The notes under the pieces: generated by a model
The model's database searches: none
What the model was told of the DNA's origin: nothing
Seen by the model: the letters and a program-made list of their open reading frames with translations, nothing else
Assembly (NCBI GenBank): GCA_944324475.1
Contig: CALUWK010000006.1
Span: 1-64,000 of the forward strand
Reading direction: 5' to 3'
Length of the DNA: 64,000 nt
Origin: Candidatus Gastranaerophilales bacterium
GTDB lineage: Bacteria; Cyanobacteriota; Vampirovibrionia; Gastranaerophilales; Gastranaerophilaceae
Part shown: one piece after another, positions 1 through 64,000 of the stretch
How the letters are laid out: each line of letters starts with the position of its first letter
Position numbering within the stretch: the stretch's first letter is position 1
Position numbers and translations under genes: made by a program

Positions 1-10
1 ATATTAAATT

Positions 11-628
11 ATGTCTATTTTAAAAATTATTGAGTATGGAAACCCAATTTTAAGGGAAAAGTCAAAAGAAGTTACAAAAGTTTCAAAAAAAATAAAAACT
101 TTAATTATGGATATGCTTGATACTATGTATAGTGCTAATGGTGTTGGTTTGGCAGCTCCCCAAGTTGGCGAAAATTTAAGAATATTTGTAGTTGATGTAT
201 CGGATCCATCTGGACCAATTAACCCTTTGGTTTTTGTTAATCCGAAAATAATTAAAAAATCTGGTGCAATAAATAGTTATGAAGGATGTTTAAGTTTTCC
301 AAAAGCATATACCAATGTTAGAAGATATGCAAATGTAATGGTTAAAGCTCTTGATATAAATGGTCGCCCTTTTGTAAAAGAAGCTAAAGACGGAGAGCTT
401 TTGGCAAGAGCAATACAACACGAATTTGATCATTTGGATGGAAAACTTTTTATAGATCATTGCAGAAATAGATTTGAAGCCGATAGTGTTTTGAAAAAAT
501 TTAATCTTCCGCCTGTTGAGGTTGATAAGTTAATTGATGAACAGGATTTAGAAAATGAAATAATTGAATATGAAAAGCAACATCCTGAAGTTGTTGAAAA
601 ATTAAAAAAAGAGTTGGAGGAAAACTAA
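11..628 (+). CDS. def: Peptide deformylase
   Basis: Removes the formyl group from the N-terminal methionine of new proteins in the cytoplasm, using a bound metal. All three family motifs are visible: GVGLAAPQ at residues 44-51, EGCLS at 91-95 and HEFDH at 137-141, which supply the Cys and two His metal ligands and the catalytic Glu. The 205-residue length is slightly above the usual 170-190 because of a charged C-terminal tail. It lies 5 bases before fmt, the classic def-fmt pair, and heads the visible part of an operon. Only ten bases precede the ATG, so its promoter or an upstream operon gene cannot be judged. Confidence 0.97.
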   Translation: MSILKIIEYGNPILREKSKEVTKVSKKIKTLIMDMLDTMYSANGVGLAAPQVGENLRIFVVDVSDPSGPINPLVFVNPKIIKKSGAINSYEGCLSFPKAYTNVRRYANVMVKALDINGRPFVKEAKDGELLARAIQHEFDHLDGKLFIDHCRNRFEADSVLKKFNLPPVEVDKLIDEQDLENEIIEYEKQHPEVVEKLKKELEEN

Positions 629-633
629 TAAAA

Positions 634-1569
634 GTGATTAAAATTGTTTTTTTTGCAACTCCAAGTATCGCGCTTAACAGCTTTAATTTTTTTATAAATT
701 CTCCGGATTATGAGGTTTTAGCGCTTGTAACTCAAAAAGCTAAAGCTCAAAATCGAGGAAAAAAAATTGTTGAAAGAGAAATTACAAAAATAGCTAAGAG
801 TAATAATATTTGTATATTTGAACCTGATAAAATTTCAAAGGAATTTGATATAATTGAAAAATTAAAGAAAATGGAACCAGATTTTTTTGTTACGTTTGCT
901 TTTGGACAAATACTATCACAAGAAATAATTGATATTCCAAAATTTGCAACCATTAATTTACACGCCAGTCTTTTGCCTGAATATAGGGGTGCTAATCCTA
1001 TAGCTTCTGCAATAATAGATGGTAAAAATGAAACAGGAATAACAACAATGAAAACAGTTCTTGAGCTTGATGCAGGTGATATATGTTTACAAGAAAAAAT
1101 TAAAATTACCCCCGAGATGAACGTTGTTGATTTAATGAATGAAATTTCTTCTCTTTCACCTTTGCTTTTGGACAAAACTTTAAAAGGTTTATTTAAAGGT
1201 AATTTGAAAACTATTCCGCAAGATAATAATAAAGCAACATTTACAAAAAAATTGAAAAAAGAAGAAAAAAATATTGATTGGTCAACTTCTGCTCAAAAAT
1301 TGCACAATAAAATTAGAGGCATGTATCAAATAAACACTAATCAGGCAATATATAAAGAAAAAATAATTAAAATTTTAAAGGCTGAAGTTGTTGAAATAAA
1401 CGAGGGGCGTGTTGGTGAAATTATAGAGATATCCAAAAAAGGAATTGTTGTTCAATGTTTGGAAAATGCTATAAGAATAATCAAAGTTAAACCAGAAGGA
1501 AAAAGTGAAATGAGTGCTTTTGATTGGGCAAATGGTGCAAGAGTTCAAAAAGGGGAGTTTTTCAAGTAA
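634..1569 (+). CDS. fmt: Methionyl-tRNA formyltransferase
   Basis: Formylates initiator Met-tRNA using 10-formyl-tetrahydrofolate. The N-terminal formyltransferase fold carries the diagnostic Asn108-x-His110 followed by the SLLPEYRGANP loop (residues 112-122) and the catalytic Asp near residue 146 in LDAGD. A C-terminal tRNA-binding domain follows from about residue 205. Length (311) is normal. The start is GTG, with TTGGAGG 13 bases upstream. The gene forms a functional pair with def, which removes the formyl group later, and its stop codon shares one base with the next ATG. Confidence 0.96.
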   Translation: MIKIVFFATPSIALNSFNFFINSPDYEVLALVTQKAKAQNRGKKIVEREITKIAKSNNICIFEPDKISKEFDIIEKLKKMEPDFFVTFAFGQILSQEIIDIPKFATINLHASLLPEYRGANPIASAIIDGKNETGITTMKTVLELDAGDICLQEKIKITPEMNVVDLMNEISSLSPLLLDKTLKGLFKGNLKTIPQDNNKATFTKKLKKEEKNIDWSTSAQKLHNKIRGMYQINTNQAIYKEKIIKILKAEVVEINEGRVGEIIEISKKGIVVQCLENAIRIIKVKPEGKSEMSAFDWANGARVQKGEFFK

Positions 1570-1931
1570 TGTTTCAAAGAGGAGTAAGAGGGGCAATTAC
1601 CCTTGAAAATAATTCAAAAGAAGATATTAAAAATGCTACTATTGAATTGTTGACTGAAATTATAGAAAAAAATAATATAAAAACAGAAGATATTTCTTTT
1701 GTTATATTTACTCTAACTAAAGATTTAACTGCGGATTTTCCTGCAAAATATGCAAGAGAAAATTTTGATTTTAAATATGTTCCTATGATGTGTTATAATG
1801 AGGCTGATATAGAGGCTTCAATCGCTAAGTGCATAAGAATTTTAGTTAGTTTTAATACTGAAAAAAAACAGGACGAAATTAAACACATATATTTAAAAGG
1901 TGCACAAAAATTAAGACAGGATTTAAAATAA
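1569..1931 (+). CDS. aroH: Chorismate mutase, AroH type
   Basis: Small monofunctional chorismate mutase that would convert chorismate to prephenate for Phe/Tyr synthesis. The 120-residue protein matches the AroH trimeric family: an N-terminal RGVRGAITLEN motif with the active-site Arg, then a TLTKDLTADFPAKYAR segment, the RILVSFNT segment, and a C-terminal HIYLKGAQKLRQDL. The frame is open further upstream, but the ATG at 1569 overlaps the fmt stop by one base, has AAGGGGAG just before it and matches the family start. It is translationally coupled to fmt. Confidence 0.9.
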   Translation: MFQRGVRGAITLENNSKEDIKNATIELLTEIIEKNNIKTEDISFVIFTLTKDLTADFPAKYARENFDFKYVPMMCYNEADIEASIAKCIRILVSFNTEKKQDEIKHIYLKGAQKLRQDLK

Positions 1932-1934
1932 AAG

Positions 1935-3272
1935 ATGTTAGAAATAATTAAAAAAGAACAAGTATACTATCCTTATTTAGAAAAACCGTTAAATGTTTTT
2001 ACTTTTAAAAATGGTTATAGAGTGGTTTTGGCGTATAAAAAAAGTCCTATTGTTAACATAAGTTCTTGGGTTAAAACAGGCTCTATTAATGAAAATAATG
2101 AAAATAATGGGGTATCTCATTTTGTTGAACACTTGCTATTTAAGGGTACAACAAAGTATCCTGCTGGTTGTTTTGATAAAACAATGGAGCAAAAAGGCGG
2201 AATAATTAATGCTGCAACTTGGAAAGACTATACTTTTTATTATATAAATATCCCTAAAGAGCATCTAAAAATTGCTCTTGAAATGCACGCTGATATGATG
2301 GTTGATGCGATTTTTCCAACAGAAGAAATAGGTCCTGAATTTGATCCTAATGGGGAAGCTCCAAAAGAAAAACGGGAAAGATATGTTGTAATTGAAGAAA
2401 TAAGAATGGGTGAAGACAATAATTGGAGAAAAGTTTACAAAAATCTCAATTTTTCTATGTATGAAAATCATCCTTATAAACGTGAGGTAATCGGAACAAA
2501 AGAAATAATCGCAAATATTTCACAAAGAGAAATATATGAATATTATAAAACTTTTTACGTTCCATCTAATATTACAACTATTGTTGTGGGCGAATTTGAA
2601 GATGATGATGTTATTAATTTGATTAAGAAAAATTTTATTTTTAAAGAAGATTTGAGTGTTAAAAAATGTATTACCGATAAAAAACAAATAGAAACTTCAA
2701 TAAAAAATCCTAAAACTATTATAGATTATGCTGAGATAAATACCGGTTATATTATGATTGGAGCATTGGCTGACAGTGCTAAAAATCTTAAAGAAACGAT
2801 AGCTTTGGATTTGCTTTCTACAATTTTGGGTGATGGTAAAAGTTCAAGACTTTATTCTGATTTAATTGAAAGTAAAATACAACCTTATTATTATCAGTTG
2901 GAAAGTTGCCATTATCAATTTAAAGATGGAGATAATTTTTTTATAGAGGCGAATTTTAATCCTGAAAAAAAAGATATAGTAATTGAGGAGCTTAAAAATC
3001 ATCTTAAGAAACTTGAAAAAATACAACCAAATGAACTTCAAAAAGCAAAAAAAAGAGCAAAGGTAAATTTTGCACAAGATTCCGAAATGGTAGCTGATAT
3101 TGCAGACAGCATTGGCTATTGGATGACTGTTTGCGATGATATTTCTCTTGCGGCAAAATATTTACCAATGCTGGAAGAAATTGATTGTGATTATCTTCAA
3201 GAAATTGCAAAAAAATATTTAAATCCAAATAAGGTTTCAGTTAGCTTGCTTTTGCCTGAGGGAGATGAATAA
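1935..3272 (+). CDS. M16 family zinc peptidase, catalytic subunit
   Basis: Insulinase/pitrilysin-family (M16B) metallopeptidase of 445 residues. The inverted zinc motif HxxEH is present at residues 62-66 (SHFVEHLLFKGT context), with the distal Glu expected in the VVIEEIRMGEDN segment. An insertion rich in charged residues lies before that segment. No signal peptide is visible, so it is probably cytoplasmic. The gene starts 3 bases after aroH and shares one base with the next gene, another M16 protein without the zinc motif. Such active/inactive pairs form heterodimers in many bacteria. Confidence 0.92.
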   Translation: MLEIIKKEQVYYPYLEKPLNVFTFKNGYRVVLAYKKSPIVNISSWVKTGSINENNENNGVSHFVEHLLFKGTTKYPAGCFDKTMEQKGGIINAATWKDYTFYYINIPKEHLKIALEMHADMMVDAIFPTEEIGPEFDPNGEAPKEKRERYVVIEEIRMGEDNNWRKVYKNLNFSMYENHPYKREVIGTKEIIANISQREIYEYYKTFYVPSNITTIVVGEFEDDDVINLIKKNFIFKEDLSVKKCITDKKQIETSIKNPKTIIDYAEINTGYIMIGALADSAKNLKETIALDLLSTILGDGKSSRLYSDLIESKIQPYYYQLESCHYQFKDGDNFFIEANFNPEKKDIVIEELKNHLKKLEKIQPNELQKAKKRAKVNFAQDSEMVADIADSIGYWMTVCDDISLAAKYLPMLEEIDCDYLQEIAKKYLNPNKVSVSLLLPEGDE

Positions 3273-4501
3273 TGGAACAAATTAATTTTGAAGGAATAGA
3301 TATACTATTTAAAAAAATGGCCAAAACTCCAAGAATTGCACTTAATTTTTTCTTTAAAATACATAAAAAAGAAAAATTATATGGTATAAATCTTCTTTTA
3401 TCAAGATTATTATTGCAGGGTACAAAAAAATACAATGCTCTTGAATTATCAAAGGAATTTGAACAAAATTGTATAGATATATCTTTTAAAACAAAGCAAG
3501 ACTATATTAAAGCAAGCTTAATATTTTTGAATGAAGATTTATATAAGGCTACAGAACTTTTTAAAGAATTAATTTTAAATTCTACTTTTGATGATTTTGA
3601 AAAGGAAGTATTAAAGGTTAAAGGTGAAATAATTGCTGATTTAGATAATCCGAAAATTAAATTAACAGATGCTTTTGTAAAAAATATATTTAAAAACCAT
3701 CCATATAGCGAAACTCATACAAAGATATTGGATGATATTAATAAAATTACAAAAAAAGATATTATTGAAGCTCATGAAAATCTTTTGAATTGCGAAAAAA
3801 ATATTGTAGTAGTTGGAGATATTGAAAATAAAGAGGAATTTTTTGAATATTTCAAAAAAGAATTTTTGTTTATGAAATCAAATGTTTGCAGGGATGAAAT
3901 TGAAGATATTTTTTCTTTGAAAACCGATGAAAATATTTGGCTTACCAAAAATGATGCTTCACAAGCTCAAATAATTCAAGGTTGGTTGGTTGATTCTTTT
4001 AAAAGCAATGATTGTGCCAAGTTAGCTGTTTTAAATAATATTTTAGGAGCCTCTGGGCTTTCTTCTAGATTATTTGTTAATTTAAGAGATAAGCAAGGAT
4101 TGGCATACACTGTAAGAAGTCAATATGAAACATTTTTGCATAGTGGTATATTTAGTTTATATATTGGTACAGCTCCTATAAATATTAAAAAATCTTTACA
4201 AGGTTTTAAAGATGAATTAAAAAAAATAGCTGAGGTTGCGCCAAATGAAAGGGAACTTGAAGGGGCAAAAGAAAATATATCTGGAAGAATGAAATATTTT
4301 ACTCAAAATAATGCACAAATAGCCTCGGTGTATGGATATAATCATATTATGGGATTGGGACTTGATTATAATAAAAGATTTTTGAATGAAATTAATAGGG
4401 TAAAATCAAATCATGTATCAGATATGGCAAATAAGCTTTTAAACAGTCCAAAATTGACTGTTATAATTGCACCTGAAGATTTTAAATCTGATAGTTTTTA
4501 G
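3272..4501 (+). CDS. M16 family peptidase-like subunit without the zinc motif
   Basis: Second M16 protein (409 residues). The fold is recognisable from a VVVGDIENKEEF segment and the C-terminal half, where GASGLSSRLFVNLRDKQGLAYTV is typical of the substrate-binding region with its Arg-Tyr pair. The HxxEH site is absent: the equivalent position reads LLLSRLLLQGTKKY. By family precedent it is the non-catalytic partner of the preceding gene, whose stop codon overlaps its start by one base. It is the last gene of the def operon and is followed by a hairpin and a terminator. Confidence 0.9.
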   Translation: MEQINFEGIDILFKKMAKTPRIALNFFFKIHKKEKLYGINLLLSRLLLQGTKKYNALELSKEFEQNCIDISFKTKQDYIKASLIFLNEDLYKATELFKELILNSTFDDFEKEVLKVKGEIIADLDNPKIKLTDAFVKNIFKNHPYSETHTKILDDINKITKKDIIEAHENLLNCEKNIVVVGDIENKEEFFEYFKKEFLFMKSNVCRDEIEDIFSLKTDENIWLTKNDASQAQIIQGWLVDSFKSNDCAKLAVLNNILGASGLSSRLFVNLRDKQGLAYTVRSQYETFLHSGIFSLYIGTAPINIKKSLQGFKDELKKIAEVAPNERELEGAKENISGRMKYFTQNNAQIASVYGYNHIMGLGLDYNKRFLNEINRVKSNHVSDMANKLLNSPKLTVIIAPEDFKSDSF

Positions 4502-4533
4502 TATATATACTACATTTATATTACATTTCTTAA

Positions 4534-4563
4534 CAATCTATTTTCTTTTATTAAAATAGATTG
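4534..4563. repeat. Inverted repeat after the M16 operon
   Basis: A perfect 11-base inverted repeat (CAATCTATTTT / AAAATAGATTG) with an 8-base spacer lies 33 bases after the M16 stop codon. It has no T-run, so it is not a standard terminator. It may be an RNA-stability hairpin or overlap the -35 region of the small transcript proposed just downstream. Confidence 0.55.
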
Positions 4564-4578
4564 TATTATGATAGTGTT

Positions 4579-4628
4579 GTTAATGCTTCGGCTAGTATGC
4601 GAATTGGGGTAAGTGCCCCATTTTTTTT
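4579..4628 (+). ncRNA. Possible small RNA ending in a strong terminator
   Basis: A TATGAT hexamer at 4567-4572 could be a -10 element, giving a transcript from about 4579 that would end at the terminator at 4605-4628. No ORF or ribosome-binding site lies between. The stretch includes a short GCTTCGGC hairpin-like segment. A similar layout (TATAAT, roughly 60 bases, GGGG/CCCC hairpin, T-run) recurs upstream of minC. The -35 box is poor. This could equally be just the terminator of the M16 operon. Confidence 0.3.
4605..4628 (+). terminator. Rho-independent terminator
   Basis: Stem TGGGGT/GTGCCCCA-type of six pairs with an AAGT loop (4605-4620), followed by eight T residues. It ends either the M16 operon or a separate short transcript. 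Confidence 0.85.
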
Positions 4629-4705
4629 CTCTAAAATCATACTTTTAAACTAAATACATATCCCAAAAATATGATAAACTTAACTTGTGAAAGGAGCATG
4701 GCTTA

Positions 4706-5173
4706 ATGGATCCAAAAGAAGAAAAATATTTAATACTTGAGCAATACAGGATTTATTCTGAAGCCAAGGAGAAATTTATAGACAGACAATTTTCAACAAA
4801 TAGATTTTATTTAGTTTTAAATATAGTGATTTTAATTGCTACATATATTTTAAGTACTTTAACCCCACAGTATCCTCCTGTTATTGTACTTTGTGTAATT
4901 GGTATCGCAGCTACTTTGATGTGGTGGATGAATATTGATTCTTATCAACTCTTAATTAAGGTTAAATATGCTAAAGTTCTTGAATATTTGGAAACCAAAT
5001 TGCCTGAACAGCCTTATCATAAAGAATTTTTGGATTATAGTCAAATGAAAAAGAAAAATAATTTAATTGTGTTTGGAGATTTTCAAAAGACGCTCACTCT
5101 TGTAATTGCTTGCGTATACTTTGTTGTTTGCACTTATAGTATCACTAATATGATAAAGTACCAGATGATGTAA
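4706..5173 (+). CDS. Small integral membrane protein, RipA-like
   Basis: A 155-residue protein with two clear membrane segments near residues 32-50 and 58-75 and a third hydrophobic stretch near residues 128-148. The pattern of an N-terminal helix (EKYLILEQYRIYSEAKEKF), two membrane segments, WWMNIDSYQLL and then LPEQPYHKEF resembles the RipA-type octameric membrane proteins found in several bacteria. That assignment is from memory of the pattern and only moderately sure. The start is supported by AAGGAG 9 bases before ATG. It is a single gene between two terminator-like hairpins. Confidence 0.75.
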   Translation: MDPKEEKYLILEQYRIYSEAKEKFIDRQFSTNRFYLVLNIVILIATYILSTLTPQYPPVIVLCVIGIAATLMWWMNIDSYQLLIKVKYAKVLEYLETKLPEQPYHKEFLDYSQMKKKNNLIVFGDFQKTLTLVIACVYFVVCTYSITNMIKYQMM

Positions 5174-5190
5174 TGAAAAAGATTAATTTT

Positions 5191-5214
5191 TTAAAGCCGG
5201 CATGCCGGCTTTAA
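5191..5214. terminator. 24-base perfect palindrome, probable terminator
   Basis: A perfect palindrome (TTAAAGCCGGCA and its complement) 17 bases after the membrane-protein stop, preceded by a T-run and followed by TTTAATTTTG. The GC-rich centre would form a 10-11 pair hairpin on either strand. It probably ends the upstream gene and sits in the ribE leader; weak T-runs on both sides make it potentially bidirectional. Confidence 0.6.
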
Positions 5215-5243
5215 TTTTGTATTTTTTATGTTATTTTGTTGTT

Positions 5244-5876
5244 ATGTTTACAGGTTTAGTTGAAACAGTCGGAATAGTCGAGAAATTTTTTTCGGGCAGT
5301 TCGGGTGCAAAAATAACATTTAAATGTAAAAATAATAATTGTTTTGATGATGTCAAAGTTGGAGATTCAATTTCTGTTAATGGAGTTTGTCTAACTATAG
5401 TAAATTTAAATTCTAATTTATTTGAAGCAGATATAATGAATGAGTCGCTTAAAATATCCAATTTAAAAGATTTAAAGAAAAATGATGAAATAAATCTTGA
5501 GCGAGCAATGAAGATTGCTTCAAGATTTGATGGACACATTGTCAGTGGTCATATAGATTGCACAGCTAAAGTAAAATATGTTAAAAAAGATGGGTTTTCT
5601 GATAAAATATCTTTCATTTGTAATACTGATTTAATAATTCAAAAAGGTTCTATTGCTGTAAATGGCGTAAGTTTAACCGTAAGTAAAGTTGAAGATGATT
5701 TTTTTGAGGTTTCATTGATACCTGAAACAATTAAAAATACAAATTTAAAAAATTTAAAAATTGGTGATATAGTTAATATTGAATATGATTTATTTGCAAA
5801 ATATACTAAAAAATTTACTGTTGATTCAAAAAATGAAGGAATAACTCTTGAATTTTTGAAAAAAAACGGCTTTTAG
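5244..5876 (+). CDS. ribE: Riboflavin synthase, alpha chain
   Basis: Dismutates two 6,7-dimethyl-8-ribityllumazine molecules to riboflavin. The two tandem lumazine-binding domains are clear: the first begins [10 protein letters not shown] and contains SVNGVCLTI, the second begins with [10 protein letters not shown] and contains AVNGVSLTV. The open frame extends upstream through a hydrophobic stretch, but the family start is the ATG at 5244 (210 residues). It is followed 16 bases later by ribBA. The short leader contains no recognisable FMN riboswitch. The gene for lumazine synthase is not in this window. Confidence 0.94.
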
Positions 5877-5892
5877 TTTACTTGGGGGTATT

Positions 5893-7092
5893 ATGTTTAG
5901 TCAAATTGAAGATGCATTGATTGATTACGCTAAAGGCAAAATAATTATAGTTGTTGATGATGAAAATAGAGAAAATGAAGGCGACATCATATGTAACGCA
6001 AAGTATGCAAGCCCTGAAATTATTAATTATATGGCTCAAAATGCACGTGGATTAATTTGTGTTGCCATTGATAAAAGTATTGCTAAAAAAATGCAATTAA
6101 ATCAAATGGTTGTTCAAAATACCGAAAGTATGAAAACGGCATTTACGGTTTCTATAGATGCGGATGAAAAATTTGGCGTTACAACGGGCATTTCGGCATT
6201 TGATAGAGCTAAAACTATTGAAGTTTTAATAAATCCTAATTCAATTCCTGAAGATTTGAGACGCCCAGGACACTTATTTCCCTGTGTTTCTCGAGAAGGA
6301 GGGGTATTAGAAAGAATAGGACATACTGAAGCTGTTGTGGATTTAGCAAAATTGGCTAATTTACCTTTAGCTGGTGCAATGTGCGAAATTATGACGCCTG
6401 ATGGTCACATGGCAAGAAGGGATTATATTATTGAGTTTGCTAGAAAAAATAATATTAAAGTTATAACAGTTGCAGATTTGGTTAAATATCGTATTTCTCG
6501 AGAAATGACCGTAAAAATGGAAGCTAGTGCAAAATTGCCTACTCAATTTGGAGAGTTTATTATTTTGGGATACAGAAATATTTTGAATAATGATGAATAT
6601 GTTGCACTTGTAAAAGATGATGGTTCCAATAAAATTCCAATGGTTAGAGTTCATTCTGAATGTTTAACAGGAGACATTTTTCATAGTTTAAGGTGCGACT
6701 GCAATTATCAGCTTCATACTGCCTTATCTATGATAAATGAATATGGAAAAGGTGCACTAGTATATTTAAGAGGGCAAGAAGGTCGAGGAATAGGACTTAT
6801 TAATAAAATTAAGGCATATGCGCTTCAAGATAAAGGCGAAGATACTGTTGAAGCAAACGTATCCTTGGGATTTGCTCCTGATTTAAGAGATTATGGAATA
6901 GGCGCTCAAATTTTAAGACAAATTGGATATTCTAAGTTTAACCTTCTGACAAATAATCCAACTAAAATCATAGGGCTAAAAGGTTATGGCTTGGAGATTA
7001 ATCAAAGGCTGCCTATTGAACCTAAAATAACTAAATACAATGAAAGATATATAAAAACAAAGATAGAAAAAATGCATCATTTAATTGGATAA
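5893..7092 (+). CDS. ribBA: Bifunctional DHBP synthase / GTP cyclohydrolase II
   Basis: Makes both riboflavin precursors. The N-terminal RibB domain (about residues 1-200) has [11 protein letters not shown] and the [13 protein letters not shown] segment with its catalytic His. The C-terminal RibA domain (about 205-399) has the zinc-binding Cys residues in SECLTGD and RCDCNYQ, then [12 protein letters not shown] and [13 protein letters not shown]. Length 399 matches the fused family. CTTGGGGG just before the ATG serves as ribosome-binding site. It is co-transcribed with ribE. Confidence 0.96.
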
Positions 7093-7113
7093 GTTACATT
7101 TCTACATAATTAT

Positions 7114-7143
7114 TTGATAATATTTTCATTTCCATGGTACAAT
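7114..7143 (+). promoter_or_regulatory. Promoter for the GNAT gene
   Basis: TTGATA (7114-7119) and TACAAT (7138-7143) are separated by 18 bases. This fits a housekeeping-sigma promoter and lies 30 bases before the GNAT start codon, after the ribBA stop. Confidence 0.6.
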
Positions 7144-7173
7144 TTGTAAAAACCAAGGAAAGTATTGCTTTTT

Positions 7174-8148
7174 ATGTATGATATTGCTGTATTAGAAGAA
7201 AAATATTTTAGAGTATTTCAAGGCGCATATAATGATTTTCGTTTAAAAGCCAGAACTGATTATAAGTTTGAAATAGATCCACTTTTGTATGACGATTTTA
7301 TTGATTCTTTTGCAAAAGGTTTAATTAATTGCATTATTCTTTTAGAGGATTCAATTCCTACAGGATTTTTAGCCTATACAACAGTGCCTCATGATGTTAT
7401 AGAGTTGTTTGTTATACATTGCTTGGGGAATGAAAATATTGTTGAAAAAAGAAGATGTTTGTTTGAAAAATTTATGGAACAAACAAAAGTTCAGCGTAAA
7501 CATTCGGTTGTAAGTTATGCAATGCTTGGTGTCCAAGAATCATTTAAAAGAGATGTTGCGGAATTTGGATTTAATTTTATTGATACGGGTGTCGTTGTTT
7601 TTGATGTTAAAAATAAACAGTTAATTAAAGATTTATCTCAGTTTAATTTTACAGAATTACCTATAGGATACAAGTTTACTCCATACAGGGATATTTATTT
7701 TGAAGAATTGTCTCAAGCGATATATAATTCATTTAAAGATTCATCGGATGTAAATTTTGATTCAAGATTTGCTTCTCTTGACGGTTGTAGAGATATCACA
7801 CACAAAATTACAACTTCAATTTATGGAAGATTTTTGCCTCAGGCAAGTAAAATTTTATTGTATGAAAATAGACTTGTTGGTTTTTGTTTAGCCAATGTAA
7901 CAGGGGATGGAATTGCAAATTTGCCTTTGATTGGAATTTTGCCTGAACATAGAGGACGTAGACTTTCAAAACCTTTGGTTAAAGCCGCGGTTCTTGATAT
8001 TGTAAAATTGAATCAGGGCGGAATTGTTGAATTAAATGAATTGAATGCAAGTTTGGATTTAAATTTGCAAAGTGCTGTTAGAATGTATGAATCAGTTGGA
8101 TTTATTCAATCTTATAAATATTCACAAGCTTATTTGCCAATAGGATAG
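7174..8148 (+). CDS. GNAT family acetyltransferase, two-domain
   Basis: A 324-residue protein with a C-terminal GNAT domain: NLPLIGILPEHRGRRLSKPLV is the acetyl-CoA-binding motif A (R-x-x-G/R-x-x type), followed by a helix and AVRMYESVGFIQSYKY, the usual end of motif B. The N-terminal 150 residues look like a second, weaker GNAT-like half (ILLEDSIPTGFLAY). Substrate is unknown. The ATG at 7174 is chosen; a TTG at 7165 is also in frame, and AAGGAAAG at 7155-7162 could serve either. Twelve bases separate it from serA. Confidence 0.75.
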   Translation: MYDIAVLEEKYFRVFQGAYNDFRLKARTDYKFEIDPLLYDDFIDSFAKGLINCIILLEDSIPTGFLAYTTVPHDVIELFVIHCLGNENIVEKRRCLFEKFMEQTKVQRKHSVVSYAMLGVQESFKRDVAEFGFNFIDTGVVVFDVKNKQLIKDLSQFNFTELPIGYKFTPYRDIYFEELSQAIYNSFKDSSDVNFDSRFASLDGCRDITHKITTSIYGRFLPQASKILLYENRLVGFCLANVTGDGIANLPLIGILPEHRGRRLSKPLVKAAVLDIVKLNQGGIVELNELNASLDLNLQSAVRMYESVGFIQSYKYSQAYLPIG

Positions 8149-8160
8149 AAAAGAGGAGAT

Positions 8161-9744
8161 ATGTCAAAAGTTTTAATAACGGATAAAATTAATGATTTAG
8201 CCGTAAAAATAATAGCTAGAGTCGCAGAAGCGGATAATCTTCCGACTATGTGCGAAGATGAATTATGTGAAATTATAGGTGATTATGATGCTATATTGGT
8301 TCGTTCACAAACAAAGGTTACATCAAAAGTAATCGAAGCCGGAAAAAATTTAAAAATAATAGCTAGAGCTGGCGTTGGAGTTGATAACATAGATGTAGAC
8401 GCAGCAACACAAAAAGGCATTATTGTTGTTAATTCGCCTGATGGTAATACACATGCTGCAGCTGAACATACTGTTGCTATGATGATGTCAATGTCAAGAA
8501 ATATTCCTGCTGCAGATAAATCAATTAAAAGCGGACTTTGGGAACGTTCGAAATTTACAGGTGTTGAGGTTTATAATAAAACATTGGGTATAATAGGTCT
8601 TGGAAAGATTGGTTCACATGTCGCAAATGTTGCTCTTGCATTGGGTATGAAAGTTGTTGTTTTTGATCCCTACTCAAATCCTGAAATTGTGGAAAAAATA
8701 GGTGCAAAATATATTAAACATTTGGAGGATTTTTGGGGTTTGTGTGATTATATTACAATTCATACACCAAAGACAAAAGAAACTACAGGTTTAATAAATG
8801 TTAACACTTTAAATCGTATGAAAAAAGGTGTAAGAATAATAAATTGTGCTCGTGGTGGCATTATTGATGAAAAGGCGCTTTTTGAAGCGATAAAATCAGG
8901 GCAGGTTGCCCAATGTGCTATTGATGTTTTTGAAGATGAAAAAAATATTTCATCTTCGCCACTTTTGGACTTGGGCGAAAAAGCAATTTTAACTCCACAC
9001 CTTGGCGCAAGTACTGATGAGGCTCAAATTAATGTTGCAGTTGATGTTGCAAATCAGGTGGCAGATGTTTTATCTGGAAGAAACGCAACTAATGCGATTA
9101 ATATACCGGCTTTAAAACCACAAAAACTCGAAGCAGTTAAAGAATATATGGATTTAGCTCAAAATATAGCTCAAATTGCCTCTCAAGTTTCAAATGGTGC
9201 TATTAGGGAAGTTTCAATTATAGCTGGTGGAAAATTATCAAATTTGGATATTTCTCCTTTGGAAATTGCAATATTAAAAGGTGTATTGTCTGCTAATATG
9301 GTTGGAATAAATTATGTTAATGCTCCTGTTATTGCAAAACAAAGAGGAATTATCGTTAAAACTTCAAAAATAAATGATAATGAAAATTCAATAAAAGTGG
9401 TTATTGAGACTTCTGAAGAAAAGGTTATTGTTAAAGGAACTTTAATAGCTAAAGATATAAAACGAATTACTCAAATTAATAGCTATATAACTTCAATTGA
9501 ACCTAAAAATCATATGCTTTTTGTACCTCATATTAATAAACCCAATATGGTTGCAAAAGTTGCTGGAGTCATAGGTTCTTTTGGTATAAATATTTCAGGT
9601 ATGCAAGTAGCGCAATCCTCTGGTTGTTCCGATAAATCAATTATGATAATAAATACAGATACTGAAGTTAATATGGAAACTTTAAATGAAATAGTTTGCA
9701 TAGAAGGCGTAGATGATGCTAAATATATTGGTTTACATAATTGA
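8161..9744 (+). CDS. serA: D-3-phosphoglycerate dehydrogenase
   Basis: First step of serine synthesis, oxidising 3-phosphoglycerate with NAD. The NAD-binding GLGKIG motif lies at residues 146-151, the catalytic Arg region in NCARGGIIDE, and the catalytic His in LTPHLGAST. An ASB intervening domain and a C-terminal ACT domain (about 455-527, beginning NKPNMVAKVAGVIG) make it the long 527-residue form, which in other bacteria can be serine-regulated. AGAGGAG precedes the ATG. Probably co-transcribed with the GNAT gene 12 bases upstream. Confidence 0.96.
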   Translation: MSKVLITDKINDLAVKIIARVAEADNLPTMCEDELCEIIGDYDAILVRSQTKVTSKVIEAGKNLKIIARAGVGVDNIDVDAATQKGIIVVNSPDGNTHAAAEHTVAMMMSMSRNIPAADKSIKSGLWERSKFTGVEVYNKTLGIIGLGKIGSHVANVALALGMKVVVFDPYSNPEIVEKIGAKYIKHLEDFWGLCDYITIHTPKTKETTGLINVNTLNRMKKGVRIINCARGGIIDEKALFEAIKSGQVAQCAIDVFEDEKNISSSPLLDLGEKAILTPHLGASTDEAQINVAVDVANQVADVLSGRNATNAINIPALKPQKLEAVKEYMDLAQNIAQIASQVSNGAIREVSIIAGGKLSNLDISPLEIAILKGVLSANMVGINYVNAPVIAKQRGIIVKTSKINDNENSIKVVIETSEEKVIVKGTLIAKDIKRITQINSYITSIEPKNHMLFVPHINKPNMVAKVAGVIGSFGINISGMQVAQSSGCSDKSIMIINTDTEVNMETLNEIVCIEGVDDAKYIGLHN

Positions 9745-9888
9745 GGTTTTTTGTTAGTTTAAATTGATTTAATTTTATTTTTTATGATTCACTTATTTGC
9801 GTGTTTAGGGAAGGTGTTATGTAAAGTTTTGTAAAATTAGTTATGTAATTTTTATGAAATAAGCAAAAAAAAATTTTAGATGTTTTAA

Positions 9889-9894
9889 TATAAT
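9889..9894 (+). promoter_or_regulatory. -10 element before the glycine-zipper protein
   Basis: A consensus TATAAT 35 bases before the ATG, with GTGAGG as ribosome-binding site between them. No good -35 box is seen at the right distance. The 185 bases between serA and this gene hold nothing else recognisable. Confidence 0.45.
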
Positions 9895-9929
9895 TGTAAG
9901 TAGAAAATGAAAAAGTGAGGTTTTAAATT

Positions 9930-10940
9930 ATGTCTATGACAAATGGTGTAAGCGGTCAATTTTCTCAAGAAAATAGAACCAGAAATACGGCAATTGGTGC
10001 AGGCGTTGGTGCTGCGGCAGGCGCTGGTGTTGGATATTTAACAAAAGGTTATGCTACTGTAAAAGATAACAAAACAGAACTTAAAAATGATGTTTTTATG
10101 CGTGCTGTAAGTTATATTGAAGCAGATAAGAAGTCGGCTATGGAACCTTTTGCTAAAATAGATGAAATGGTAGAAAAAGTTAAAAAACTTGGAGAAGAAG
10201 TTAGCGAAAAAACAAAGGTGGCAAATGCAGAAGGAGCAACTGAAGAAGCAAAGAAAGTTGCACAAGAAGCAAGTGAAAAATTAAAAGAAGCTAAAAATAA
10301 TCTTATTGAAGCTAAAAAAGGATTATTAAAAAGCAAAGGTCGTGAACTAAAAGATGGTGAAAATATAGATAATGTTATTGAAGGATTAAGAGCTAAAGCA
10401 AAAGAAGGAATAGACACTACTGGTATTAGATTGGCTCAATCAAAAGTTGGTTCAATGGTAGCACAAATGGTAAAATCTGAAAAAGAAGCATCGGTAGATG
10501 ATATGAAAAGAGTAATTAAAGAATATACTCAATTAGTAGGTAAGAATGCTGATTTAGCTATTAACACCTTGGAAACCAGTGAAATTACAGAAGAAGCTTT
10601 AAAAAGTGATACTAAAGTAAAAGAATTCTTCGGTAAAATTCAAGAAGCTGTTCAAAATGGTAAAAATAATGAAACTAGCGTTAAGAATACATTAGTTAGC
10701 AATGCTTTTGAAAGCGGAAAAAAGAAATTAAAAGAAATTAAAGAAGGCGCATCTGATATGGAAAAGAAAGCTGTTAACTACATTAATAAAGCCCGCAAAT
10801 CAGTTAAATTGAAACAAGCTGCTATAGTTGGTGCAGCTACAGCGGCTATAGTTGGATTGACTGCATTTATTGTATCAAAAGGCAAGAAGGAAGATGCTGC
10901 TGAAGCTCAAGGACAACCCGGAGCTCAAGAACAAAAGTAA
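9930..10940 (+). CDS. Glycine-zipper, coiled-coil membrane-anchored protein of unknown function
   Basis: No known family recognised. The 336 residues show a glycine/alanine-rich hydrophobic segment near residues 23-40 (AIGAGVGAAAGAGVGYL), a long lysine- and glutamate-rich helical region likely to form coiled coil (about 65-125), and a C-terminal membrane segment near 295-315 (AAIVGAATAAIVGLTAFIV), then a short charged tail. Codon usage is more GC- and G-rich than its neighbours, as in highly expressed genes. It is a single-gene unit with its own -10 element and a strong terminator. Two membrane contacts joined by a helical rod suggest a structural or tethering role, which is inference. Confidence 0.8.
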   Translation: MSMTNGVSGQFSQENRTRNTAIGAGVGAAAGAGVGYLTKGYATVKDNKTELKNDVFMRAVSYIEADKKSAMEPFAKIDEMVEKVKKLGEEVSEKTKVANAEGATEEAKKVAQEASEKLKEAKNNLIEAKKGLLKSKGRELKDGENIDNVIEGLRAKAKEGIDTTGIRLAQSKVGSMVAQMVKSEKEASVDDMKRVIKEYTQLVGKNADLAINTLETSEITEEALKSDTKVKEFFGKIQEAVQNGKNNETSVKNTLVSNAFESGKKKLKEIKEGASDMEKKAVNYINKARKSVKLKQAAIVGAATAAIVGLTAFIVSKGKKEDAAEAQGQPGAQEQK

Positions 10941-10980
10941 AAACATTAAGATACCATTCTAGACATATTTAATATAAAAA

Positions 10981-11010
10981 AACAAGGAATCTTAATTCCT
11001 TGTTTTTTTT
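10981..11010 (+). terminator. Rho-independent terminator
   Basis: A 10-pair stem (AACAAGGAAT / ATTCCTTGTT) with a CTTA loop and a run of T residues. It is preceded by A residues, so it could also work on the minus strand. It ends the gene at 9930-10940. Confidence 0.93.
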
Positions 11011-11066
11011 GCTCGTTCGTTTATATTAAAAAAAAATTTTAATCTGTTATAAATTCCTTTTTAATA

Positions 11067-11072
11067 TAAAAT
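11067..11072 (+). promoter_or_regulatory. -10 element placing transcription start at the mlaE ATG
   Basis: TAAAAT ends exactly six bases before the ATG at 11079; TATAAA overlaps it two bases earlier. No Shine-Dalgarno sequence is present. This fits a leaderless mRNA and recurs at five other genes in the window. Confidence 0.45.
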
Positions 11073-11078
11073 ATTTAT

Positions 11079-11876
11079 ATGTTCGAACTTAATAAGACAC
11101 TTACCTATCAAGGTTTTACTTTGATGTGGGAAGAAATAAAAGATTTTTTAATCACATTAGGGAAGATGGGATGTGATTTTTGTAGTGTTTTAAAGTATAT
11201 TTTCAGATTACGTATTAATTTTGCTGAAGTTATTGAACAATCAAAAAGATTTGCATATGATAGTATTCCGATTAGTTTAACTATCGTCGGAATGACTTCT
11301 GCAATAATTGTCATGCAATTGGCTCCTGAATTAGCAAAACAGGGAGGTGCGGATTATACGGGCATGCTTTCCGCTTTGGTTATGGTGAGAGAATTAGCTG
11401 TCGTTATGAGTGGATTTGCTATAATTTCAATGGTCGGTTCATCGTTTGCTTCAGAGATAGCTTCCATGGCGGTAACTGAACAATTAAATGCAATGAAAGT
11501 ATTAAAAGTTGATCCGATTGAATTTTTGGTAGTGCCAAGATTTGTTGCCGGTGTTTTGTTTATGCCTATGATTTTTATTATCTCTGCAACATTTGGTTTA
11601 ATTTGTGCTGGTTATGTTTCAAATATAACGGCAGATTTAAGTCTTTTAAATTACTATACATCTTTGTGGCATGGTCTATATGTTAGAGATATTTTTATTG
11701 CTATTTTGAAAGCTTCTTTTTTTGGAGGTACAATAGCTTTAATTAGTTGTTCATGCGGGTATTCTACCAGGGGTGGTGCAAAAGAGGTCGGTATTGCTAC
11801 CACAAAAGCTGTTGTATGGTCATTTTTAGCTATAGCTTTATGGGATTTTATTTTTGCTTCAGTATTTTATTTGTAG
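11079..11876 (+). CDS. mlaE: MlaE-family phospholipid ABC transporter permease
   Basis: Inner-membrane permease of an Mla-type lipid transporter that moves phospholipids between the inner and outer membranes. The 265-residue sequence has the family core: MQLAPELAKQGGADY, the VMVRELAVVMSGF segment, SEIASMAVTEQLNAMKVLKVDP, and four to five hydrophobic helices. The order permease, ATPase, MCE protein is that of plant chloroplast and cyanobacterial TGD/Mla systems. No ribosome-binding site precedes the ATG; see the -10 element at 11067. It is the first gene of an operon that runs through lpxK. Confidence 0.92.
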   Translation: MFELNKTLTYQGFTLMWEEIKDFLITLGKMGCDFCSVLKYIFRLRINFAEVIEQSKRFAYDSIPISLTIVGMTSAIIVMQLAPELAKQGGADYTGMLSALVMVRELAVVMSGFAIISMVGSSFASEIASMAVTEQLNAMKVLKVDPIEFLVVPRFVAGVLFMPMIFIISATFGLICAGYVSNITADLSLLNYYTSLWHGLYVRDIFIAILKASFFGGTIALISCSCGYSTRGGAKEVGIATTKAVVWSFLAIALWDFIFASVFYL

Positions 11877-11882
11877 GTTTTT

Positions 11883-12608
11883 ATGTCTTTAGAGGTTAAA
11901 AATTTATTTAAATCATTTGAAGGTAAAAAAGTTTTAAGTAACATATCATTTAAAATTGAAAATGGTCAAACACTTGGCGTAATAGGTTTTTCTGGTTCGG
12001 GAAAATCTACTCTTTTGAAAATAATTTCCGGAATTTTAGAAAAAGATTCAGGCGAGATAATATACCCTAAAAATTCTGAAATAGCTATGTCATTCCAATA
12101 CAGTGCATTATTTGATTTTTTAGATGTTTACGATAATATTGCTTTTCCTTTGGTTGAGCGAAAAGAATTTCGTTTAAAATATACAAAAGAAGAAATTTCA
12201 AAAATAGTAAAAGAAAAATTAAAATTGGTTGGTTTAGAAGGAATTGAGAATTTATATCCTTCTGAATTGTCTGGTGGTATGCAAAAAAGAGTTGGTTTTG
12301 CTCGTGCTATTGTTACAAATCCTAAAATAATTTTATATGATGAACCCACAGCAGGGCTTGATCCTGTTACTTCTACAATGATTGAAGATTATATTGTAAG
12401 ATTAAAAAATGAATTGAATGCTTCTTGTGTTGTTGTTACGCACCAATTATCAACAATAAAAAGAGCGGTTGATTATGTAATTATGTTATATCAGGGAAAT
12501 GTAGTGTTTGAGGGTAGCGTTCAAGAATTATTGGAAGGAAAGAATGATTATGCAAGGCAATTTGTGAGTGCATCAATTAATGGTCCAATGAACATTGCAA
12601 CAAGGTAA
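11883..12608 (+). CDS. mlaF: MlaF-family ABC transporter ATP-binding protein
   Basis: ATPase subunit of the lipid transporter. Walker A GFSGSGKST is at residues 35-43, the ABC signature LSGGMQKRVG about 135-144, Walker B IILYDEPTAGLDP follows, and the switch His lies in VVTHQLS. The 241-residue length is standard. It starts 6 bases after mlaE. It would power extraction or delivery of phospholipid through the membrane domain together with the MCE protein that follows. Confidence 0.94.
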   Translation: MSLEVKNLFKSFEGKKVLSNISFKIENGQTLGVIGFSGSGKSTLLKIISGILEKDSGEIIYPKNSEIAMSFQYSALFDFLDVYDNIAFPLVERKEFRLKYTKEEISKIVKEKLKLVGLEGIENLYPSELSGGMQKRVGFARAIVTNPKIILYDEPTAGLDPVTSTMIEDYIVRLKNELNASCVVVTHQLSTIKRAVDYVIMLYQGNVVFEGSVQELLEGKNDYARQFVSASINGPMNIATR

Positions 12609-12619
12609 AAGGAAAAATA

Positions 12620-13984
12620 ATGGATAAAAATGTAAAATACACATCATCTTTAAAGGTCGGTATATTAACACTTGCTGCTATTTCAATATTAATTTTTACT
12701 GTTCTTTGGGTAAAAGGAAGAAGCTTATCCGGTGGAGAACGTATTGATTTAGCATTTAAGGATGTTAATGGTATGCGTGCTGGCTCTGCTGTTCAAATGA
12801 TGGGTCTTAGAATTGGGCAAGTTGAAGAAATTACTCCTATTATACAAGGAAAAGATAGTTACGTTAAGTTAAGATTTGTTGTAACCGAAAAAGGGGTTAA
12901 AATTCCGTATGCTTCAACAATATCAATTCAACAATCTGGAATAATCGGAGAGCAATTTCTTGAGGTAACTCCACCTGAAACAGAATTTATTTATGGTGAA
13001 ATTAATAAATCCGAAACAAATATTCAAAAAAACCAAACTATTTATATGGAATTGTCGAATGGAATAGCAGAAATTGGAAAAGTTTTAGATGTTGAAGTTT
13101 TAAAAAAATCACAATTACCATATCAAATAAGACAAAAGATGAAATCAAAAAATGTTGTAAAAGTTGCTTATATGATTGATTTGCCTGGGTTAATATTGGA
13201 AAATGATATGCTTGGATTAAAAATTCAAAATAATAAATTAATGCTTTATATGCTTGATGGTGAAATTCCGACCACTCCGAATGAAGACTTGAAATACACA
13301 GTAATTGAGCCAATGCGATTATCGGATTTTATGGATTTACAGTTTAGAGCTGCGCGTTCATTGGCAGAGACAAATGATAGGGTTTCTGAGATTTTATCTG
13401 ATGAATTTATAGGAAGTTTAAAAAGTTCTGTTGATAATATAAGAATTTTAACTGCAAGCGCTAATACTACTCTTGATAAGGCTACAATATTAATTGATTC
13501 AAGTAAAAAAGAAATCGAGGAATTAATTAATCAGTCTGATGATTTAATTAGTAGTTTAACAAAATTATCTGACAATATTAATGCTATAATTTCTGATGAA
13601 ACATTAAAAAATGATGTTGTTTCAAGTATAAAATCAGTAGGAAAAATGTCTGAGAATATTAATAAAATATTAGAAGATAGTCAAACTGAAGAAATTATAG
13701 CAAATTCAAATGAGACAATGAGAAATTTATCAGAAATAACAAGCTATGTTAACGAATATACAAAAGATGAAAAACTGAAAGAAGATATTACTTCTACTGT
13801 TTCTAATTTAGCAAATATAACTGAAAATCTTTCAAAGTTGATTAATGAGTATAATAAATTGGAAGATACAGAAAAATTAAAGTTGAAAAGTACTGTTAAA
13901 GACATTCTTATTATTACAAGGAATGTAAAAAAATTCTCGGAAAAATTGAATAAACGCTTTTTGTTGTTTAGATTAATGTTCTAG
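12620..13984 (+). CDS. mlaD: MlaD-family (MCE domain) substrate-binding protein
   Basis: Anchored periplasmic partner of the transporter. An N-terminal membrane segment (residues 11-29) is followed by one MCE domain (about 35-120, including VNGMRAGSAVQMMGLRIGQV and GIIGEQFLEVTPP). The remaining 300 residues are mostly helical with repeated NLSEI/NINKIL heptads, likely forming a long coiled coil. At 454 residues it is much longer than E. coli MlaD (183) and closer to the cyanobacterial and chloroplast TGD2 style, where the tail may span the periplasm. AAAGGAAAAATA precedes the ATG. Confidence 0.9.
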   Translation: MDKNVKYTSSLKVGILTLAAISILIFTVLWVKGRSLSGGERIDLAFKDVNGMRAGSAVQMMGLRIGQVEEITPIIQGKDSYVKLRFVVTEKGVKIPYASTISIQQSGIIGEQFLEVTPPETEFIYGEINKSETNIQKNQTIYMELSNGIAEIGKVLDVEVLKKSQLPYQIRQKMKSKNVVKVAYMIDLPGLILENDMLGLKIQNNKLMLYMLDGEIPTTPNEDLKYTVIEPMRLSDFMDLQFRAARSLAETNDRVSEILSDEFIGSLKSSVDNIRILTASANTTLDKATILIDSSKKEIEELINQSDDLISSLTKLSDNINAIISDETLKNDVVSSIKSVGKMSENINKILEDSQTEEIIANSNETMRNLSEITSYVNEYTKDEKLKEDITSTVSNLANITENLSKLINEYNKLEDTEKLKLKSTVKDILIITRNVKKFSEKLNKRFLLFRLMF

Positions 13985-13986
13985 TT

Positions 13987-15048
13987 ATGTTAAATAATAT
14001 AAAAAATTATTTTCAAGATATTCATTATTTAAGAAAAAAACCTAATTTTTTCTTAAATAAGTTTCTTGGCTTTGGAGAATTTTTTTACAAATTTATAATA
14101 AACTGTAAAAATTTTTTATATGAAAAAGAATTTTTAAAAGAAAAAAAAGTCGATGCTTATGTTATATGTATTGGTAATTTAACAACTGGAGGAGTTGGCA
14201 AAACTCCTATTGTTATTGAGCTTGCTAATAAAATTTCAAAAGAAAAAAAAGTGGCAATAATTTCAAGAGGATATAAATCTAAACTTTCAAGTAAAGTTGT
14301 AAATATAATTAAGGATTCTAAAGGAATTAAATTTTTCGACGGGTGTATTTGTGGAGATGAGCCTTTTCAAATAGCAAAGAAAGTTTCAAATAATGTTGTA
14401 GTGATAACTTCTTCAAACCGTTATATGGCTGCCAAAGAAGCAATAATAAAATATGGTAGCGAAGTAATTATATTGGATGATGGGTTTTCGAACCGCAAAT
14501 TAAAAAAAGATAAAACTATTCTTGTTGTTGATTCTAAAATGCGTTTTGGAAATAATCATTTACTTCCAAAAGGACCTTTGAGAGAGCCTGTTAATCAGGT
14601 TAAAAGGGCTAATGAGGTTATTCTTGTTGATAAAAATGATATTGATATTGTTGAAGCAATAAACTTCGCAAAAAATTTTAATAAACCGTTGAAAGTTTGT
14701 AAGATGACTCCAAAAAGAATTTATAATTCTCAAACGAAAGCAAAAATCAAATATAATATTCAAGAATACCAAAAAGCAGTTGCCTTTTGCGCTATTGGTC
14801 AACCCGAGCAATTTTTTACTTTTTTGCAAAAAAAATATAATGTTGTTAAAAAAATTTTTTTTGAAGATCATCATACGTATACTAAAAAAGATATTGATAT
14901 GCTTATAAAAACTGCAAAAACATATAATACAAATATATTTATTATGACTCAAAAAGACGAAACCAAAATACAACCCCTAATAAAAGATATTAAGGGATAT
15001 TCATTTAACGTTTTGGAATTAAAGAATATAATTGAAGATATTATGTAA
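13987..15048 (+). CDS. lpxK: Tetraacyldisaccharide 4'-kinase
   Basis: Phosphorylates the lipid A disaccharide precursor at the inner membrane. The P-loop GNLTTGGVGKT lies at residues 63-73, and the DDGFSNRKLKKD motif contains the catalytic Asp region typical of LpxK (DDGFQHR in most). Length 353 is usual. It starts 2 bases after mlaD, so lipid A phosphorylation is co-expressed with lipid transport. It shows that this organism makes lipid A and therefore has an LPS-type outer membrane. Its last 8 bases overlap the convergent regulator gene. Confidence 0.93.
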   Translation: MLNNIKNYFQDIHYLRKKPNFFLNKFLGFGEFFYKFIINCKNFLYEKEFLKEKKVDAYVICIGNLTTGGVGKTPIVIELANKISKEKKVAIISRGYKSKLSSKVVNIIKDSKGIKFFDGCICGDEPFQIAKKVSNNVVVITSSNRYMAAKEAIIKYGSEVIILDDGFSNRKLKKDKTILVVDSKMRFGNNHLLPKGPLREPVNQVKRANEVILVDKNDIDIVEAINFAKNFNKPLKVCKMTPKRIYNSQTKAKIKYNIQEYQKAVAFCAIGQPEQFFTFLQKKYNVVKKIFFEDHHTYTKKDIDMLIKTAKTYNTNIFIMTQKDETKIQPLIKDIKGYSFNVLELKNIIEDIM

Positions 15049-15955
15049 AATTATTCATTTCAATATATTCAACTGCTTCTTCCATTGTATTAAAAATAGG
15101 AATAGCCTCGTTTAAAAATACATATTCAAGAGCCTTTAATACGTCTTCGCAAGGCCTTACCAGAATAAACATTCCTTCTTTTAAACTTGTTGATTTATAA
15201 ACTTCTGCAAAAAGGTTAGCAAAATTATCTGAAAAGATTTTTATATGTTCCATATTAAAAATTATATTTTGTTTTCCTGTTAATACATTAGCATTAACTT
15301 CTTTTATGATTTTATCAACATATTTTTCATTATTTACTTTGTATAAAGTTAATGAACAAATGTTGTCGTTGACATAATATCTTGTATATTCTTCGTTTGT
15401 TACTTTATTTGTTGTATTTGAAATGAATTTTAAAACTTTTTCATGCCAAAGAGGAGCTTTTGGTATAAATTCGTCAATTTCAAGTTTATATGCATCTTGA
15501 ATAATTTTTGGGTTATCCGTTCCTGAAATTGCAACTATTCTAAAATTTCTACCTTCTTCATTTCTTAATTTGTTTGCTTCCTTGATTAAATCAAAGCCAT
15601 CTTGATAATCAGGAAGATATAAATCAAGAACAAGAAAATCAAAATTTTTCTTTTTAAATTCGGCAAGTGCTTCTTCTTTGCTTCTTGCAACATAAACATT
15701 CATGCCGATTTTTTCAAGCATTACTGATAGTTGAAAAATTGACAATTCCGTATCATCAACAATTAAAACATTTGTGACTTCTGCCGTAAAAAAGCTTAAA
15801 GGATAGTTAAAATAATTTAACTTTCTTTCTAATGAAATTAGAGCTCTTGAAACTAAATCTTGTACATCTTCTTGGGTATCGGCTGCAATTTCTATGTCAG
15901 ATAATTTTAAAAGATTATCAAATTGTTCTTGTGTAATTTTAATTTCATTTTCCAT
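15041..15955 (-). CDS. Response regulator with C-terminal STAS domain
   Basis: A 304-residue regulator. After a helical N-terminal 60 residues comes a receiver domain (about 62-185) with acidic pair Asp67-Asp68, phosphoacceptor Asp111 (LVLDLYLPD), the Ser/Thr in ISGTD and Lys166. The C-terminal 100 residues (about 205-300; NIIFNMEHIKIFSDN, then LVRPCEDVLKALEYV) look like a STAS domain of the anti-anti-sigma type, ending in FNTMEEAVEYI as many such domains do. No DNA-binding domain. The ATG at 15955 is preferred over an upstream TTG; TATAAT ends six bases before it. Confidence 0.85.
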   Translation of the reverse strand: MENEIKITQEQFDNLLKLSDIEIAADTQEDVQDLVSRALISLERKLNYFNYPLSFFTAEVTNVLIVDDTELSIFQLSVMLEKIGMNVYVARSKEEALAEFKKKNFDFLVLDLYLPDYQDGFDLIKEANKLRNEEGRNFRIVAISGTDNPKIIQDAYKLEIDEFIPKAPLWHEKVLKFISNTTNKVTNEEYTRYYVNDNICSLTLYKVNNEKYVDKIIKEVNANVLTGKQNIIFNMEHIKIFSDNFANLFAEVYKSTSLKEGMFILVRPCEDVLKALEYVFLNEAIPIFNTMEEAVEYIEMNNFT

Positions 15956-15960
15956 ATCGA

Positions 15961-16015
15961 AATTATACAATTATTTTTTAAAAAATGCTACAATAATTTT
16001 TTTTATTGTATAATT
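15961..16015. promoter_or_regulatory. Divergent promoter region with inverted -10 repeats
   Basis: A perfect 11-base inverted repeat (AATTATACAAT at 15961-15971, ATTGTATAATT at 16005-16015) carries one TATAAT on each strand: the minus one (15962-15967) serves the receiver-STAS gene and the plus one (16009-16014) the phosphohexomutase gene. Neither has a strong -35 box. The 33-base spacer is nearly pure A/T. Confidence 0.6.
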
Positions 16016-16045
16016 GCATAAAATAGGTTAATTTGAGGATTTTTG

Positions 16046-17548
16046 ATGAATGGGGCAATAAATACGAGTGCTTTTGGAAAAAATGATATTAGAGGAATTT
16101 TTCCTTCACAAGTAAACTCAGAAGTGTTTTTTCACGCTGCGAAAGGTTATGTGGCTTTTGTTTTAAATGAATTCAAAAAATTAAATCAACAAAAAACTCC
16201 AAGGGAATTATTGTTTACTGTTTGTATGGATGCAAGGAATCATTCTCCTGAGTTAAAAAGAGCAATTATTCAGGGGGTTAACTCAATGGGGGCAAATATT
16301 TTAGATCTTGGTCTAGCACCTACTCCTTTGGGGTATTATTCCGAATTTGCTAAAATTGACTCAGAAATTACGGAAAATAAAAAAGTTGTAGGAGCATTGA
16401 TTGTTACTGCTTCTCATAATCCTCCGGAATATAATGGATTAAAAATGACTTTTAATCGTCAAAGCTTAAATGAAAGTCAAATTAAAGAAGTTAAAAAATT
16501 AACTGAAGAATTATATAAAGAAAGTTCTGGCTATAGACAAATTATCTCTGGTTTTGTTAAAACTTACGATATAATTTCAAATTATCAAAATAAAATCTAT
16601 GATATGTTTGGAAAAATTGGTAAAGGTATTAAGGTTGTTGTAGATAGCGCAAATGCTACAGGGGGGCTTGTTGCTCCGCAATTATATAGGGATTTAGGGT
16701 GTGATGTCATTGAGTTGTATTCAAAACCTGATGGTACTTTTCCTAACCATCATCCAAACCCCTCTGATATTAAGACACTTCATGATATTGTTGAAACTGT
16801 TAAAAAAGAAAAAGCTGATGTTGGCATAGCTTTTGATGGTGACTCGGATAGAATTGGTGCTATTGCAAGTGATGGCACTATAATTTCTGGCGACAAGCTT
16901 TTATATATATATGCGCAAGATTTGATAAAAGCTCTTGCTTTGAGAGGTGAGAAACCTATTGTTGTATCAGAAGTTAAATGTTCTCAAGTTTTATATGATA
17001 AAATTAATGAAATGGGTGGAGTTGCCATTATGACTAAAACCGGTCATGGTTATATAAAATCAAAAATGAAAGAAGTTGGTGCTCTGCTTGCAGGTGAAAT
17101 GTCAGGACATACTTTTTTTAAAGATAGATATTATGGTTATGATGATGCTATATATGCTGGATGCAGATTAATTGAAATAATAGCAAAAAATAAGAAAGTA
17201 GATGCAAGATTTAAATTAACTAATTTATTGGAGCCTTTTAATTCTGTTTGTCTTTCGGATGAGGTTCGTTTAAAATGTCCTAATGAATTTAAAAAAGAAG
17301 TGTTGGAACAACTTGAAGCATTAATTAATGAAAATCTTTTTAATTCAAAAATTAAAGAAATTATTACTATAGATGGGCTTAGGGTTATTTTTAATGATGG
17401 CTTTGCATTAATACGTAAAAGTAATACAGAACCTGTATTTACCTTAAGGTTCGAAGCAAAAACAAAAGAAAAATGTGAGCAATATAAAACTAAATTGGTA
17501 GATTTAACTTGTAAATTGGTAGAAGAAAAAATATCAAAAAAAGTATAA
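16046..17548 (+). CDS. Phosphomannomutase/phosphoglucomutase
   Basis: Alpha-D-phosphohexomutase that interconverts hexose 1- and 6-phosphates for sugar-nucleotide and envelope synthesis. The phosphoserine loop TASHNPPEYNG has the catalytic Ser123, the metal loop DGDSDRIG lies near 264, the sugar loop is GEMSGHTFF, and the phosphate-binding loop is RKSNTEP. All four domains are present in 500 residues. GAGGA lies six bases before the ATG at 16046; an upstream TTG directly adjoining it is rejected. Which hexose it prefers cannot be read from the sequence. Confidence 0.92.
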   Translation: MNGAINTSAFGKNDIRGIFPSQVNSEVFFHAAKGYVAFVLNEFKKLNQQKTPRELLFTVCMDARNHSPELKRAIIQGVNSMGANILDLGLAPTPLGYYSEFAKIDSEITENKKVVGALIVTASHNPPEYNGLKMTFNRQSLNESQIKEVKKLTEELYKESSGYRQIISGFVKTYDIISNYQNKIYDMFGKIGKGIKVVVDSANATGGLVAPQLYRDLGCDVIELYSKPDGTFPNHHPNPSDIKTLHDIVETVKKEKADVGIAFDGDSDRIGAIASDGTIISGDKLLYIYAQDLIKALALRGEKPIVVSEVKCSQVLYDKINEMGGVAIMTKTGHGYIKSKMKEVGALLAGEMSGHTFFKDRYYGYDDAIYAGCRLIEIIAKNKKVDARFKLTNLLEPFNSVCLSDEVRLKCPNEFKKEVLEQLEALINENLFNSKIKEIITIDGLRVIFNDGFALIRKSNTEPVFTLRFEAKTKEKCEQYKTKLVDLTCKLVEEKISKKV

Positions 17549-17601
17549 AAAAATATACTTTAATTCTAATACTTACTTCCAAGAAAAAATCATTAAAGAC
17601 C

Positions 17602-17610
17602 TGATATAAT
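17602..17610 (+). promoter_or_regulatory. Extended -10 promoter for a leaderless mRNA
   Basis: TGATATAAT is a perfect extended -10 element. It ends six bases before the ATG of the repeat protein, so transcription should start at or within a base of the start codon. Confidence 0.6.
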
Positions 17611-17616
17611 ATCATT

Positions 17617-18471
17617 ATGTTTAATAAGAAAAAATTAATAATTTATATAATGACTCTATTTTTGAGTATTAATGTTGTTTTTGGTGCTCAAAATGCTTCT
17701 TATGAGCAAATTTCCAAAATGGAAAATTCTATATGGGGGTTTGAATATTCAAAAGATAATGCTCAAGAGAGGTTGTCAAGAATTGAAAATAATGTTTTTG
17801 GAACAACATATTCAAAATTATCAGTTGAGCAAAGAATTAAAAAATTAAATGAAGCAATGGGATTTGAAAGTTATGAAGATAGCATAAAACCTGCCTATGA
17901 AATAAATTCAGACGAAGTTGCGGGAATAAATTATCCTCAAATTGATATACTTGAATATCAACTTTTTAATTCAACATACGAAAAAGAAAATATTTATAAA
18001 AGATTGGACAGGCTTGAAAAAAAGATATTTGGTTCAACTCAAGAGGGTAATCTTGCCTCAAGAACAGATAGATTAAAAGCATATATAAGAAAAGATGTGG
18101 TGGCACAAAATCCTTCTTATCATTATGAACAACCTTATACAACAACAAAAGATATAGAACCTTACATGGGCTCTCAAAATAAGTATGAAAACTCGGATAT
18201 TCACATTCAATTATCTGGACTTGAAAATGTTTTGTTTTCAAAAACGTACTCTCAAGACCCCGTCGGTTTAAGATTAAATAGGTTGGAGAGAAAAATTTTT
18301 CAAAGAGATTTTTCTTCAGATGACGATTACTTAAGGCTTCAAAGGCTTCAAGCAGCTGCAAATGCCCAACAAACGGCAAAATTATACGAAGCAAATAAAA
18401 TTCAAAAATATACTTCAACAGGACTTCAAATAGGTTCAATTATATTGATGATACTTGCTTTAATTCTATAA
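17617..18471 (+). CDS. Secreted or membrane-anchored repeat protein of unknown function
   Basis: No function recognised. The 284 residues begin with a signal peptide or anchor (residues 4-23, hydrophobic, ending VFGAQNA). Three copies of an approximately 45-residue motif follow, near residues 29-80, 113-160 and 195-240, each of the form LE-x-x-hF-x(3)-Y-x(6)-RLxRhE-x-x-hFG. A C-terminal hydrophobic helix closes the protein (about 268-284). Similar LE..FG repeats occur in proteins of unknown function in Cyanobacteria and relatives, from memory. No ribosome-binding site; an extended -10 ends six bases before the ATG. Confidence 0.82.
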   Translation: MFNKKKLIIYIMTLFLSINVVFGAQNASYEQISKMENSIWGFEYSKDNAQERLSRIENNVFGTTYSKLSVEQRIKKLNEAMGFESYEDSIKPAYEINSDEVAGINYPQIDILEYQLFNSTYEKENIYKRLDRLEKKIFGSTQEGNLASRTDRLKAYIRKDVVAQNPSYHYEQPYTTTKDIEPYMGSQNKYENSDIHIQLSGLENVLFSKTYSQDPVGLRLNRLERKIFQRDFSSDDDYLRLQRLQAAANAQQTAKLYEANKIQKYTSTGLQIGSIILMILALIL

Positions 18472-18479
18472 AAACTTTA

Positions 18480-18488
18480 TGTTATGAT
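18480..18488 (+). promoter_or_regulatory. Extended -10 promoter for leaderless bioF
   Basis: TGTTATGAT (extended -10) ends six bases before the bioF ATG and just after the upstream stop codon. No Shine-Dalgarno sequence is present. Confidence 0.55.
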
Positions 18489-18494
18489 AGTTTT

Positions 18495-19628
18495 ATGGAA
18501 AACTATATAGTTGAACTTAAAAAATTGGAAGAAAATTCAAGTTTTCGTTCAATTAAAAATATAGATGAAAAAATTTCAAAATATATTATTGTAGATGGTA
18601 GAAAAATGCTTAATTTTTCTTCTAATGATTATTTAAATTTAAGTACAAACAAAGATATAATTTTGGAATTTGTTGAAAAGTATAAAAATTGTTCCGAATT
18701 TTTATTTTCTTCTGCTTCCGCACGTCTTTTAACTGGTAATTCACGAAATTATAAAAATTTAGAAAGTAAATTTGCTAAACTTTTTAAAAAAGAAAAGGCT
18801 TTATTGTTTAATACGGGGTATCAATGTAATCAAAGTATTGTTAGTACTTTGTTTGCAAAATCAGATTGTATTTTTTCGGATAAGTTAAATCATTCAAGTA
18901 TTGTTTCAGGTTTAAAATTATCACAAGCAGACCATTTTCGGTACAAACATAATGATTATGATTCTTTAGAAAGAATGCTTGTTTTAAATAGAAAAAAATA
19001 TCGAAATGCAATAATTATTTCCGAATCTGTTTTTTCAATGGATGGAGATGTTGCTGATATTAAAAAACTGATTGAATTAAAAAAGAGGTATAATTGTCTT
19101 TTAATGATTGATGAAGCACATGCTTTTGGGGTTTTTGGGCAAAATCTTGCCGGTATTTCGGATGAATATAATTTATTGAATGATGTTGATATTTTTACGG
19201 TTACACTGGGCAAATCACTTGCATCGGTTGGAGCTGTTGCAATTTCAAATAGCGTAATAATTAATTATTTAATAAATAAAGCTTCAGGATTTATATTTTC
19301 AACTGCGCTTCCTCCAGCTAATGTTTTGTGGAGCAATTTTTTGCTTGATGAAAAATTTGATTTTTTAGTTAAGCAAAAAGAAAAGTTAAATAATTTATTC
19401 AAAAAAGTTCATAAAATTTATCCCACTGTAAGTTTATCTCAAATTATTCCTGTTGTTTTAAAAGATAGTATAAAAACAAAAAACACTGCGCTTAGGCTTC
19501 AAAAGCAAGGTTTTTATGTGCTTCCTATAAATCCTCCGACTGTTCCTATTAATACTTCAAGATTAAGACTTTCTTTAACTGCTGATATGGAATTTAGTGA
19601 AGTTAAAAATTTATTGGAGAACATATAA
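18495..19628 (+). CDS. bioF: 8-amino-7-oxononanoate synthase
   Basis: PLP enzyme that condenses pimeloyl-ACP/CoA with alanine in biotin synthesis. Conserved features include NFSSNDYLNLS near the start, ARLLTGNSRNYKNLES, KLNHSSIVSGL, the aspartate loop in MIDEAHAFGVFG and the PLP-binding Lys in TLGKSLASVGA. Length 377 is standard. It opens the bioF-bioG-bioC run and shares one base with bioG. Promoter and ATG are spaced for a leaderless transcript. Related AONS-family enzymes (Kbl, SPT) are possible by sequence alone, but the biotin context decides. Confidence 0.93.
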   Translation: MENYIVELKKLEENSSFRSIKNIDEKISKYIIVDGRKMLNFSSNDYLNLSTNKDIILEFVEKYKNCSEFLFSSASARLLTGNSRNYKNLESKFAKLFKKEKALLFNTGYQCNQSIVSTLFAKSDCIFSDKLNHSSIVSGLKLSQADHFRYKHNDYDSLERMLVLNRKKYRNAIIISESVFSMDGDVADIKKLIELKKRYNCLLMIDEAHAFGVFGQNLAGISDEYNLLNDVDIFTVTLGKSLASVGAVAISNSVIINYLINKASGFIFSTALPPANVLWSNFLLDEKFDFLVKQKEKLNNLFKKVHKIYPTVSLSQIIPVVLKDSIKTKNTALRLQKQGFYVLPINPPTVPINTSRLRLSLTADMEFSEVKNLLENI

Positions 19629-20266
19629 TGCAATATTTTTGGTTAAATAAAAAAGATAATAAAAATTTAATTGTTTTTTTTAATGGCTGGGCTATGAATG
19701 AAACTCCAATCAAGCATTTAGACAATAAAGGATTTGATATATTATTTTTATTTGATTACAGAAATTTAAATTTTGATTTTTCAAAATTTGATTTTAATAA
19801 GTATGAAAAAAAATATTTAATTTGCTGGTCCATGGGAGTTTTTGCGGTAAATATATTTTATGAAATATTTAATAATTTTGATTATAAAATTGCAATAAAT
19901 GGTACTTGTAAAATTATCGATAATGACTTTGGAATTCCTGAAAGAATTTATAAAACCACAGCAAAATTTTTAAATGAAGATTCTTTAGATAAGTTTATTA
20001 AAAATATGTTTATAGGGGGAAAATTAAATCCTGAAATTACAATTACAAGACCTTTGGAAGAATTAAAAGAAGAACTTATTGAAATTCAAAAAATAAAATT
20101 TAAAAATGAAATTAAATTTGATAAAGTAATAATTTCAAATGAAGATAGAATAGTTCCAACAAAAAATCAAATTAATTTTTGGACTAATAAGGCTAAAATT
20201 ATTATGGTTAAGGGTACTCACTGTCTATTTAAAAATTATTTAAATTGGCAGGATTTAATATGCTAG
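19628..20266 (+). CDS. bioG: Pimeloyl-ACP methyl ester esterase, BioG type
   Basis: Alpha/beta hydrolase of the DUF452/BioG family (212 residues), which removes the methyl ester from pimeloyl-ACP, the step done by BioH in E. coli. Visible marks are FFNGWAMNE near residues 17-25, the nucleophile Ser68 in CWSMGVF, Asp in SNEDRIVP and a final His in KGTHCLF. The position between bioF and bioC is typical for BioG. The start overlaps the bioF stop by one base and the end overlaps bioC by seven. Confidence 0.88.
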   Translation: MQYFWLNKKDNKNLIVFFNGWAMNETPIKHLDNKGFDILFLFDYRNLNFDFSKFDFNKYEKKYLICWSMGVFAVNIFYEIFNNFDYKIAINGTCKIIDNDFGIPERIYKTTAKFLNEDSLDKFIKNMFIGGKLNPEITITRPLEELKEELIEIQKIKFKNEIKFDKVIISNEDRIVPTKNQINFWTNKAKIIMVKGTHCLFKNYLNWQDLIC

Positions 20267-20979
20267 ATAAAGAATTGATAAAAAATCGCTTTAAAAAAAG
20301 TATAAATACTTATGATGATAACGCTTTTATACAAGATTTAATGGCAAAAAAATTAATAGAATTAATTAAAGGAAAAAAATATAAAAATATTCTTGAAATA
20401 GGTTCTTATACTGGAGTTTTAACCAAAAGATTGGCTAAAAGTAATCCTGATTTTATAAGTTATACTGCTATTGATATAGTGCAAGAATCGGATGTTTATA
20501 TTAAAAAAATAAATAAAAAAATTAATTTTATAAACATTGATATTGAAAATTATAATACGGATAAAAAATTTGATTTAATTATCGCAAATGCAAGCTTACA
20601 GTGGTGTAATAATTTATGTGGTGTAGTTGAGAGGTTAAAATTTTTTCTTGAACAAAATGGAACTATTGCTATTTCACTATTTTCAAAAGACAATTTTTAT
20701 GAAATAAAAGATATATTTAATGTAGGTTTGAATTATCCTTCAGTAGATGAAATTAAATTAATGTTTGATGATGAAATTAAAATTTTAAATGAAAAATATG
20801 AACTAAATTTTAAAAATGTTTTTGATATTTTTAAACACTTGAAATTAACAGGTGTAAATGCTTTAGAAAAAAATATTTTTTCAATTAAGGAATTTAAGAA
20901 AAAAATAAAAAATTATCAAATAAAATATAATAACAGATTAACTTATAGTCCTGTATATATTATATTTCAACATTCTTGA
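20260..20979 (+). CDS. bioC: Malonyl-ACP O-methyltransferase
   Basis: SAM-dependent methyltransferase that disguises malonyl-ACP so fatty acid synthesis can build the pimeloyl chain. NRFKKSINTYDDNAFIQDLMA at the start and ILEIGSYTGVLT (SAM motif I) are typical of BioC; ANASLQWCNNL follows as the hallmark segment. The ATG at 20260 is used, overlapping bioG by seven bases, rather than an upstream TTG. Length 239. Its 3' end overlaps the convergent bioD by 20 bases. Confidence 0.92.
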   Translation: MLDKELIKNRFKKSINTYDDNAFIQDLMAKKLIELIKGKKYKNILEIGSYTGVLTKRLAKSNPDFISYTAIDIVQESDVYIKKINKKINFINIDIENYNTDKKFDLIIANASLQWCNNLCGVVERLKFFLEQNGTIAISLFSKDNFYEIKDIFNVGLNYPSVDEIKLMFDDEIKILNEKYELNFKNVFDIFKHLKLTGVNALEKNIFSIKEFKKKIKNYQIKYNNRLTYSPVYIIFQHS

Positions 20980-21622
20980 ATGCCTGTATTATGTTTTCTT
21001 TTGTAGGTTTTTTTATTTCTGGAATGGTGCCTAGAATTTTGGTATTTGTGAATAAATTTAACTCTTTTATAAAATTTTTTTCTGATAAGTTTTCATTTTG
21101 GGGTATTTTATTTATAATTATTCCTTTTATTTTAATATTGTTAATTTTTGCACATTCTATGGTCATTAAAGTATGATTTAATCTTCCGAGATTTGGTGTT
21201 GTAACTATTATAATTTCAACATTTAATTCTTTTATAATATCCGAAAATAATTTTCCTTTAATTGCTGGACAATATAGACCTCCTGCTCCTTCAATTACTA
21301 CAAAATCCTTATCTTTTGAAAAATTTTTAAGATCACCTTTAACTTTGTTTATATTAACTTCAATGTTATTTAGTAAACATGCAAGATGTGGAGAGATATC
21401 TCCTTCGAAAAGATAAGAATATTTTGAGGGTACGGTTGAATATTTTTTTAATTCAAACAAATCGGGCGCAATTAATATATCGTTTTTTTCATATGCACCG
21501 CTTTGAAATGGTTTAAAATAACCGACTTTTTTACCTTCAAATTCTTTCTTAAGTATAAGTCCTAAGGAAACAAAAGTTTTTCCTATGTCTGTGTCCACTC
21601 CTGTTATAAAAATATTATTCAT
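20960..21622 (-). CDS. bioD: Dethiobiotin synthetase
   Basis: ATP-dependent ring closure of diaminopelargonic acid to dethiobiotin. The P-loop reads GVDTDIGKTF at residues 8-17 and the FKPFQSGA and VIEGAGGLYCP segments are family hallmarks. Length 220. AAGGTG precedes the ATG. It is transcribed toward bioC and away from bioB. The enzyme that makes its substrate (bioA or an alternative) is not in the window. Confidence 0.94.
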   Translation of the reverse strand: MNNIFITGVDTDIGKTFVSLGLILKKEFEGKKVGYFKPFQSGAYEKNDILIAPDLFELKKYSTVPSKYSYLFEGDISPHLACLLNNIEVNINKVKGDLKNFSKDKDFVVIEGAGGLYCPAIKGKLFSDIIKELNVEIIIVTTPNLGRLNHTLMTIECAKINNIKIKGIIINKIPQNENLSEKNFIKELNLFTNTKILGTIPEIKKPTKENIIQAFKNVEI

Positions 21623-21672
21623 ACTTTCACCTTTTTGTAATACAATTATAAAACAAATATATGAGGCTTGCT

Positions 21673-22593
21673 ATGAATAAAGAAGAATTATTAAAGTTAT
21701 ATAATTTACCTTTGTATGAATTGTTAAAGATATCGAAAAAATATATATTTAAAGAATTTGAATTTTGTTCTTTGATATCTGCAAGAACTGGCAAATGTTC
21801 TCAAGATTGTAAATATTGCGCTCAATCAACTAGATATAATACTGAAATTCAAACCCATCCTTTGGTTAGTATTAATGAAGTTATTAAAGCTGCTAAGGAA
21901 TCAAAAGCTAATGGTGCAATAAATTTTGCAATAGTTACATCTGGAAAAACTCCAGATGAAGCAAAAGATTTTAATGAACTTTTAAAAATGATAAAGGAAA
22001 TTAATGCTCTTGGTTTAAGAAGTTGTGCGAGTATTGGAATATTGAATAAAAAACAGGCATTAGAATTAAAAGAAGCAGGATTAAATCGTTTTCATCATAA
22101 TATTAATACTTGTAGGAGTTATCATAATGAAATATGCACCACTCATACATATCAAGATAGGATTGATACTTGCAAATTTATTAAAGAAGTTGGTATAGAA
22201 CTATGTTGCGGTGTTATAATTGGAATGGGAGAATCTGTTGAGCAAAGAGTGGAAATGGCGTTAGAATTAACTCAAATTTGCCCTGACAGTATTCCTGTAA
22301 ATATATTAACTCCAATTAAAGGAACTCCATTTGAAAATTATTACGATAAAATTGATGAAGAAAATATTTTAAGAACATTAGCTATTTTTAAAATTGCAAA
22401 TCCAAATTCAAGTATTCGTCTTGCTGGAGGGAAGAAAGCAAGGTTATCGGAAAAAAACATTTTGACTGCTATGGAATATACACTTGATAGCACAATAGTT
22501 GGAAATTATTTAACAACTACAGGTTTTAGTGCTGATAATGATAAAAGTAATGTTTTAAAATTAAATAGAAAATTAAAAACCTGCAACAAATAA
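21673..22593 (+). CDS. bioB: Biotin synthase
   Basis: Radical-SAM enzyme that inserts sulphur into dethiobiotin. The CxxxCxxC cluster motif is at Cys42, Cys46 and Cys49 (KCSQDCKYCAQS), followed by the second cluster ligands in the body and NHNINTCRSYH. The start at 21673 is preferred because GAGG lies six bases before it; an ATG 12 bases upstream is also in frame. Length 306 is normal. It is divergent from bioD across a 50-base shared control region that contains TACAAT and TATAAA-like hexamers. Confidence 0.95.
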   Translation: MNKEELLKLYNLPLYELLKISKKYIFKEFEFCSLISARTGKCSQDCKYCAQSTRYNTEIQTHPLVSINEVIKAAKESKANGAINFAIVTSGKTPDEAKDFNELLKMIKEINALGLRSCASIGILNKKQALELKEAGLNRFHHNINTCRSYHNEICTTHTYQDRIDTCKFIKEVGIELCCGVIIGMGESVEQRVEMALELTQICPDSIPVNILTPIKGTPFENYYDKIDEENILRTLAIFKIANPNSSIRLAGGKKARLSEKNILTAMEYTLDSTIVGNYLTTTGFSADNDKSNVLKLNRKLKTCNK

Positions 22594-22602
22594 TGTTGCA
22601 GG
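22574..22602 (-). terminator. Terminator between bioB and the 955-residue protein gene
   Basis: CCTGCAAC / GTTGCAGG (22580-22602) forms an 8-pair stem. On the minus strand it is followed by TTTTT, so it ends the large minus-strand gene. It overlaps the last codons of bioB and could also slow plus-strand transcription. Confidence 0.75.
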
Positions 22603-22621
22603 CACTGGTGTTTTGCAATAT

Positions 22622-25489
22622 CTATTCTTGGATGCCATTTTCCGCTTGGTATTTTTTTAGCATTTGTTGAGCAAGACTTTCTGCGCTTTTATTTTGCATA
22701 TAACTTCTGTCGTTTTGTTGCTCTACACAGAGCTTGGCAAGTGCATCAACAACTTTGTCGCTTAAACCCGCTTCATTAAATACTTGGTTAAATGCATTAT
22801 AAATTTCTTCTTCTCTTTCACTGTCAAAACCTAAATCATTTATACTTACATTCACATTGGCTTCATCTTGCGCTTGTTTTAATATGTCTAAAACTTCTTC
22901 GGCTGTTTTTGCTTCACCGTTTGAAAGCATCTCCATTATTTTATCTGCATTAGGAACAATTCCGTTTTGAACACAAAGTATTACAGCACTCCAAGCTTCT
23001 TTTTGCATTGCTTTTTGGTTTGCAAGAGAATTTTCATTTGCCACCATATTTTTGTAGGCTTCAACGACACCTTGTGCAGACAGACTTCCATCGGTAATAT
23101 ATATGCCTTTTGCTTGTTCCATATCTATTACAATACCTTCATTAATTGCAATTTGTGAAATTTCAGATTGGATGCTTGACCAATTTTGATTATTTGTGAG
23201 CGCTGCAGCTTTATTGCTTGCTCTTAAAAGTTGTGCGTCTTCATCTTTGTCTATTCTGTCTATGGTTTCGTTAAATAAGCCTCTTGTTTCTTGTGCGGCT
23301 TGTCCTACTGTAGAAAGAACCGTAATGTCGCTAAATACATCACCATATACTGAACTAAATGTGTCAAATTCTCCATAGTCTTTATCCATTATGGATTGAA
23401 CTTCACTATCGGTCATACCAACATTAAAGTTTTTGTTGTAGGCATCTTTATATACAGCATCCATGAAATAATCAGTGTCATCTTTTCTTGTTGCAGTTAT
23501 TTCTTCACCGTTTAGGGTGAATTTAAAACTATCGTTGAATAATTCTGAACCGTTTATATCGTTTATATTTTTTGATTGGTCTACTTGATTTTCAAGCCCT
23601 TCAAGATTTATTTCATTAATGCCTAATGTATTTGCATTCGTCATTTTATATTGAATATTCGTTGTTTCTTCGTTTAAGAATTTACCGTTTGTGTAGTTGG
23701 TTTGGTCATTGTCTGTATAACTTGAACCCAATATTTTAAGCGAACTAAGTTCATCGCCGGATAATTTCCCGTCACTGTTGGTATCTAATGATTTTAAATC
23801 ATCAAGCCAACTTGTTCCTTTTTTACCACCGACAAAATCTTCACTTCCGCTAAATGCTCCGTCATTGTCTCTGTCAATTATAAAAGCGTATTCTGTATTG
23901 TTTAATTTGAATGTAACAGGATCGGTTTTATTTATTGCAGGAGTGTCTTCGCCGTTGGAATCTTGTCCTTCGTTGGTGACGCTTTCTTCGTCATAGTTTT
24001 CTATGTCTGCTCCTCTTGAAGGTTTGACGCCCCAAGTTTCATATATTTTTGTTGCAAGGTTTTTATACATTTCTGCTGTTGCATCATCGCCTGCATATTC
24101 AATAAAATAATTAGGATTTTCTCCTTGTAATTCCGGATTATAGACTACTCCGCTATTTTTGAATAAACCCGTATCTGGATTAAATAAGGCATACATTGCT
24201 TCTTTAAAGGTAAATTTTGGTTCTTGTGAACTCATTTTATCTAATATTGTTGCATAATTGTTTGCTAAAGCAGCAATTTGAGCATTGGAATCTATTGTAT
24301 TTCCACCATTTAAATCCCAAGAATTTAATGTTCCTTTAAAGTTATCACTTGTCCAACTGGAGACATTATCGCTTAATTTATTATTTTTTATAAAATCAGT
24401 AAGTTGGCTAAATATTTTTTGTGCTTCGCTTCCATGCCCGATTGGAATATTTAATTTTCCGCTGTCTGAATATTTTATATTTGCACCGGAAAAATTATTT
24501 ACGAGAAAATCGGTTAATTCTTTTCCATATATTCCTGCGCTATTTAATTCACCGAGCAATCCATTGTTAATTGCTTCGCCAAGGTTTTTTACTGCTTCGT
24601 TTTTTATATTATTTGAATCAACTCCGGCAGTCGCTGTTGTTGAATAAAATTGACCATATTTTTCATTTATATTATCTATGCTTGGAATTGTTGTACCTTC
24701 AACATAATTTGTATTATTGCCAGGCTGAACATTCATACTCGGATTTTCAAATAAATCGCTTACTATATCTGTTTTTTCCAGTGAATATACAGGAATAGAT
24801 TTATCAAAGTCTGAATTTGTGTAGTTTGTTTCTGTTTTTCCTATTTTCGATAAATTAGCACCAATTAAATCATAGGTTGATTTAGTGATGCCATATTGTG
24901 ATTTTAATAGATTTCTTTGATCTATCCATTTTGTTGCATCATTAACTATTGCATCAACTTCTGCCTCTTTTGCATCTAATTTACCTAGCAATTTTTCAAT
25001 AGCGGCTGATTCTCTATCTTTGTATGTATTATTTTTAACTCTTTTTTTAATTTCCCCTGAAACCGCATCTTTTCCTATTATTCCTCTTTCATATTCATAA
25101 AACACGTCTTCGATAGCATTTTTTACATTTCTTTTTTGTTGTTCTTCAAGTGCTTCTGATTTATCTTCAACTGAAGTTATTAAATTGGTTATTTCGTCTG
25201 CATGACGGGATATTTCGGCTTGATTTTTTGCCAATTCTTCTTCAAGAACTGCCATTTTAGCTTCGAGCCTTTCAACTTTGTCTTCCAAAACCTCTTTTCT
25301 TGATAAAAGAGTTTTTATTTCACTTTCATCCACATCATTTGCGGCAATTACGGTGAAAATCTTTTTTAATTCACTTTGTTGTTCACTTTTGTTTGCTCCA
25401 TACATACTGTTTAGCCAAGAGTCATTCATGACAGTGACATTTAATTTTTTTAACAGTTCATTGTTAGAAGCTGATAAGTCGTTACCCAT
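22622..25489 (-). CDS. Large coiled-coil and EF-hand-like protein of unknown function
   Basis: No family recognised for the whole 955-residue protein. Residues 55-125 are strongly predicted coiled coil by eye (KVERLEAKMAVLEEELAKNQ). Residues 520-600 contain two calcium-loop motifs, DRDNDGAFSGSE (539-550) and DTNSDGKLSGDE (569-580), of EF-hand/dockerin type. The middle is rich in Asn, Ser, Thr and Asp, and the C-terminal 150 residues are helical. No classical signal peptide or membrane segment is seen, so either cytoplasmic or exported by a non-Sec route. Codon usage is less AT-biased than neighbours. AAAGGGA precedes the ATG. Confidence 0.85.
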   Translation of the reverse strand: MGNDLSASNNELLKKLNVTVMNDSWLNSMYGANKSEQQSELKKIFTVIAANDVDESEIKTLLSRKEVLEDKVERLEAKMAVLEEELAKNQAEISRHADEITNLITSVEDKSEALEEQQKRNVKNAIEDVFYEYERGIIGKDAVSGEIKKRVKNNTYKDRESAAIEKLLGKLDAKEAEVDAIVNDATKWIDQRNLLKSQYGITKSTYDLIGANLSKIGKTETNYTNSDFDKSIPVYSLEKTDIVSDLFENPSMNVQPGNNTNYVEGTTIPSIDNINEKYGQFYSTTATAGVDSNNIKNEAVKNLGEAINNGLLGELNSAGIYGKELTDFLVNNFSGANIKYSDSGKLNIPIGHGSEAQKIFSQLTDFIKNNKLSDNVSSWTSDNFKGTLNSWDLNGGNTIDSNAQIAALANNYATILDKMSSQEPKFTFKEAMYALFNPDTGLFKNSGVVYNPELQGENPNYFIEYAGDDATAEMYKNLATKIYETWGVKPSRGADIENYDEESVTNEGQDSNGEDTPAINKTDPVTFKLNNTEYAFIIDRDNDGAFSGSEDFVGGKKGTSWLDDLKSLDTNSDGKLSGDELSSLKILGSSYTDNDQTNYTNGKFLNEETTNIQYKMTNANTLGINEINLEGLENQVDQSKNINDINGSELFNDSFKFTLNGEEITATRKDDTDYFMDAVYKDAYNKNFNVGMTDSEVQSIMDKDYGEFDTFSSVYGDVFSDITVLSTVGQAAQETRGLFNETIDRIDKDEDAQLLRASNKAAALTNNQNWSSIQSEISQIAINEGIVIDMEQAKGIYITDGSLSAQGVVEAYKNMVANENSLANQKAMQKEAWSAVILCVQNGIVPNADKIMEMLSNGEAKTAEEVLDILKQAQDEANVNVSINDLGFDSEREEEIYNAFNQVFNEAGLSDKVVDALAKLCVEQQNDRSYMQNKSAESLAQQMLKKYQAENGIQE

Positions 25490-25603
25490 ATTCCATTGTC
25501 CCTTTCAACAAATCACACTATTGTTCATTTCTAGAAACCGGTTGTTTTATATTTATACTTTATGGATTTTTAAAATATATTTACAAATTTTTACAAATAA
25601 ATT

Positions 25604-25631
25604 AAAAAGCCTTACCAAATAAGATAAGGCT
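25604..25631 (-). terminator. Terminator of the small 85-residue gene
   Basis: AGCCTTA / TAAGGCT arms (25608-25614, 25625-25631) with a T-rich tail on the minus strand. It separates the small gene from the 955-residue protein gene. Confidence 0.75.
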
Positions 25632-25685
25632 GTTGTTTGTTGTTTATGCTTCGAGATTGTGTTGTTAGGTGTTGATAATGCTTAT

Positions 25686-25943
25686 TTACGCAATAGCGTC
25701 AATTCTGTTTTTTTGAGTTTCCAAATTTTTTTCTATGCTTTTTTGTCTTTGCATAAACGCATCATAAAAAAGCGGAGATTGTTTTATAGTGCCCAAAAAG
25801 TCTGTTAAAAAGCTACCTTCGTGTTTAATGTCGGCAGTGTTATTTATAACATCTGCACCATAGTTTGTTCTTACGCCAGCTTTAAAACTTATATTTTTAT
25901 TAATTGTATTTTGTACATTTTTTATTGGATTTATAACTAACAT
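25686..25943 (-). CDS. Small protein with an N-terminal ISFKA motif
   Basis: An 85-residue basic/amphipathic protein. The N-terminus (MLVINPIKNVQNTINKNISFKA) resembles the short N-terminal xSFKG/A segment I recall from many proteins of unknown function in Melainabacteria; this is memory, not a search. The C-terminal half is helical (SPLFYDAFMQRQKSIEKNL). No membrane segment. It has its own good promoter, AAGGAAA before the ATG, and its own terminator, which argues that it is a real gene. It lies directly upstream of the 955-residue protein gene and may work with it. Confidence 0.75.
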   Translation of the reverse strand: MLVINPIKNVQNTINKNISFKAGVRTNYGADVINNTADIKHEGSFLTDFLGTIKQSPLFYDAFMQRQKSIEKNLETQKNRIDAIA

Positions 25944-26011
25944 TTTCCTTGTTTCACCTCTTGTTTAATTTAGTTTTTAGTGTTTTATTAACACTTTATC
26001 TTTATGTTTTT

Positions 26012-26040
26012 ATTATGCATCCAAAAATTATATTTGTCAA
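26012..26040 (-). promoter_or_regulatory. Promoter for the 85-residue gene
   Basis: On the minus strand TTGACA (26040-26035) and CATAAT (26017-26012) are 17 bases apart, a near-consensus housekeeping promoter. The approximately 65-base leader contains a small hairpin (GTGTT/AACAC). Confidence 0.75.
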
Positions 26041-26221
26041 CCCCTTTTATAAAATATTTTTTTTCAAGCTATTATTGAATTTAAACCGTACTTGCTTTTA
26101 AAATTTGATTAACTGTTAAAAATACACTTATTAATTTGTTACTAATCTTTTCTTATACTTAAAGATTACCCATGTGTGTAATTGTTTTTAGCTTATAAGT
26201 ATTTAATTATATAATTAATCT

Positions 26222-26287
26222 TTTTCATACTTCCAGCTATTCTTAATTCCAGACAGTTTGGGGCTATAAGCCCCCTTTTTTTCTTTT
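26222..26287 (+). ncRNA. Possible small RNA upstream of minC
   Basis: TATAAT at 26210-26215 could start a transcript of about 65 bases that ends at the terminator hairpin GGGGCT-ATA-AGCCCC (26260-26274) and its T-run. There is no ORF upstream on this strand for over 250 bases, so the terminator has nothing else obvious to end. The -35 region is weak. It is placed like the element at 4579-4628, and both contain CTTC, GCTA and AATT in the same order. Confidence 0.35.
26260..26287 (+). terminator. Orphan rho-independent terminator
   Basis: A six-pair GC-rich stem with a three-base loop, followed by CTTTTTTTCTTTTT. It lies in the long intergenic region, with the nearest upstream plus-strand gene (bioB) more than 3.6 kb away. 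Confidence 0.85.
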
Positions 26288-26597
26288 TATTGTTATTTGT
26301 TTGTGATAATATCGACTGGTTTTGGAAAAATTTTAAATCTCTAAATGTAGACAAAATCGTTATTTTGCGATTGTTGTCAAGGTTTTATTTTATGTTTTGT
26401 TATATTTTTGTTAAAATTTTAGTTTGATAAGTTATTAATAATTGTATATTATACACTAACTATTATTTAACTTGCTTTATAAATATATTGTGTTTGCTAA
26501 ATATTATTTTACATTCCTTTATATTTAATTGTAGTTGTTTAATTTTTAATGTAGTCTTTATCATGAGTATTAGATTTTTTAAGGTAGATTAAACTGT

Positions 26598-27704
26598 ATG
26601 TACGATAATGAATATTTTGTAGTGGACATGTCGTCTTGCTCATCAACCGGTGAAATAATAAATAGCCTTTCTTTAGCGTTAGAAACTCTTAATCATTCAG
26701 GTAAAAAAATTGTATTAAAATTAAACGAAAGTTATTTAAATCAATCTCAAATGTTAAGTATTCAATCTCTTATAACAAGTTATGGATGTATTTTGGATAC
26801 CATTGAAACAATAAATCCTGAAACTGCTGCAGTTGCGGAAAATATGAATATATTTGTTCAAAAACCTATTGAAAAAAGAGTTGAAACTAAAATACAAAAT
26901 CAATCCGAAGGTGTTGGTTTTGAAAAATTTACAATTAATTCTGGTATGAAAAATAGTGATATTATTGCTCTTAAAGATGTTAATGGATTGCACTTTGAGG
27001 CTGATTTGGATGTCATTAAAAAACAACAAGAGGATATTAATATAAGTTCGGATTTAAAAAAAGCCGGAATTAATCCAAAAGAAGATTTTAAAGAAATTGA
27101 GCAACAAGTTATATCTCAATATAAAAAACCTGAAGAAGAGACCGAGTCTTTTTCTGAGTTAGCGGATTTATACAATCAAACTGCTCAAAAAACCTCAGTG
27201 GCACTTGAGGAAATTGAAGACTACACAAATGTTGAAAAAAATTCAATTGGTGTATATAAAAAAGCATACGATGAAAATGAATTGAATTCCGATGATTGGG
27301 AAGAAATTGATTTTTATGAAACACCTACAACTGACCCTGTTATTTCAGATTCTAAAAATACTACCTATATAAATCAAACATTGCGTTCTGGTCAAATACT
27401 TGAATCTGACGGGAATGTTGTGATTATTGGTGATTGCCATCCGGGAAGTGAGGTTCGAGCTATTGGCGATATTACTGTTTGGGGCGTTCTTTCAGGTATT
27501 GCCCATGCAGGATATAAAGGCAACAAGAATGCTAAAGTTCGTGCTTTAAAGATGAATGCGGTACAATTAAGGATTGCTAATTGCTATTCCAGACGTCCGG
27601 ATGGTACCAACATACCATATATTATAAGATCATCCATATTTACACCTGAGGAAGCGCGTATTGTGGATAATGAAATTATGTTGTTTAAGATAAATCAAAA
27701 TTAA
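26598..27704 (+). CDS. minC: Septum site-determining protein MinC
   Basis: Division-site inhibitor that blocks FtsZ away from midcell with MinD. The C-terminal beta-helix domain (about residues 255-368) is clear: LRSGQILESDGNVVIIGDCHPGSEV, then IGDITVWGVLSGIAHAG, ending in QLRIANCYSRRPDG. The N-terminal domain (about 1-85) is a weaker MinC-N-like fold, joined by an unusually long acidic linker (about 100-250), which explains the 368-residue length against about 230 in E. coli. No strong ribosome-binding site; TAGATT lies seven bases before the ATG. First of minC-minD-minE. Confidence 0.93.
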   Translation: MYDNEYFVVDMSSCSSTGEIINSLSLALETLNHSGKKIVLKLNESYLNQSQMLSIQSLITSYGCILDTIETINPETAAVAENMNIFVQKPIEKRVETKIQNQSEGVGFEKFTINSGMKNSDIIALKDVNGLHFEADLDVIKKQQEDINISSDLKKAGINPKEDFKEIEQQVISQYKKPEEETESFSELADLYNQTAQKTSVALEEIEDYTNVEKNSIGVYKKAYDENELNSDDWEEIDFYETPTTDPVISDSKNTTYINQTLRSGQILESDGNVVIIGDCHPGSEVRAIGDITVWGVLSGIAHAGYKGNKNAKVRALKMNAVQLRIANCYSRRPDGTNIPYIIRSSIFTPEEARIVDNEIMLFKINQN

Positions 27705-27716
27705 AGGAGCAAATAA

Positions 27717-28526
27717 ATGGCTGGTTCTGTTATTGTAATTACATCCGGAAAAGGCGGAGTCGGAAAAACTACAACTTCTGCTAATATTGGTACAGCTTTA
27801 GCACACATGGGAAATAAGGTTGTATTGATTGACACTGACATAGGGTTGAGAAATTTGGATTTATTGTTGGGTTTAGAAAATAGAATTGTGTATACAATAG
27901 TAGATGTTGTTGAAGAACGTTGTAAACTAAAACAAGCCTTAGTTAAAGATAAGAAAAATCCAAACTTATGTCTTTTGGCCGCTGCACAAACTCGTGATAA
28001 ATCGGCAGTTGATGCAGAACAGTTAAAGGATATATGCGAGCAATTAAAAAAAGATTTTGATTATGTTTTGGTTGATTGTCCGGCTGGCATAGAACAAGGT
28101 TTTCAAAATGCCGTGGCAGGAGCTAATGAGGCTATTGTAGTTACAACTCCAGAAATGAGTGCTATTCGTGATGCAGATAGAATAATTGGACTTTTAGAGT
28201 CAAAAGAGGGAGTTGAAAAGTATCGTCTTTTGGTGAACCGTGTTCGTCCAAAATTGATAAAGTCAAATGATATGATGGGAGTAGATGATGTTGTTGAGAT
28301 TCTATCTTGCGATCTAATTGGTGTTATTCCTGAAGATACGAATATAATCACGTCTACAAATAAAGGTGAGCCTGTTGTTAATGATGAGAAATCATTAGCT
28401 GGACAAGCGTATTTAAATGTTGCAAGAAGGATTATGGGTGAAGAAGTGCCTTTATTAGATATAGATGAACCTGCAACATTCATTGATAAAATAAGAAAAT
28501 TCTTTGCAAAGAAAGCGCAGGGCTAG
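27717..28526 (+). CDS. minD: Septum site-determining ATPase MinD
   Basis: Membrane-bound ATPase that recruits MinC and is displaced by MinE. The deviant Walker A GKGGVGKTT lies at residues 10-18, switch regions include DTDIGLRNLDLLLG and DCPAGIEQG, and the C-terminus ends in an amphipathic helix (FIDKIRKFFAKKAQG) for membrane binding. Length 269 is standard. AAAGGAG lies 7-8 bases before the ATG. One base separates it from minE. Confidence 0.97.
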   Translation: MAGSVIVITSGKGGVGKTTTSANIGTALAHMGNKVVLIDTDIGLRNLDLLLGLENRIVYTIVDVVEERCKLKQALVKDKKNPNLCLLAAAQTRDKSAVDAEQLKDICEQLKKDFDYVLVDCPAGIEQGFQNAVAGANEAIVVTTPEMSAIRDADRIIGLLESKEGVEKYRLLVNRVRPKLIKSNDMMGVDDVVEILSCDLIGVIPEDTNIITSTNKGEPVVNDEKSLAGQAYLNVARRIMGEEVPLLDIDEPATFIDKIRKFFAKKAQG

Positions 28527-28527
28527 C

Positions 28528-29019
28528 ATGAAGGATATTTTTTCGGATTTATATGATAAAGTTTTGAGTTTTTTTACTTCTCAAAATGATGATACAAAGC
28601 TTGTTGCAAAAAGCAGATTGAGAACTGTTTTGATGCAGGATAGAGTTGGTTTTTCAGAACGTGCTATGCAGATGTTAAAAGATGATATGATTGATAGTAT
28701 TTCAAGATATTTGGAAATAGATGTGGATTCTTTTGATTTAAGCATTGATGCAAACGAAAATGCTACTATTTTAAATTTAAGTATTCCTGTTTTAAGACCT
28801 AAAACAGATGAAGAAATTGATGAAGCTTTGTCTATTCAGGAGAAAGCTAAAATAGAAAAGACAGAAGAAATTGTGGGAGAGTTAAAAGAGCTTGTAAAAG
28901 AAAAAGCACAAGAGCTTGCCGACCAAATGAATGAGTCTGATGAAAATAATTCTGAAATTAAAGATGAAGAAAATGAACAAAAAAATGACAACAAGGTAAA
29001 AACAAAAAAAAATAAGTAG
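28528..29019 (+). CDS. minE: Cell division topological specificity factor MinE, extended
   Basis: Stimulates MinD ATPase and sets the division site. Residues 1-95 carry the family pattern: SRLRTVLMQDRVGFSERAMQMLKDDMIDSISRYLEID, which includes the anti-MinCD region and the beta-strand dimer core. The protein then continues with about 70 extra residues of acidic, lysine-rich coiled coil, making 163 residues against about 90 in most species. The ATG at 28528 directly follows the minD stop and is preferred over an upstream in-frame start inside minD. Confidence 0.92.
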   Translation: MKDIFSDLYDKVLSFFTSQNDDTKLVAKSRLRTVLMQDRVGFSERAMQMLKDDMIDSISRYLEIDVDSFDLSIDANENATILNLSIPVLRPKTDEEIDEALSIQEKAKIEKTEEIVGELKELVKEKAQELADQMNESDENNSEIKDEENEQKNDNKVKTKKNK

Positions 29020-29108
29020 AATTATAAATGCTTGAAATTTGAGCATGTTTTAAATATTATTAAACTTAGCTCATCACAAAAGATTAATTAAGCAAAAGGA
29101 GAAAACCA

Positions 29109-29600
29109 ATGCAGGTTATATTAAAAAAAGACGTACAGAATATAGGTGAAATGGGTGATCTTGTTAATGTAAAAGACGGTTATGCAAGAAATTATTTAAT
29201 TCCCAATTCCCTTGCAGAAGTTGCAACAGCGGGAGCTTTAGCTCAAAGAGAAAGGAATATAGCAAGAATAAAAGCGAAAGCTGAAAAATTGCATCAAGAA
29301 GCATTAAATGCAAAAGAAGAAATTGAAAAGATTGAAATTATAAAATTAAGCGCAAAAGCTGGTGAATCAGGAAAATTATTTGGTACTATTACAACTAAAA
29401 AATTAGCTGAAGAATTGTTGGCTAAAACTGGTATGGAAATAGATAAAAAGGCAATTATTCTGGATAGCCCCATTAATCATATTGGAAATTTTGTTATGAC
29501 AATTAAGCTCTCTTCTAAAGTTAAAGCTCAGTTAAATGTTGAAGTAAGCGCTTCTGAAACAATTAAAGAAGTTTTTGAAGAAGAAGAAAAAGCAGAATAA
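29109..29600 (+). CDS. rplI: 50S ribosomal protein L9
   Basis: Large-subunit protein binding 23S rRNA near L1. The N-terminal RNA-binding domain is clear (VILKKDVQNIGEMGDLVNVKDGYARNYL), followed by the long connecting helix and the C-terminal domain with SGKLFGTITTKKLAEEL. Length 163, slightly long because of an acidic tail. AAAGGAG precedes the ATG. It has a strong terminator directly after it. Confidence 0.96.
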   Translation: MQVILKKDVQNIGEMGDLVNVKDGYARNYLIPNSLAEVATAGALAQRERNIARIKAKAEKLHQEALNAKEEIEKIEIIKLSAKAGESGKLFGTITTKKLAEELLAKTGMEIDKKAIILDSPINHIGNFVMTIKLSSKVKAQLNVEVSASETIKEVFEEEEKAE

Positions 29601-29616
29601 TAAGATAAAAAATTTT

Positions 29617-29649
29617 AAAAGGCCCTTCTTTAAAAAAGAAGGGCCTTTT
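29617..29649 (+). terminator. Rho-independent terminator of rplI
   Basis: A 14-pair perfect stem (AAAAGGCCCTTCTT and complement) with a five-base loop. The final TTTT belongs to the stem and is followed by GTATT. Confidence 0.92.
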
Positions 29650-29797
29650 GTATTAATAAATTTTGTTAAGTTATGTAAATAAAAAATAATGTTTTGTTAT
29701 TGAAAAAAAAATTTGGGAACTAATTAATTGGATAAAGGAACATCTTTGTTTTGATGTCAAAATCTGCAGCAAGTAATTAAAAGTAAAGGTGGTAAAA

Positions 29798-31027
29798 ATG
29801 GGATTATCGGCAAGTCAGGGCAGAATGTTATTATTAACTGCCAGAAAGAGTGACCTAGAGTATAGGGCACAGCAAATTTCGCAAAAAAGATTGGTTCTTG
29901 CTCAACAGTTGGAAGAAATTGCTGTTGAATATGAAGATGCAACGTCAAATAGACAAATGAAAATTTCACTAGCACTTGCTTCAACTAATTCAGGAAGTGA
30001 TATTGTAAATAGAACCGCAAATTTAACTTATGCAACTTTAATTAGTGGCACATTAAACCAATTTTCATCTGATGATAGTGGTATACAAGCTTATGATAGA
30101 ACTGCAAATCAGGAGTATGCAAGTACAACTGCATATAGATTGGTGGATGCTTATGGTGCCATTGTTGTTTCAAGTGAAGATGAAATTCCAGGTTCTGTTT
30201 CAAAGGTTTCTAATACAGTCACTGCACAAGATGATGATGGGGTATATAGAGTAGGAACCACGTCCGCTGAAGGCGAAAAAGAAAATAGCGGAGATAATTA
30301 TATTGTTGTGCCAAAATCAGGTAATACAGATACCGCATTGGGAACTTTTTTAGATTCTTCAAAAGAAATAAGCACAAAAAATTTACAAATTGATACTGAG
30401 CATAAAATGGTAGCTTTGGTTAAAAGCGATGGTTCTAAAGCATATTATAATTATATGACCGGAGCTGAAATTACTGATGAAGCAGAAAAGAATAAATTTT
30501 CAAGTTCTGAAACTGCAACATTGGTTAACGATTCATCTTCAATTCCTTCTTCAACAGTTAAATCTAGTATTAACGTTAATAAAGTTGAAGGTGCTGACGG
30601 AAAATTTAGCCTAGTAGATGAAAATGGTGTTGTGATAAGACGTTATGTTGTTGATACAACTTTAAAATATGGTTCAACTGATGTTGATGGCGCAACAGAC
30701 GGTCCTAATTATCTTCAGGATTGTTTAAGAAACGGAAAGTACTTGCTTGAAAAAGGCAGTATTGATACTGAGACAAATAAGGTAAAATGGAATAGCTTAT
30801 CTTGGGATTCAACAGCAAATATTTCTGATTCATATTATACCGAAGACGACGATAGAGCAAAAGCAAAATATGATAGATTACAAACGCAAATTCAAAACCA
30901 AGATAAAAAACTTGAAATAGAACTTGATAATATTGAAACTCAAAGAAGTGCTGTAACTACAGAAGTTGAGTCAGTTCAGAAGGTAATCGACGATAATATT
31001 GAAAGTTCTTTTAAAACATTTGCTTAA
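29798..31027 (+). CDS. GLSASQ-type protein with N- and C-terminal coiled coils, unknown function
   Basis: A 409-residue protein. The N-terminus, MGLSASQGRMLLLTARKSDLE, then YRAQQISQKRL, is a helical motif I recall as recurrent in Melainabacteria proteins of unknown function. Residues 1-60 and about 345-405 are amphipathic helices; the middle is a serine-, threonine- and asparagine-rich beta-like region. Helical ends around a variable middle are the layout of flagellin- and hook-associated-type exported proteins, but I see no direct homology. The ATG at 29798 is chosen because AAAGGTGG lies six bases before it; an in-frame GTG nine bases upstream is rejected. Confidence 0.8.
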   Translation: MGLSASQGRMLLLTARKSDLEYRAQQISQKRLVLAQQLEEIAVEYEDATSNRQMKISLALASTNSGSDIVNRTANLTYATLISGTLNQFSSDDSGIQAYDRTANQEYASTTAYRLVDAYGAIVVSSEDEIPGSVSKVSNTVTAQDDDGVYRVGTTSAEGEKENSGDNYIVVPKSGNTDTALGTFLDSSKEISTKNLQIDTEHKMVALVKSDGSKAYYNYMTGAEITDEAEKNKFSSSETATLVNDSSSIPSSTVKSSINVNKVEGADGKFSLVDENGVVIRRYVVDTTLKYGSTDVDGATDGPNYLQDCLRNGKYLLEKGSIDTETNKVKWNSLSWDSTANISDSYYTEDDDRAKAKYDRLQTQIQNQDKKLEIELDNIETQRSAVTTEVESVQKVIDDNIESSFKTFA

Positions 31028-31065
31028 CCTAAAAACCCACATTCCGCTTAGTTTAATTACTTGAG

Positions 31066-31094
31066 TGCAAGCATAGTTATGCTTGCATTTTTTT
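31066..31094 (+). terminator. Rho-independent terminator
   Basis: A 10-pair stem (TGCAAGCATA / TATGCTTGCA) with a two-base GT centre, followed by seven T residues. It ends the GLSASQ gene and abuts the end of the convergent kinase gene. Confidence 0.92.
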
Positions 31095-31791
31095 ATTTTT
31101 CAGGGATTATAAAACCGAAAATATTGACATTATCAGGGTAGCTTTTTGCTATCATTTTGCCAAAATGTGCGTGGATAATTTCTTTTGATAAATATAATCC
31201 TAAACCTACTCCTGCTTTATTATAGTTAGAAGGGTAGGTTTTAAATTTTTCAAAAATTTCTTTTAAAATTTTAGGTTCTATATAAGCACTGTTATTTTTT
31301 ATTTCAACTGTTACATCACCTTTTTTTGTTTCTGCTGTGATATATATAATGCTATTTTTAAATGCATAATTGATGCTATTAGAAATAAGGTTGTCTAAAA
31401 CTCTTTTGATTTGTAATTTGTCAGCATTTATTATTATTTCTTCATTATATTTAAGTTTAATTTCTAAGTTGTAATATTTTAACAATATATTTAATTCTCT
31501 TATAGTGTTTTTTATTAATTCTATGAGATTAAATTTTTCATAATTTAAAATTAATTCTTCATAGTTAAGCTTGTGAACTGAGCTAAATGTTTCAATTAAT
31601 TTTTGCATGTAGTTGCATGAATTTAATGTTAATTCAATTAAATCTTTTTCATCTTGATTAATTTTGTCGGAACAAGTAGTTAAAAAGCACTCAAGTGCTT
31701 TAATTTGTGCAACTGTTGGAGTTTTTAAATCATGAATAATTTTTGCTAAAAATTCGTCTTTTTTAGTTTGTATTTTCATTGTGCTTTTCAT
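31093..31791 (-). CDS. Soluble histidine kinase-like protein
   Basis: A 232-residue kinase core with no membrane segment or sensor domain. The phosphoacceptor His20 lies in IIHDLKTP (H-box), the N-box is DNLISNSINYA, and the G2 box is GVGLGLYLSKEI. The G1 box, normally DxGxG, reads NNSAYI, so adenine binding may be weak. It could be an orphan kinase partner of the receiver-STAS protein elsewhere in this window, but no linkage shows that. The ATG at 31791 lacks a good ribosome-binding site; TAGAAT lies about 20 bases upstream. A second Met four residues in is an alternative start. Confidence 0.82.
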   Translation of the reverse strand: MKSTMKIQTKKDEFLAKIIHDLKTPTVAQIKALECFLTTCSDKINQDEKDLIELTLNSCNYMQKLIETFSSVHKLNYEELILNYEKFNLIELIKNTIRELNILLKYYNLEIKLKYNEEIIINADKLQIKRVLDNLISNSINYAFKNSIIYITAETKKGDVTVEIKNNSAYIEPKILKEIFEKFKTYPSNYNKAGVGLGLYLSKEIIHAHFGKMIAKSYPDNVNIFGFIIPEK

Positions 31792-31888
31792 TAATGCATT
31801 TCAAATTAAAATAATTCTACTACAAAAAACAAAAAAAATAAATCGAATTTGTATATTAAATATAAATTTAATTTATATATACTAGATT

Positions 31889-32500
31889 TTATAGTTTAGT
31901 TATTACAAAAATTGCTTCTTCAGAAAAAAAGTTTGCAATATTCTTAATTAAAAAACCACTTCTTGCCTTTTTTTTAGTTAAATATATTGATTTTTCGATT
32001 TTTATGTTTCTTTTATAACAAAATTCAAAAAAATCACTTATTGTAAGCAAATGAACATTTGGAGTATCATACCACTCATAAGGAAGTACATTTGATTTTG
32101 GCATTTTGCCTTTAAAAAATAAATAGAGCCTTACTTTCCAATATGCAAAATTTGGAAATGAGACAATACATTTTTTTGCAACTCTAAGCATTTCATATAG
32201 CACAAATTCAGGATTTTTTGTTGATTGTAATGTTTGGTTTAAGATTGCATAATCGAAACTGCTATTTTGAAATTCTCCAAGTCCTTTATCTAAGTCACCT
32301 TGAACAATATTCAACCCTTTTTGCAGGGCTTTAAGTACGCTGTCTTGACTTATCTCAACTCCTAATCCGTCTATATTTTTTTCATTTTTTAAAATTTTTA
32401 ATAATTTTCCATCTGCACAACCAAGATCCAGTATTCTTGCTTTTTTTGGAATTAAAGAGCATACAATTTTATAATTTAAGTTAAATTCTTTGGTTGTCAT
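31889..32500 (-). CDS. metW: Methionine biosynthesis protein MetW
   Basis: SAM-methyltransferase-fold protein (203 residues) found beside metX. SAM-binding motif I is ILDLGCADGKLLKIL near residues 20-34; LNQTLQSTKNPEFVLYEMLRV and SFPNFAYWKVRLYL are MetW hallmarks. In other bacteria MetW activates MetX homoserine acyltransferase. Its ATG directly follows the metX stop codon, with AGGAG inside the metX end as ribosome-binding site. Confidence 0.94.
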   Translation of the reverse strand: MTTKEFNLNYKIVCSLIPKKARILDLGCADGKLLKILKNEKNIDGLGVEISQDSVLKALQKGLNIVQGDLDKGLGEFQNSSFDYAILNQTLQSTKNPEFVLYEMLRVAKKCIVSFPNFAYWKVRLYLFFKGKMPKSNVLPYEWYDTPNVHLLTISDFFEFCYKRNIKIEKSIYLTKKKARSGFLIKNIANFFSEEAIFVITKL

Positions 32501-33595
32501 TTATTCTCCTAAAAAACTTTTAATAATTTTTGTTTGTTTTTCAAATTCCAATAAAAAAGCATCATGCCCGCATTTGCTCTCTAATTCAACAAAAGAGACG
32601 TTTTTATTTAATTTAATTAATGTGCTTACGATTTGTTTAGCTTGTTGGGTTGTAAAAAGCCAGTCTGTAGAAAAAGATATAATAAGAAACTTTGAATTAC
32701 TATTTTTAAGTGCATTTTCAAGGTTTCCATATTCTTTAATAGGGTCATAATAATCGAGAGCCTTTGTAATGTATAAATAACTGTTGGCGTCAAATCTATC
32801 TACAAAAATTTTACCTTGATGTTCAAGATAACTTTCAACTTGAAAATCAATGCCAAAATCGAAACTTGGGGTGCCTTTAAATTCTCTTCCAAACTTTTTG
32901 TACATAGCTTCTTCACATAAATATGTAATATGGCCTACCATTCTTGCGATAGCTAAACCATTTTCGGGGTGTTTAGAATTATAATAATTACCATTATTAA
33001 AATTAGAGTCTTTTAAAATTGCATTTCTTGCGACTGCATTGAAAGCTATCGATTGAGCATTTAACCTTGCTGCAGTTGCAATTAAAATAGTAGATTTAAC
33101 ATATTCAGGATATGCTATAGACCATTGGAGAGCTTGCATACCACCCATTGAGCCACCTGCTACAATTATTTTTTTAATTCCAAAATAATCCACCAATTTT
33201 TTTTGAACTTTTACCATGTCTTCTATAGTGACAACTGGAAAATCAAGAGCATAGGGCATATTTGTTGAGGGATTAATGGATTTTGGGCCTGTTGTACCGT
33301 AACAACCTCCTAATACATTTGATGAAATCACAAAAAATTTATTAGTGTCAAAAGCTTTATTGGGACCTATCATATTGTCCCACCAACCTTTTTTATTTGT
33401 TTTTTTATTTATAAAGGCCGCATGTGCGCTTCCAGTTAGAGCATGTAATACTAAAATAGCATTGTCTTTGTTATTGTTTAATTTGCCGTATGTTTGATAA
33501 GCTATTTTTATATTTTCGAGACTTTTTCCGCATTTTAGCGCAATTGGTTTATCTAATTTATAAAATTTTGTTTCTGAGTAATTTTCAATTCCCAT
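32501..33595 (-). CDS. metX: Homoserine O-acyltransferase MetX
   Basis: Activates homoserine by O-acylation (acetyl- or succinyl-) for methionine synthesis. Alpha/beta hydrolase fold: nucleophile Ser149 in GGSMGGMQALQWS, Asp in SFSTDWLF, His in CGHDAFLLE. Length 364 is standard. Whether it uses acetyl- or succinyl-CoA cannot be read with certainty. The gene has no ribosome-binding site; an extended -10 ends six bases before the ATG. No SAM riboswitch is possible if it is leaderless. Confidence 0.95.
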   Translation of the reverse strand: MGIENYSETKFYKLDKPIALKCGKSLENIKIAYQTYGKLNNNKDNAILVLHALTGSAHAAFINKKTNKKGWWDNMIGPNKAFDTNKFFVISSNVLGGCYGTTGPKSINPSTNMPYALDFPVVTIEDMVKVQKKLVDYFGIKKIIVAGGSMGGMQALQWSIAYPEYVKSTILIATAARLNAQSIAFNAVARNAILKDSNFNNGNYYNSKHPENGLAIARMVGHITYLCEEAMYKKFGREFKGTPSFDFGIDFQVESYLEHQGKIFVDRFDANSYLYITKALDYYDPIKEYGNLENALKNSNSKFLIISFSTDWLFTTQQAKQIVSTLIKLNKNVSFVELESKCGHDAFLLEFEKQTKIIKSFLGE

Positions 33596-33601
33596 AAATT
33601 T

Positions 33602-33610
33602 ATTTTATCA
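33602..33610 (-). promoter_or_regulatory. Extended -10 promoter for leaderless metX
   Basis: On the minus strand TGATAAAAT ends six bases before the metX ATG, the same spacing as in front of bioF and the repeat protein. Confidence 0.55.
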
Positions 33611-33724
33611 TCTACAACGAAAGTATAAAAATATATTAACTAATGTATAATTTTTTAAAAAAATACTTCAGTTTTTTAAAAAAATGTCGTTTAAAAAAAT
33701 ATAAGCGGCACAGGATTGGTATTT

Positions 33725-35008
33725 ATGAGTAAAACAAAAAAAATGAAGGTTAAAGATAATACTTCTGTCTATACAAGAGATATAAATCTTCTTGAAGATG
33801 ATCCCCTAGAGGAGATTTTTGCACTTAATTTGGGGGATTTTGTTACAGAACAGTTAATTAACCCTGAATTAGTTGAAAAAATTTCTAAAAAAGTAAAAGA
33901 AAAAGACAAAAAGAAAAGCTTAAAGGCTCAATTAAATGAGCTTATATCTATATATTCAATTGATAATACGTTGAGTTTGTTGGGTTTTGAAAATAATGAA
34001 GATTTTGTAATTTATAATTCTATTGCAAAAACTATTAAATTAATGCTTAATTTGGTTGAATGCAATATTTTTCTTGAAAGAAAAGGAGAAAAATTAACTC
34101 ACAGAGGTTCTTCGGATGAAGAATTGTCTGATAACAATATATCTGATTATATAAAAGATGTTATGAAAAAAGAGGAAGAACTTTGTTTTGAAAAAGACGA
34201 AATGCAATTTTCAGTTTTTCCTATGAAAAATAATTTTGAATGTATCGGAGTTATAGAAGTTATAAGAAAAGTTGAAAGACCTTTAGAGTTTGAATATGCA
34301 GATTTAATACAAAATATGGCAGGATTGTTTGTAACTTCTATGGGACTTCAAAAATTGATAGATGAAGTAAAAAGACTTGTTGCTATCGAAAATGTCTCAA
34401 CTCTTGAACTGCAGAATCTGAGAGCTCAACTTACAGCTATAATTGGGGATTTGGGTGATCAACAACAAACATTTGTTGAAAAATTAGCATATGCAGTTGA
34501 CCTTAAAGGACAGTATAAAAGATCCCATTCTAATGAATGTGCGAATCTTTCAAGGGAAATTTGCGAACACATGGGTTTAAATGAAAAGACGACGGATTTA
34601 ATATATTATGCTGGTTTATTACAAAATATAGGTAAAATAACTCTTTCTGAAGAATTGTTTACTAAAAAAGATAAGTTAACGGATGCAGAATGGAATGAAC
34701 TTAAAAATCATCCAAATGTTGGGGTTGATTTATTAATGAATATTAATTTTATGTCTGAAGTTGTACCATATATAAATTATCAGGAAGAAAGATACAATGG
34801 AAAAGGCTTTCCTGAAGGTTTAAAAGGTAATTCAATTCCTTTGGGTTCCAGAATTATTGCTCTTGCGGGTGCATATTGTGCTTTGGTACAAGATAGAGCT
34901 CATAGAAAAGCTCTTTCAAATGCGGAAGCACTGGAAATAATTAAAAAAGAATCTGGTATAAAATGGGATCCAAAAATTGTGGATGTATTAATTGAAATCA
35001 AAAAGTAA
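33725..35008 (+). CDS. GAF plus degenerate HD-GYP domain protein
   Basis: A 427-residue protein. Residues about 70-215 look like a GAF-type sensor domain (FSVFPMKNNFECIGVIEV). Residues about 245-427 follow the HD-GYP c-di-GMP phosphodiesterase fold in order: RSHS (268), a GLLQNIGK segment where GLLHDIGK is expected (Gln300, Asn301), NHPNVGVDLL with His329 kept, NYQEERYNGKGFPEGL where HHE...GYP is expected, and AGAYCAL where an Asp is expected. Several metal ligands are therefore lost, so it is likely a non-catalytic sensor or binding protein. CAGGATT precedes the ATG; an upstream TTG is rejected. Confidence 0.87.
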   Translation: MSKTKKMKVKDNTSVYTRDINLLEDDPLEEIFALNLGDFVTEQLINPELVEKISKKVKEKDKKKSLKAQLNELISIYSIDNTLSLLGFENNEDFVIYNSIAKTIKLMLNLVECNIFLERKGEKLTHRGSSDEELSDNNISDYIKDVMKKEEELCFEKDEMQFSVFPMKNNFECIGVIEVIRKVERPLEFEYADLIQNMAGLFVTSMGLQKLIDEVKRLVAIENVSTLELQNLRAQLTAIIGDLGDQQQTFVEKLAYAVDLKGQYKRSHSNECANLSREICEHMGLNEKTTDLIYYAGLLQNIGKITLSEELFTKKDKLTDAEWNELKNHPNVGVDLLMNINFMSEVVPYINYQEERYNGKGFPEGLKGNSIPLGSRIIALAGAYCALVQDRAHRKALSNAEALEIIKKESGIKWDPKIVDVLIEIKK

Positions 35009-35017
35009 TTTTTATGG

Positions 35018-35053
35018 TAAAATCCTGTTATATAATTTTATAGCAGGATTTTA
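35018..35053 (+). promoter_or_regulatory. Hairpin with a -10 element in its loop
   Basis: TAAAATCCTG and CAGGATTTTA form a perfect 10-pair stem around a 16-base loop that contains TATAAT (35031-35036). The downstream arm contains the CAGGAT ribosome-binding site of the ATP-grasp gene. Transcripts reading in from upstream would hide that site, whereas transcripts starting near 35043 would not. It may also act as the terminator of the HD-GYP gene. Confidence 0.5.
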
Positions 35054-35056
35054 TTT

Positions 35057-36196
35057 ATGATTATTTTGGAAAAACCTTATGTTTCAGATTTTTTGGTTGA
35101 TACAATTAAGAAAAATGCTTTTGTAGCGCTAAAAACTCCTTTGGCAAAAGAATTTTTAACTGATGATTTTCTTATAGATGAGAGTGATACAAATAAATTA
35201 GAAAATGAATTGTTATATTCCAATTCGGAAAATGCAATTAATTGGGTACTTGCAAATTTTAAATCAAAAAAAATTTCTGAATATATTAAAATTTGCAAAG
35301 ATAAAATTTTATTTAGAGAAACTCTAAAATCTATATATCCTGATTTTTATTTTAAAAAAGTTTTATTATCTGAAATTGAATTAATTAACCCTGCTGAGCT
35401 AAATTTTCCACTTATTTTGAAGCCTTCTGTGGGTTTTTTAAGTTTTGGAGTTTATCCCATAAAGAATGAAATTGAATGGAATAATGTCATATTAAAGTTG
35501 AAAAATGAAATAGAAAATTATAAAGGTGTTTTTCCTGAAAATGTTGTTAATTTTGATGAATTTATTATAGAGGAAATGATTGAAGGAGAAGAATTTGCTC
35601 TTGATGCTTATTATGATGAAAATGGTGAGGCTATAATATTAAATATTTTTAAACACCCGTTTTTTGATGACAACGATGTATCAGACAGGGTTTACTATAC
35701 GTCATCAGAAATTATTAAAGATAATCTTGAAGAATTTAAAGAAATGCTTGATAAGATAGGTAAATGTTGCGGTTTTAAAAATTTTCCTTTTCATATTGAA
35801 TTAAGGGCAAATCAGAAAAAAGTTGTTCCTATTGAAATAAATCCTTTGAGGTTTTGCGGATGGTGTATAACTGATATTGCGTATTTTGCATGGGGAATAA
35901 ATGTTTATGAATATTACTTTAAAAAAGTAAAACCTAATTGGTCAAAAATTTTATCAAATGTAGATGATGCGTATTATTATTTTACAATGGCAGATATTCC
36001 TTCCGATATTAAAAAGGACGATATAAAAAATATTGATTACAATGCTTATTTAAAAAATATTAAAAATCCTCTTGAAATAAGGAAAATTAATCCAAATAAT
36101 AATCCGGTTTTTGCTATTGTGTTTGCAAAAACAAATTCTATGGATGAAATAAAAAATCTTTTAAAATTGAATATGAAAAAATTTATTGTTTTTTAA
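35057..36196 (+). CDS. ATP-grasp family ligase, substrate unknown
   Basis: A 379-residue ATP-grasp enzyme. FPLILKPSVGFLSFGV (about residues 117-132) is the ATP-binding Lys/Gly-rich loop, EFIIEEMIEGEEFALDAYY the hinge region, and IEINPLRFCG the Mg-binding Glu-x-Asn motif. The N-terminal approximately 90 residues would be the pre-ATP-grasp domain. Such enzymes ligate a carboxylate to an amine or thiol; nothing nearby names the substrate. Its last 14 bases overlap the convergent RNR-like gene. Confidence 0.82.
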   Translation: MIILEKPYVSDFLVDTIKKNAFVALKTPLAKEFLTDDFLIDESDTNKLENELLYSNSENAINWVLANFKSKKISEYIKICKDKILFRETLKSIYPDFYFKKVLLSEIELINPAELNFPLILKPSVGFLSFGVYPIKNEIEWNNVILKLKNEIENYKGVFPENVVNFDEFIIEEMIEGEEFALDAYYDENGEAIILNIFKHPFFDDNDVSDRVYYTSSEIIKDNLEEFKEMLDKIGKCCGFKNFPFHIELRANQKKVVPIEINPLRFCGWCITDIAYFAWGINVYEYYFKKVKPNWSKILSNVDDAYYYFTMADIPSDIKKDDIKNIDYNAYLKNIKNPLEIRKINPNNNPVFAIVFAKTNSMDEIKNLLKLNMKKFIVF

Positions 36197-37523
36197 AAAC
36201 AGTAATACCTTTTAAATTATATTCTTTTGATTTTCTGACAATCATATCAATGTCATTTATTGTTGCGTTGTTGTCAAGTATAATGGTTTTTGATATATTT
36301 CCTTCCATATATTTTTGTGCTGTTTTTAAAGTTTCAAGTTCTGCTATATAGTTGCCGTAGGTATCGGGTTCTATTGAAGGACTTGTTTTTAATATTCTTG
36401 AAACATTGCCTGTAGGAGATATTGCCATTTTCAAATTGTATAATGATGTTTGTTTTTTTATAGATTTTAGCATAGTATCAAGTATTTTGAGTGCTTCTTT
36501 GCTTCCATATTTAATATTCATTTTGTTTAATAAGCTTTGATAACCTAATATTCCTATATATCCATTTTTATCAAGAGAGGATAAAGCTTTTGATAAAATA
36601 TTTGCCGATTCGTTTAGTTTTTTAAAATTTATAGTATTATTTTTTTTATCATAAAATTTTGAAAGATTTATATGAGCTAAAGTTAAGCTTTCATCTGGTC
36701 TTAGGGGGGCTGTTGCGCAACAATCACAAATATAATCTTTGTCATTTGAAAAAATAATTCCGGGTTCTCCTTTTTTGAACATAGAGTTTAAAAGTGTTAA
36801 ATAAATTTTTTTAGCTTTTAATTTTGAACCGTTTAATAAAGTTATATATTCATCATTATCAACTTTTTTAAAAAAATCATCAGGAATAATAACAGATAAA
36901 TCAAAACACCAATCTTTAAAATCCGCATCATTTTTTAGAGTTATAAAATCTATAATCATAGGATGATTAATGTTTAAAAGTGCAATTCCTGCCGGAGGCC
37001 TGTTTAAATCACCTTTTTTTTGTCTGTATAAAAAATATGAATTTATATCTTTTATTTTTTCTATTGGATTATTGAATTCTGTGAAATTTATCCCTATTCC
37101 TTTTTCATTTTTTATATAGTTCTCTAAACATATAAGACAACTTGCTGTACTTTTATTTTTATCTATTTTTATTGCTTTTGCGCTGCTTAAATCATTATTG
37201 CTTAAAATACCGTTGTAAATTGATGTTGAAAATGATATATAACCTTTATTTAATAGATTTTCTAAAATGCAGGTATCTTCATCATTAAAAAATATTTTCT
37301 TTGAAATTTCTTTAAAAAAGTCTTTAGAGTTTTGATTTTTTGTAGCTATTTTTCTTTGTATCAATGGAGAAAAATTAATTTCTTGAAATTGGATTAAATC
37401 TGTTGGAAGCATAGTTTGAAAATTATCAAAAGTACTAAAAACAGGATTAACCATGTCATAAAACTTGAGATTAATTGGTGTAAAATTATTTTTATTAAAA
37501 TACATTGTGGTAATTTTTGTCAT
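36183..37523 (-). CDS. Degenerate ribonucleotide reductase-like protein in the smc operon
   Basis: A 446-residue protein with the core segments of class II (NrdJ-type) ribonucleotide reductase in order: STASCLICLE with Cys129, KGIGINFTEF, NRPPAGIALLNINHPMIIDFI, KGEPGIIFSND, DCCATAPLRPDES with LAHINLSKF, then ISPTGNVSRI and NLKGITVFKKQ. The active-site triad N-x-C-x-E reads D267-x-C269-x-T271, so the thiyl Cys is kept but Asn and Glu are replaced. There is no ATP cone and no C-terminal Cys pair, and length is well under the approximately 650-750 of working enzymes. It starts 3 bases after scpB. Function unknown. Confidence 0.85.
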   Translation of the reverse strand: MTKITTMYFNKNNFTPINLKFYDMVNPVFSTFDNFQTMLPTDLIQFQEINFSPLIQRKIATKNQNSKDFFKEISKKIFFNDEDTCILENLLNKGYISFSTSIYNGILSNNDLSSAKAIKIDKNKSTASCLICLENYIKNEKGIGINFTEFNNPIEKIKDINSYFLYRQKKGDLNRPPAGIALLNINHPMIIDFITLKNDADFKDWCFDLSVIIPDDFFKKVDNDEYITLLNGSKLKAKKIYLTLLNSMFKKGEPGIIFSNDKDYICDCCATAPLRPDESLTLAHINLSKFYDKKNNTINFKKLNESANILSKALSSLDKNGYIGILGYQSLLNKMNIKYGSKEALKILDTMLKSIKKQTSLYNLKMAISPTGNVSRILKTSPSIEPDTYGNYIAELETLKTAQKYMEGNISKTIILDNNATINDIDMIVRKSKEYNLKGITVFKKQ

Positions 37524-37526
37524 TTT

Positions 37527-38039
37527 TTAGAGATTTTTAAGATCTTCTGTGGCATCCAGTTTTTTTACAAGAGCCTTTATGTCGCCCTTTAATTTAAAAT
37601 ACTCCTGAAATTTTTTTGTTGTCTTAATATTAAAACTTCTGCCGTTTTTATCTTTTGTTTTTGAAATTAGCCCCTGTTCTAATAGTTCTGCAATATGTTC
37701 ATAGGCGTTTGAGCGAAGTTCTTTTAGTGTAGTTTGTCTAATTGGTTCTTTTAAAGCAATTACAGTTAAAGTTTTCAATACAGAAGGCTTTAACTCTACG
37801 GGGCAAAGTTTTTCAACTATATCCATATGTTCTGCTTTAACTTGAATAATATATCCGTCCTCATCATCTATTTCAAGTGCGCCGTTTCTTGATGAGTAAT
37901 CAAACATTAAATCTAAAAGTGCATCTGTAATTTTTTCTTCTTCTATATTTATAATTTCAGCAATTTCAGCAGGTTGCATTGCTTTTGAAGTTATAAATAA
38001 AACCGCCTCAATTTTAGCTTTTAGGTTTTCTGTTTCCAT
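37527..38039 (-). CDS. scpB: Segregation and condensation protein B
   Basis: Kleisin-associated winged-helix protein of the SMC condensin (170 residues). It has the ScpB pattern: LKAKIEAVLFITSKAMQPAEIAEII at the N-terminus, then SVLKTLTVIALKEPIRQTTLKELR and LEQGLISKTKDKNGRSFNIKTT, two winged-helix domains. It overlaps the end of scpA by 26 bases; GAGG lies 9 bases before the ATG. Confidence 0.94.
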   Translation of the reverse strand: METENLKAKIEAVLFITSKAMQPAEIAEIINIEEEKITDALLDLMFDYSSRNGALEIDDEDGYIIQVKAEHMDIVEKLCPVELKPSVLKTLTVIALKEPIRQTTLKELRSNAYEHIAELLEQGLISKTKDKNGRSFNIKTTKKFQEYFKLKGDIKALVKKLDATEDLKNL

Positions 38040-38907
38040 TATTTATTTTAACCTCTTTTTCTTGTGCATTTTGAACATATAGTTTTCCATAAAATTCTTT
38101 TTGAAAAATTTCATATTTTTCTTCACGGGCTAAAAATAGCAATGCAATAAAAGCGGAGCTTCTATCAAAACCTAATAAACATAACTCTCTTAATTCTATA
38201 TTTTTTTCATGATTTAAAATTTGTGACAGGTTTTGTCTCATTTTTTCAACAACTTCTTCAACATATTCTTCATGAGCCAATTCTTTGATTTCGGATGCTT
38301 TTAAATTTGAATAGTTTCTTACTCTGTGCTCTTTTCTTATTATTGCATTTTTAATTGCATATTTTTTTTCTAAATCTTCATAAAATTGAATATGTCTAAT
38401 TAAGTCTTTTAAAGTTACGCTTCTTTTTCTGTTTAAACGGACAGATGTTCTTCTTTGCAATACTTCATCAAATGATACAATATTATTTGTTGGAATTTGT
38501 GTTTGTTTGTAATCCGTATCAAAATTTTCATCATCAAAATAATCTAGCGGTTCAGGATCAAAATCATTTATTGAAATTCCTTGCAAAATATCTGATTTAA
38601 TTTTTAGAAGCGTAGCGGAAAAAAGTATTGCTTTTCCAACAGAACGTAGGTTCTCTTGTTTTAATTCGGATATTCTTTTCATGTATTTGTCGTATAAGTC
38701 AACAATATCAATATTCCAAGGATCAAGTTTTCCTTCTTTCACTAAATCAAGAATTATCTCTATGGCATCTGTTTGTACGTTTTTTTTGATACCAGCACGA
38801 GAAATAAATTCTGTGTTATTTCCAAAATCAACAGTTCCATCCAGAATTTTAATTTCATTATAATTTAATTTATTATTTGTATAAAAATTACTAACTGCTT
38901 CAGTCAT
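38014..38907 (-). CDS. scpA: Segregation and condensation protein A
   Basis: Kleisin subunit that bridges the SMC heads. The N-terminal helical domain has AIEIILDLVKEGKLDPWNIDIVDLYDKYM (about 48-76), the variant typical of Cyanobacteria-related ScpA, and the C-terminal winged helix has ELCLLGFDRSSAFIALLFLAREEKYEIFQKEFYG. Length 297. The ATG overlaps the smc stop by one base. Together with smc and scpB it forms a complete condensin operon. Confidence 0.93.
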   Translation of the reverse strand: MTEAVSNFYTNNKLNYNEIKILDGTVDFGNNTEFISRAGIKKNVQTDAIEIILDLVKEGKLDPWNIDIVDLYDKYMKRISELKQENLRSVGKAILFSATLLKIKSDILQGISINDFDPEPLDYFDDENFDTDYKQTQIPTNNIVSFDEVLQRRTSVRLNRKRSVTLKDLIRHIQFYEDLEKKYAIKNAIIRKEHRVRNYSNLKASEIKELAHEEYVEEVVEKMRQNLSQILNHEKNIELRELCLLGFDRSSAFIALLFLAREEKYEIFQKEFYGKLYVQNAQEKEVKINNGNRKPKS

Positions 38908-41900
38908 TATTCATCTTTCACTTTGATGCCGGAAACTTTTGTTATTCCTTTATCTTTTTGTGTGACTCCTATCATTCTATCTGCGTTATCTAACATGGGC
39001 TTTCTTAGTGAAATAACCACAAATTGTGCTGCTTTTGATTGTTTTTCTATCATAGAAGCAAGTTTTTCAACATTTGGGCCATCTAAATGCATATCAACTT
39101 CATCAAATGCGTAAAATGGTGAAGGTAAATATTTTTGTATTGCAAAAACGAAAGCAAGAGCTGTTAAAGATTTTTCACCACCTGACATACCTGCAAGTTT
39201 TTGGTTTCTTTTATCTCTTATATTTGCCTCAAAAGTAAGTCCTCCTTCAAAAGGATTACTTTCATTTTCTAAAACCAATGTGCCTTCTCCTTCAGAAAGA
39301 TTGGCAAAGACTTCTTTAAAATTTTTATTGATTGCATAATAAGCGTCAAGGAAGGTTTCTTTTTTTAATTTTTGATAACCGTTCATTCTTGATTTTATTT
39401 CATTTTTTTCATTTTCAAGAGTTAAGACTTTTTCTTTGTAAGAATTTTGCCGTTCAATTACTTCATCATATTGAATTAAGGCTCTCATATTAACAGGTTC
39501 TAAGTCTTCCATTTTCTTTTGCAGTTTTGAAATTTTAGTGTTTATTTCATCGAGTGAAATTTCCGTTTGCTCAAGTTTTTTAGGGTCAATTCCTGCAACT
39601 TCAAATTCTTTTAATATATTTTCAAGTATTGGTTCAAGTTCTTTTCTTCTTGCTTTGTAACTTTCTTCTTGTTCTAAAAGTCTTTCTATAGTATCTTGAA
39701 TTTTATTTTTTTCTGTTTTGTTGGCTAAAAGTTCGTCTTGCAATTCGTCTCTTTTGGTTTGGAGCTCAACAAGATTTTTTCCAAGTTCTTCAATTTCTTT
39801 TTCTAAAAGTTCAAGCTCTTTTTTTACATTTTCAATTTCAGATGAAAATTGTTCACGTTCAGTTTTTAAGTTTTCATTATCTTTTGTTAATTTTTCAATA
39901 TCAGTTTGTCTTGTTAAAATTTGGCTTTGTTGAAATTTAATTTGATTTTCATCCTTTTCAATATTGTTTTCAACTAACATTATTGATTTTTCAAGTGTTT
40001 TGATTTCTTCTTCTATGTCACTTGTTTTTTCTTTTAATTTTTTTAGTTCACCTTCATCAATAAGTTTTTCAACTTCTTCGAGTTTTTGTTGAACATTTTG
40101 AATTTTGTCGTTTAATTTAATGTGACGATTTTCAAATAAATCAAGCTCTTTTGAAAGTTTTTTATTTTTTTCTTTAAAATTTTTAAGATCTTCTTCTCCT
40201 TTTTTAATAACTTCAGAGGATTGCTCATTGTTTGCAATTAAATTTTTAAGTTCAATTTTTGTTGAGTTTAAAGTGTTTAAGGACGTCGAGTGCTTTTGTC
40301 TAATGTCATTTAATCTTCTTTCTAGATCTTTTTCTGCTTGATTTAAATTTTTTGCAATTTCTTCGGTTTCTTTTAATAATTTTTTATATTTTTCAAGTTC
40401 TCTTTCTTGGTTTTTGTCAAAAAATGAAGCATTTTTCTTTTTTGCACCTCCGGTTATAAGTCCGCTTTTTTCGGTAATATCTCCTTCAAGAGTTACTACT
40501 CTATATTTTCCTGCAAGTTTTTTTGCAGTTGTTTCATTTTCTACGACAACCGTTTCTCCAAGTGCAAAATAAAATGCATCAATGTATTTATCATCAAAAT
40601 CTACCAAATTAATAGCAAAATCAATAACCCCTTTTTCTTTTGGTAAAATCATTCTTGAGGGGGCTTTTTTTATTACATCCATTGGTATAAAAGAGGCTCT
40701 ATCTCTACCTTGTGAACGTAATATTTGAATTGCCTTATAGGCAGTGTCTTGATTATCTACAACTATTGAAAAAGCTCTTGCACCCATGGCGACGTTAATT
40801 GCATCAATATATTCATTTTCTACATCTGCCAGTTGAGCTAATGGTTTGTGTACCCCTTGAATATGGGCTTTCATGACAGTTTCTACACCTGAGCCCATTC
40901 CAATTGACTTATATGCATTTTTGTTGGCATCTAATATTGCAATTCTTTTTTGAGCTTGTTGGATTTTATAAAATGAATCTTCTTTTTGAGTTTTTGTTTT
41001 ATCAAGTTCTTCAAAAGTTTTTGTTTGTAAAATTTTGAAGTTATTAACTTCATTTTCAAGTGTTTCAATTTGAATGTTTAATTTATCTTTTTCGCTTTCA
41101 AACATTTTTGCAGAATTTAATAGTTGGTTAATTGTTTGTTTTGCGTGTTCTATTTTTTCTGTATTATTCTTATATTCGCTTTCAACAGGTAACTGTTCTT
41201 TGATTAATTGTGTTTCTTCGTCTTTTAAATTTTCTATTTCTTTTCTTAATTTATTTCGATTTTGTATGTGCTCATCTGCTGATTTATTTAAACCCGTCAT
41301 TTCGCTAATAATTTTATTTAGTTGTAATTTTTTTTCTTTAAGATTTTCATTTAAAATTTTTAGTTCGCCTTTTTTTTCTTTTATTGCTTGTTTAAATTCT
41401 TCGATTTTTTGTTTTTGAACTTCTATTCCGTTTTTGTAGCTTTCAATGGCTTTAATATTATCTAAAGTTGTTTTTTCAACTTGAGCTATTGCTGATTTTT
41501 TTCTTTCAATTTCACCTTTTTTTTCTTCTGCGGTTTTTTTAACTTCAAGTTGTTTTTCTTCTCCTTGGGCTTTAACTTTTGAGTTTATTTCATCGTATTT
41601 TGTTTTTGTATCTTGGATTTTAAGTTCAGTTTCTTTAAGTTTTTGATTCAATTCTTTTTTTTCTTTTGTTGCTAAAAGGATATTTTGATGGACAAGTTCT
41701 AGTGAGCGAATTGTATCAAAATATTTTGCACTTTGTATTTGATTTTCTAAAAGTGTTTTTTCGTCTTTATATTTTTTATATTTTAGGGCAACTTCTCTTT
41801 CTTCTTTTAATTGTTCAATTTGGTTATCTATTTCGCCCATTAAAATGTTTGTATTTGCAACTCTATCTTCAACGTCTTGTATTTGTTCCGATGCAAGATT

Positions 41901-42401
41901 AATTTTTCTTTCAAAATCTGCAATTCCCGCAATTTCATCAATTATTTCCCTTCTTTTTATTGGAGAGCATTTTGTAATTTCGGTTACATCGCCTTGCATC
42001 ATAACATTATAGCTATTAGGAGTTATGTTATATTTTTCGAGTTCAAGATGTATTTGAGTTAATGTGGCAGGCTTATCGTTATAGTAATAGTTTGATTGTA
42101 CTCCGTTTTTGTTCTTTTTAATATGTCTTTTTATTGAAAATTCACTGTTTTTATCACCAAATGTTACTTTAACTAACGCTTCCCCTCTTTTGTTATGATT
42201 TGTAATTAAATCAGCAGAACCTTGTTCTGAACGTAATGCTCTGGCGGATGATAAGCCTAATGCAAATAGAATACTATCAATTATATTGCTTTTTCCGGAG
42301 CCATTAGGGCCGGATATCGCAGTAAAGCCTTCTAATAGAGGGATGGTTACTTTATTTGCAAAAGATTTAAAATTATCTATTTCTATTTCTTTTATATACA
42401 T
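38907..42401 (-). CDS. smc: Chromosome segregation protein SMC
   Basis: Condensin ATPase of 1164 residues. Walker A GPNGSGKSN lies at residues 32-40, two long coiled coils flank a hinge (about 500-650, IGMGSGVETVMKAHIQGVHKPLAQL), and the C-terminal head carries the signature LAGMSGGEKSLTALAF and Walker B FYAFDEVDMHLDG. Length and architecture are complete. A TTGACA promoter precedes it, but the Shine-Dalgarno GGAG sits unusually far (about 17 bases) from the ATG. First gene of the smc-scpA-scpB-RNR-like operon. Confidence 0.97.
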   Translation of the reverse strand: MYIKEIEIDNFKSFANKVTIPLLEGFTAISGPNGSGKSNIIDSILFALGLSSARALRSEQGSADLITNHNKRGEALVKVTFGDKNSEFSIKRHIKKNKNGVQSNYYYNDKPATLTQIHLELEKYNITPNSYNVMMQGDVTEITKCSPIKRREIIDEIAGIADFERKINLASEQIQDVEDRVANTNILMGEIDNQIEQLKEEREVALKYKKYKDEKTLLENQIQSAKYFDTIRSLELVHQNILLATKEKKELNQKLKETELKIQDTKTKYDEINSKVKAQGEEKQLEVKKTAEEKKGEIERKKSAIAQVEKTTLDNIKAIESYKNGIEVQKQKIEEFKQAIKEKKGELKILNENLKEKKLQLNKIISEMTGLNKSADEHIQNRNKLRKEIENLKDEETQLIKEQLPVESEYKNNTEKIEHAKQTINQLLNSAKMFESEKDKLNIQIETLENEVNNFKILQTKTFEELDKTKTQKEDSFYKIQQAQKRIAILDANKNAYKSIGMGSGVETVMKAHIQGVHKPLAQLADVENEYIDAINVAMGARAFSIVVDNQDTAYKAIQILRSQGRDRASFIPMDVIKKAPSRMILPKEKGVIDFAINLVDFDDKYIDAFYFALGETVVVENETTAKKLAGKYRVVTLEGDITEKSGLITGGAKKKNASFFDKNQERELEKYKKLLKETEEIAKNLNQAEKDLERRLNDIRQKHSTSLNTLNSTKIELKNLIANNEQSSEVIKKGEEDLKNFKEKNKKLSKELDLFENRHIKLNDKIQNVQQKLEEVEKLIDEGELKKLKEKTSDIEEEIKTLEKSIMLVENNIEKDENQIKFQQSQILTRQTDIEKLTKDNENLKTEREQFSSEIENVKKELELLEKEIEELGKNLVELQTKRDELQDELLANKTEKNKIQDTIERLLEQEESYKARRKELEPILENILKEFEVAGIDPKKLEQTEISLDEINTKISKLQKKMEDLEPVNMRALIQYDEVIERQNSYKEKVLTLENEKNEIKSRMNGYQKLKKETFLDAYYAINKNFKEVFANLSEGEGTLVLENESNPFEGGLTFEANIRDKRNQKLAGMSGGEKSLTALAFVFAIQKYLPSPFYAFDEVDMHLDGPNVEKLASMIEKQSKAAQFVVISLRKPMLDNADRMIGVTQKDKGITKVSGIKVKDE

Positions 42402-42432
42402 TGATTGAACTTAAACATACTCCAATATATTA

Positions 42433-42462
42433 ATTACACTATAAAAGTTTAAAGCATGTCAA
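42433..42462 (-). promoter_or_regulatory. Promoter of the smc operon
   Basis: On the minus strand TTGACA (42462-42457) and TGTAAT (42438-42433) are 18 bases apart, giving a leader of about 25 bases before the smc ATG. Confidence 0.65.
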
Positions 42463-42476
42463 ATTTTATATAAAAA

Positions 42477-43814
42477 TTAATATCTATCGACGATATAAGT
42501 GTCTTGTTCTATTATTTTTTCTGATTGTTTTTTGTGCAGCATTACATATTTATCTTTTAAAATATTAATTCTTTTTATTGGAAAAAACATAAAATTAGCT
42601 CGTCCGATTACTCTTTTTCTGTCTAAAAATCCCCAAAAACGACTATCTTGAGAATTATTTCGATTGTCTCCCATCATAAAATAATGGTTTTCTGGAATTA
42701 TAAAAGGCCCACAATACATATTTTCGCTACACTGCGTCCAATCTATCTTAGAACTTATATATGGTTCATTTAGTGCTTTGTCGTTAATATAGACCCTGTA
42801 TTGATTGCTATTGGAATCTTTTTTTATTTCAAATTTATCATTTGGCATACCTATAACGCGTTTAATAAAGGCTATGTCTTTGCAAAAAATTCCTGATAAT
42901 CTTGCTAATATAGCAAAAGGCGAATTGGATAGTTGAACATCAGGAGGATAAAAAACAAGAATATCCCCTCTTTTAATTTCTTTTTTAGGAAAATCTAATT
43001 TTTCAACAAACACTCTATCTTTTTCCATTATAGTAGGGCGCATTGAGCCAGAGGGTATCCAACGCAGTTCACCTATAAAATATCTGATTACAATTACACA
43101 AATTAATACAAAAATAATGGTGTTTATTATTTCTTTTGTGAAACTTGTCTCTTTTTCGTTTCCGTTTTCATCTTCTATATTATCAAATAAAATCTTTTTA
43201 ATTAAATAATTCAGACCTTTCTTTTTTGTTTTTTGGATAAGATTTTTTATTGATTCTTTTTGTTTATTTAAAAATTTGCAAAATATTTTTTTTGTGGAGT
43301 TAATAGAAAAAGTTTTTTTAAAAAATATCTGCAAAATTATACAAAAGATAAAGGTAGAAATTAATAAAATACCCAAAAAATTTAAAAAAGCTGCATAAGG
43401 TTTGTTATAAGCATTTCCAAGGGTACTTACATTAATCAATTTTGCATTTTTATCGATTTGAAAAATAAGGTCTGAAATTTTGTTAACTTCCGCTGTGTTT
43501 TTCTCGTTTAATAATAATGGAATTTTTACTAAAAGAATATTTTTCACAGGTTCATTTTCAAAATCATATTCAATTTCATCAAGTTCAAAAAATTTTTCCG
43601 CAAGATATTTTATTTTTAAACTATCTAATTTTTTTTCTATATTTATATTCTGATCACTTACAGAATATTCAAGTAGCACACCTCTTTTTAATAAGTAATT
43701 TAAAGAAGGATTATTTATGTTATAGATAAGGCATACAAATAAAAAAATCAACAAGAAAACAATTAACTTATATTTTTTTATAAAAAAAGTTTTAATTTTT
43801 GCCGTATTTATCAA
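42477..43814 (-). CDS. lepB: Signal peptidase I with a SecF-like N-terminal extension
   Basis: The C-terminal half (about 230-445) is signal peptidase I: catalytic Ser257 in PSGSMRPT, Lys318 in FIKRVIGMPND, and GDNRNNSQDSRFWG near the end. The first 230 residues are unusual: a membrane segment (17-33), an extracytoplasmic domain beginning LKRGVLLEYSVSD, and a second segment (141-165) after INVSTLGNAY, which resembles the first membrane helix, P1 domain and next helix of SecF/SecD. Three membrane segments in total. The start is TTG, but AAGGAG lies six bases upstream. Gap to idsA-type gene 2 bases. Confidence 0.9.
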   Translation of the reverse strand: MINTAKIKTFFIKKYKLIVFLLIFLFVCLIYNINNPSLNYLLKRGVLLEYSVSDQNINIEKKLDSLKIKYLAEKFFELDEIEYDFENEPVKNILLVKIPLLLNEKNTAEVNKISDLIFQIDKNAKLINVSTLGNAYNKPYAAFLNFLGILLISTFIFCIILQIFFKKTFSINSTKKIFCKFLNKQKESIKNLIQKTKKKGLNYLIKKILFDNIEDENGNEKETSFTKEIINTIIFVLICVIVIRYFIGELRWIPSGSMRPTIMEKDRVFVEKLDFPKKEIKRGDILVFYPPDVQLSNSPFAILARLSGIFCKDIAFIKRVIGMPNDKFEIKKDSNSNQYRVYINDKALNEPYISSKIDWTQCSENMYCGPFIIPENHYFMMGDNRNNSQDSRFWGFLDRKRVIGRANFMFFPIKRINILKDKYVMLHKKQSEKIIEQDTYIVDRY

Positions 43815-43816
43815 AT

Positions 43817-44716
43817 TTAGCTCCTTAATGTGTAATTACACAAATCAATCAAAGTTTTTTTGTATATTGTATCTTCAATATTATTTAAGAAACTTATTGC
43901 TATTTTGTTATAGCTATCAGCTTTTTTATTTGCTTTATTCATACAATTTTGAAAACAATCATTTTTGCAATTTAATAAATTAATGTCATTCTCTTTGCAA
44001 AAGTATAGCACAGGTAAGGTATAGTTTCCATTTTTAATATCTGATGAATCTTTATTTTTTATGTTGTTTATATCATTTTTTATTTGAAAAGCAAGGGTAT
44101 AGTTTTTCAGGAAATTTTTAAGATTACTTTGGATTTTTTTATCAGTTTTTTTTAAAGTAAAAAGTGATTCAAGTCCTGCAAAAAAAAGGTTACCTGTTTT
44201 ATTAAAAGTTTTTTTAATATATATTTCTTCGCTAACTATTTTATTTAATAAAAAATTTTGTTCAATTTCACCGTCGAGTGTTTTTTGTATTTTATCGGAA
44301 AAAATTTTTAAAATATCAAGACTTGTTTTGCTTAAAATATTTAATGCCATGCTTAAAAGCAGGTCACCTTCTAAAATGGCAATTTTTGCGCCGTATTTTT
44401 CATAAAATGTTGGATTGTTTCTTCTGATTTTTTCGTTATCTAAAATATCATCATGAACTAAAGAAGCACTATGTATAAGTTCAAGTGCAAGTGCTATATT
44501 CAAAATTTGATTAAAATTGTTTATTTTTAATATTTTTGAAAAAAGAAATACAAACAAAGGTCTTAATCTTTTAGGATTTGAAAACATAAAGTTAGCCAAA
44601 TCTTCTTTTAAAAAATTATTATTTTTGTCTATAAATTCTTTTAATTTTTTTTCAAAAACATCTAGTTCAAATTCAATAACAGATGTAATTTCTTTAATTT
44701 TTTTAATATCATCCAT
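43817..44716 (-). CDS. Polyprenyl synthase-like protein with altered second aspartate motif
   Basis: Trans-prenyltransferase fold, 299 residues. The first aspartate-rich motif is intact (HDDILDNEKIRRNNPT, Asp89, Asp90, Asp93) and KRLRPLF carries the substrate-binding Arg region. The second motif, usually DDxxD after FQ, reads NDINN at 214-218, with the following NGNYTLP context normal. It may be a polyprenyl or farnesyl/geranylgeranyl diphosphate synthase with reduced activity, or a non-catalytic subunit. The ATG overlaps the end of the aminopeptidase gene region (one base apart); a TATAAT lies five bases upstream within that gene. Confidence 0.82.
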   Translation of the reverse strand: MDDIKKIKEITSVIEFELDVFEKKLKEFIDKNNNFLKEDLANFMFSNPKRLRPLFVFLFSKILKINNFNQILNIALALELIHSASLVHDDILDNEKIRRNNPTFYEKYGAKIAILEGDLLLSMALNILSKTSLDILKIFSDKIQKTLDGEIEQNFLLNKIVSEEIYIKKTFNKTGNLFFAGLESLFTLKKTDKKIQSNLKNFLKNYTLAFQIKNDINNIKNKDSSDIKNGNYTLPVLYFCKENDINLLNCKNDCFQNCMNKANKKADSYNKIAISFLNNIEDTIYKKTLIDLCNYTLRS

Positions 44717-44717
44717 T

Positions 44718-45824
44718 TTATATTATAAACTTACCGTTTTCATAAATTAATTTGTCGTCAGCATATATTTTGCCACCGTTTTTCATATTTTTAATCATGT
44801 CCCAATGCAAACCGGATTTGTTTTTTCCGCCTGCTTCGGGGTAGCTTGAACCGAACGCTATATGGATTGAACCACCGATTTTTTCATCAAAAAGTATGTT
44901 CCCTGTTACGTTTTGTATTCTTTCATTTGTTCCGATAGCAATCTCTCCTACAAAACGTGCTCCTTCATCAGTATTTAACATATTTTGTAGAAAATCATTG
45001 CCGCTTTGGGCTTTTGCTTCAATAACTTTTCCTTCTTTTAGGGTTATATATACTTCTTTTGCACTTGAACCGTGATAATTTTGAGGAAAGTCAAAATATA
45101 TTGTTCCATTTCCGCTGTTTTCAACAGGAGATGTAAAAATTTCACCGTCAGGAAAATTCATATTTCCAGAACAAGGAATCCAAGTTCTTCCGTCGGTTGA
45201 AAAGGTTATATCTGTTTTATCTCCAATAAATCTTATTTTAGATGTGTTATTCAAAATACCGGCAATTCTTTTTTGTTCTTTGTCTATTTCTTCCCATTTT
45301 TTTATGGGGTTATCTAAATCTAAATAACAAGAGTCAATTAAAAATTGGCTATATTCATCCAGACTCATAGAAGCTTCTTGTGCCAATGCGTTTGTCGGAT
45401 AATCAGCTATAACCCAGCGCATTTCGTCCTTTGCAGAACGTTCTAGCCTTTTTGATAAAACAGGTTGGAGCGCTTTGGAGCGTTTTGCAAGTTTAGCAGA
45501 ATCTGCGTTTGCCATATTTTTAACATTATTTGGAGCACCTATAAAAATCATAACATCTGCAGTTTCTACTTCGATTTTTGACATTTCATCAATATATTCA
45601 AGTTGATTGTTGTTTGCATATTTAATAAAAGTTTCTGCTAGTTCATCCATTGATGTTCTAACAATAGGATTAGCACCATTTATAAGGCAAGCTTTATAAA
45701 TTTCCTTGACAAGCGGTTGTGCTACATAACCTCTTGCATATATTATAACCAAATCCCCTTTTGTAACTTTTGTTGAATAATTTACAAGAATATCCGCATA
45801 TTTTTTTATTAATGGATTAAACAT
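44718..45824 (-). CDS. M29 family metallo-aminopeptidase
   Basis: Cytoplasmic aminopeptidase of the PepS/AmpS (M29) family, 368 residues. Metal ligands are visible in order: Glu in NFPDGEIFTSPVE, Glu in VGEIAIGTNE, His in GSIHIAFGSSYPE, and the His-x-Asp pair in SGLHWDMI. The N-terminal domain contains GDLVIIYARGYVAQPLV. It begins after lpxA with GAGG in the lpxA end. Why a general peptidase sits inside a lipid A and isoprenoid gene run is not evident. Confidence 0.92.
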   Translation of the reverse strand: MFNPLIKKYADILVNYSTKVTKGDLVIIYARGYVAQPLVKEIYKACLINGANPIVRTSMDELAETFIKYANNNQLEYIDEMSKIEVETADVMIFIGAPNNVKNMANADSAKLAKRSKALQPVLSKRLERSAKDEMRWVIADYPTNALAQEASMSLDEYSQFLIDSCYLDLDNPIKKWEEIDKEQKRIAGILNNTSKIRFIGDKTDITFSTDGRTWIPCSGNMNFPDGEIFTSPVENSGNGTIYFDFPQNYHGSSAKEVYITLKEGKVIEAKAQSGNDFLQNMLNTDEGARFVGEIAIGTNERIQNVTGNILFDEKIGGSIHIAFGSSYPEAGGKNKSGLHWDMIKNMKNGGKIYADDKLIYENGKFII

Positions 45825-46649
45825 TTAATTGTCCTCGTTTTCTTCCATTTGCCCATGATAAGCTGCTTTGAATCTTAAGGCGCATCCTCTTTTTGAAGAT
45901 TTTACAAAATTAACTAAATTATCCACATATTTATTACCTTTAAATTCTTTTTCAATTAATTCAAGAGCTTGAGATGTATTATAATGTTCATTTCTTAATA
46001 ATCTTATTGCTTTATGAATTGCGTCTCTTGATTCTTTATCAACATTTTTTCTTCTTAAACCAATAGCATTTAATCCTATAGGTAAGCATGGTATGCCTTC
46101 TGCTTTACAGTACGGAATTATATCTGTTCTTGCAGCAGATACTCCTGATATAATTGCCATTTCTCCGATTCTTATATTTTGATGAAACGCACTCATTCCG
46201 CCAAGAAATGCCCCATAACCTATATGGCAGTGACCGCCTATTGTTGCTCCATTTGCCATTATGACATTGTCTTCCAGAATGCAATTATGAGCTACATGAG
46301 TATATGCCATTAACATACAATTTTTACCAACTATAGTATTATTTCCTTCTCCTGCTGCTCTACTTACGGTTGCAAATTCTCTTATCCAACAATTTTCACC
46401 AATTATAACTCCTGTTTTTTCTCCTTTATAACTTAAATCTTGGGGTTCTCCTCCTATTGAAGCATAAGGCGAAATTCTTGTATTTTTTCCTATATGTGAA
46501 AATTGTATGTTTGCACTTTCGCCTATTTTGCAACCCTCTTCTATGATTGTGTCGGGACCAATAATTGTATATGCGCCAATTTCTACATCAGGTGCAATTT
46601 TAGCGCTTTTGTCAATTATTGCACTTGGATGAATTTTACTGGAGTTCAT
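45825..46649 (-). CDS. lpxA: UDP-N-acetylglucosamine acyltransferase
   Basis: First step of lipid A synthesis, transferring a 3-hydroxyacyl chain from ACP to UDP-GlcNAc. Left-handed beta helix with hexapeptide repeats ([26 protein letters not shown]), the catalytic His in YTHVAHNCILED, and a C-terminal helical domain after AEGIPCLPIGLNAIGLRR. Length 274. AAAGGAATAAAAA precedes the ATG. Fourth gene in the lpxD-lpxC-fabZ-lpxA order shared with Cyanobacteria. Confidence 0.95.
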   Translation of the reverse strand: MNSSKIHPSAIIDKSAKIAPDVEIGAYTIIGPDTIIEEGCKIGESANIQFSHIGKNTRISPYASIGGEPQDLSYKGEKTGVIIGENCWIREFATVSRAAGEGNNTIVGKNCMLMAYTHVAHNCILEDNVIMANGATIGGHCHIGYGAFLGGMSAFHQNIRIGEMAIISGVSAARTDIIPYCKAEGIPCLPIGLNAIGLRRKNVDKESRDAIHKAIRLLRNEHYNTSQALELIEKEFKGNKYVDNLVNFVKSSKRGCALRFKAAYHGQMEENEDN

Positions 46650-46661
46650 TTTTTATTCCTT

Positions 46662-47108
46662 TTATTTTAATGCTACCGTTAATTCTGCTTCTGTGCAAAG
46701 CTTTCCATCAACGTATGCTCTGCCTAAACATTTTGCTATAGGACCTTTGACTTTTAAACATTCAGTTTCCATATCTAATCTGTCCCCAGGCCTTACAATG
46801 TTTTTGAATTTTGCATTTTCTACCCCTGCAAAAAGAGTTAATTTTCCTTTGTATTTTTCCATTGTCATTAATATAGGAGCAGAAGTTTGAGCAAGTGCCT
46901 CAATTTGTAATACTCCTGGCATAATAGGATTGTTTGGAAAATGACCTTGAAAAAAAGGTTCATTAAAAGTAACATTCTTATACCCTTTTGAATATTCACC
47001 GGGGACACATTCTGTTATTCTGTCAACCAACAAAAAAGGATACCTATGCGGAAGCATTTCAAGTATTTGGCTGTAATCAAGTGTAATCGGTTTAATGGTC
47101 GAGTCCAT
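46662..47108 (-). CDS. fabZ: 3-hydroxyacyl-ACP dehydratase FabZ
   Basis: Dehydrates 3-hydroxyacyl-ACP in fatty acid elongation and competes with LpxA for substrate. The hot-dog fold has LPHRYPFLLVDRI at the start and the catalytic His in GHFPNNPIMPGVLQIEALAQ with the Glu at its end. The open frame extends 24 bases further to a TTG, but the ATG at 47108 has GAGGAG seven bases upstream and matches the family start, giving 148 residues. It starts 10 bases after the lpxC stop. Confidence 0.95.
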   Translation of the reverse strand: MDSTIKPITLDYSQILEMLPHRYPFLLVDRITECVPGEYSKGYKNVTFNEPFFQGHFPNNPIMPGVLQIEALAQTSAPILMTMEKYKGKLTLFAGVENAKFKNIVRPGDRLDMETECLKVKGPIAKCLGRAYVDGKLCTEAELTVALK

Positions 47109-47118
47109 TTTTATCTCC

Positions 47119-47940
47119 TCATTGTTTATCAAGTGTCTTTTTTAAAGCTTTTGCACATTCAATATGGTAGGCATGTCCGGCTTCTTTAACTATAATATTT
47201 GCCTTTAATTTGAGTGGATTATAACCTGTTAAATATAAATCTCCAATAATATCAAGAATTTTATGTTTTGCAGGTTCAAATTCACTTCTAAGAGTTGTTG
47301 TATATCCATCATCGGTTAATCCGACAGTATTTTCAATGGTAACTCCTTTTGAATATCCGGCTGCTTGGAATTTTTCAAGATCTTTAAGGTATCCAAACGT
47401 TCTTGCTTCTATTATTTCATTTATATTTTTGTTTAAACTTACCCACCTTTGGCGTAAATCAGGATGGTTAAAGTTTACCATGTAAGTTATTGTTGTTTCT
47501 TCTTTTGAAGGAATGATAATAATAGAAGAATTATTTTTTTGAAAGGTAACAACATTATTTAGCGGAACGACTGTTTCGCTTTCGCCACTGTAACCTATTT
47601 TGTCAAATTCTTCAATCCAAACTTTTGCGCTGCCATCAAAAATTGGCATCTCAAAACCTTGTGAATTGAAATAAATATCCAGCGCATCAATTCCTTTTAT
47701 TGCGCAAGCTGCCATAAAATGTTCAACTAACGCGATTTTTCGTTTTGCACCATTTTCAACATCGGCTAAAATGACACAATGTTCGGTTGAAACTACATTT
47801 TCAACTTTTGCTTCAACCATACCATCTTGTATAAAAAATCTTATACCTTTTTTTTCTGATGGTTTAATTGTAATTTCTACAGGTGCAGCAAACATAAGTC
47901 CTGCACCGTTTAATATCAAGTTAGATTTTAGCGTCTTCAT
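47119..47940 (-). CDS. lpxC: UDP-3-O-acyl-N-acetylglucosamine deacetylase
   Basis: Committed zinc-dependent step of lipid A synthesis. Zinc ligands and catalytic residues are present: Glu-His in ALVEHFMAA, His and Asp in [13 protein letters not shown], and the general-acid His in EAGHAYHIE. The N-terminal GxGLH(S/T)G motif is altered to GAGLMFAA, so the His equivalent to E. coli His19 is Met. Length 273. It overlaps the lpxD end by 20 bases. The fused LpxC-FabZ of Bacteroidetes is not seen. Confidence 0.94.
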
Positions 47941-49045
47941 TTAAAAATTTCTCATAATCTTCTAGTAAATGTTGGTATTTTTTATATTTTTGAACCATTA
48001 TTTCTGCTTCGTCAAGATATTTTAGTCTCTTGATGAAATCTTTTCTAAGAACGGCAGGAGCACCCATTATGACTGATTTTTTAGGGAATGATTTTGTAAC
48101 TCCGGCTTTTGCCAGAATTATTGAATCGTCACCAATCTCAACATGGTCTTTTAAGCCTGCTTGACCAGCTATTACAACTCTATCTCCAATTACGCAACTT
48201 CCTGCTATACCTACTTGTGATACTATTGTGCAAGCATTACCAATTTTACAGTTATGACCTATCATAACAAGATTGTCTATTTTTGTTTGATTTCCTATTG
48301 TTGTATTTTCTATAGTACCTCTGTCTACTGTTGTATTGGCTCCTATTTCAACGTCATCTCCAATAACAACTGAACCCAGAGAAGGTATTTTGAAAACTTT
48401 TACTTCAGTATTTGCCTCTTTAATTGATCCTTCTTGGCGGGCTTGTTCAATGTTGCTTGGAGTTTCGGTTACAAATGAAAATCCATCGGCACCAATGCTT
48501 GCTCCATGATGAATTATGCAACGTGAACCTATTTTTATGAAATCACCTATATTTACTCCAGGATGGAATAGGCAATCAGAACCAATTTTAGTGTTTTTGC
48601 CAATATAAACATTGGGCATTATTGCTGTATTGTCACCAATTTCAACATTTCTTGATATAACAACATTAGCACCTATTGAAACATTTTTACCTATTACTGC
48701 GGTTTCGTCAATAATCGCAGATGGATGAATATTTCTTGGAGTATCGGGAGCAATGTAAAAAATATTCAAAAGTTTCATAAATGCAAGTCTTGGTCTTTCA
48801 ACTTCAATGGTTGAAATACCTTCTAAATTAACACCAAGAGGTACCAAAACAGCCTTTGCTTTTGATTGAGCCATATTTTCTATTTCATCTTCATTCATTG
48901 CTAAAGCTAAAGTATTTTCATCTGCCAATTTTGGCGGTGCAACTTTTGTTATTGTTACATCTTGTATTTTTGTTAAAATACCACCCACTAACCGAGATAA
49001 TTCATCAAGGCTAAACTTTTTTTCACCTGAATTCATTTCAACCAT
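47921..49045 (-). CDS. lpxD: UDP-3-O-acylglucosamine N-acyltransferase
   Basis: Third step of lipid A synthesis. An N-terminal uridine-binding domain ([12 protein letters not shown]) precedes a hexapeptide-repeat helix ([25 protein letters not shown]) with the catalytic His in [12 protein letters not shown] repeat interruption with [10 protein letters not shown] is typical. Length 374 is longer than E. coli (341), with a 35-residue helical tail. GAGGGAG lies five bases before the ATG. First gene of the lpxD-lpxC-fabZ-lpxA run. Confidence 0.95.
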
Positions 49046-49119
49046 TTTCGCTCCCTCTGTATTGATAGTATATTTATTTTATAACAATAAAAGTTTTTTG
49101 CCAATTTTTTTAACAAAAG

Positions 49120-49599
49120 TTAGCAGTTTTGCGAGTTTTGTGTTTTTTTAATTATATTTGTTGTGGATTTTCCTTGAACTAAATTGATAAATTCAATTTT
49201 TCCGCCATTTTTCAGGACAGTTTTTGCTTCAGGGAGAGTATTAATTGTATAATCTGCTCCTTTTGTATAAATATCAGGTTTAATCATTTCTATTAATTTT
49301 TCAGGCGTTGTTTCTTCAAAGATTATAATATAATCTACAAACGATAGAGCGCTTAGTACTTCTGCTCTATCGTTTTCATTGTTTATTGGTCGATTTTCAC
49401 CTTTTAATTTTTTAACGGAAGAGTCTGAATTTAATCCTATTATCAAAACGTCCCCGTATTTTGATGAATTTGCAAGATATCTGACATGCCCTACGTGTAG
49501 AATGTCAAAACATCCGTTTGTGAATACTATTTTTTTGTTTTCTTTTTTTAATTTTTCTATAAGTTCTTGTACTTTTTCTTTTTTAATTATTTTTTTCAT
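49120..49599 (-). CDS. rfaE2: Heptose 1-phosphate adenylyltransferase
   Basis: Makes ADP-heptose for the LPS core. Nucleotidyltransferase with TNGCFDILHVGHVRYL (the HxGH motif) and the KLKGENRPINNENDRAEVLSAL segment, ending TKGADY, all typical of the separate RfaE domain 2 (HldC type). Length 159. AAAGGAATAAAAA precedes the ATG. Its presence indicates heptose-containing LPS; the kinase half (rfaE1) is not in the window. Confidence 0.92.
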   Translation of the reverse strand: MKKIIKKEKVQELIEKLKKENKKIVFTNGCFDILHVGHVRYLANSSKYGDVLIIGLNSDSSVKKLKGENRPINNENDRAEVLSALSFVDYIIIFEETTPEKLIEMIKPDIYTKGADYTINTLPEAKTVLKNGGKIEFINLVQGKSTTNIIKKTQNSQNC

Positions 49600-49612
49600 T
49601 TTTTATTCCTTT

Positions 49613-49640
49613 AAAATAACCGCCTTGTGGCGGTTATTTT
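49613..49640 (-). terminator. Hairpin between the parvulin gene and rfaE2
   Basis: A 12-pair perfect stem (AAAATAACCGCC and complement) around TTGT. The T-run is part of the stem on each strand. It lies 6 bases after the parvulin-lipoprotein stop and 13 bases before the rfaE2 start, so it probably ends or attenuates the upstream operon. Confidence 0.75.
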
Positions 49641-49646
49641 TTAAAT

Positions 49647-50807
49647 TTAATTTTCTTTTTTGGTTTCATCTAATGCTTTTAGCTTTGATTTTGGTGCTCC
49701 TTGCTTCTTTTCTGCATCTTTTTGTTTTGCTAATGCTTCATCAAGTTTCTTTTTGATGTTATCAGGACTTAATGAAGTATCTACATATTCAATTTTTGCA
49801 TTTTGTTTTAAACCATCAATAAGATTTTGCAGAGTTTTTATTTTCTTTTGCTCGGTTAAATATCTTTTTAAATCGTTTTTAACATTTGCAAAAGGTTGTG
49901 TGCCTGCTGCTGCTTTGTCTACAACAAGTATTATATGTTCACCAAATTGGGTTTTAACAATAGGGCTAATTGTACCAACTTTTTGACTGAAAGCTGCATC
50001 GCCAAATTCTTTAACAACTTGAAAACGTGTAACAAAACCCAAATCTCCGCCTTTTTGTGCGCTTCCAGGGTCATCTGAATATTGTTTTGCTAGACTTGCA
50101 AAATTTTTTGGATTTTTAACCAGTTTTTGTCTGACTTCTTGTGCAAGCTTTTCTTTTCTTGCTACTTCATTTTTAACTTTCTCGTCAATATTTGCACTTG
50201 ATAATTTTGCTTCTTTATCTGCATCTGTTATTTTTCTTTTTATGCTTTCAGGGTTTGTGTCAAATAAAATATGAGAAACTTTAACTTTTTCTGGTACTGC
50301 AAATTGAGCTTTGTTTTGTTTATAATATTTTTCAACTTCAGCATTTGACGCTTCTTTAGCTCCTAACATGTCAATCAGTTTAGCAATTTTAACTTCGTTT
50401 GCCATATCTGAGTTAAGTCTTTGTTCTGTTATTTCATTTTCTTTTAAAATGTTGTTAAATTGTTCTTCCGAACCAAACTGAGCTACAATCTGAGCCTTTT
50501 TATCCTTTATTTCTTGCTCTGAAGCTTCGATTTTTCTTTTTTCAAACTCTTGTTCTAAAAGGCTTCTGATTATAAGATCATTCACAAATCTGTCTTTTAT
50601 AGCTAATGCGGCATAACTGTCGCTTTTTTGAATTTCTTTTGGTGCATTTTTTAACTGTGCATTTTTAATTCTGTTGTAATCTTCGTTAAATTCAGCTCTT
50701 GTTATTGTTTTATCATTAATTTTCAATACTACATCACTATCCTTAGCACATCCGCAAAAGATAGTTACCGAACAAAAAAGAGTTAGTGCTATTTTTGTAA
50801 ACTTCAT
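49647..50807 (-). CDS. Parvulin-type peptidyl-prolyl isomerase lipoprotein
   Basis: Envelope chaperone of the SurA/PrsA type, 386 residues. An N-terminal signal peptide ends in a lipobox-like SVTIFCGC (residues 13-20), then a SurA-type N domain (EFNEDYNRI to about 150), and a parvulin domain (about 175-320) with KVSHILFDT, AKQYSDDPGSAQKGGDLGFV and TQFGEHIILV. A lysine-rich tail follows. Presumably helps fold outer-membrane or secreted proteins. It begins 21 bases after mfd. Confidence 0.9.
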   Translation of the reverse strand: MKFTKIALTLFCSVTIFCGCAKDSDVVLKINDKTITRAEFNEDYNRIKNAQLKNAPKEIQKSDSYAALAIKDRFVNDLIIRSLLEQEFEKRKIEASEQEIKDKKAQIVAQFGSEEQFNNILKENEITEQRLNSDMANEVKIAKLIDMLGAKEASNAEVEKYYKQNKAQFAVPEKVKVSHILFDTNPESIKRKITDADKEAKLSSANIDEKVKNEVARKEKLAQEVRQKLVKNPKNFASLAKQYSDDPGSAQKGGDLGFVTRFQVVKEFGDAAFSQKVGTISPIVKTQFGEHIILVVDKAAAGTQPFANVKNDLKRYLTEQKKIKTLQNLIDGLKQNAKIEYVDTSLSPDNIKKKLDEALAKQKDAEKKQGAPKSKLKALDETKKEN

Positions 50808-50828
50808 TTTTTTCTCCTTATTTAAAGT

Positions 50829-53800
50829 TTAATTATTTTCGATTTTAAAATTTAAAATTACCTCAGATATATAATAAAACAAATCCGCCAGTTTGTTAAA
50901 TATTTCGTCAAAATTATCTTCATTTTTGTTCATAAGCAAAATTCCTTTAGTTTTTGCAAGGGTTTTGGGTGGTTGAGTAAATGTAAAGAATTTTGTAATC
51001 TTTGTTTCTATTTTTGATTTTAATATCATCCATTCTCTTAGAGTATAAGGTGTGTATATCCTAATTGTATTACCTGCTTGTCTTACTAATGTTATACCTG
51101 CACTGTCTGCTAAAATTCTTAATTTTACTAGTTTAATAAGGTTTTTAGTACATTCGGGAACTTTAGCGAACCTGTCTTTAAGGTTTAATTCCATTTCTTC
51201 AAGTTCAGATATTGTAGAAACATCTGATATTCTCTTATATTCAAGAATTTTTTGTTCATATGTTTGTGCCCAATCATCGGGTATGTATGCTTCTGCGTTG
51301 ATGTCGATTATAGCTGGTTCTTTTTTTGTTTTTGGTTTTTCATAGGGGTTTTTTGCTTTTTTTGCTTTGATATCTTCTATACATTCTGATAAAAGACTGC
51401 AATATGTATCAAATCCCACATTTATCATTTGTCCGTGTTGATGCGTTCCTAAAATATTTCCAACGCCTCTTATTTCAATATCTCTAAGTGCAATTTGATA
51501 ACCACTTCCGAGATTAGTAAAATCTTTTATGGAGTTAAGTCTCTTTTTTGCCTGTTCATTCAATTCTTTTGATTTTTTATAAAAACAGAAACAGTATGCC
51601 TGTCTGTCTGAGCGTCCAACTCTTCCTCTAAGTTGGTATAGTTGGGCTAATCCAAAGTTATCGGCATCATGAATAATAATAGTATTTGCATTTGGTATAT
51701 CGAGCCCTGATTCAATTATAGTTGTTGAAAGTAATATATCATATTTCCGTTCTAAAAAATTACAAATTATTTCTTCAAGTTGTTTTTCTGGCATTTGCCC
51801 GTGAGCTATTGCAATTCTGGCATTAGGAACAATTTCTTTTAATTTTTCTTTAAATTTTTCAATAGTCTCAACTCTGTTATAAAGATAAAAAATCTGCCCA
51901 TCTCTTTGAATTTCCTGATTTATTGCGTTTCTTACGTAATCGGGAGAAAATTCGCCAACATAAGTTTTAATTGGAAGTCTGTTTTTAGGTGGAGTATTTA
52001 TGACAGATAAATCTTTTAAACCTGATAATGCCATATTAAGGGTTCTTGGTATGGGAGTTGCGCTTAAAGATAAAACATCAATGTTTTCCTTAAATTTTTT
52101 TAGTTTTTCTTTATGTCTTACTCCAAATTTATGTTCTTCATCAATAACTAAAAGTCCTAAATTTTTAAATTCAATATCATCAGACAAGAGCCTATGTGTT
52201 CCTATTATAACGTCAATTTCACCAGATTTTATTTTTTCGGTTATATTTTTTTGTTCTTTTTTGGAGCAAAACCTATTTAATAATGCTATTTTTATTTCAA
52301 AGGGTTCAAATCTTTCTTTTATGGTTTCAAAATGTTGCATTGTAAGGATAGTAGTGGGTGCTATTAGTGCTGTTTGATAACCGCTCATTACTGCTTTAAA
52401 CATTGCTCTTAGGGCAATTTCTGTTTTACCAAAACCCACATCTGCACAAATTAACCTGTCCATGGGTTTTTGTTCTTCCATGTCTTTTTTAACTTCAATA
52501 ATAGCTTTCATTTGATCTGGAGTTTCGGTATATTCAAAATTGTCTTCCATTTCATATTGCCAAGTTGAATCGGCTTCAAATTGAATCCCTTTGGAGATTT
52601 TTCTTTTTGCGTATAAATCTAAAAGGTCATAGGCAATTAGTTCAACTTCTTTTTTAGCTTTTGCTTTTATGGTCTCCCAACAACTGCCCCCCATTTTTGA
52701 TAGTTTTGGTTTTGTTGTGCCTGAACCCCTATATCTGCACAAAAGATTAATTTGTTCTGCAGGCATGAATAATTTATCTGTACCTTGAAACTGAATTTCA
52801 AGGTAATCTTTTTGATTGTTATCTATAGTTTGTTTTGATATTCCATTATATATCCCTATTCCATGGACACTGTGTACGACATATTCGCCAGTTTTAAGGT
52901 CATTAATTGAATCTATAAAATCTTGAGTTTGTTTGTTGGAGTAATATTTTTTAGTTGTAATATCTCTCGAGTGTTTATTAAAAAGTTCTTTATCGCTTAT
53001 AAAAAGAATTTTATCAAAAGAAATTTTATCATCTTCGCTAATAGCGCCACCACAAGATATATCGGGAAAATATTGTATATTGTTTGAATATATTTCAAAT
53101 TCTTTAAAAATTTCTTTTAATCTGTTTGGGAAGTTAGAACAGATGTATATGTTGTAATTTTGGGACAACATTTTTTTTATATATTTTGAAATATTTGAAA
53201 TGTTAGATGAAAAAATAGGCGCTAAAGCTGTTGTAAAATCAATTATTTTATCATAATCATTTGATAAGAAATTGTCCAATCCTATTTGTTTAAAAGTTTT
53301 TAATTTTTTTAAAAAATCCTCATAAGATAAGTGATTTAGCTTTTTTAAAGGTAATTTTAAATTGGATAGAATATTGTCATTGTAGTTTTTTATGTACGTT
53401 TTTTCTACTGTTTCAAATTTTGATAAAATTTGTGATGTTTCATCAAAAATTAAAATATAATCATCAAAAAAATCTAATGTTGAGCTTGGTGTTTCGATGA
53501 AGTAATTTAAATAATATTCAACTCCTTCAAAATATCCTATTTCATCAATTTTTTCAATCAATTCATATTTTAAATTTTTTAGAAAATCATTGTTTTCAAT
53601 TTTTATATTTTTAATTTCTTTTTTGAAATTTTCTTTATTTTTTTCATCTAAAATAAATTTATATAAAGGAATAATGTTAATTTTTTCAATATGTTCAAAA
53701 CTTTTTTGATTATTTGGGTAAAAATAGCGTATATCTTCAATAGTATCTGCAAAAAATTCGATTCGAACAGGGTTTTTATCAAGAGTGTAAATATCAAGTA

Positions 53801-54305
53801 TATCTCCTCTTAAGGCAAATTCACCTATATCAGTTACTTGTGTTGCTCTTTTGTAGCCCATTTGAGTTAATTTTTTTGAAATGCTTGAATAGTCAATGGT
53901 ATCATTTTTTTTAATTTTTAATACATTGTTTTGGTAAAATTTAATATTGTTAAATTTTTCAAGCAATGATTTTACGGGCATGAAAATAATTTCGGGTTGT
54001 TTTAATATTATGTTAATTTGTTCTTCATAAATATAACAATTTTTTTCAAGTTCGCTATAAAAACTTATTTCTTGAACAGGAAAAACTTTACTTTCAATAT
54101 TTAATAAGTTTTTTAAATCTTTTTGAGCTTTAAGAGCGCTTTGTTCATCTAAAGTTATGTATATTATTTTTTTTTGATTTTTTAGAATATAATTTATTAA
54201 AAGCAAATTAAAAGGTTTTAAAAGTCCTGACAGAACAAGTTTTTGTTTGTTGGGATTTTTTATAAAACTATTTATACAGGTAAAGTTAATGTTTTTAAAA
54301 GGCAT
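50829..54305 (-). CDS. mfd: Transcription-repair coupling factor
   Basis: Removes stalled RNA polymerase and recruits UvrA to damage. 1158 residues with the UvrB-like N-terminal domains (including EIGYFEGVEYYL), the RNA polymerase-interacting domain (LKTGEYVVHSVHGIGIYNG), helicase Walker A DVGFGKTEIA, box DEEHKFGVRHKE, LSATPIPRTL, and a TRCF domain at the C-terminus. Complete length for the family. It overlaps the ROK kinase gene by 11 bases. Confidence 0.97.
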   Translation of the reverse strand: MPFKNINFTCINSFIKNPNKQKLVLSGLLKPFNLLLINYILKNQKKIIYITLDEQSALKAQKDLKNLLNIESKVFPVQEISFYSELEKNCYIYEEQINIILKQPEIIFMPVKSLLEKFNNIKFYQNNVLKIKKNDTIDYSSISKKLTQMGYKRATQVTDIGEFALRGDILDIYTLDKNPVRIEFFADTIEDIRYFYPNNQKSFEHIEKINIIPLYKFILDEKNKENFKKEIKNIKIENNDFLKNLKYELIEKIDEIGYFEGVEYYLNYFIETPSSTLDFFDDYILIFDETSQILSKFETVEKTYIKNYNDNILSNLKLPLKKLNHLSYEDFLKKLKTFKQIGLDNFLSNDYDKIIDFTTALAPIFSSNISNISKYIKKMLSQNYNIYICSNFPNRLKEIFKEFEIYSNNIQYFPDISCGGAISEDDKISFDKILFISDKELFNKHSRDITTKKYYSNKQTQDFIDSINDLKTGEYVVHSVHGIGIYNGISKQTIDNNQKDYLEIQFQGTDKLFMPAEQINLLCRYRGSGTTKPKLSKMGGSCWETIKAKAKKEVELIAYDLLDLYAKRKISKGIQFEADSTWQYEMEDNFEYTETPDQMKAIIEVKKDMEEQKPMDRLICADVGFGKTEIALRAMFKAVMSGYQTALIAPTTILTMQHFETIKERFEPFEIKIALLNRFCSKKEQKNITEKIKSGEIDVIIGTHRLLSDDIEFKNLGLLVIDEEHKFGVRHKEKLKKFKENIDVLSLSATPIPRTLNMALSGLKDLSVINTPPKNRLPIKTYVGEFSPDYVRNAINQEIQRDGQIFYLYNRVETIEKFKEKLKEIVPNARIAIAHGQMPEKQLEEIICNFLERKYDILLSTTIIESGLDIPNANTIIIHDADNFGLAQLYQLRGRVGRSDRQAYCFCFYKKSKELNEQAKKRLNSIKDFTNLGSGYQIALRDIEIRGVGNILGTHQHGQMINVGFDTYCSLLSECIEDIKAKKAKNPYEKPKTKKEPAIIDINAEAYIPDDWAQTYEQKILEYKRISDVSTISELEEMELNLKDRFAKVPECTKNLIKLVKLRILADSAGITLVRQAGNTIRIYTPYTLREWMILKSKIETKITKFFTFTQPPKTLAKTKGILLMNKNEDNFDEIFNKLADLFYYISEVILNFKIENN

Positions 54306-55275
54306 TGTTATATTCTTCTGTTAAAGTTGCGCCAATCACTGCTGAATAATCTTTAAGTTCCGCTTTTTTAAACTCGGTTTTTTCACTTGCAATCCTTAAT
54401 GCTTTTGCTTTTGCAAGACGAACTGTTTTTAGATATATTTCATCAATTCCTTGAATTAAACCACCTCCAAGGATAATAAGCTCTGGATTAAAAAAATTAA
54501 TTGCGCTTGCAAGCCCGCCTGAAAGGTACTCAATAGCTTCATTTACATATTGAGTGGTTATTTCATCATGTGCATCCAATGCTTGTTTTATATGTTTGGT
54601 TGAAATATGTTGACTTTCTGTTAATTCAGTTATAATTGATTTTCTTCCTTTTTTAATGGCACCTTGTATTCTTGATTCTATGGCACTTCTTGAGGCATAT
54701 GCTTCAAGGCATCCTACAGCGCCGCATGAGCAGCTTCTTCCGTTTAAATCAACAATAATATGTCCGATTTCACCTGCAGAACCTGAAATACCTCTATATA
54801 TTTTTTTATTTATAATTATTGATGAGCCTATTCCTGTGCCTATAAAAACACATAAAATATCATTATGATTTTTACCTGCTCCAAGTATAAGTTCTCCTAT
54901 TGCTGCTGCTTCGACGTCGTTAAATACATTTGTCTTAATAGAATATTTTTGTTCAAGAATTTTTTTAATTTCAAGATTTTTAATTTCAAGATTGCAAGCA
55001 TTTACAACTGTTCCACTTTTTCTTTCTATTTGTCCTGCTATGGCAATTCCTATAGAATCAATTTCTTCTTGTTTGATGTTTGAAATTTCAAATAATTCAT
55101 CTATTGCTTCAAATAATTTGGATGTTATTTTTTTATTACCTTTTTCTTTTTTTGTTTTCTTTTTTACTTCGAAAATAACCTTTCTTTGAGGTAAATTATT
55201 ATTAATATTTTTTTCTACTATGGCACAGAGCACTTTTGTACCACCTAAATCTATTCCTACATCATATTTTTTCAT
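54295..55275 (-). CDS. ROK family sugar kinase
   Basis: Glucokinase or N-acetylhexosamine-kinase type enzyme, 326 residues. The ATP-binding motif is GIDLGGTKVL at the N-terminus, the sugar-binding Glu-His in GEIGHIIVDLNG, followed by the zinc motif CSCGAVGCLEAYAS, and PELIILGGGL near the C-terminus. No DNA-binding domain, so an enzyme rather than a ROK repressor. The exact sugar cannot be decided from sequence. It overlaps plsC-like and mfd genes at both ends. Confidence 0.92.
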   Translation of the reverse strand: MKKYDVGIDLGGTKVLCAIVEKNINNNLPQRKVIFEVKKKTKKEKGNKKITSKLFEAIDELFEISNIKQEEIDSIGIAIAGQIERKSGTVVNACNLEIKNLEIKKILEQKYSIKTNVFNDVEAAAIGELILGAGKNHNDILCVFIGTGIGSSIIINKKIYRGISGSAGEIGHIIVDLNGRSCSCGAVGCLEAYASRSAIESRIQGAIKKGRKSIITELTESQHISTKHIKQALDAHDEITTQYVNEAIEYLSGGLASAINFFNPELIILGGGLIQGIDEIYLKTVRLAKAKALRIASEKTEFKKAELKDYSAVIGATLTEEYNNAF

Positions 55276-56105
55276 TATTTTTCAATTTTATCTTTCATTC
55301 CTATGTTTTTTAATCTTCTTTCTATGTCTCGCCACCAACTGAGTTTTTGTTTAAAAAGGTATCTGTAACCTTCAAAATCTCCTTTGGAGATTTGTTTTTG
55401 TTGGTTATCACATAAAACTTCAAATTCTTTTTCTAATTTATGACAAAAATCTTTTCTTTCATATTTAAATTCATGAAATGTTGTAACTTCGCCAAATTCA
55501 AGTACTATTTCTGGCTTATCTTGTCTTAAAAAGGTATAATTAACAGCTACAGGACAAAGATTAATTCCGCCATAATTTTTAACTGCATTTTCTGTTAAAT
55601 AAGCCAATCCTGTTTGAAAAACCTCTGGTCTAAAATGTGGCGGTCTTATTATTCCTTGAGGAAAAAGCCAAAAATTTATATCAGGGTCTTTTAAAGTAGT
55701 TGCAGCGTACTTAAGAGCTTTTATAGCATCTTGTGCAGATTTTTTATTTATGGGAAAACAACCTATATATTGAAAAAGAGGAAAGCGATTCATCTCTTCA
55801 ATCATTAAACGTAAACGCCCTTTCATTATTCTCCTTGCAACATTATAGCCCAAAATACCGTCCCACCAGTTGTTATGGTTAGTATAAAAAAGCATGGCTT
55901 TCGTTTTATCTCTTTTTTCAATATTTTCAATTCCCTTATACATTAAAGAATGAAATCTTGCTTCGATCATTCTTGGAAAAACATAATCTGCTATAAAAAG
56001 CCAAAATGGAACATCTTTTGCTGTTCTAAATTTTTCTTTTCTGTTTCTTAAAATTGTTGGCGGAGTATCGCTATATAAATGCTTAGGAGTATCAATTATT
56101 GTCAT
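55275..56105 (-). CDS. PlsC-like 1-acyl-glycerol-3-phosphate acyltransferase
   Basis: Membrane-associated acyltransferase, 276 residues. The HX4D motif is present as NHNNWWDG, then the CFPINKKSAQDA glycerol-phosphate-binding segment. The third motif, usually FPEGTRS, reads FPQGIIRP, so the Glu is Gln. It is more like the divergent DUF-type PlsC relatives than E. coli PlsC. Substrate is therefore uncertain. CAGGAAA precedes the ATG. Confidence 0.85.
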   Translation of the reverse strand: MTIIDTPKHLYSDTPPTILRNRKEKFRTAKDVPFWLFIADYVFPRMIEARFHSLMYKGIENIEKRDKTKAMLFYTNHNNWWDGILGYNVARRIMKGRLRLMIEEMNRFPLFQYIGCFPINKKSAQDAIKALKYAATTLKDPDINFWLFPQGIIRPPHFRPEVFQTGLAYLTENAVKNYGGINLCPVAVNYTFLRQDKPEIVLEFGEVTTFHEFKYERKDFCHKLEKEFEVLCDNQQKQISKGDFEGYRYLFKQKLSWWRDIERRLKNIGMKDKIEK

Positions 56106-56117
56106 AATTTTTTCCTG

Positions 56118-59100
56118 TTATTTATCCTCTATTATTCGATTTAGTTGACAATGAGCTTTAAAAGATGTTAAATCTTTTTCAACTTTTTTTGTATAAGTCT
56201 TAAGATTTAAATTTTTAGTTAAGTCTATTGTTCTATTGTACATTTTTATGATATTTTGAGCATAACTGTATTTTTTACTGTCTGGTTCACTTGATAATAG
56301 TTCACGAGCAATTTCTGTTTTTAATTTAAATAATTTTGCCTGCAGGTATAAAAGTTCGTTTTCAGACGCACTTTGAAGTGCTAGCTCGCAATACATTTTA
56401 GCATTTTCTTTATCATTTAATTTTAAATAAGCTTTTGCAAGAAGTTCTTGGAATAAAATTTTAAAGTAATGGTTATTATTTTGAGCATTCTCGCAAATTT
56501 TAACTGCTTTTTCACAAATTTCTATACAATAAGTGTCTGCTTTATTATATGCTGTTGCAGCAGCGCTTATATACCAGGCTAAAAGTGCTCCGAATGCAAT
56601 TTTTTTAGATGAAAAATATTGCATTTGTTCTGTTGCAATTTCAATAGCTTTTAAATATGATTTTTCTTCCAATAGTACATATGCTAACAGGGTTTTTATT
56701 GTGTTTTTTGAAACCTCATCTCCGCAATTATTTGCAAACGCACTGGCTTCAAATAATTCATCTTTTATTGAACTTATATCGAGTCTCAAAATTTTGTTAA
56801 TTAAGCTTATAGTGTTCCATTTACAAATCAATTCGGGAGTATCTATTGCATAGGAATAGTTATCCACTATTTCTTTTAAAATATTATCTGATTCATCAAA
56901 GTATCCTTTAGCTGTATTTGCCATAGCTTCTGCGTATGCAAGACGAGTTTTTAGATAATCCGCTTTTTGTCCTTTTTCTTTTTCAAGAATTTTGCTTATT
57001 TCACTTATTAATTCAAATGCAAGAGGAGAGCCTTGTTGAGAATAGCTTTGCGCCAGTGTAATGTTAGAATTAATCCAGCAATAAAAAATTTCATTTTGAT
57101 TTATCCATTTATGTTTTGAGAAAATATTTAAATGTTTTTGTAAAATTGGGTTTATTTCAGTATTTACAAGACTTGCTATTTCTTCCCAAGAGCCCAGTTT
57201 CAATAATGGTTCAAGCTTTCTTGCTTTTATTAGTGCAATTTGAAGTTCAAGAGTTGATTTTTTTTCATTTTTATCATTTTTATTAAAATATTTTAATACA
57301 TTATCGCAAACTTCAACTGCACCTGTATAATCTTGAGTTAATAGTGCACTTTGCAATAAAAAGCCTGATAAATCAATAACTTTGTTTTCGTCTTCATTTT
57401 TTTGCGCTGCTATAACAGCGTTCGATAGATAGTCTTTTGCTTCTTGAGGGCTTTTTTTATATATTAGTTTGCCAAGTCTTTCGCAAATATTGTTTTTAGT
57501 GTATTCAAAATTATCTAATTTTACATTTTCAAGTAAAATAAGACATTGTTTTTGAGCCATCGAATAAATATTAACATCACCTATATAATTTGCATATTGC
57601 AGGTTTTTTGTCCATAGGCTATATGCTAGTTCTTTATTGCCTATAATTTGAGCTAAAATTGGACATATTAGGGGGGTGGAGATTGTTTTTCCATTTAATT
57701 CTTCCAATAATTTTTTAGCATCATTTTTAATAAGATCTTCCTCTTTTGCTTTGATGTAGCAATATGACCAGGTAAGCGAATTTTTAAATCCATATATATC
57801 ATCAAATTTTCTTTTTAAGTATCCTTTTTTGCTTAATTTTTCAACTATTTCAAAAAATTCATTTTCATTTAATTCATATAAGCTTGCAAGAATTTTATAA
57901 TCTAATTTGTCACCCAAAAGTGAGGCTGTGCAAAGGAAAATATATTCTTTTTTGCTTTGACTTTTTAAAAATTCAAGTCTTTCATAAAAGCATTTTTCAA
58001 GTGTATCAGGAATTTCGATATCGTCAGTGTTTTTAATAAAATTAATTTTTTTGTCTTTTACAAAAAGATATTTTCTTTCAAAAAGATATTGTAAAATCTG
58101 TTCTATGTATGCAATATTACCTTGCGCATTATAGGCTATTTGTGCAAGTATATCATTTGGTATTTCAGAATCTTGACCTAAAACTTTTTTAATAAAGTTT
58201 TTGCTTTCGAATGTGTTAAAGTTTCTTAAAGAAATATTCAGACAATTATTGTTGTCAAGCCTATTTGATTGAAAATACATTGCTATTGCGTGTTGATTTT
58301 TGTATCCTAAAATCATTTTAGCATCTCGTGCAAAATAATTTTCATCTACAAGATATTTTAAAAATCCATATGAAGATTCATCAATCAAATCAAAATCGTC
58401 AATTATGATTATAATGTTTTTCTTTTGTTTTAAATAATCAAAAATATCTTTTAAGTGTTTATATGTTATTTCTTTATTAATTAGTATGTTTTCAAAATAA
58501 TCTCTTTTTAGAGGATATATTAAATTTGCGAGGGTTTCGAGATTTTCTTCATCAATTTTTTCTAAGTTTAATTTATTAAGAACTTTTTTTTCAAAAATTT
58601 TTAAATTAAATTCATCTTTAAGAACAACGGGGCAATTAAACAAACTTGCAAAAAAGCTTTGAATTAAACCGTAAGGGCTGACTTGTGTTAAGGCTGAGCA
58701 TTGTGCATAAAATACTACAGTGGACGGGGATGATGCTTTATTTATTCTAAAATATAAGTCATTTAAAAGGTGCGTTTTTCCAACCCCTCTTGGTGCATTA
58801 ATTGAAATTGCTCTTATTTGTGAGTTATTGTCAGATAAATTATTTAAAATCATTTCAAGAGCTTTATCGTATTTTTTGTATTCGCTTTGCTCAAAAGAAG
58901 GTTTTTGATCTAAAAATACCATCTTATATGAATCCGGAGCAATTTTAATTAAAGAAAATTCTTTATTTAATTTCACGTATGCTCCGTTTGTTGTTATTAT
59001 ATCTTTGTTTGAACCCAGTTTTAATTGTTTAATATTTTTATCTTTTTTAAACTCTTCAAGAGTTAAAATGATAAATTTGTATGAAATCCCTGTATCTAAT

Positions 59101-59690
59101 GTTTTTTCTAAAATTTGATTAAATTTTAGAAATTCTATATCAAATTGATTTATTTTATTTAAAATTTTTGTATCTTCTGTGTACTTGAATTTAAAAATTA
59201 CAGTATCTGAATTTAAAAATTTGCAAAAAGTATTAAATGTGATTTTAATTGTTGTTTTTATGTTTTCAATAACTTTTTGTTTAAATTCTTCCTTGTTGTA
59301 TTTTTCAAAAGTTGTCTTAAGGTTTGGAAAATTAACGCAAATTACGAGTGTTTCGTTTTCTTTTTTTTGTTCATTTGATTTATCTGAAACTATTATATTT
59401 GATGATTTATTTTTTTCTTTTATTTCTATTTTTTTTGGTTGCGGTGTATTTTGTTGTTTTTGATTTTCAAATATATGACCGCATTTTCTACATTTTTTGC
59501 TTGTTGAATAATTGGCACTATTGCAATTTGGACAAAATTTAACAAAAGTATAACCACAAGATGCACAATTTACGGAACCAAGGCGAGCTGGGGAACCGCA
59601 TTTCGGACATTTTATAATCAGTCTTAATTTACAAGTCGGACAATATGTTTCTTTGTCTGAGACTTCTGTTTTACATTTCGGACAAATCAA
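56118..59690 (-). CDS. Zinc-ribbon, cyclase-like, AAA ATPase and TPR protein
   Basis: About 1190 residues in four parts (numbered from the TTG at 59723): three CxxC zinc ribbons in 14-81, a cyclase-like domain without metal Asp residues (about 124-270), an ATPase with Walker A APRGVGKTH (310-318) and Walker B IIIIDDFDLID, and about 600 residues of TPR-like helices. This is the layout of class III cyclase/AAA/TPR signalling proteins. The start is uncertain: a TTG at 59723 or at 59690 (MICPKCKTE), the latter chosen because zinc-ribbon proteins commonly begin so and TATAAT lies only four bases before the former. Confidence 0.8.
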   Translation of the reverse strand: MICPKCKTEVSDKETYCPTCKLRLIIKCPKCGSPARLGSVNCASCGYTFVKFCPNCNSANYSTSKKCRKCGHIFENQKQQNTPQPKKIEIKEKNKSSNIIVSDKSNEQKKENETLVICVNFPNLKTTFEKYNKEEFKQKVIENIKTTIKITFNTFCKFLNSDTVIFKFKYTEDTKILNKINQFDIEFLKFNQILEKTLDTGISYKFIILTLEEFKKDKNIKQLKLGSNKDIITTNGAYVKLNKEFSLIKIAPDSYKMVFLDQKPSFEQSEYKKYDKALEMILNNLSDNNSQIRAISINAPRGVGKTHLLNDLYFRINKASSPSTVVFYAQCSALTQVSPYGLIQSFFASLFNCPVVLKDEFNLKIFEKKVLNKLNLEKIDEENLETLANLIYPLKRDYFENILINKEITYKHLKDIFDYLKQKKNIIIIIDDFDLIDESSYGFLKYLVDENYFARDAKMILGYKNQHAIAMYFQSNRLDNNNCLNISLRNFNTFESKNFIKKVLGQDSEIPNDILAQIAYNAQGNIAYIEQILQYLFERKYLFVKDKKINFIKNTDDIEIPDTLEKCFYERLEFLKSQSKKEYIFLCTASLLGDKLDYKILASLYELNENEFFEIVEKLSKKGYLKRKFDDIYGFKNSLTWSYCYIKAKEEDLIKNDAKKLLEELNGKTISTPLICPILAQIIGNKELAYSLWTKNLQYANYIGDVNIYSMAQKQCLILLENVKLDNFEYTKNNICERLGKLIYKKSPQEAKDYLSNAVIAAQKNEDENKVIDLSGFLLQSALLTQDYTGAVEVCDNVLKYFNKNDKNEKKSTLELQIALIKARKLEPLLKLGSWEEIASLVNTEINPILQKHLNIFSKHKWINQNEIFYCWINSNITLAQSYSQQGSPLAFELISEISKILEKEKGQKADYLKTRLAYAEAMANTAKGYFDESDNILKEIVDNYSYAIDTPELICKWNTISLINKILRLDISSIKDELFEASAFANNCGDEVSKNTIKTLLAYVLLEEKSYLKAIEIATEQMQYFSSKKIAFGALLAWYISAAATAYNKADTYCIEICEKAVKICENAQNNNHYFKILFQELLAKAYLKLNDKENAKMYCELALQSASENELLYLQAKLFKLKTEIARELLSSEPDSKKYSYAQNIIKMYNRTIDLTKNLNLKTYTKKVEKDLTSFKAHCQLNRIIEDK

Positions 59691-59727
59691 AGCTTTTATC
59701 CCAATATAAATTGTTGTATTCAAAATG

Positions 59728-59733
59728 ATTATA
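59728..59733 (-). promoter_or_regulatory. -10 element before the zinc-ribbon ATPase gene
   Basis: TATAAT on the minus strand, giving an expected start of transcription near 59721 and a leader of about 30 bases to the TTG at 59690. It lies in the 91-base divergent region shared with pdxJ. Confidence 0.45.
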
Positions 59734-59802
59734 ATACAAATATGAAAAAAGTATGTTTTTTGTAAATTTTGTAAATTTTTAGATTTTATTTTTTGTTAGT
59801 AG

Positions 59803-59808
59803 TAGAAT
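59803..59808 (+). promoter_or_regulatory. -10 element for leaderless pdxJ
   Basis: TAGAAT ends exactly six bases before the pdxJ ATG; no ribosome-binding site is present. Confidence 0.5.
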
Positions 59809-59814
59809 TAAACT

Positions 59815-60519
59815 ATGAAATTAGGAGTAAATATAGATCACATTGCGACCTTAAGAAATGCAAGAGGAGGTGTAGAACCAAATCTTGTTGAGGCTGCTAA
59901 GATTATATTAAATGAAGATGTTTCGACTCTTACTATGCACTTAAGAGAAGATAGACGTCACATAAAAGATCAGGATTTATTTGATATAAACAAATTGGGA
60001 GCAAGAATTAATTTAGAAATGGCTGCTACATCTGAAATTCAACAAATTGCATTGAATATTTTGCCTTATAGCGTTTGTATTGTCCCCGAAAGACGTATGG
60101 AAGTCACTACCGAAGGTGGTTTGGATGTATATGGCCAAAAAGAGAAGTTGAAAGAGTTTATTAAACCGTTAAAAGAAAATGGTGTTCTGGTAAGTATGTT
60201 TATCGACCCTGATTTGTCGCAAATTGAAGCTTCGAGTTATATTGGAGCAGATTATATTGAATTGCATACAGGAACCTTTTCAAATGCATTTGAAAAAGGG
60301 GTTTGTACAAATGAACTTGATAAATTAAAAAAAGCTGCAGTTTTTGCTAAGAATGTTGGATTAAAAGTTAATGCAGGACATGGACTTAATTATGAAAATG
60401 TGCATTTTATGAAGCAAATGGAGGTTTTAGAACTCAATATTGGACACAGCATTATTTCAAGGTCTGTTTTTGTTGGGATTCAAAAAGCTGTAAGAGAAAT
60501 GCTGGAGCTTATAAAATAA
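59815..60519 (+). CDS. pdxJ: Pyridoxine 5'-phosphate synthase
   Basis: Last step of the DXP-dependent vitamin B6 pathway, condensing 1-deoxyxylulose 5-phosphate with 3-amino-2-oxopropyl phosphate. The N-terminus LGVNIDHIATLRNARGG is diagnostic; HLREDRRHI, the Glu in INLEMAAT, VPERRMEVTTEGGLD and VNAGHGLNYENV follow. Length 234 is standard. Divergent from the ATPase gene, and apparently leaderless. Confidence 0.96.
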   Translation: MKLGVNIDHIATLRNARGGVEPNLVEAAKIILNEDVSTLTMHLREDRRHIKDQDLFDINKLGARINLEMAATSEIQQIALNILPYSVCIVPERRMEVTTEGGLDVYGQKEKLKEFIKPLKENGVLVSMFIDPDLSQIEASSYIGADYIELHTGTFSNAFEKGVCTNELDKLKKAAVFAKNVGLKVNAGHGLNYENVHFMKQMEVLELNIGHSIISRSVFVGIQKAVREMLELIK

Positions 60520-60536
60520 GAATTGTAAACAATTTC

Positions 60537-60565
60537 TTGACATAGTTTTTTGTCTTGGATATATT
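60537..60565 (+). promoter_or_regulatory. Promoter of rplU-rpmA
   Basis: TTGACA (60537-60542) and TATATT (60560-60565) are 17 bases apart, the best consensus promoter in the window. It lies 18 bases after the pdxJ stop. Confidence 0.8.
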
Positions 60566-60571
60566 AGGATA

Positions 60572-60639
60572 TGCAGATAGGTTGATCGCTCGTAAATGCT
60601 TTAAGATAAGCTGCGATTCCTTAAAAGAAAGGATTTAAA
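60572..60639 (+). promoter_or_regulatory. rplU leader with a hairpin masking the ribosome-binding site
   Basis: The approximately 68-base leader contains TCCTT (60618-60622) able to pair with AAGGA (60629-60633), the Shine-Dalgarno sequence of rplU, across a six-base loop. L21 leaders with autoregulatory structure are known in other bacteria; similarity here is only in placement. Confidence 0.35.
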
Positions 60640-60993
60640 ATGTACGCAATAGTTGAAACAGGCGGAAAACAATATAAACTTGAAGAAGGCAGATATGTCG
60701 ATATTGAGTTGTTGGATGCTAAAGCGGACGAAAAAGTTACCTTTGACAAGGTTGTTATGCTTGTTAACGGTAAAAAATCAAAAGTTGGTAAACCTTATGT
60801 GACTTCTGCTACTGTTGACGGCACTGTTGTTAAAAATGATAAGGCAAGAAAGATTATTATTTACAAACAACGTCCTAAAAAAGGTACAAGAGTTAAACAA
60901 GGTCATAGACAGCAATTCACTCGTGTTATGATAAATAAAATAAACACAAAAGCAAAATCAGCTAAGAGTGAAGAAACAACAGGAGAAGAATAA
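60640..60993 (+). CDS. rplU: 50S ribosomal protein L21
   Basis: The N-terminus [22 protein letters not shown] is typical and the C-terminal [23 protein letters not shown] carries the rRNA-binding residues. A short lysine/serine/glutamate tail extends it to 117 residues. AAAGGA precedes the ATG. It is followed 2 bases later by rpmA, the standard rplU-rpmA pair. Confidence 0.97.
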
Positions 60994-60995
60994 CA

Positions 60996-61250
60996 ATGGC
61001 GCATAAGAAGGGTGTAGGTTCATCAAAAAACGGTCGTGACAGCGAAAGTAAAAGATTAGGCGTAAAAAAATATGCTAATGAGTCTGTTGTTGCAGGCAAT
61101 ATTATTGTAAGACAAAGAGGTACAAAGATTCATCCCGGCAATAATGTCGGCAGAGGTTCTGATGATACTTTATTTGCATTAATTGATGGCGTAGTTAAGT
61201 TTGAACCATACAGAAGAACAAGAAAACAAGTTAGCGTATATGCTAAATAA
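60996..61250 (+). CDS. rpmA: 50S ribosomal protein L27
   Basis: 84 residues with the canonical start [20 protein letters not shown], whose N-terminal tail reaches the peptidyl-transferase centre, and [11 protein letters not shown]. No cleavable N-terminal extension of the Firmicutes type is present. The start lies 2 bases after the rplU stop, with GGAGAAG inside the rplU end. Confidence 0.97.
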
Positions 61251-61280
61251 CGATCGAACAATTAAAATTTAATATGGTTT

Positions 61281-61358
61281 GGGAGCGTAGCTCAGTTTGG
61301 TTAGAGCGCTTGCCTGTCACGCAAGAGGTCGCGGGTTCGAGCCCCGTCGTTCCCGCCA
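61281..61358 (+). tRNA. tRNA-Asp (GTC)
   Basis: Full cloverleaf: acceptor GGGAGCG/CGTTCCC (one G-T pair), D-stem GCTC/GAGC, anticodon stem CTTGC/GCAAG with loop CTGTCAC and anticodon GTC at 61316-61318, T-stem GCGGG/CCCGT with TTCGAGC loop, discriminator G and encoded CCA. It lies 30 bases after rpmA, so it may be co-transcribed. Confidence 0.98.
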
Positions 61359-61366
61359 TATTTATA

Positions 61367-61388
61367 AAAAGCACCGGAAGGTGCTTTT
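61367..61388 (+). terminator. Hairpin after tRNA-Asp
   Basis: AAAAGCACC and GGTGCTTTT form a nine-pair stem with a GGAA loop. The T-run is only four bases and part of the stem, so termination may be partial and the next gene may be read through. Confidence 0.6.
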
Positions 61389-61414
61389 ATGTTATAAAAA
61401 ATATAGAGGCATTT

Positions 61415-62518
61415 ATGTATAAAAAATTTTTAAAGCAAATTCCAAAAAATGTTAAAAAAGTAGCTATTTATGGTGCAGGTACTTGCGGTTTAGCATTATG
61501 TGAAAATATTAGAAAAGAGTTACCAAATATTGATGTTGAATTTTATATTGATTCCAACAAAACATACGATGAAAGAATTAATATTCCTATATATAAAACA
61601 TCGCAAATTGATGAAATTAAAAATAAAATTGATATGGTATTAATATCTGTAAGAAGTGCTCTTCATATTACAGTTGAGATACTAAAATACTATAATATCC
61701 CATATTTATATATTCCTTATAAATTAGAAAGCGGAATAAGGAATTTACAATTTCAAAATAATTACAAAAAAGCATTAAATATTTTTTCTGATAATAAATC
61801 AAAAAAATTATATGAAAAATTATGGAGTGCCAAATTAAACTTGGATTATTCAAAAATAGTTAAATATGTTGCTAAAAAACATAATATCAAAAAAGGTGCA
61901 AGCGGGAGAAATTATGGTGCTCAATATTTAGAATATATAAACAAAGATGCAATACAAATAATTTTTGACTGCGGTTTTTGCAACGGTGCGCACGTTTTTG
62001 GATTTAAAAAAGCATTAAAAAATTTAAAAACAGACTATGCCTTTGAACCGTTATATAACGAATTAAAAGAAGAATATCTTGACATTTTATTAAAAAAATT
62101 AAATTGTGTTCAAATAGTGCCTTATGGCGTTTGGGATAAAAAAGAAAAATTAAACTTTATAGTTAGTGGGCCCGCTTCAAGGGTAATTGGTATAAGTAAT
62201 CTCAAACCAACAGTTACAAAAGAAGTTGAAACTATTACTCTTGATGAAGCAAAAGAAATGCTTGATGTTAAAAAAGTTGATTTTATTAAAATGGATATTG
62301 AAGGTGCCGAATTGCCTGCCCTTAAGGGGGCGGAAAAAATCTTATTAAATGATAGGCCTCAATTAGCTATATCAATTTATCATTCAAGCAGTGATTTTGT
62401 TAATATACCAATATATCTGAAAGGACTTTTAAAAGACTATAGTTTTTATTTGGGACATTACGCAATGAATCAACATGAAACAGTAATTTTTTGCATTCCA
62501 AATGAATTAAAAAAATAG
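61415..62518 (+). CDS. FkbM-family methyltransferase with N-terminal Rossmann-like domain
   Basis: A 367-residue protein. Residues about 1-100 contain AIYGAGTCGLALCENI and DSNKTYDERINIPIYKTSQI, a nucleotide-sugar-epimerase- or PglD-like domain. Residues about 175-365 form an FkbM SAM methyltransferase with IIFDCGFCNGAHVFGF, the FEPLYN motif and KMDIEGAELPALKGAE. Such proteins usually methylate sugars of surface glycans or lipids. The frame is open upstream across the tRNA, but the ATG at 61415 with AGAGGC is the true start. Location directly after a tRNA gene is a usual position for acquired genes. Confidence 0.85.
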   Translation: MYKKFLKQIPKNVKKVAIYGAGTCGLALCENIRKELPNIDVEFYIDSNKTYDERINIPIYKTSQIDEIKNKIDMVLISVRSALHITVEILKYYNIPYLYIPYKLESGIRNLQFQNNYKKALNIFSDNKSKKLYEKLWSAKLNLDYSKIVKYVAKKHNIKKGASGRNYGAQYLEYINKDAIQIIFDCGFCNGAHVFGFKKALKNLKTDYAFEPLYNELKEEYLDILLKKLNCVQIVPYGVWDKKEKLNFIVSGPASRVIGISNLKPTVTKEVETITLDEAKEMLDVKKVDFIKMDIEGAELPALKGAEKILLNDRPQLAISIYHSSSDFVNIPIYLKGLLKDYSFYLGHYAMNQHETVIFCIPNELKK

Positions 62519-62520
62519 TA

Positions 62521-63075
62521 CTATATCATTTTTTTATTAAATTTATTTTGTGCCGCTTCCATACCCTCGTTTAGCCAGCAATCAATGAGTTTAACCGCAT
62601 GTTTGCCCATAAGTTCTATATTTTTCAACTCATTATCATTAAAATTTGATAAAACAAAACTGTCTATTGATATATTGTTTGGTACTGGGCCGACTCCTAC
62701 TTTTAATCTATCAAAAACATCCGTTCCAAGACAGCTAATAATTGATTTAATACCATTATGTCCGCCAAAAGAACCACTTTTTTTTAATCTGAATGTTCCA
62801 AATTCAATTGTTGCATCATCATATATTACGAGAATATCATTATTGGTTAATTTATAAAAATTTATAATTTCTAATATAGCATTTCCTGAAAGATTCATAT
62901 ATGTTTTTGGTAGAAGATACATTAGATTATCTTTTTTTGCAAAAAAAGAATTAAATTTGTTGATTAAGGTGACTTGGTGAGCTTTTAATATTTCATCCAC
63001 AATTAAAAAACCCGTATTATGACGAGTATTTTTGTATTTAATTTCCGGATTTCCTAAGCCTATTATTGCTTTCAT
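62521..63075 (-). CDS. pth: Peptidyl-tRNA hydrolase
   Basis: Releases tRNA from prematurely dropped peptidyl-tRNA. IIGLGNPEIKYKNTRHNTGF contains the catalytic His, LPKTYMNLSG the Asn, and YDDATIEFGTFRLKKSGSFGGHNGIKSI the Asp and tRNA-binding residues. Length 184. The end lies 2 bases after the FkbM stop on the other strand. Confidence 0.95.
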   Translation of the reverse strand: MKAIIGLGNPEIKYKNTRHNTGFLIVDEILKAHQVTLINKFNSFFAKKDNLMYLLPKTYMNLSGNAILEIINFYKLTNNDILVIYDDATIEFGTFRLKKSGSFGGHNGIKSIISCLGTDVFDRLKVGVGPVPNNISIDSFVLSNFNDNELKNIELMGKHAVKLIDCWLNEGMEAAQNKFNKKMI

Positions 63076-63200
63076 TTTTTATTTCTTCTTTTAAATGATA
63101 TTTGAATTAATCATTATTATTTATCTTTTTTGGTAATTTAAAAATAAATAAAAGAGGTTATTTGTAAAATAGCATACAAGACGGAGTAAAATCAATATAA

Positions 63201-63779
63201 ATGAAAAATAATTTTAAAATACAAAAGAAAAGTTCAAAATTAGTTGGGGATTTTTTGGAGAAAACAGGGCTTCATAAAAAAGAATTCGCTCAGATGATAG
63301 GTGTGACATTGTCTTATGTTTACAATCTAATAGATGAAAATGTGCCTTTTTCAACTCGTTCAATAACCCTAGAAAGAATTGCAACAGTTATGGATATAAA
63401 TCCTGAAGAATTTATAGAATATCAAATTCCAAATGATATTGTTAGTTATAGTGAAAATTTATTAATGTTAAAAGATTTAATAAAATATAATAATCTTACC
63501 ACACTTGATTTTTTAAGAATGTTTGAACGAAAAAAAAGACTTGAATTGGTTGATATTTTAAGAGGAGCCAGACCAATTCAAATTGATTTTGAAGAATTAA
63601 AACAAATAGCAAAAGCACTTAATATGAAAAATGACGAACTTTTTGAAATGTGGAAATCAAGGATGCTTGAATATTTACAAGAAGGCGGATTTAGTTTCGA
63701 TAAAGGTAAAGAAAAAAATAAAGAAATAATTGATGCAATGTTTGATTGTGCAAAGAAAAAAATTGTTACAAATACTTAA
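63201..63779 (+). CDS. Regulator with two XRE-type helix-turn-helix regions
   Basis: A 192-residue protein. Residues about 14-65 form a Cro/CI-type HTH (FLEKTGLHKKEFAQMIGVTLSYVYNL and then LERIATVMDINPEEFIEY). A second, weaker one lies near 88-155 (LLMLKDLIKYNNLTTLDFLRMF, and FEELKQIAKALNMKNDELFEMW). No sensor domain. TAAAAT lies eight bases before the ATG with GGAG inside that stretch, so leaderless or weakly led. Divergent from pth. Confidence 0.82.
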   Translation: MKNNFKIQKKSSKLVGDFLEKTGLHKKEFAQMIGVTLSYVYNLIDENVPFSTRSITLERIATVMDINPEEFIEYQIPNDIVSYSENLLMLKDLIKYNNLTTLDFLRMFERKKRLELVDILRGARPIQIDFEELKQIAKALNMKNDELFEMWKSRMLEYLQEGGFSFDKGKEKNKEIIDAMFDCAKKKIVTNT

Positions 63780-63870
63780 TAAAACTTTACATAATATAAA
63801 TGCTTTCTTGACTTTATTTTGAACTCTATATAACATGTCTACAAGACTATTTATGATGATAGGATAAGAC

Positions 63871-64000
63871 ATGAAAGGTTCAACATTACATAGATCTGGT
63901 TTAACTCGAGAAAAGATGGGTGTGCTTGCAAGCCTGACCCAAAATGATAAGAAGCAGGCTACCAGAGCGCAATTAAATCAATATTATAAAACACAAAAAG
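63871..64000 (+). CDS. Start of a gene cut by the window end
   Basis: An ATG with AGGAT five bases before it opens a frame of 43 codons to the last base. The visible protein is basic and short-helical (MKGSTLHRSG, ending QYYKTQK). No family can be named. A TTGACT/TATAAC pair with 15-base spacing at 63808-63834 might be its promoter. Confidence 0.5.
   Translation, partial: MKGSTLHRSGLTREKMGVLASLTQNDKKQATRAQLNQYYKTQK

Follow-up and report, generated by a model that had tools for sequence, protein, structure and literature searches.

Ribonucleotide reductase (RNR) is among the most conserved enzymes known. The described systems closest to the protein analyzed here are the AdoCbl-dependent class II enzyme NrdJ (T. 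maritima structures 1xje and 3o0o; NCBIfam model TIGR02504), the class O minimal RNR of a Synechococcus phage, and the inactive large-subunit (R1) homologues of betaherpesviruses. The roles of the RNR catalytic Glu and Cys pair have been described (PMC4390871), loop 1 serves as the site for specificity effectors (PMC9669993), and the class II beta-hairpin is thought to bind the cofactor (PMC9531940).

We analyzed a window of 64,000 nucleotides (positions 1 to 64,000 of contig CALUWK010000006.1) from a Gastranaerophilales genome of 1.72 Mb in 64 contigs that is 97% complete. A preliminary description of this DNA had proposed that a 446-residue open reading frame, three bases behind scpB in a condensin operon, encodes a catalytically altered class II RNR-like protein, here called RNRL. 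The frame is real and lies on the minus strand, which that description had left unstated: its ATG is at 37523 and its stop ends at 36183, while the plus strand of the region is rich in stops. The end of scpB at 37527 leaves the distance of three bases as claimed, and Pfam matches back the identities of smc, scpA and scpB upstream ( Table 1 ). The convergent ATP-grasp gene is a neighbour, outside the condensin operon.

Table 1. Window positions of the genes and RNRL segments discussed in the text.
Feature	Position	Strand	Remarks
RNR-like protein (RNRL)	36183..37523	minus	446 aa, class II-type 10-stranded barrel, active site incomplete
scpB	37527..38039	minus	Pfam; 3 bases upstream of RNRL
scpA	38014..38907	minus	Pfam
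smc	38907..42401	minus	Pfam
ATP-grasp gene	35057..36196	plus	convergent; overlaps RNRL 3' end by 14 nt
RNRL N-terminal tail, residues 1-49	37377..37523	minus	AlphaFold pLDDT below ~65; variable in 26 homologues; no ATP-cone
S114-A115-K116, site of first NrdJ redox Cys	37176..37184	minus	Cys-free in every homologue
Residues 147-153, place of deleted 14-aa NrdJ loop 1 (dNTP specificity site)	37065..37085	minus	
W205-C206, pair newly invariant in RNRL clade	36906..36911	minus	
Finger-loop site D267-C268-C269-A270-T271 (NrdJ: N-P-C-G-E)	36711..36725	minus	D267 and C269 invariant 26/26
L280, in place of second NrdJ redox Cys (C333 of T. maritima)	36684..36686	minus	
S369-PTGNV-S375, substrate-phosphate loop, retained	36399..36419	minus	P370 26/26, G372 25/26, S375 conserved
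Residues 385-392, place of deleted 61-aa NrdJ segment with beta-hairpin	36348..36371	minus	

The surroundings of the gene show several further features. The tail-to-tail overlap between RNRL and the ATP-grasp gene (window 36183-36196) is conserved in 18 of 26 genomes, with a length of 14, 23 or 11 nt. Throughout the genus, ScpA (window 38014-38907, minus strand) carries an N-terminal extension of about 30-50 residues (..LDGTVDF..TEFIS..GIKK..), which is also present in two genomes that lack RNRL and was not seen in the ScpA of genome G310, from another genus. Farther away, at 29789-31027 on the plus strand, lies the gene for a 412-aa protein with the N-terminus MVKMGLSASQGRMLLLTARKSDLEYRAQQISQKRL; the protein encoded at L049:2018-3766 begins similarly (MGMAASQARLLSITARLTNNE...), and the two may belong to a lineage-wide family. 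The N-terminal tails of RNRLs (window 37377-37523, minus strand) are often similar in style (MKITPxxF...F.G), and a few Gastranaerophilales open reading frames that are unrelated to RNRL have tails like them, for example L160:6767-7723. A rough regular-expression scan for a shared N-terminal targeting motif (MKITPxxF...FKG-like) yielded no clear class, and this idea was dropped.

The homology of RNRL to RNR is far above chance. Its sole Pfam match, PF02867, scores 79.3 bits (E 3e-22) where 23.9 would suffice, and it matches T. maritima NrdJ directly by phmmer (E 1.7e-11); the TIGR02504 model (NrdJ_Z equivalog) scores 107.8 bits and does not reach its cut-off of 399.95. The class II core motifs read by the preliminary description (GIGINFTEF, GEPGIIF, APLRPDES...INLSKF, SPTGNVSRI and LKGITVF) are all present. 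An AlphaFold2 model built on 24 sequences has a mean pLDDT of 87.5 and a pTM of 0.84, with an N-terminal tail of ∼49 residues that is unsure, and it displays the RNR fold: in a Foldseek search of the PDB its best matches are the T. maritima NrdJ structures (E 6e-21, TM ∼0.7 by query length), with class I large subunits ranking after them. Sequence, profile and structure searches all rank NrdJ first; it shares with RNRL the fold, the motif order, the finger-loop Cys, the PTG phosphate loop and the final KGITV strand. There is no Pfam match in RNRL to an ATP-cone, nor to PF13597 (NRDD domain) or a glycyl-radical C-terminus.

The differences from NrdJ are concentrated in the parts that carry out and control reduction. 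In the phmmer alignment, D267, C269, T271 and L280 of RNRL fall opposite N320, C322, E324 and C333 of T. maritima NrdJ, which we take to be catalytic residues, in agreement with the earlier reading of the N-x-C-x-E triad as D-x-C-x-T. We compared these columns between 26 distinct RNRLs and 22 NrdJs, and found the triad intact in none of the former: Asn is replaced by Asp in all 26, and Glu by Ala in 23 and by Thr in 3, while the radical-type Cys (C269) is retained throughout. The second redox Cys has become Leu in 23 sequences and Phe in 3, and the first redox site is without Cys in all 26, so that both active-site redox cysteines are gone, a loss missing from the list in the preliminary description. 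In contrast, the N-x-C-x-E...E-x-C motif is intact in 80 of 80 comparison NrdJs; the count lists 81 sequences, the lone exception being the intermediate L143 discussed below, there named L195.

Whole segments are missing as well, RNRL having 446 residues against ∼660 in NrdJ. Among the absent stretches are 14 aa from loop 1, as well as 56 aa ahead of the phosphate-loop strand and 61 aa behind it, the latter with the hairpin. Also absent is the 55-aa Cys-rich C-terminal tail that bears redox cysteines, and its loss bears out the claim that the C-terminal Cys pair is absent. The assignment of the missing segments to loop 1 and to the cofactor hairpin follows sequence order and is to this extent putative. 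NrdJ has 241 columns with a conservation of 95% or more, of which 54 are deleted in RNRL, 135 are variable, 35 are kept and 17 are fixed as a different residue; the triad Asn-to-Asp change and the N200 position, now C206, are such "switched" invariant columns. The P-x-G...S phosphate loop is kept. Because of what is known of RNR chemistry, and as far as sequence can decide, RNRL very probably does not reduce ribonucleotides and is not an RNR.

The distribution of working RNRs in the genus points the same way. The source genome has no second PF02867 protein besides RNRL. It does have a complete RNR of class III, with NrdD encoded by a separate 748-aa gene (570.7 bits, cut-off 326) and NrdG adjoining it (187.7 bits, cut-off 126). 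NrdD was found in 27 of 28 genomes of the genus, and true NrdJ is absent from every genus genome searched; therefore RNRL is not the working RNR. Two genomes of the same genus that are 99% complete (G084 and G309) have neither RNRL nor NrdJ, yet NrdD is present in both. Together, the altered triad, the losses of redox cysteines and the separate NrdD give good support to the description of RNRL as catalytically altered. One genome (G346, 91% complete) contains RNRL without any match to NrdD or NrdJ, probably owing to missing sequence.

The supply of cofactor was examined through two protein families. The CobA-type adenosyltransferase PF02572 was detected in none of the 28 genus genomes, compared with 28 of 30 other relatives, and the PduO-type family PF01923 in none of these 58 genomes. 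Judged by these two families, the genus has no route for making its own adenosylcobalamin; AdoCbl could be taken up ready-made. In sister genera NrdJ and the CobA-type adenosyltransferase are both common, and both are absent from the genomes of the present genus (g1) that were searched.

These observations bear on the idea that RNRL still works as an RNR and draws on an unusual reductant, much as class III RNRs use formate and manage without the Glu and the Cys pair. The invariant radical-type Cys is what such an enzyme would have, and in most class III RNRs the Glu is indeed missing and there is just one Cys (PMC4390871). However, RNRL is devoid of redox cysteines, glycyl-radical domain and cofactor hairpin alike, and its genus lacks adenosyltransferase, possesses NrdD and NrdG, and includes two genomes that do without RNRL. 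We regard this explanation as very improbable.

The linkage of RNRL to the condensin genes is strict within its genus. An order-level search found RNRL in 25 of 27 genus genomes and, outside the genus, returned NrdJ-type matches with the single exception of L143. In all 26 distinct homologues scpB lies directly upstream on the same strand, with a gap of -4 to +6 nt; the convergent ATP-grasp neighbour is retained at 18 of the 26 loci. In other genera RNRL does not occur at scpB, and in the other-genus loci inspected there is no scp gene near NrdJ, which sits among unrelated genes. The linkage to scpB anticipated in the preliminary description thus holds throughout this genus and stops at its border, and the tie to condensin is positional.

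To judge from the substitution rates, RNRL is under purifying selection several times looser than that on scpB, scpA and smc: dN/dS in the 14 closest pairs, computed pairwise, is 0.14-0.23 for RNRL, against 0.005-0.06 for the three condensin genes and 0.08-0.15 for the ATP-grasp gene. Frames remain open over 368-448 codons in 26 genomes, and D267 and C269 are invariant even though the median identity among the 26 RNRLs is 49%. The RNRL tree has 11 of 22 splits in common with the smc-scpAB tree, where shuffles give an expectation of 0.2, and comparison of the trees resolves the absence from two genomes into two independent losses. RNRL is inherited vertically, and it almost certainly has a selected function.

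The same data address the view that RNRL is what remains of a decaying NrdJ and came to lie downstream of scpB by chance. Rapid evolution, several times faster than that of the operon partners, would be expected of a relic, as would the two losses in a genus from which true NrdJ is gone. A pseudogene or decay was nevertheless rejected on the dN/dS values, the conserved frames and the invariant residues, and the confidently predicted fold also speaks against a relic; the tree described below sets RNRL outside the Gastranaerophilales NrdJs, with long branches that keep it from being decisive. We consider a relic highly unlikely.

Two relatives outside the genus shed light on the origin of RNRL. 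In G310, the gene L143:1423-3111 (plus strand) encodes a 562-aa RNR-like intermediate that is less degraded than RNRL; a true NrdJ is encoded in this genome as well (965.5 bits, cut-off 961). The L143 site reads STCAE, with Cys and Glu kept and with Asn and the second redox Cys lost. L143 has no ATP-cone, and its gene lies away from scpB, among unrelated genes. The second relative, found in the family search, is a 348-aa RNR-like protein with an SPCAD site (L041:1333-2379, plus strand, genome G083) that lacks the N-terminal part of the barrel and is encoded between alcohol-dehydrogenase-like and prenyltransferase-like genes; its origin is less sure, since it comes from a GC-richer contig of 4 kb (47% GC) in a genome that is 57% complete.

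In the tree, RNRL, L143 and L041 group apart from all NrdJs (SH-aLRT 100) on very long branches. This suggests that a paralogous RNR-like line lost its reducing cysteine early and was seated behind scpB later. A recent wreck of a resident Gastranaerophilales NrdJ is less favoured as the source, with the reservation that long-branch attraction may affect the tree. Searches of mobile elements returned distant RNRs: tblastn with RNRL gave, among the matches listed, only such RNRs from phages (24-28% over about half of the protein) and from plasmids (22-26%), and a search of viral contigs with L041 as sole query gave three distant matches. A phage or plasmid origin was therefore rejected for RNRL, for which only distant RNRs were matched. 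A defence gene was also considered and set aside, RNRL being without a PADLOC match.

RNRL, then, has been inherited vertically and kept by selection, as an RNR pseudoenzyme or as an enzyme put to a new use. Our main reading is that a retired class II-type RNR barrel has been kept for a new role; for this whole chain, with the partner left unnamed, we put the probability at roughly 0.5. On this reading the smc-scpAB mRNA would serve for the translation of RNRL along with ScpB. The old substrate pocket would hold a ligand, probably the di- or triphosphate of a ribonucleotide, and the protein would act without catalysis, as a regulator or adaptor. A ligand in this pocket is itself somewhat probable on sequence grounds, because conservation is concentrated in two places, the phosphate loop and the D-x-C of the finger loop, which make up that pocket. 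The preliminary description had raised the possibility of a dNTP sensor. A classical sensor such as RNRs have is disfavoured, because loop 1 and the ATP-cone appear to be missing and the phosphate loop for the ribonucleotide substrate alone remains; should RNRL respond to nucleotides, these are more likely to be ribonucleotides held in the substrate site. The two 99%-complete genomes that live without RNRL count against the proposed role.

The invariance of C269 and D267 is something for which a fully non-catalytic role alone does not account, and it gives rise to the main rival explanation: that RNRL is still an enzyme, now a different and non-reductive one, in which D267-x-C269, together with W205-C206, would act on a nucleotide through thiol or acid-base chemistry. 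Both residues persist across 26 sequences with a median identity of 49%, the switched columns (Asn to Asp, N200 to C206) indicate a site that was first rebuilt and then held constant, not one that eroded, and the relative L143 retains Cys and Glu without the second redox Cys. However, with no AdoCbl adenosyltransferase in the genus and the hairpin segment deleted, a class II radical could not arise by the usual route. A new enzyme of this kind seems to us unlikely.

As for the partner of such a protein, condensin or the control of replication is the most obvious candidate. The coupling to chromosome segregation that the preliminary description had proposed is a putative one that draws on gene order. 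Operon position is a weak sign of shared function, and a functional tie between RNRL and condensin, resting as it does on gene order in a single genus, is plausible; condensin as the direct partner is a tentative suggestion, and rather doubtful. The operon could instead be a convenient seat for a protein that influences the supply of nucleotides, whether by binding NrdD, by buffering nucleotides or otherwise, and is unrelated to SMC-ScpAB. The gene for L143 lies away from scpB and beside unrelated genes, operon sharing in one genus is weak functional evidence, and NrdD is nearly universal in the genus; but the adjacency of scpB and RNRL is unbroken in 26 homologues while that of the other neighbour is broken. 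Moreover, in B. subtilis hydroxyurea, which lowers dNTP, partly rescues the loss of smc, an effect whose interpretation the authors call difficult (PMC4634966) and which indicates that the two processes can interact. We judge the convenient seat to be improbable. The most specific version of a condensin role, in which RNRL is a genus-specific fourth component of SMC-ScpAB, a dead barrel that would hold ribonucleotides in its old pocket and tune condensation to nucleotide supply or replication speed, is quite improbable as well.

In this gut-bacterial genus RNRL has probably been given a new task. Its clade would offer a natural case of RNR repurposing in which the intermediate, L143, is still extant: the chemistry of reduction is lost, the radical-type Cys is invariant and the gene is fixed behind smc-scpAB. 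RNRL is also a testable candidate for a link between nucleotide metabolism and chromosome organization. In a limited collection of papers we found no report of a bacterial inactive RNR with a new role, nor of one in a condensin operon, and nothing relevant on RNR in Melainabacteria or Gastranaerophilales.

It is instructive to set RNRL beside the reduced and inactive RNRs already described. NCBIfam PRK06948, named "ribonucleotide reductase-like protein", matches RNRL locally at the C-terminal strand, with 32.9 bits against a cut-off of 906 for a model of 604 aa. The class O minimal RNR (Synechococcus phage S-CBP4, PDB 7urg) is reduced in a similar way, to a barrel of ∼410-450 aa without an ATP-cone (PMC9531940). 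Class O, however, keeps loop 1, the C-terminal Cys motif, a YY dyad and a beta-subunit gene alongside, and loop 1 and the Cys tail are absent in RNRL; the similarity to the S-CBP4 alpha subunit (E 0.06 over 27 aa) is not meaningful, and membership of RNRL in class O was rejected. A parallel in fate is provided by the inactive R1 homologues of betaherpesviruses, such as M45 of murine cytomegalovirus, which like RNRL combine an RNR large-subunit fold with a job other than ribonucleotide reduction (PMC12282084). Those proteins are class I-type and viral and target host signalling proteins, whereas RNRL resembles class II and is encoded on a bacterial chromosome. The inactive large subunits with a new role that we found in the literature are viral, and RNRL would be the bacterial case: inactive RNR large subunits with new work are already known from betaherpesviruses, and their bacterial, chromosomal counterpart would be a new variation.
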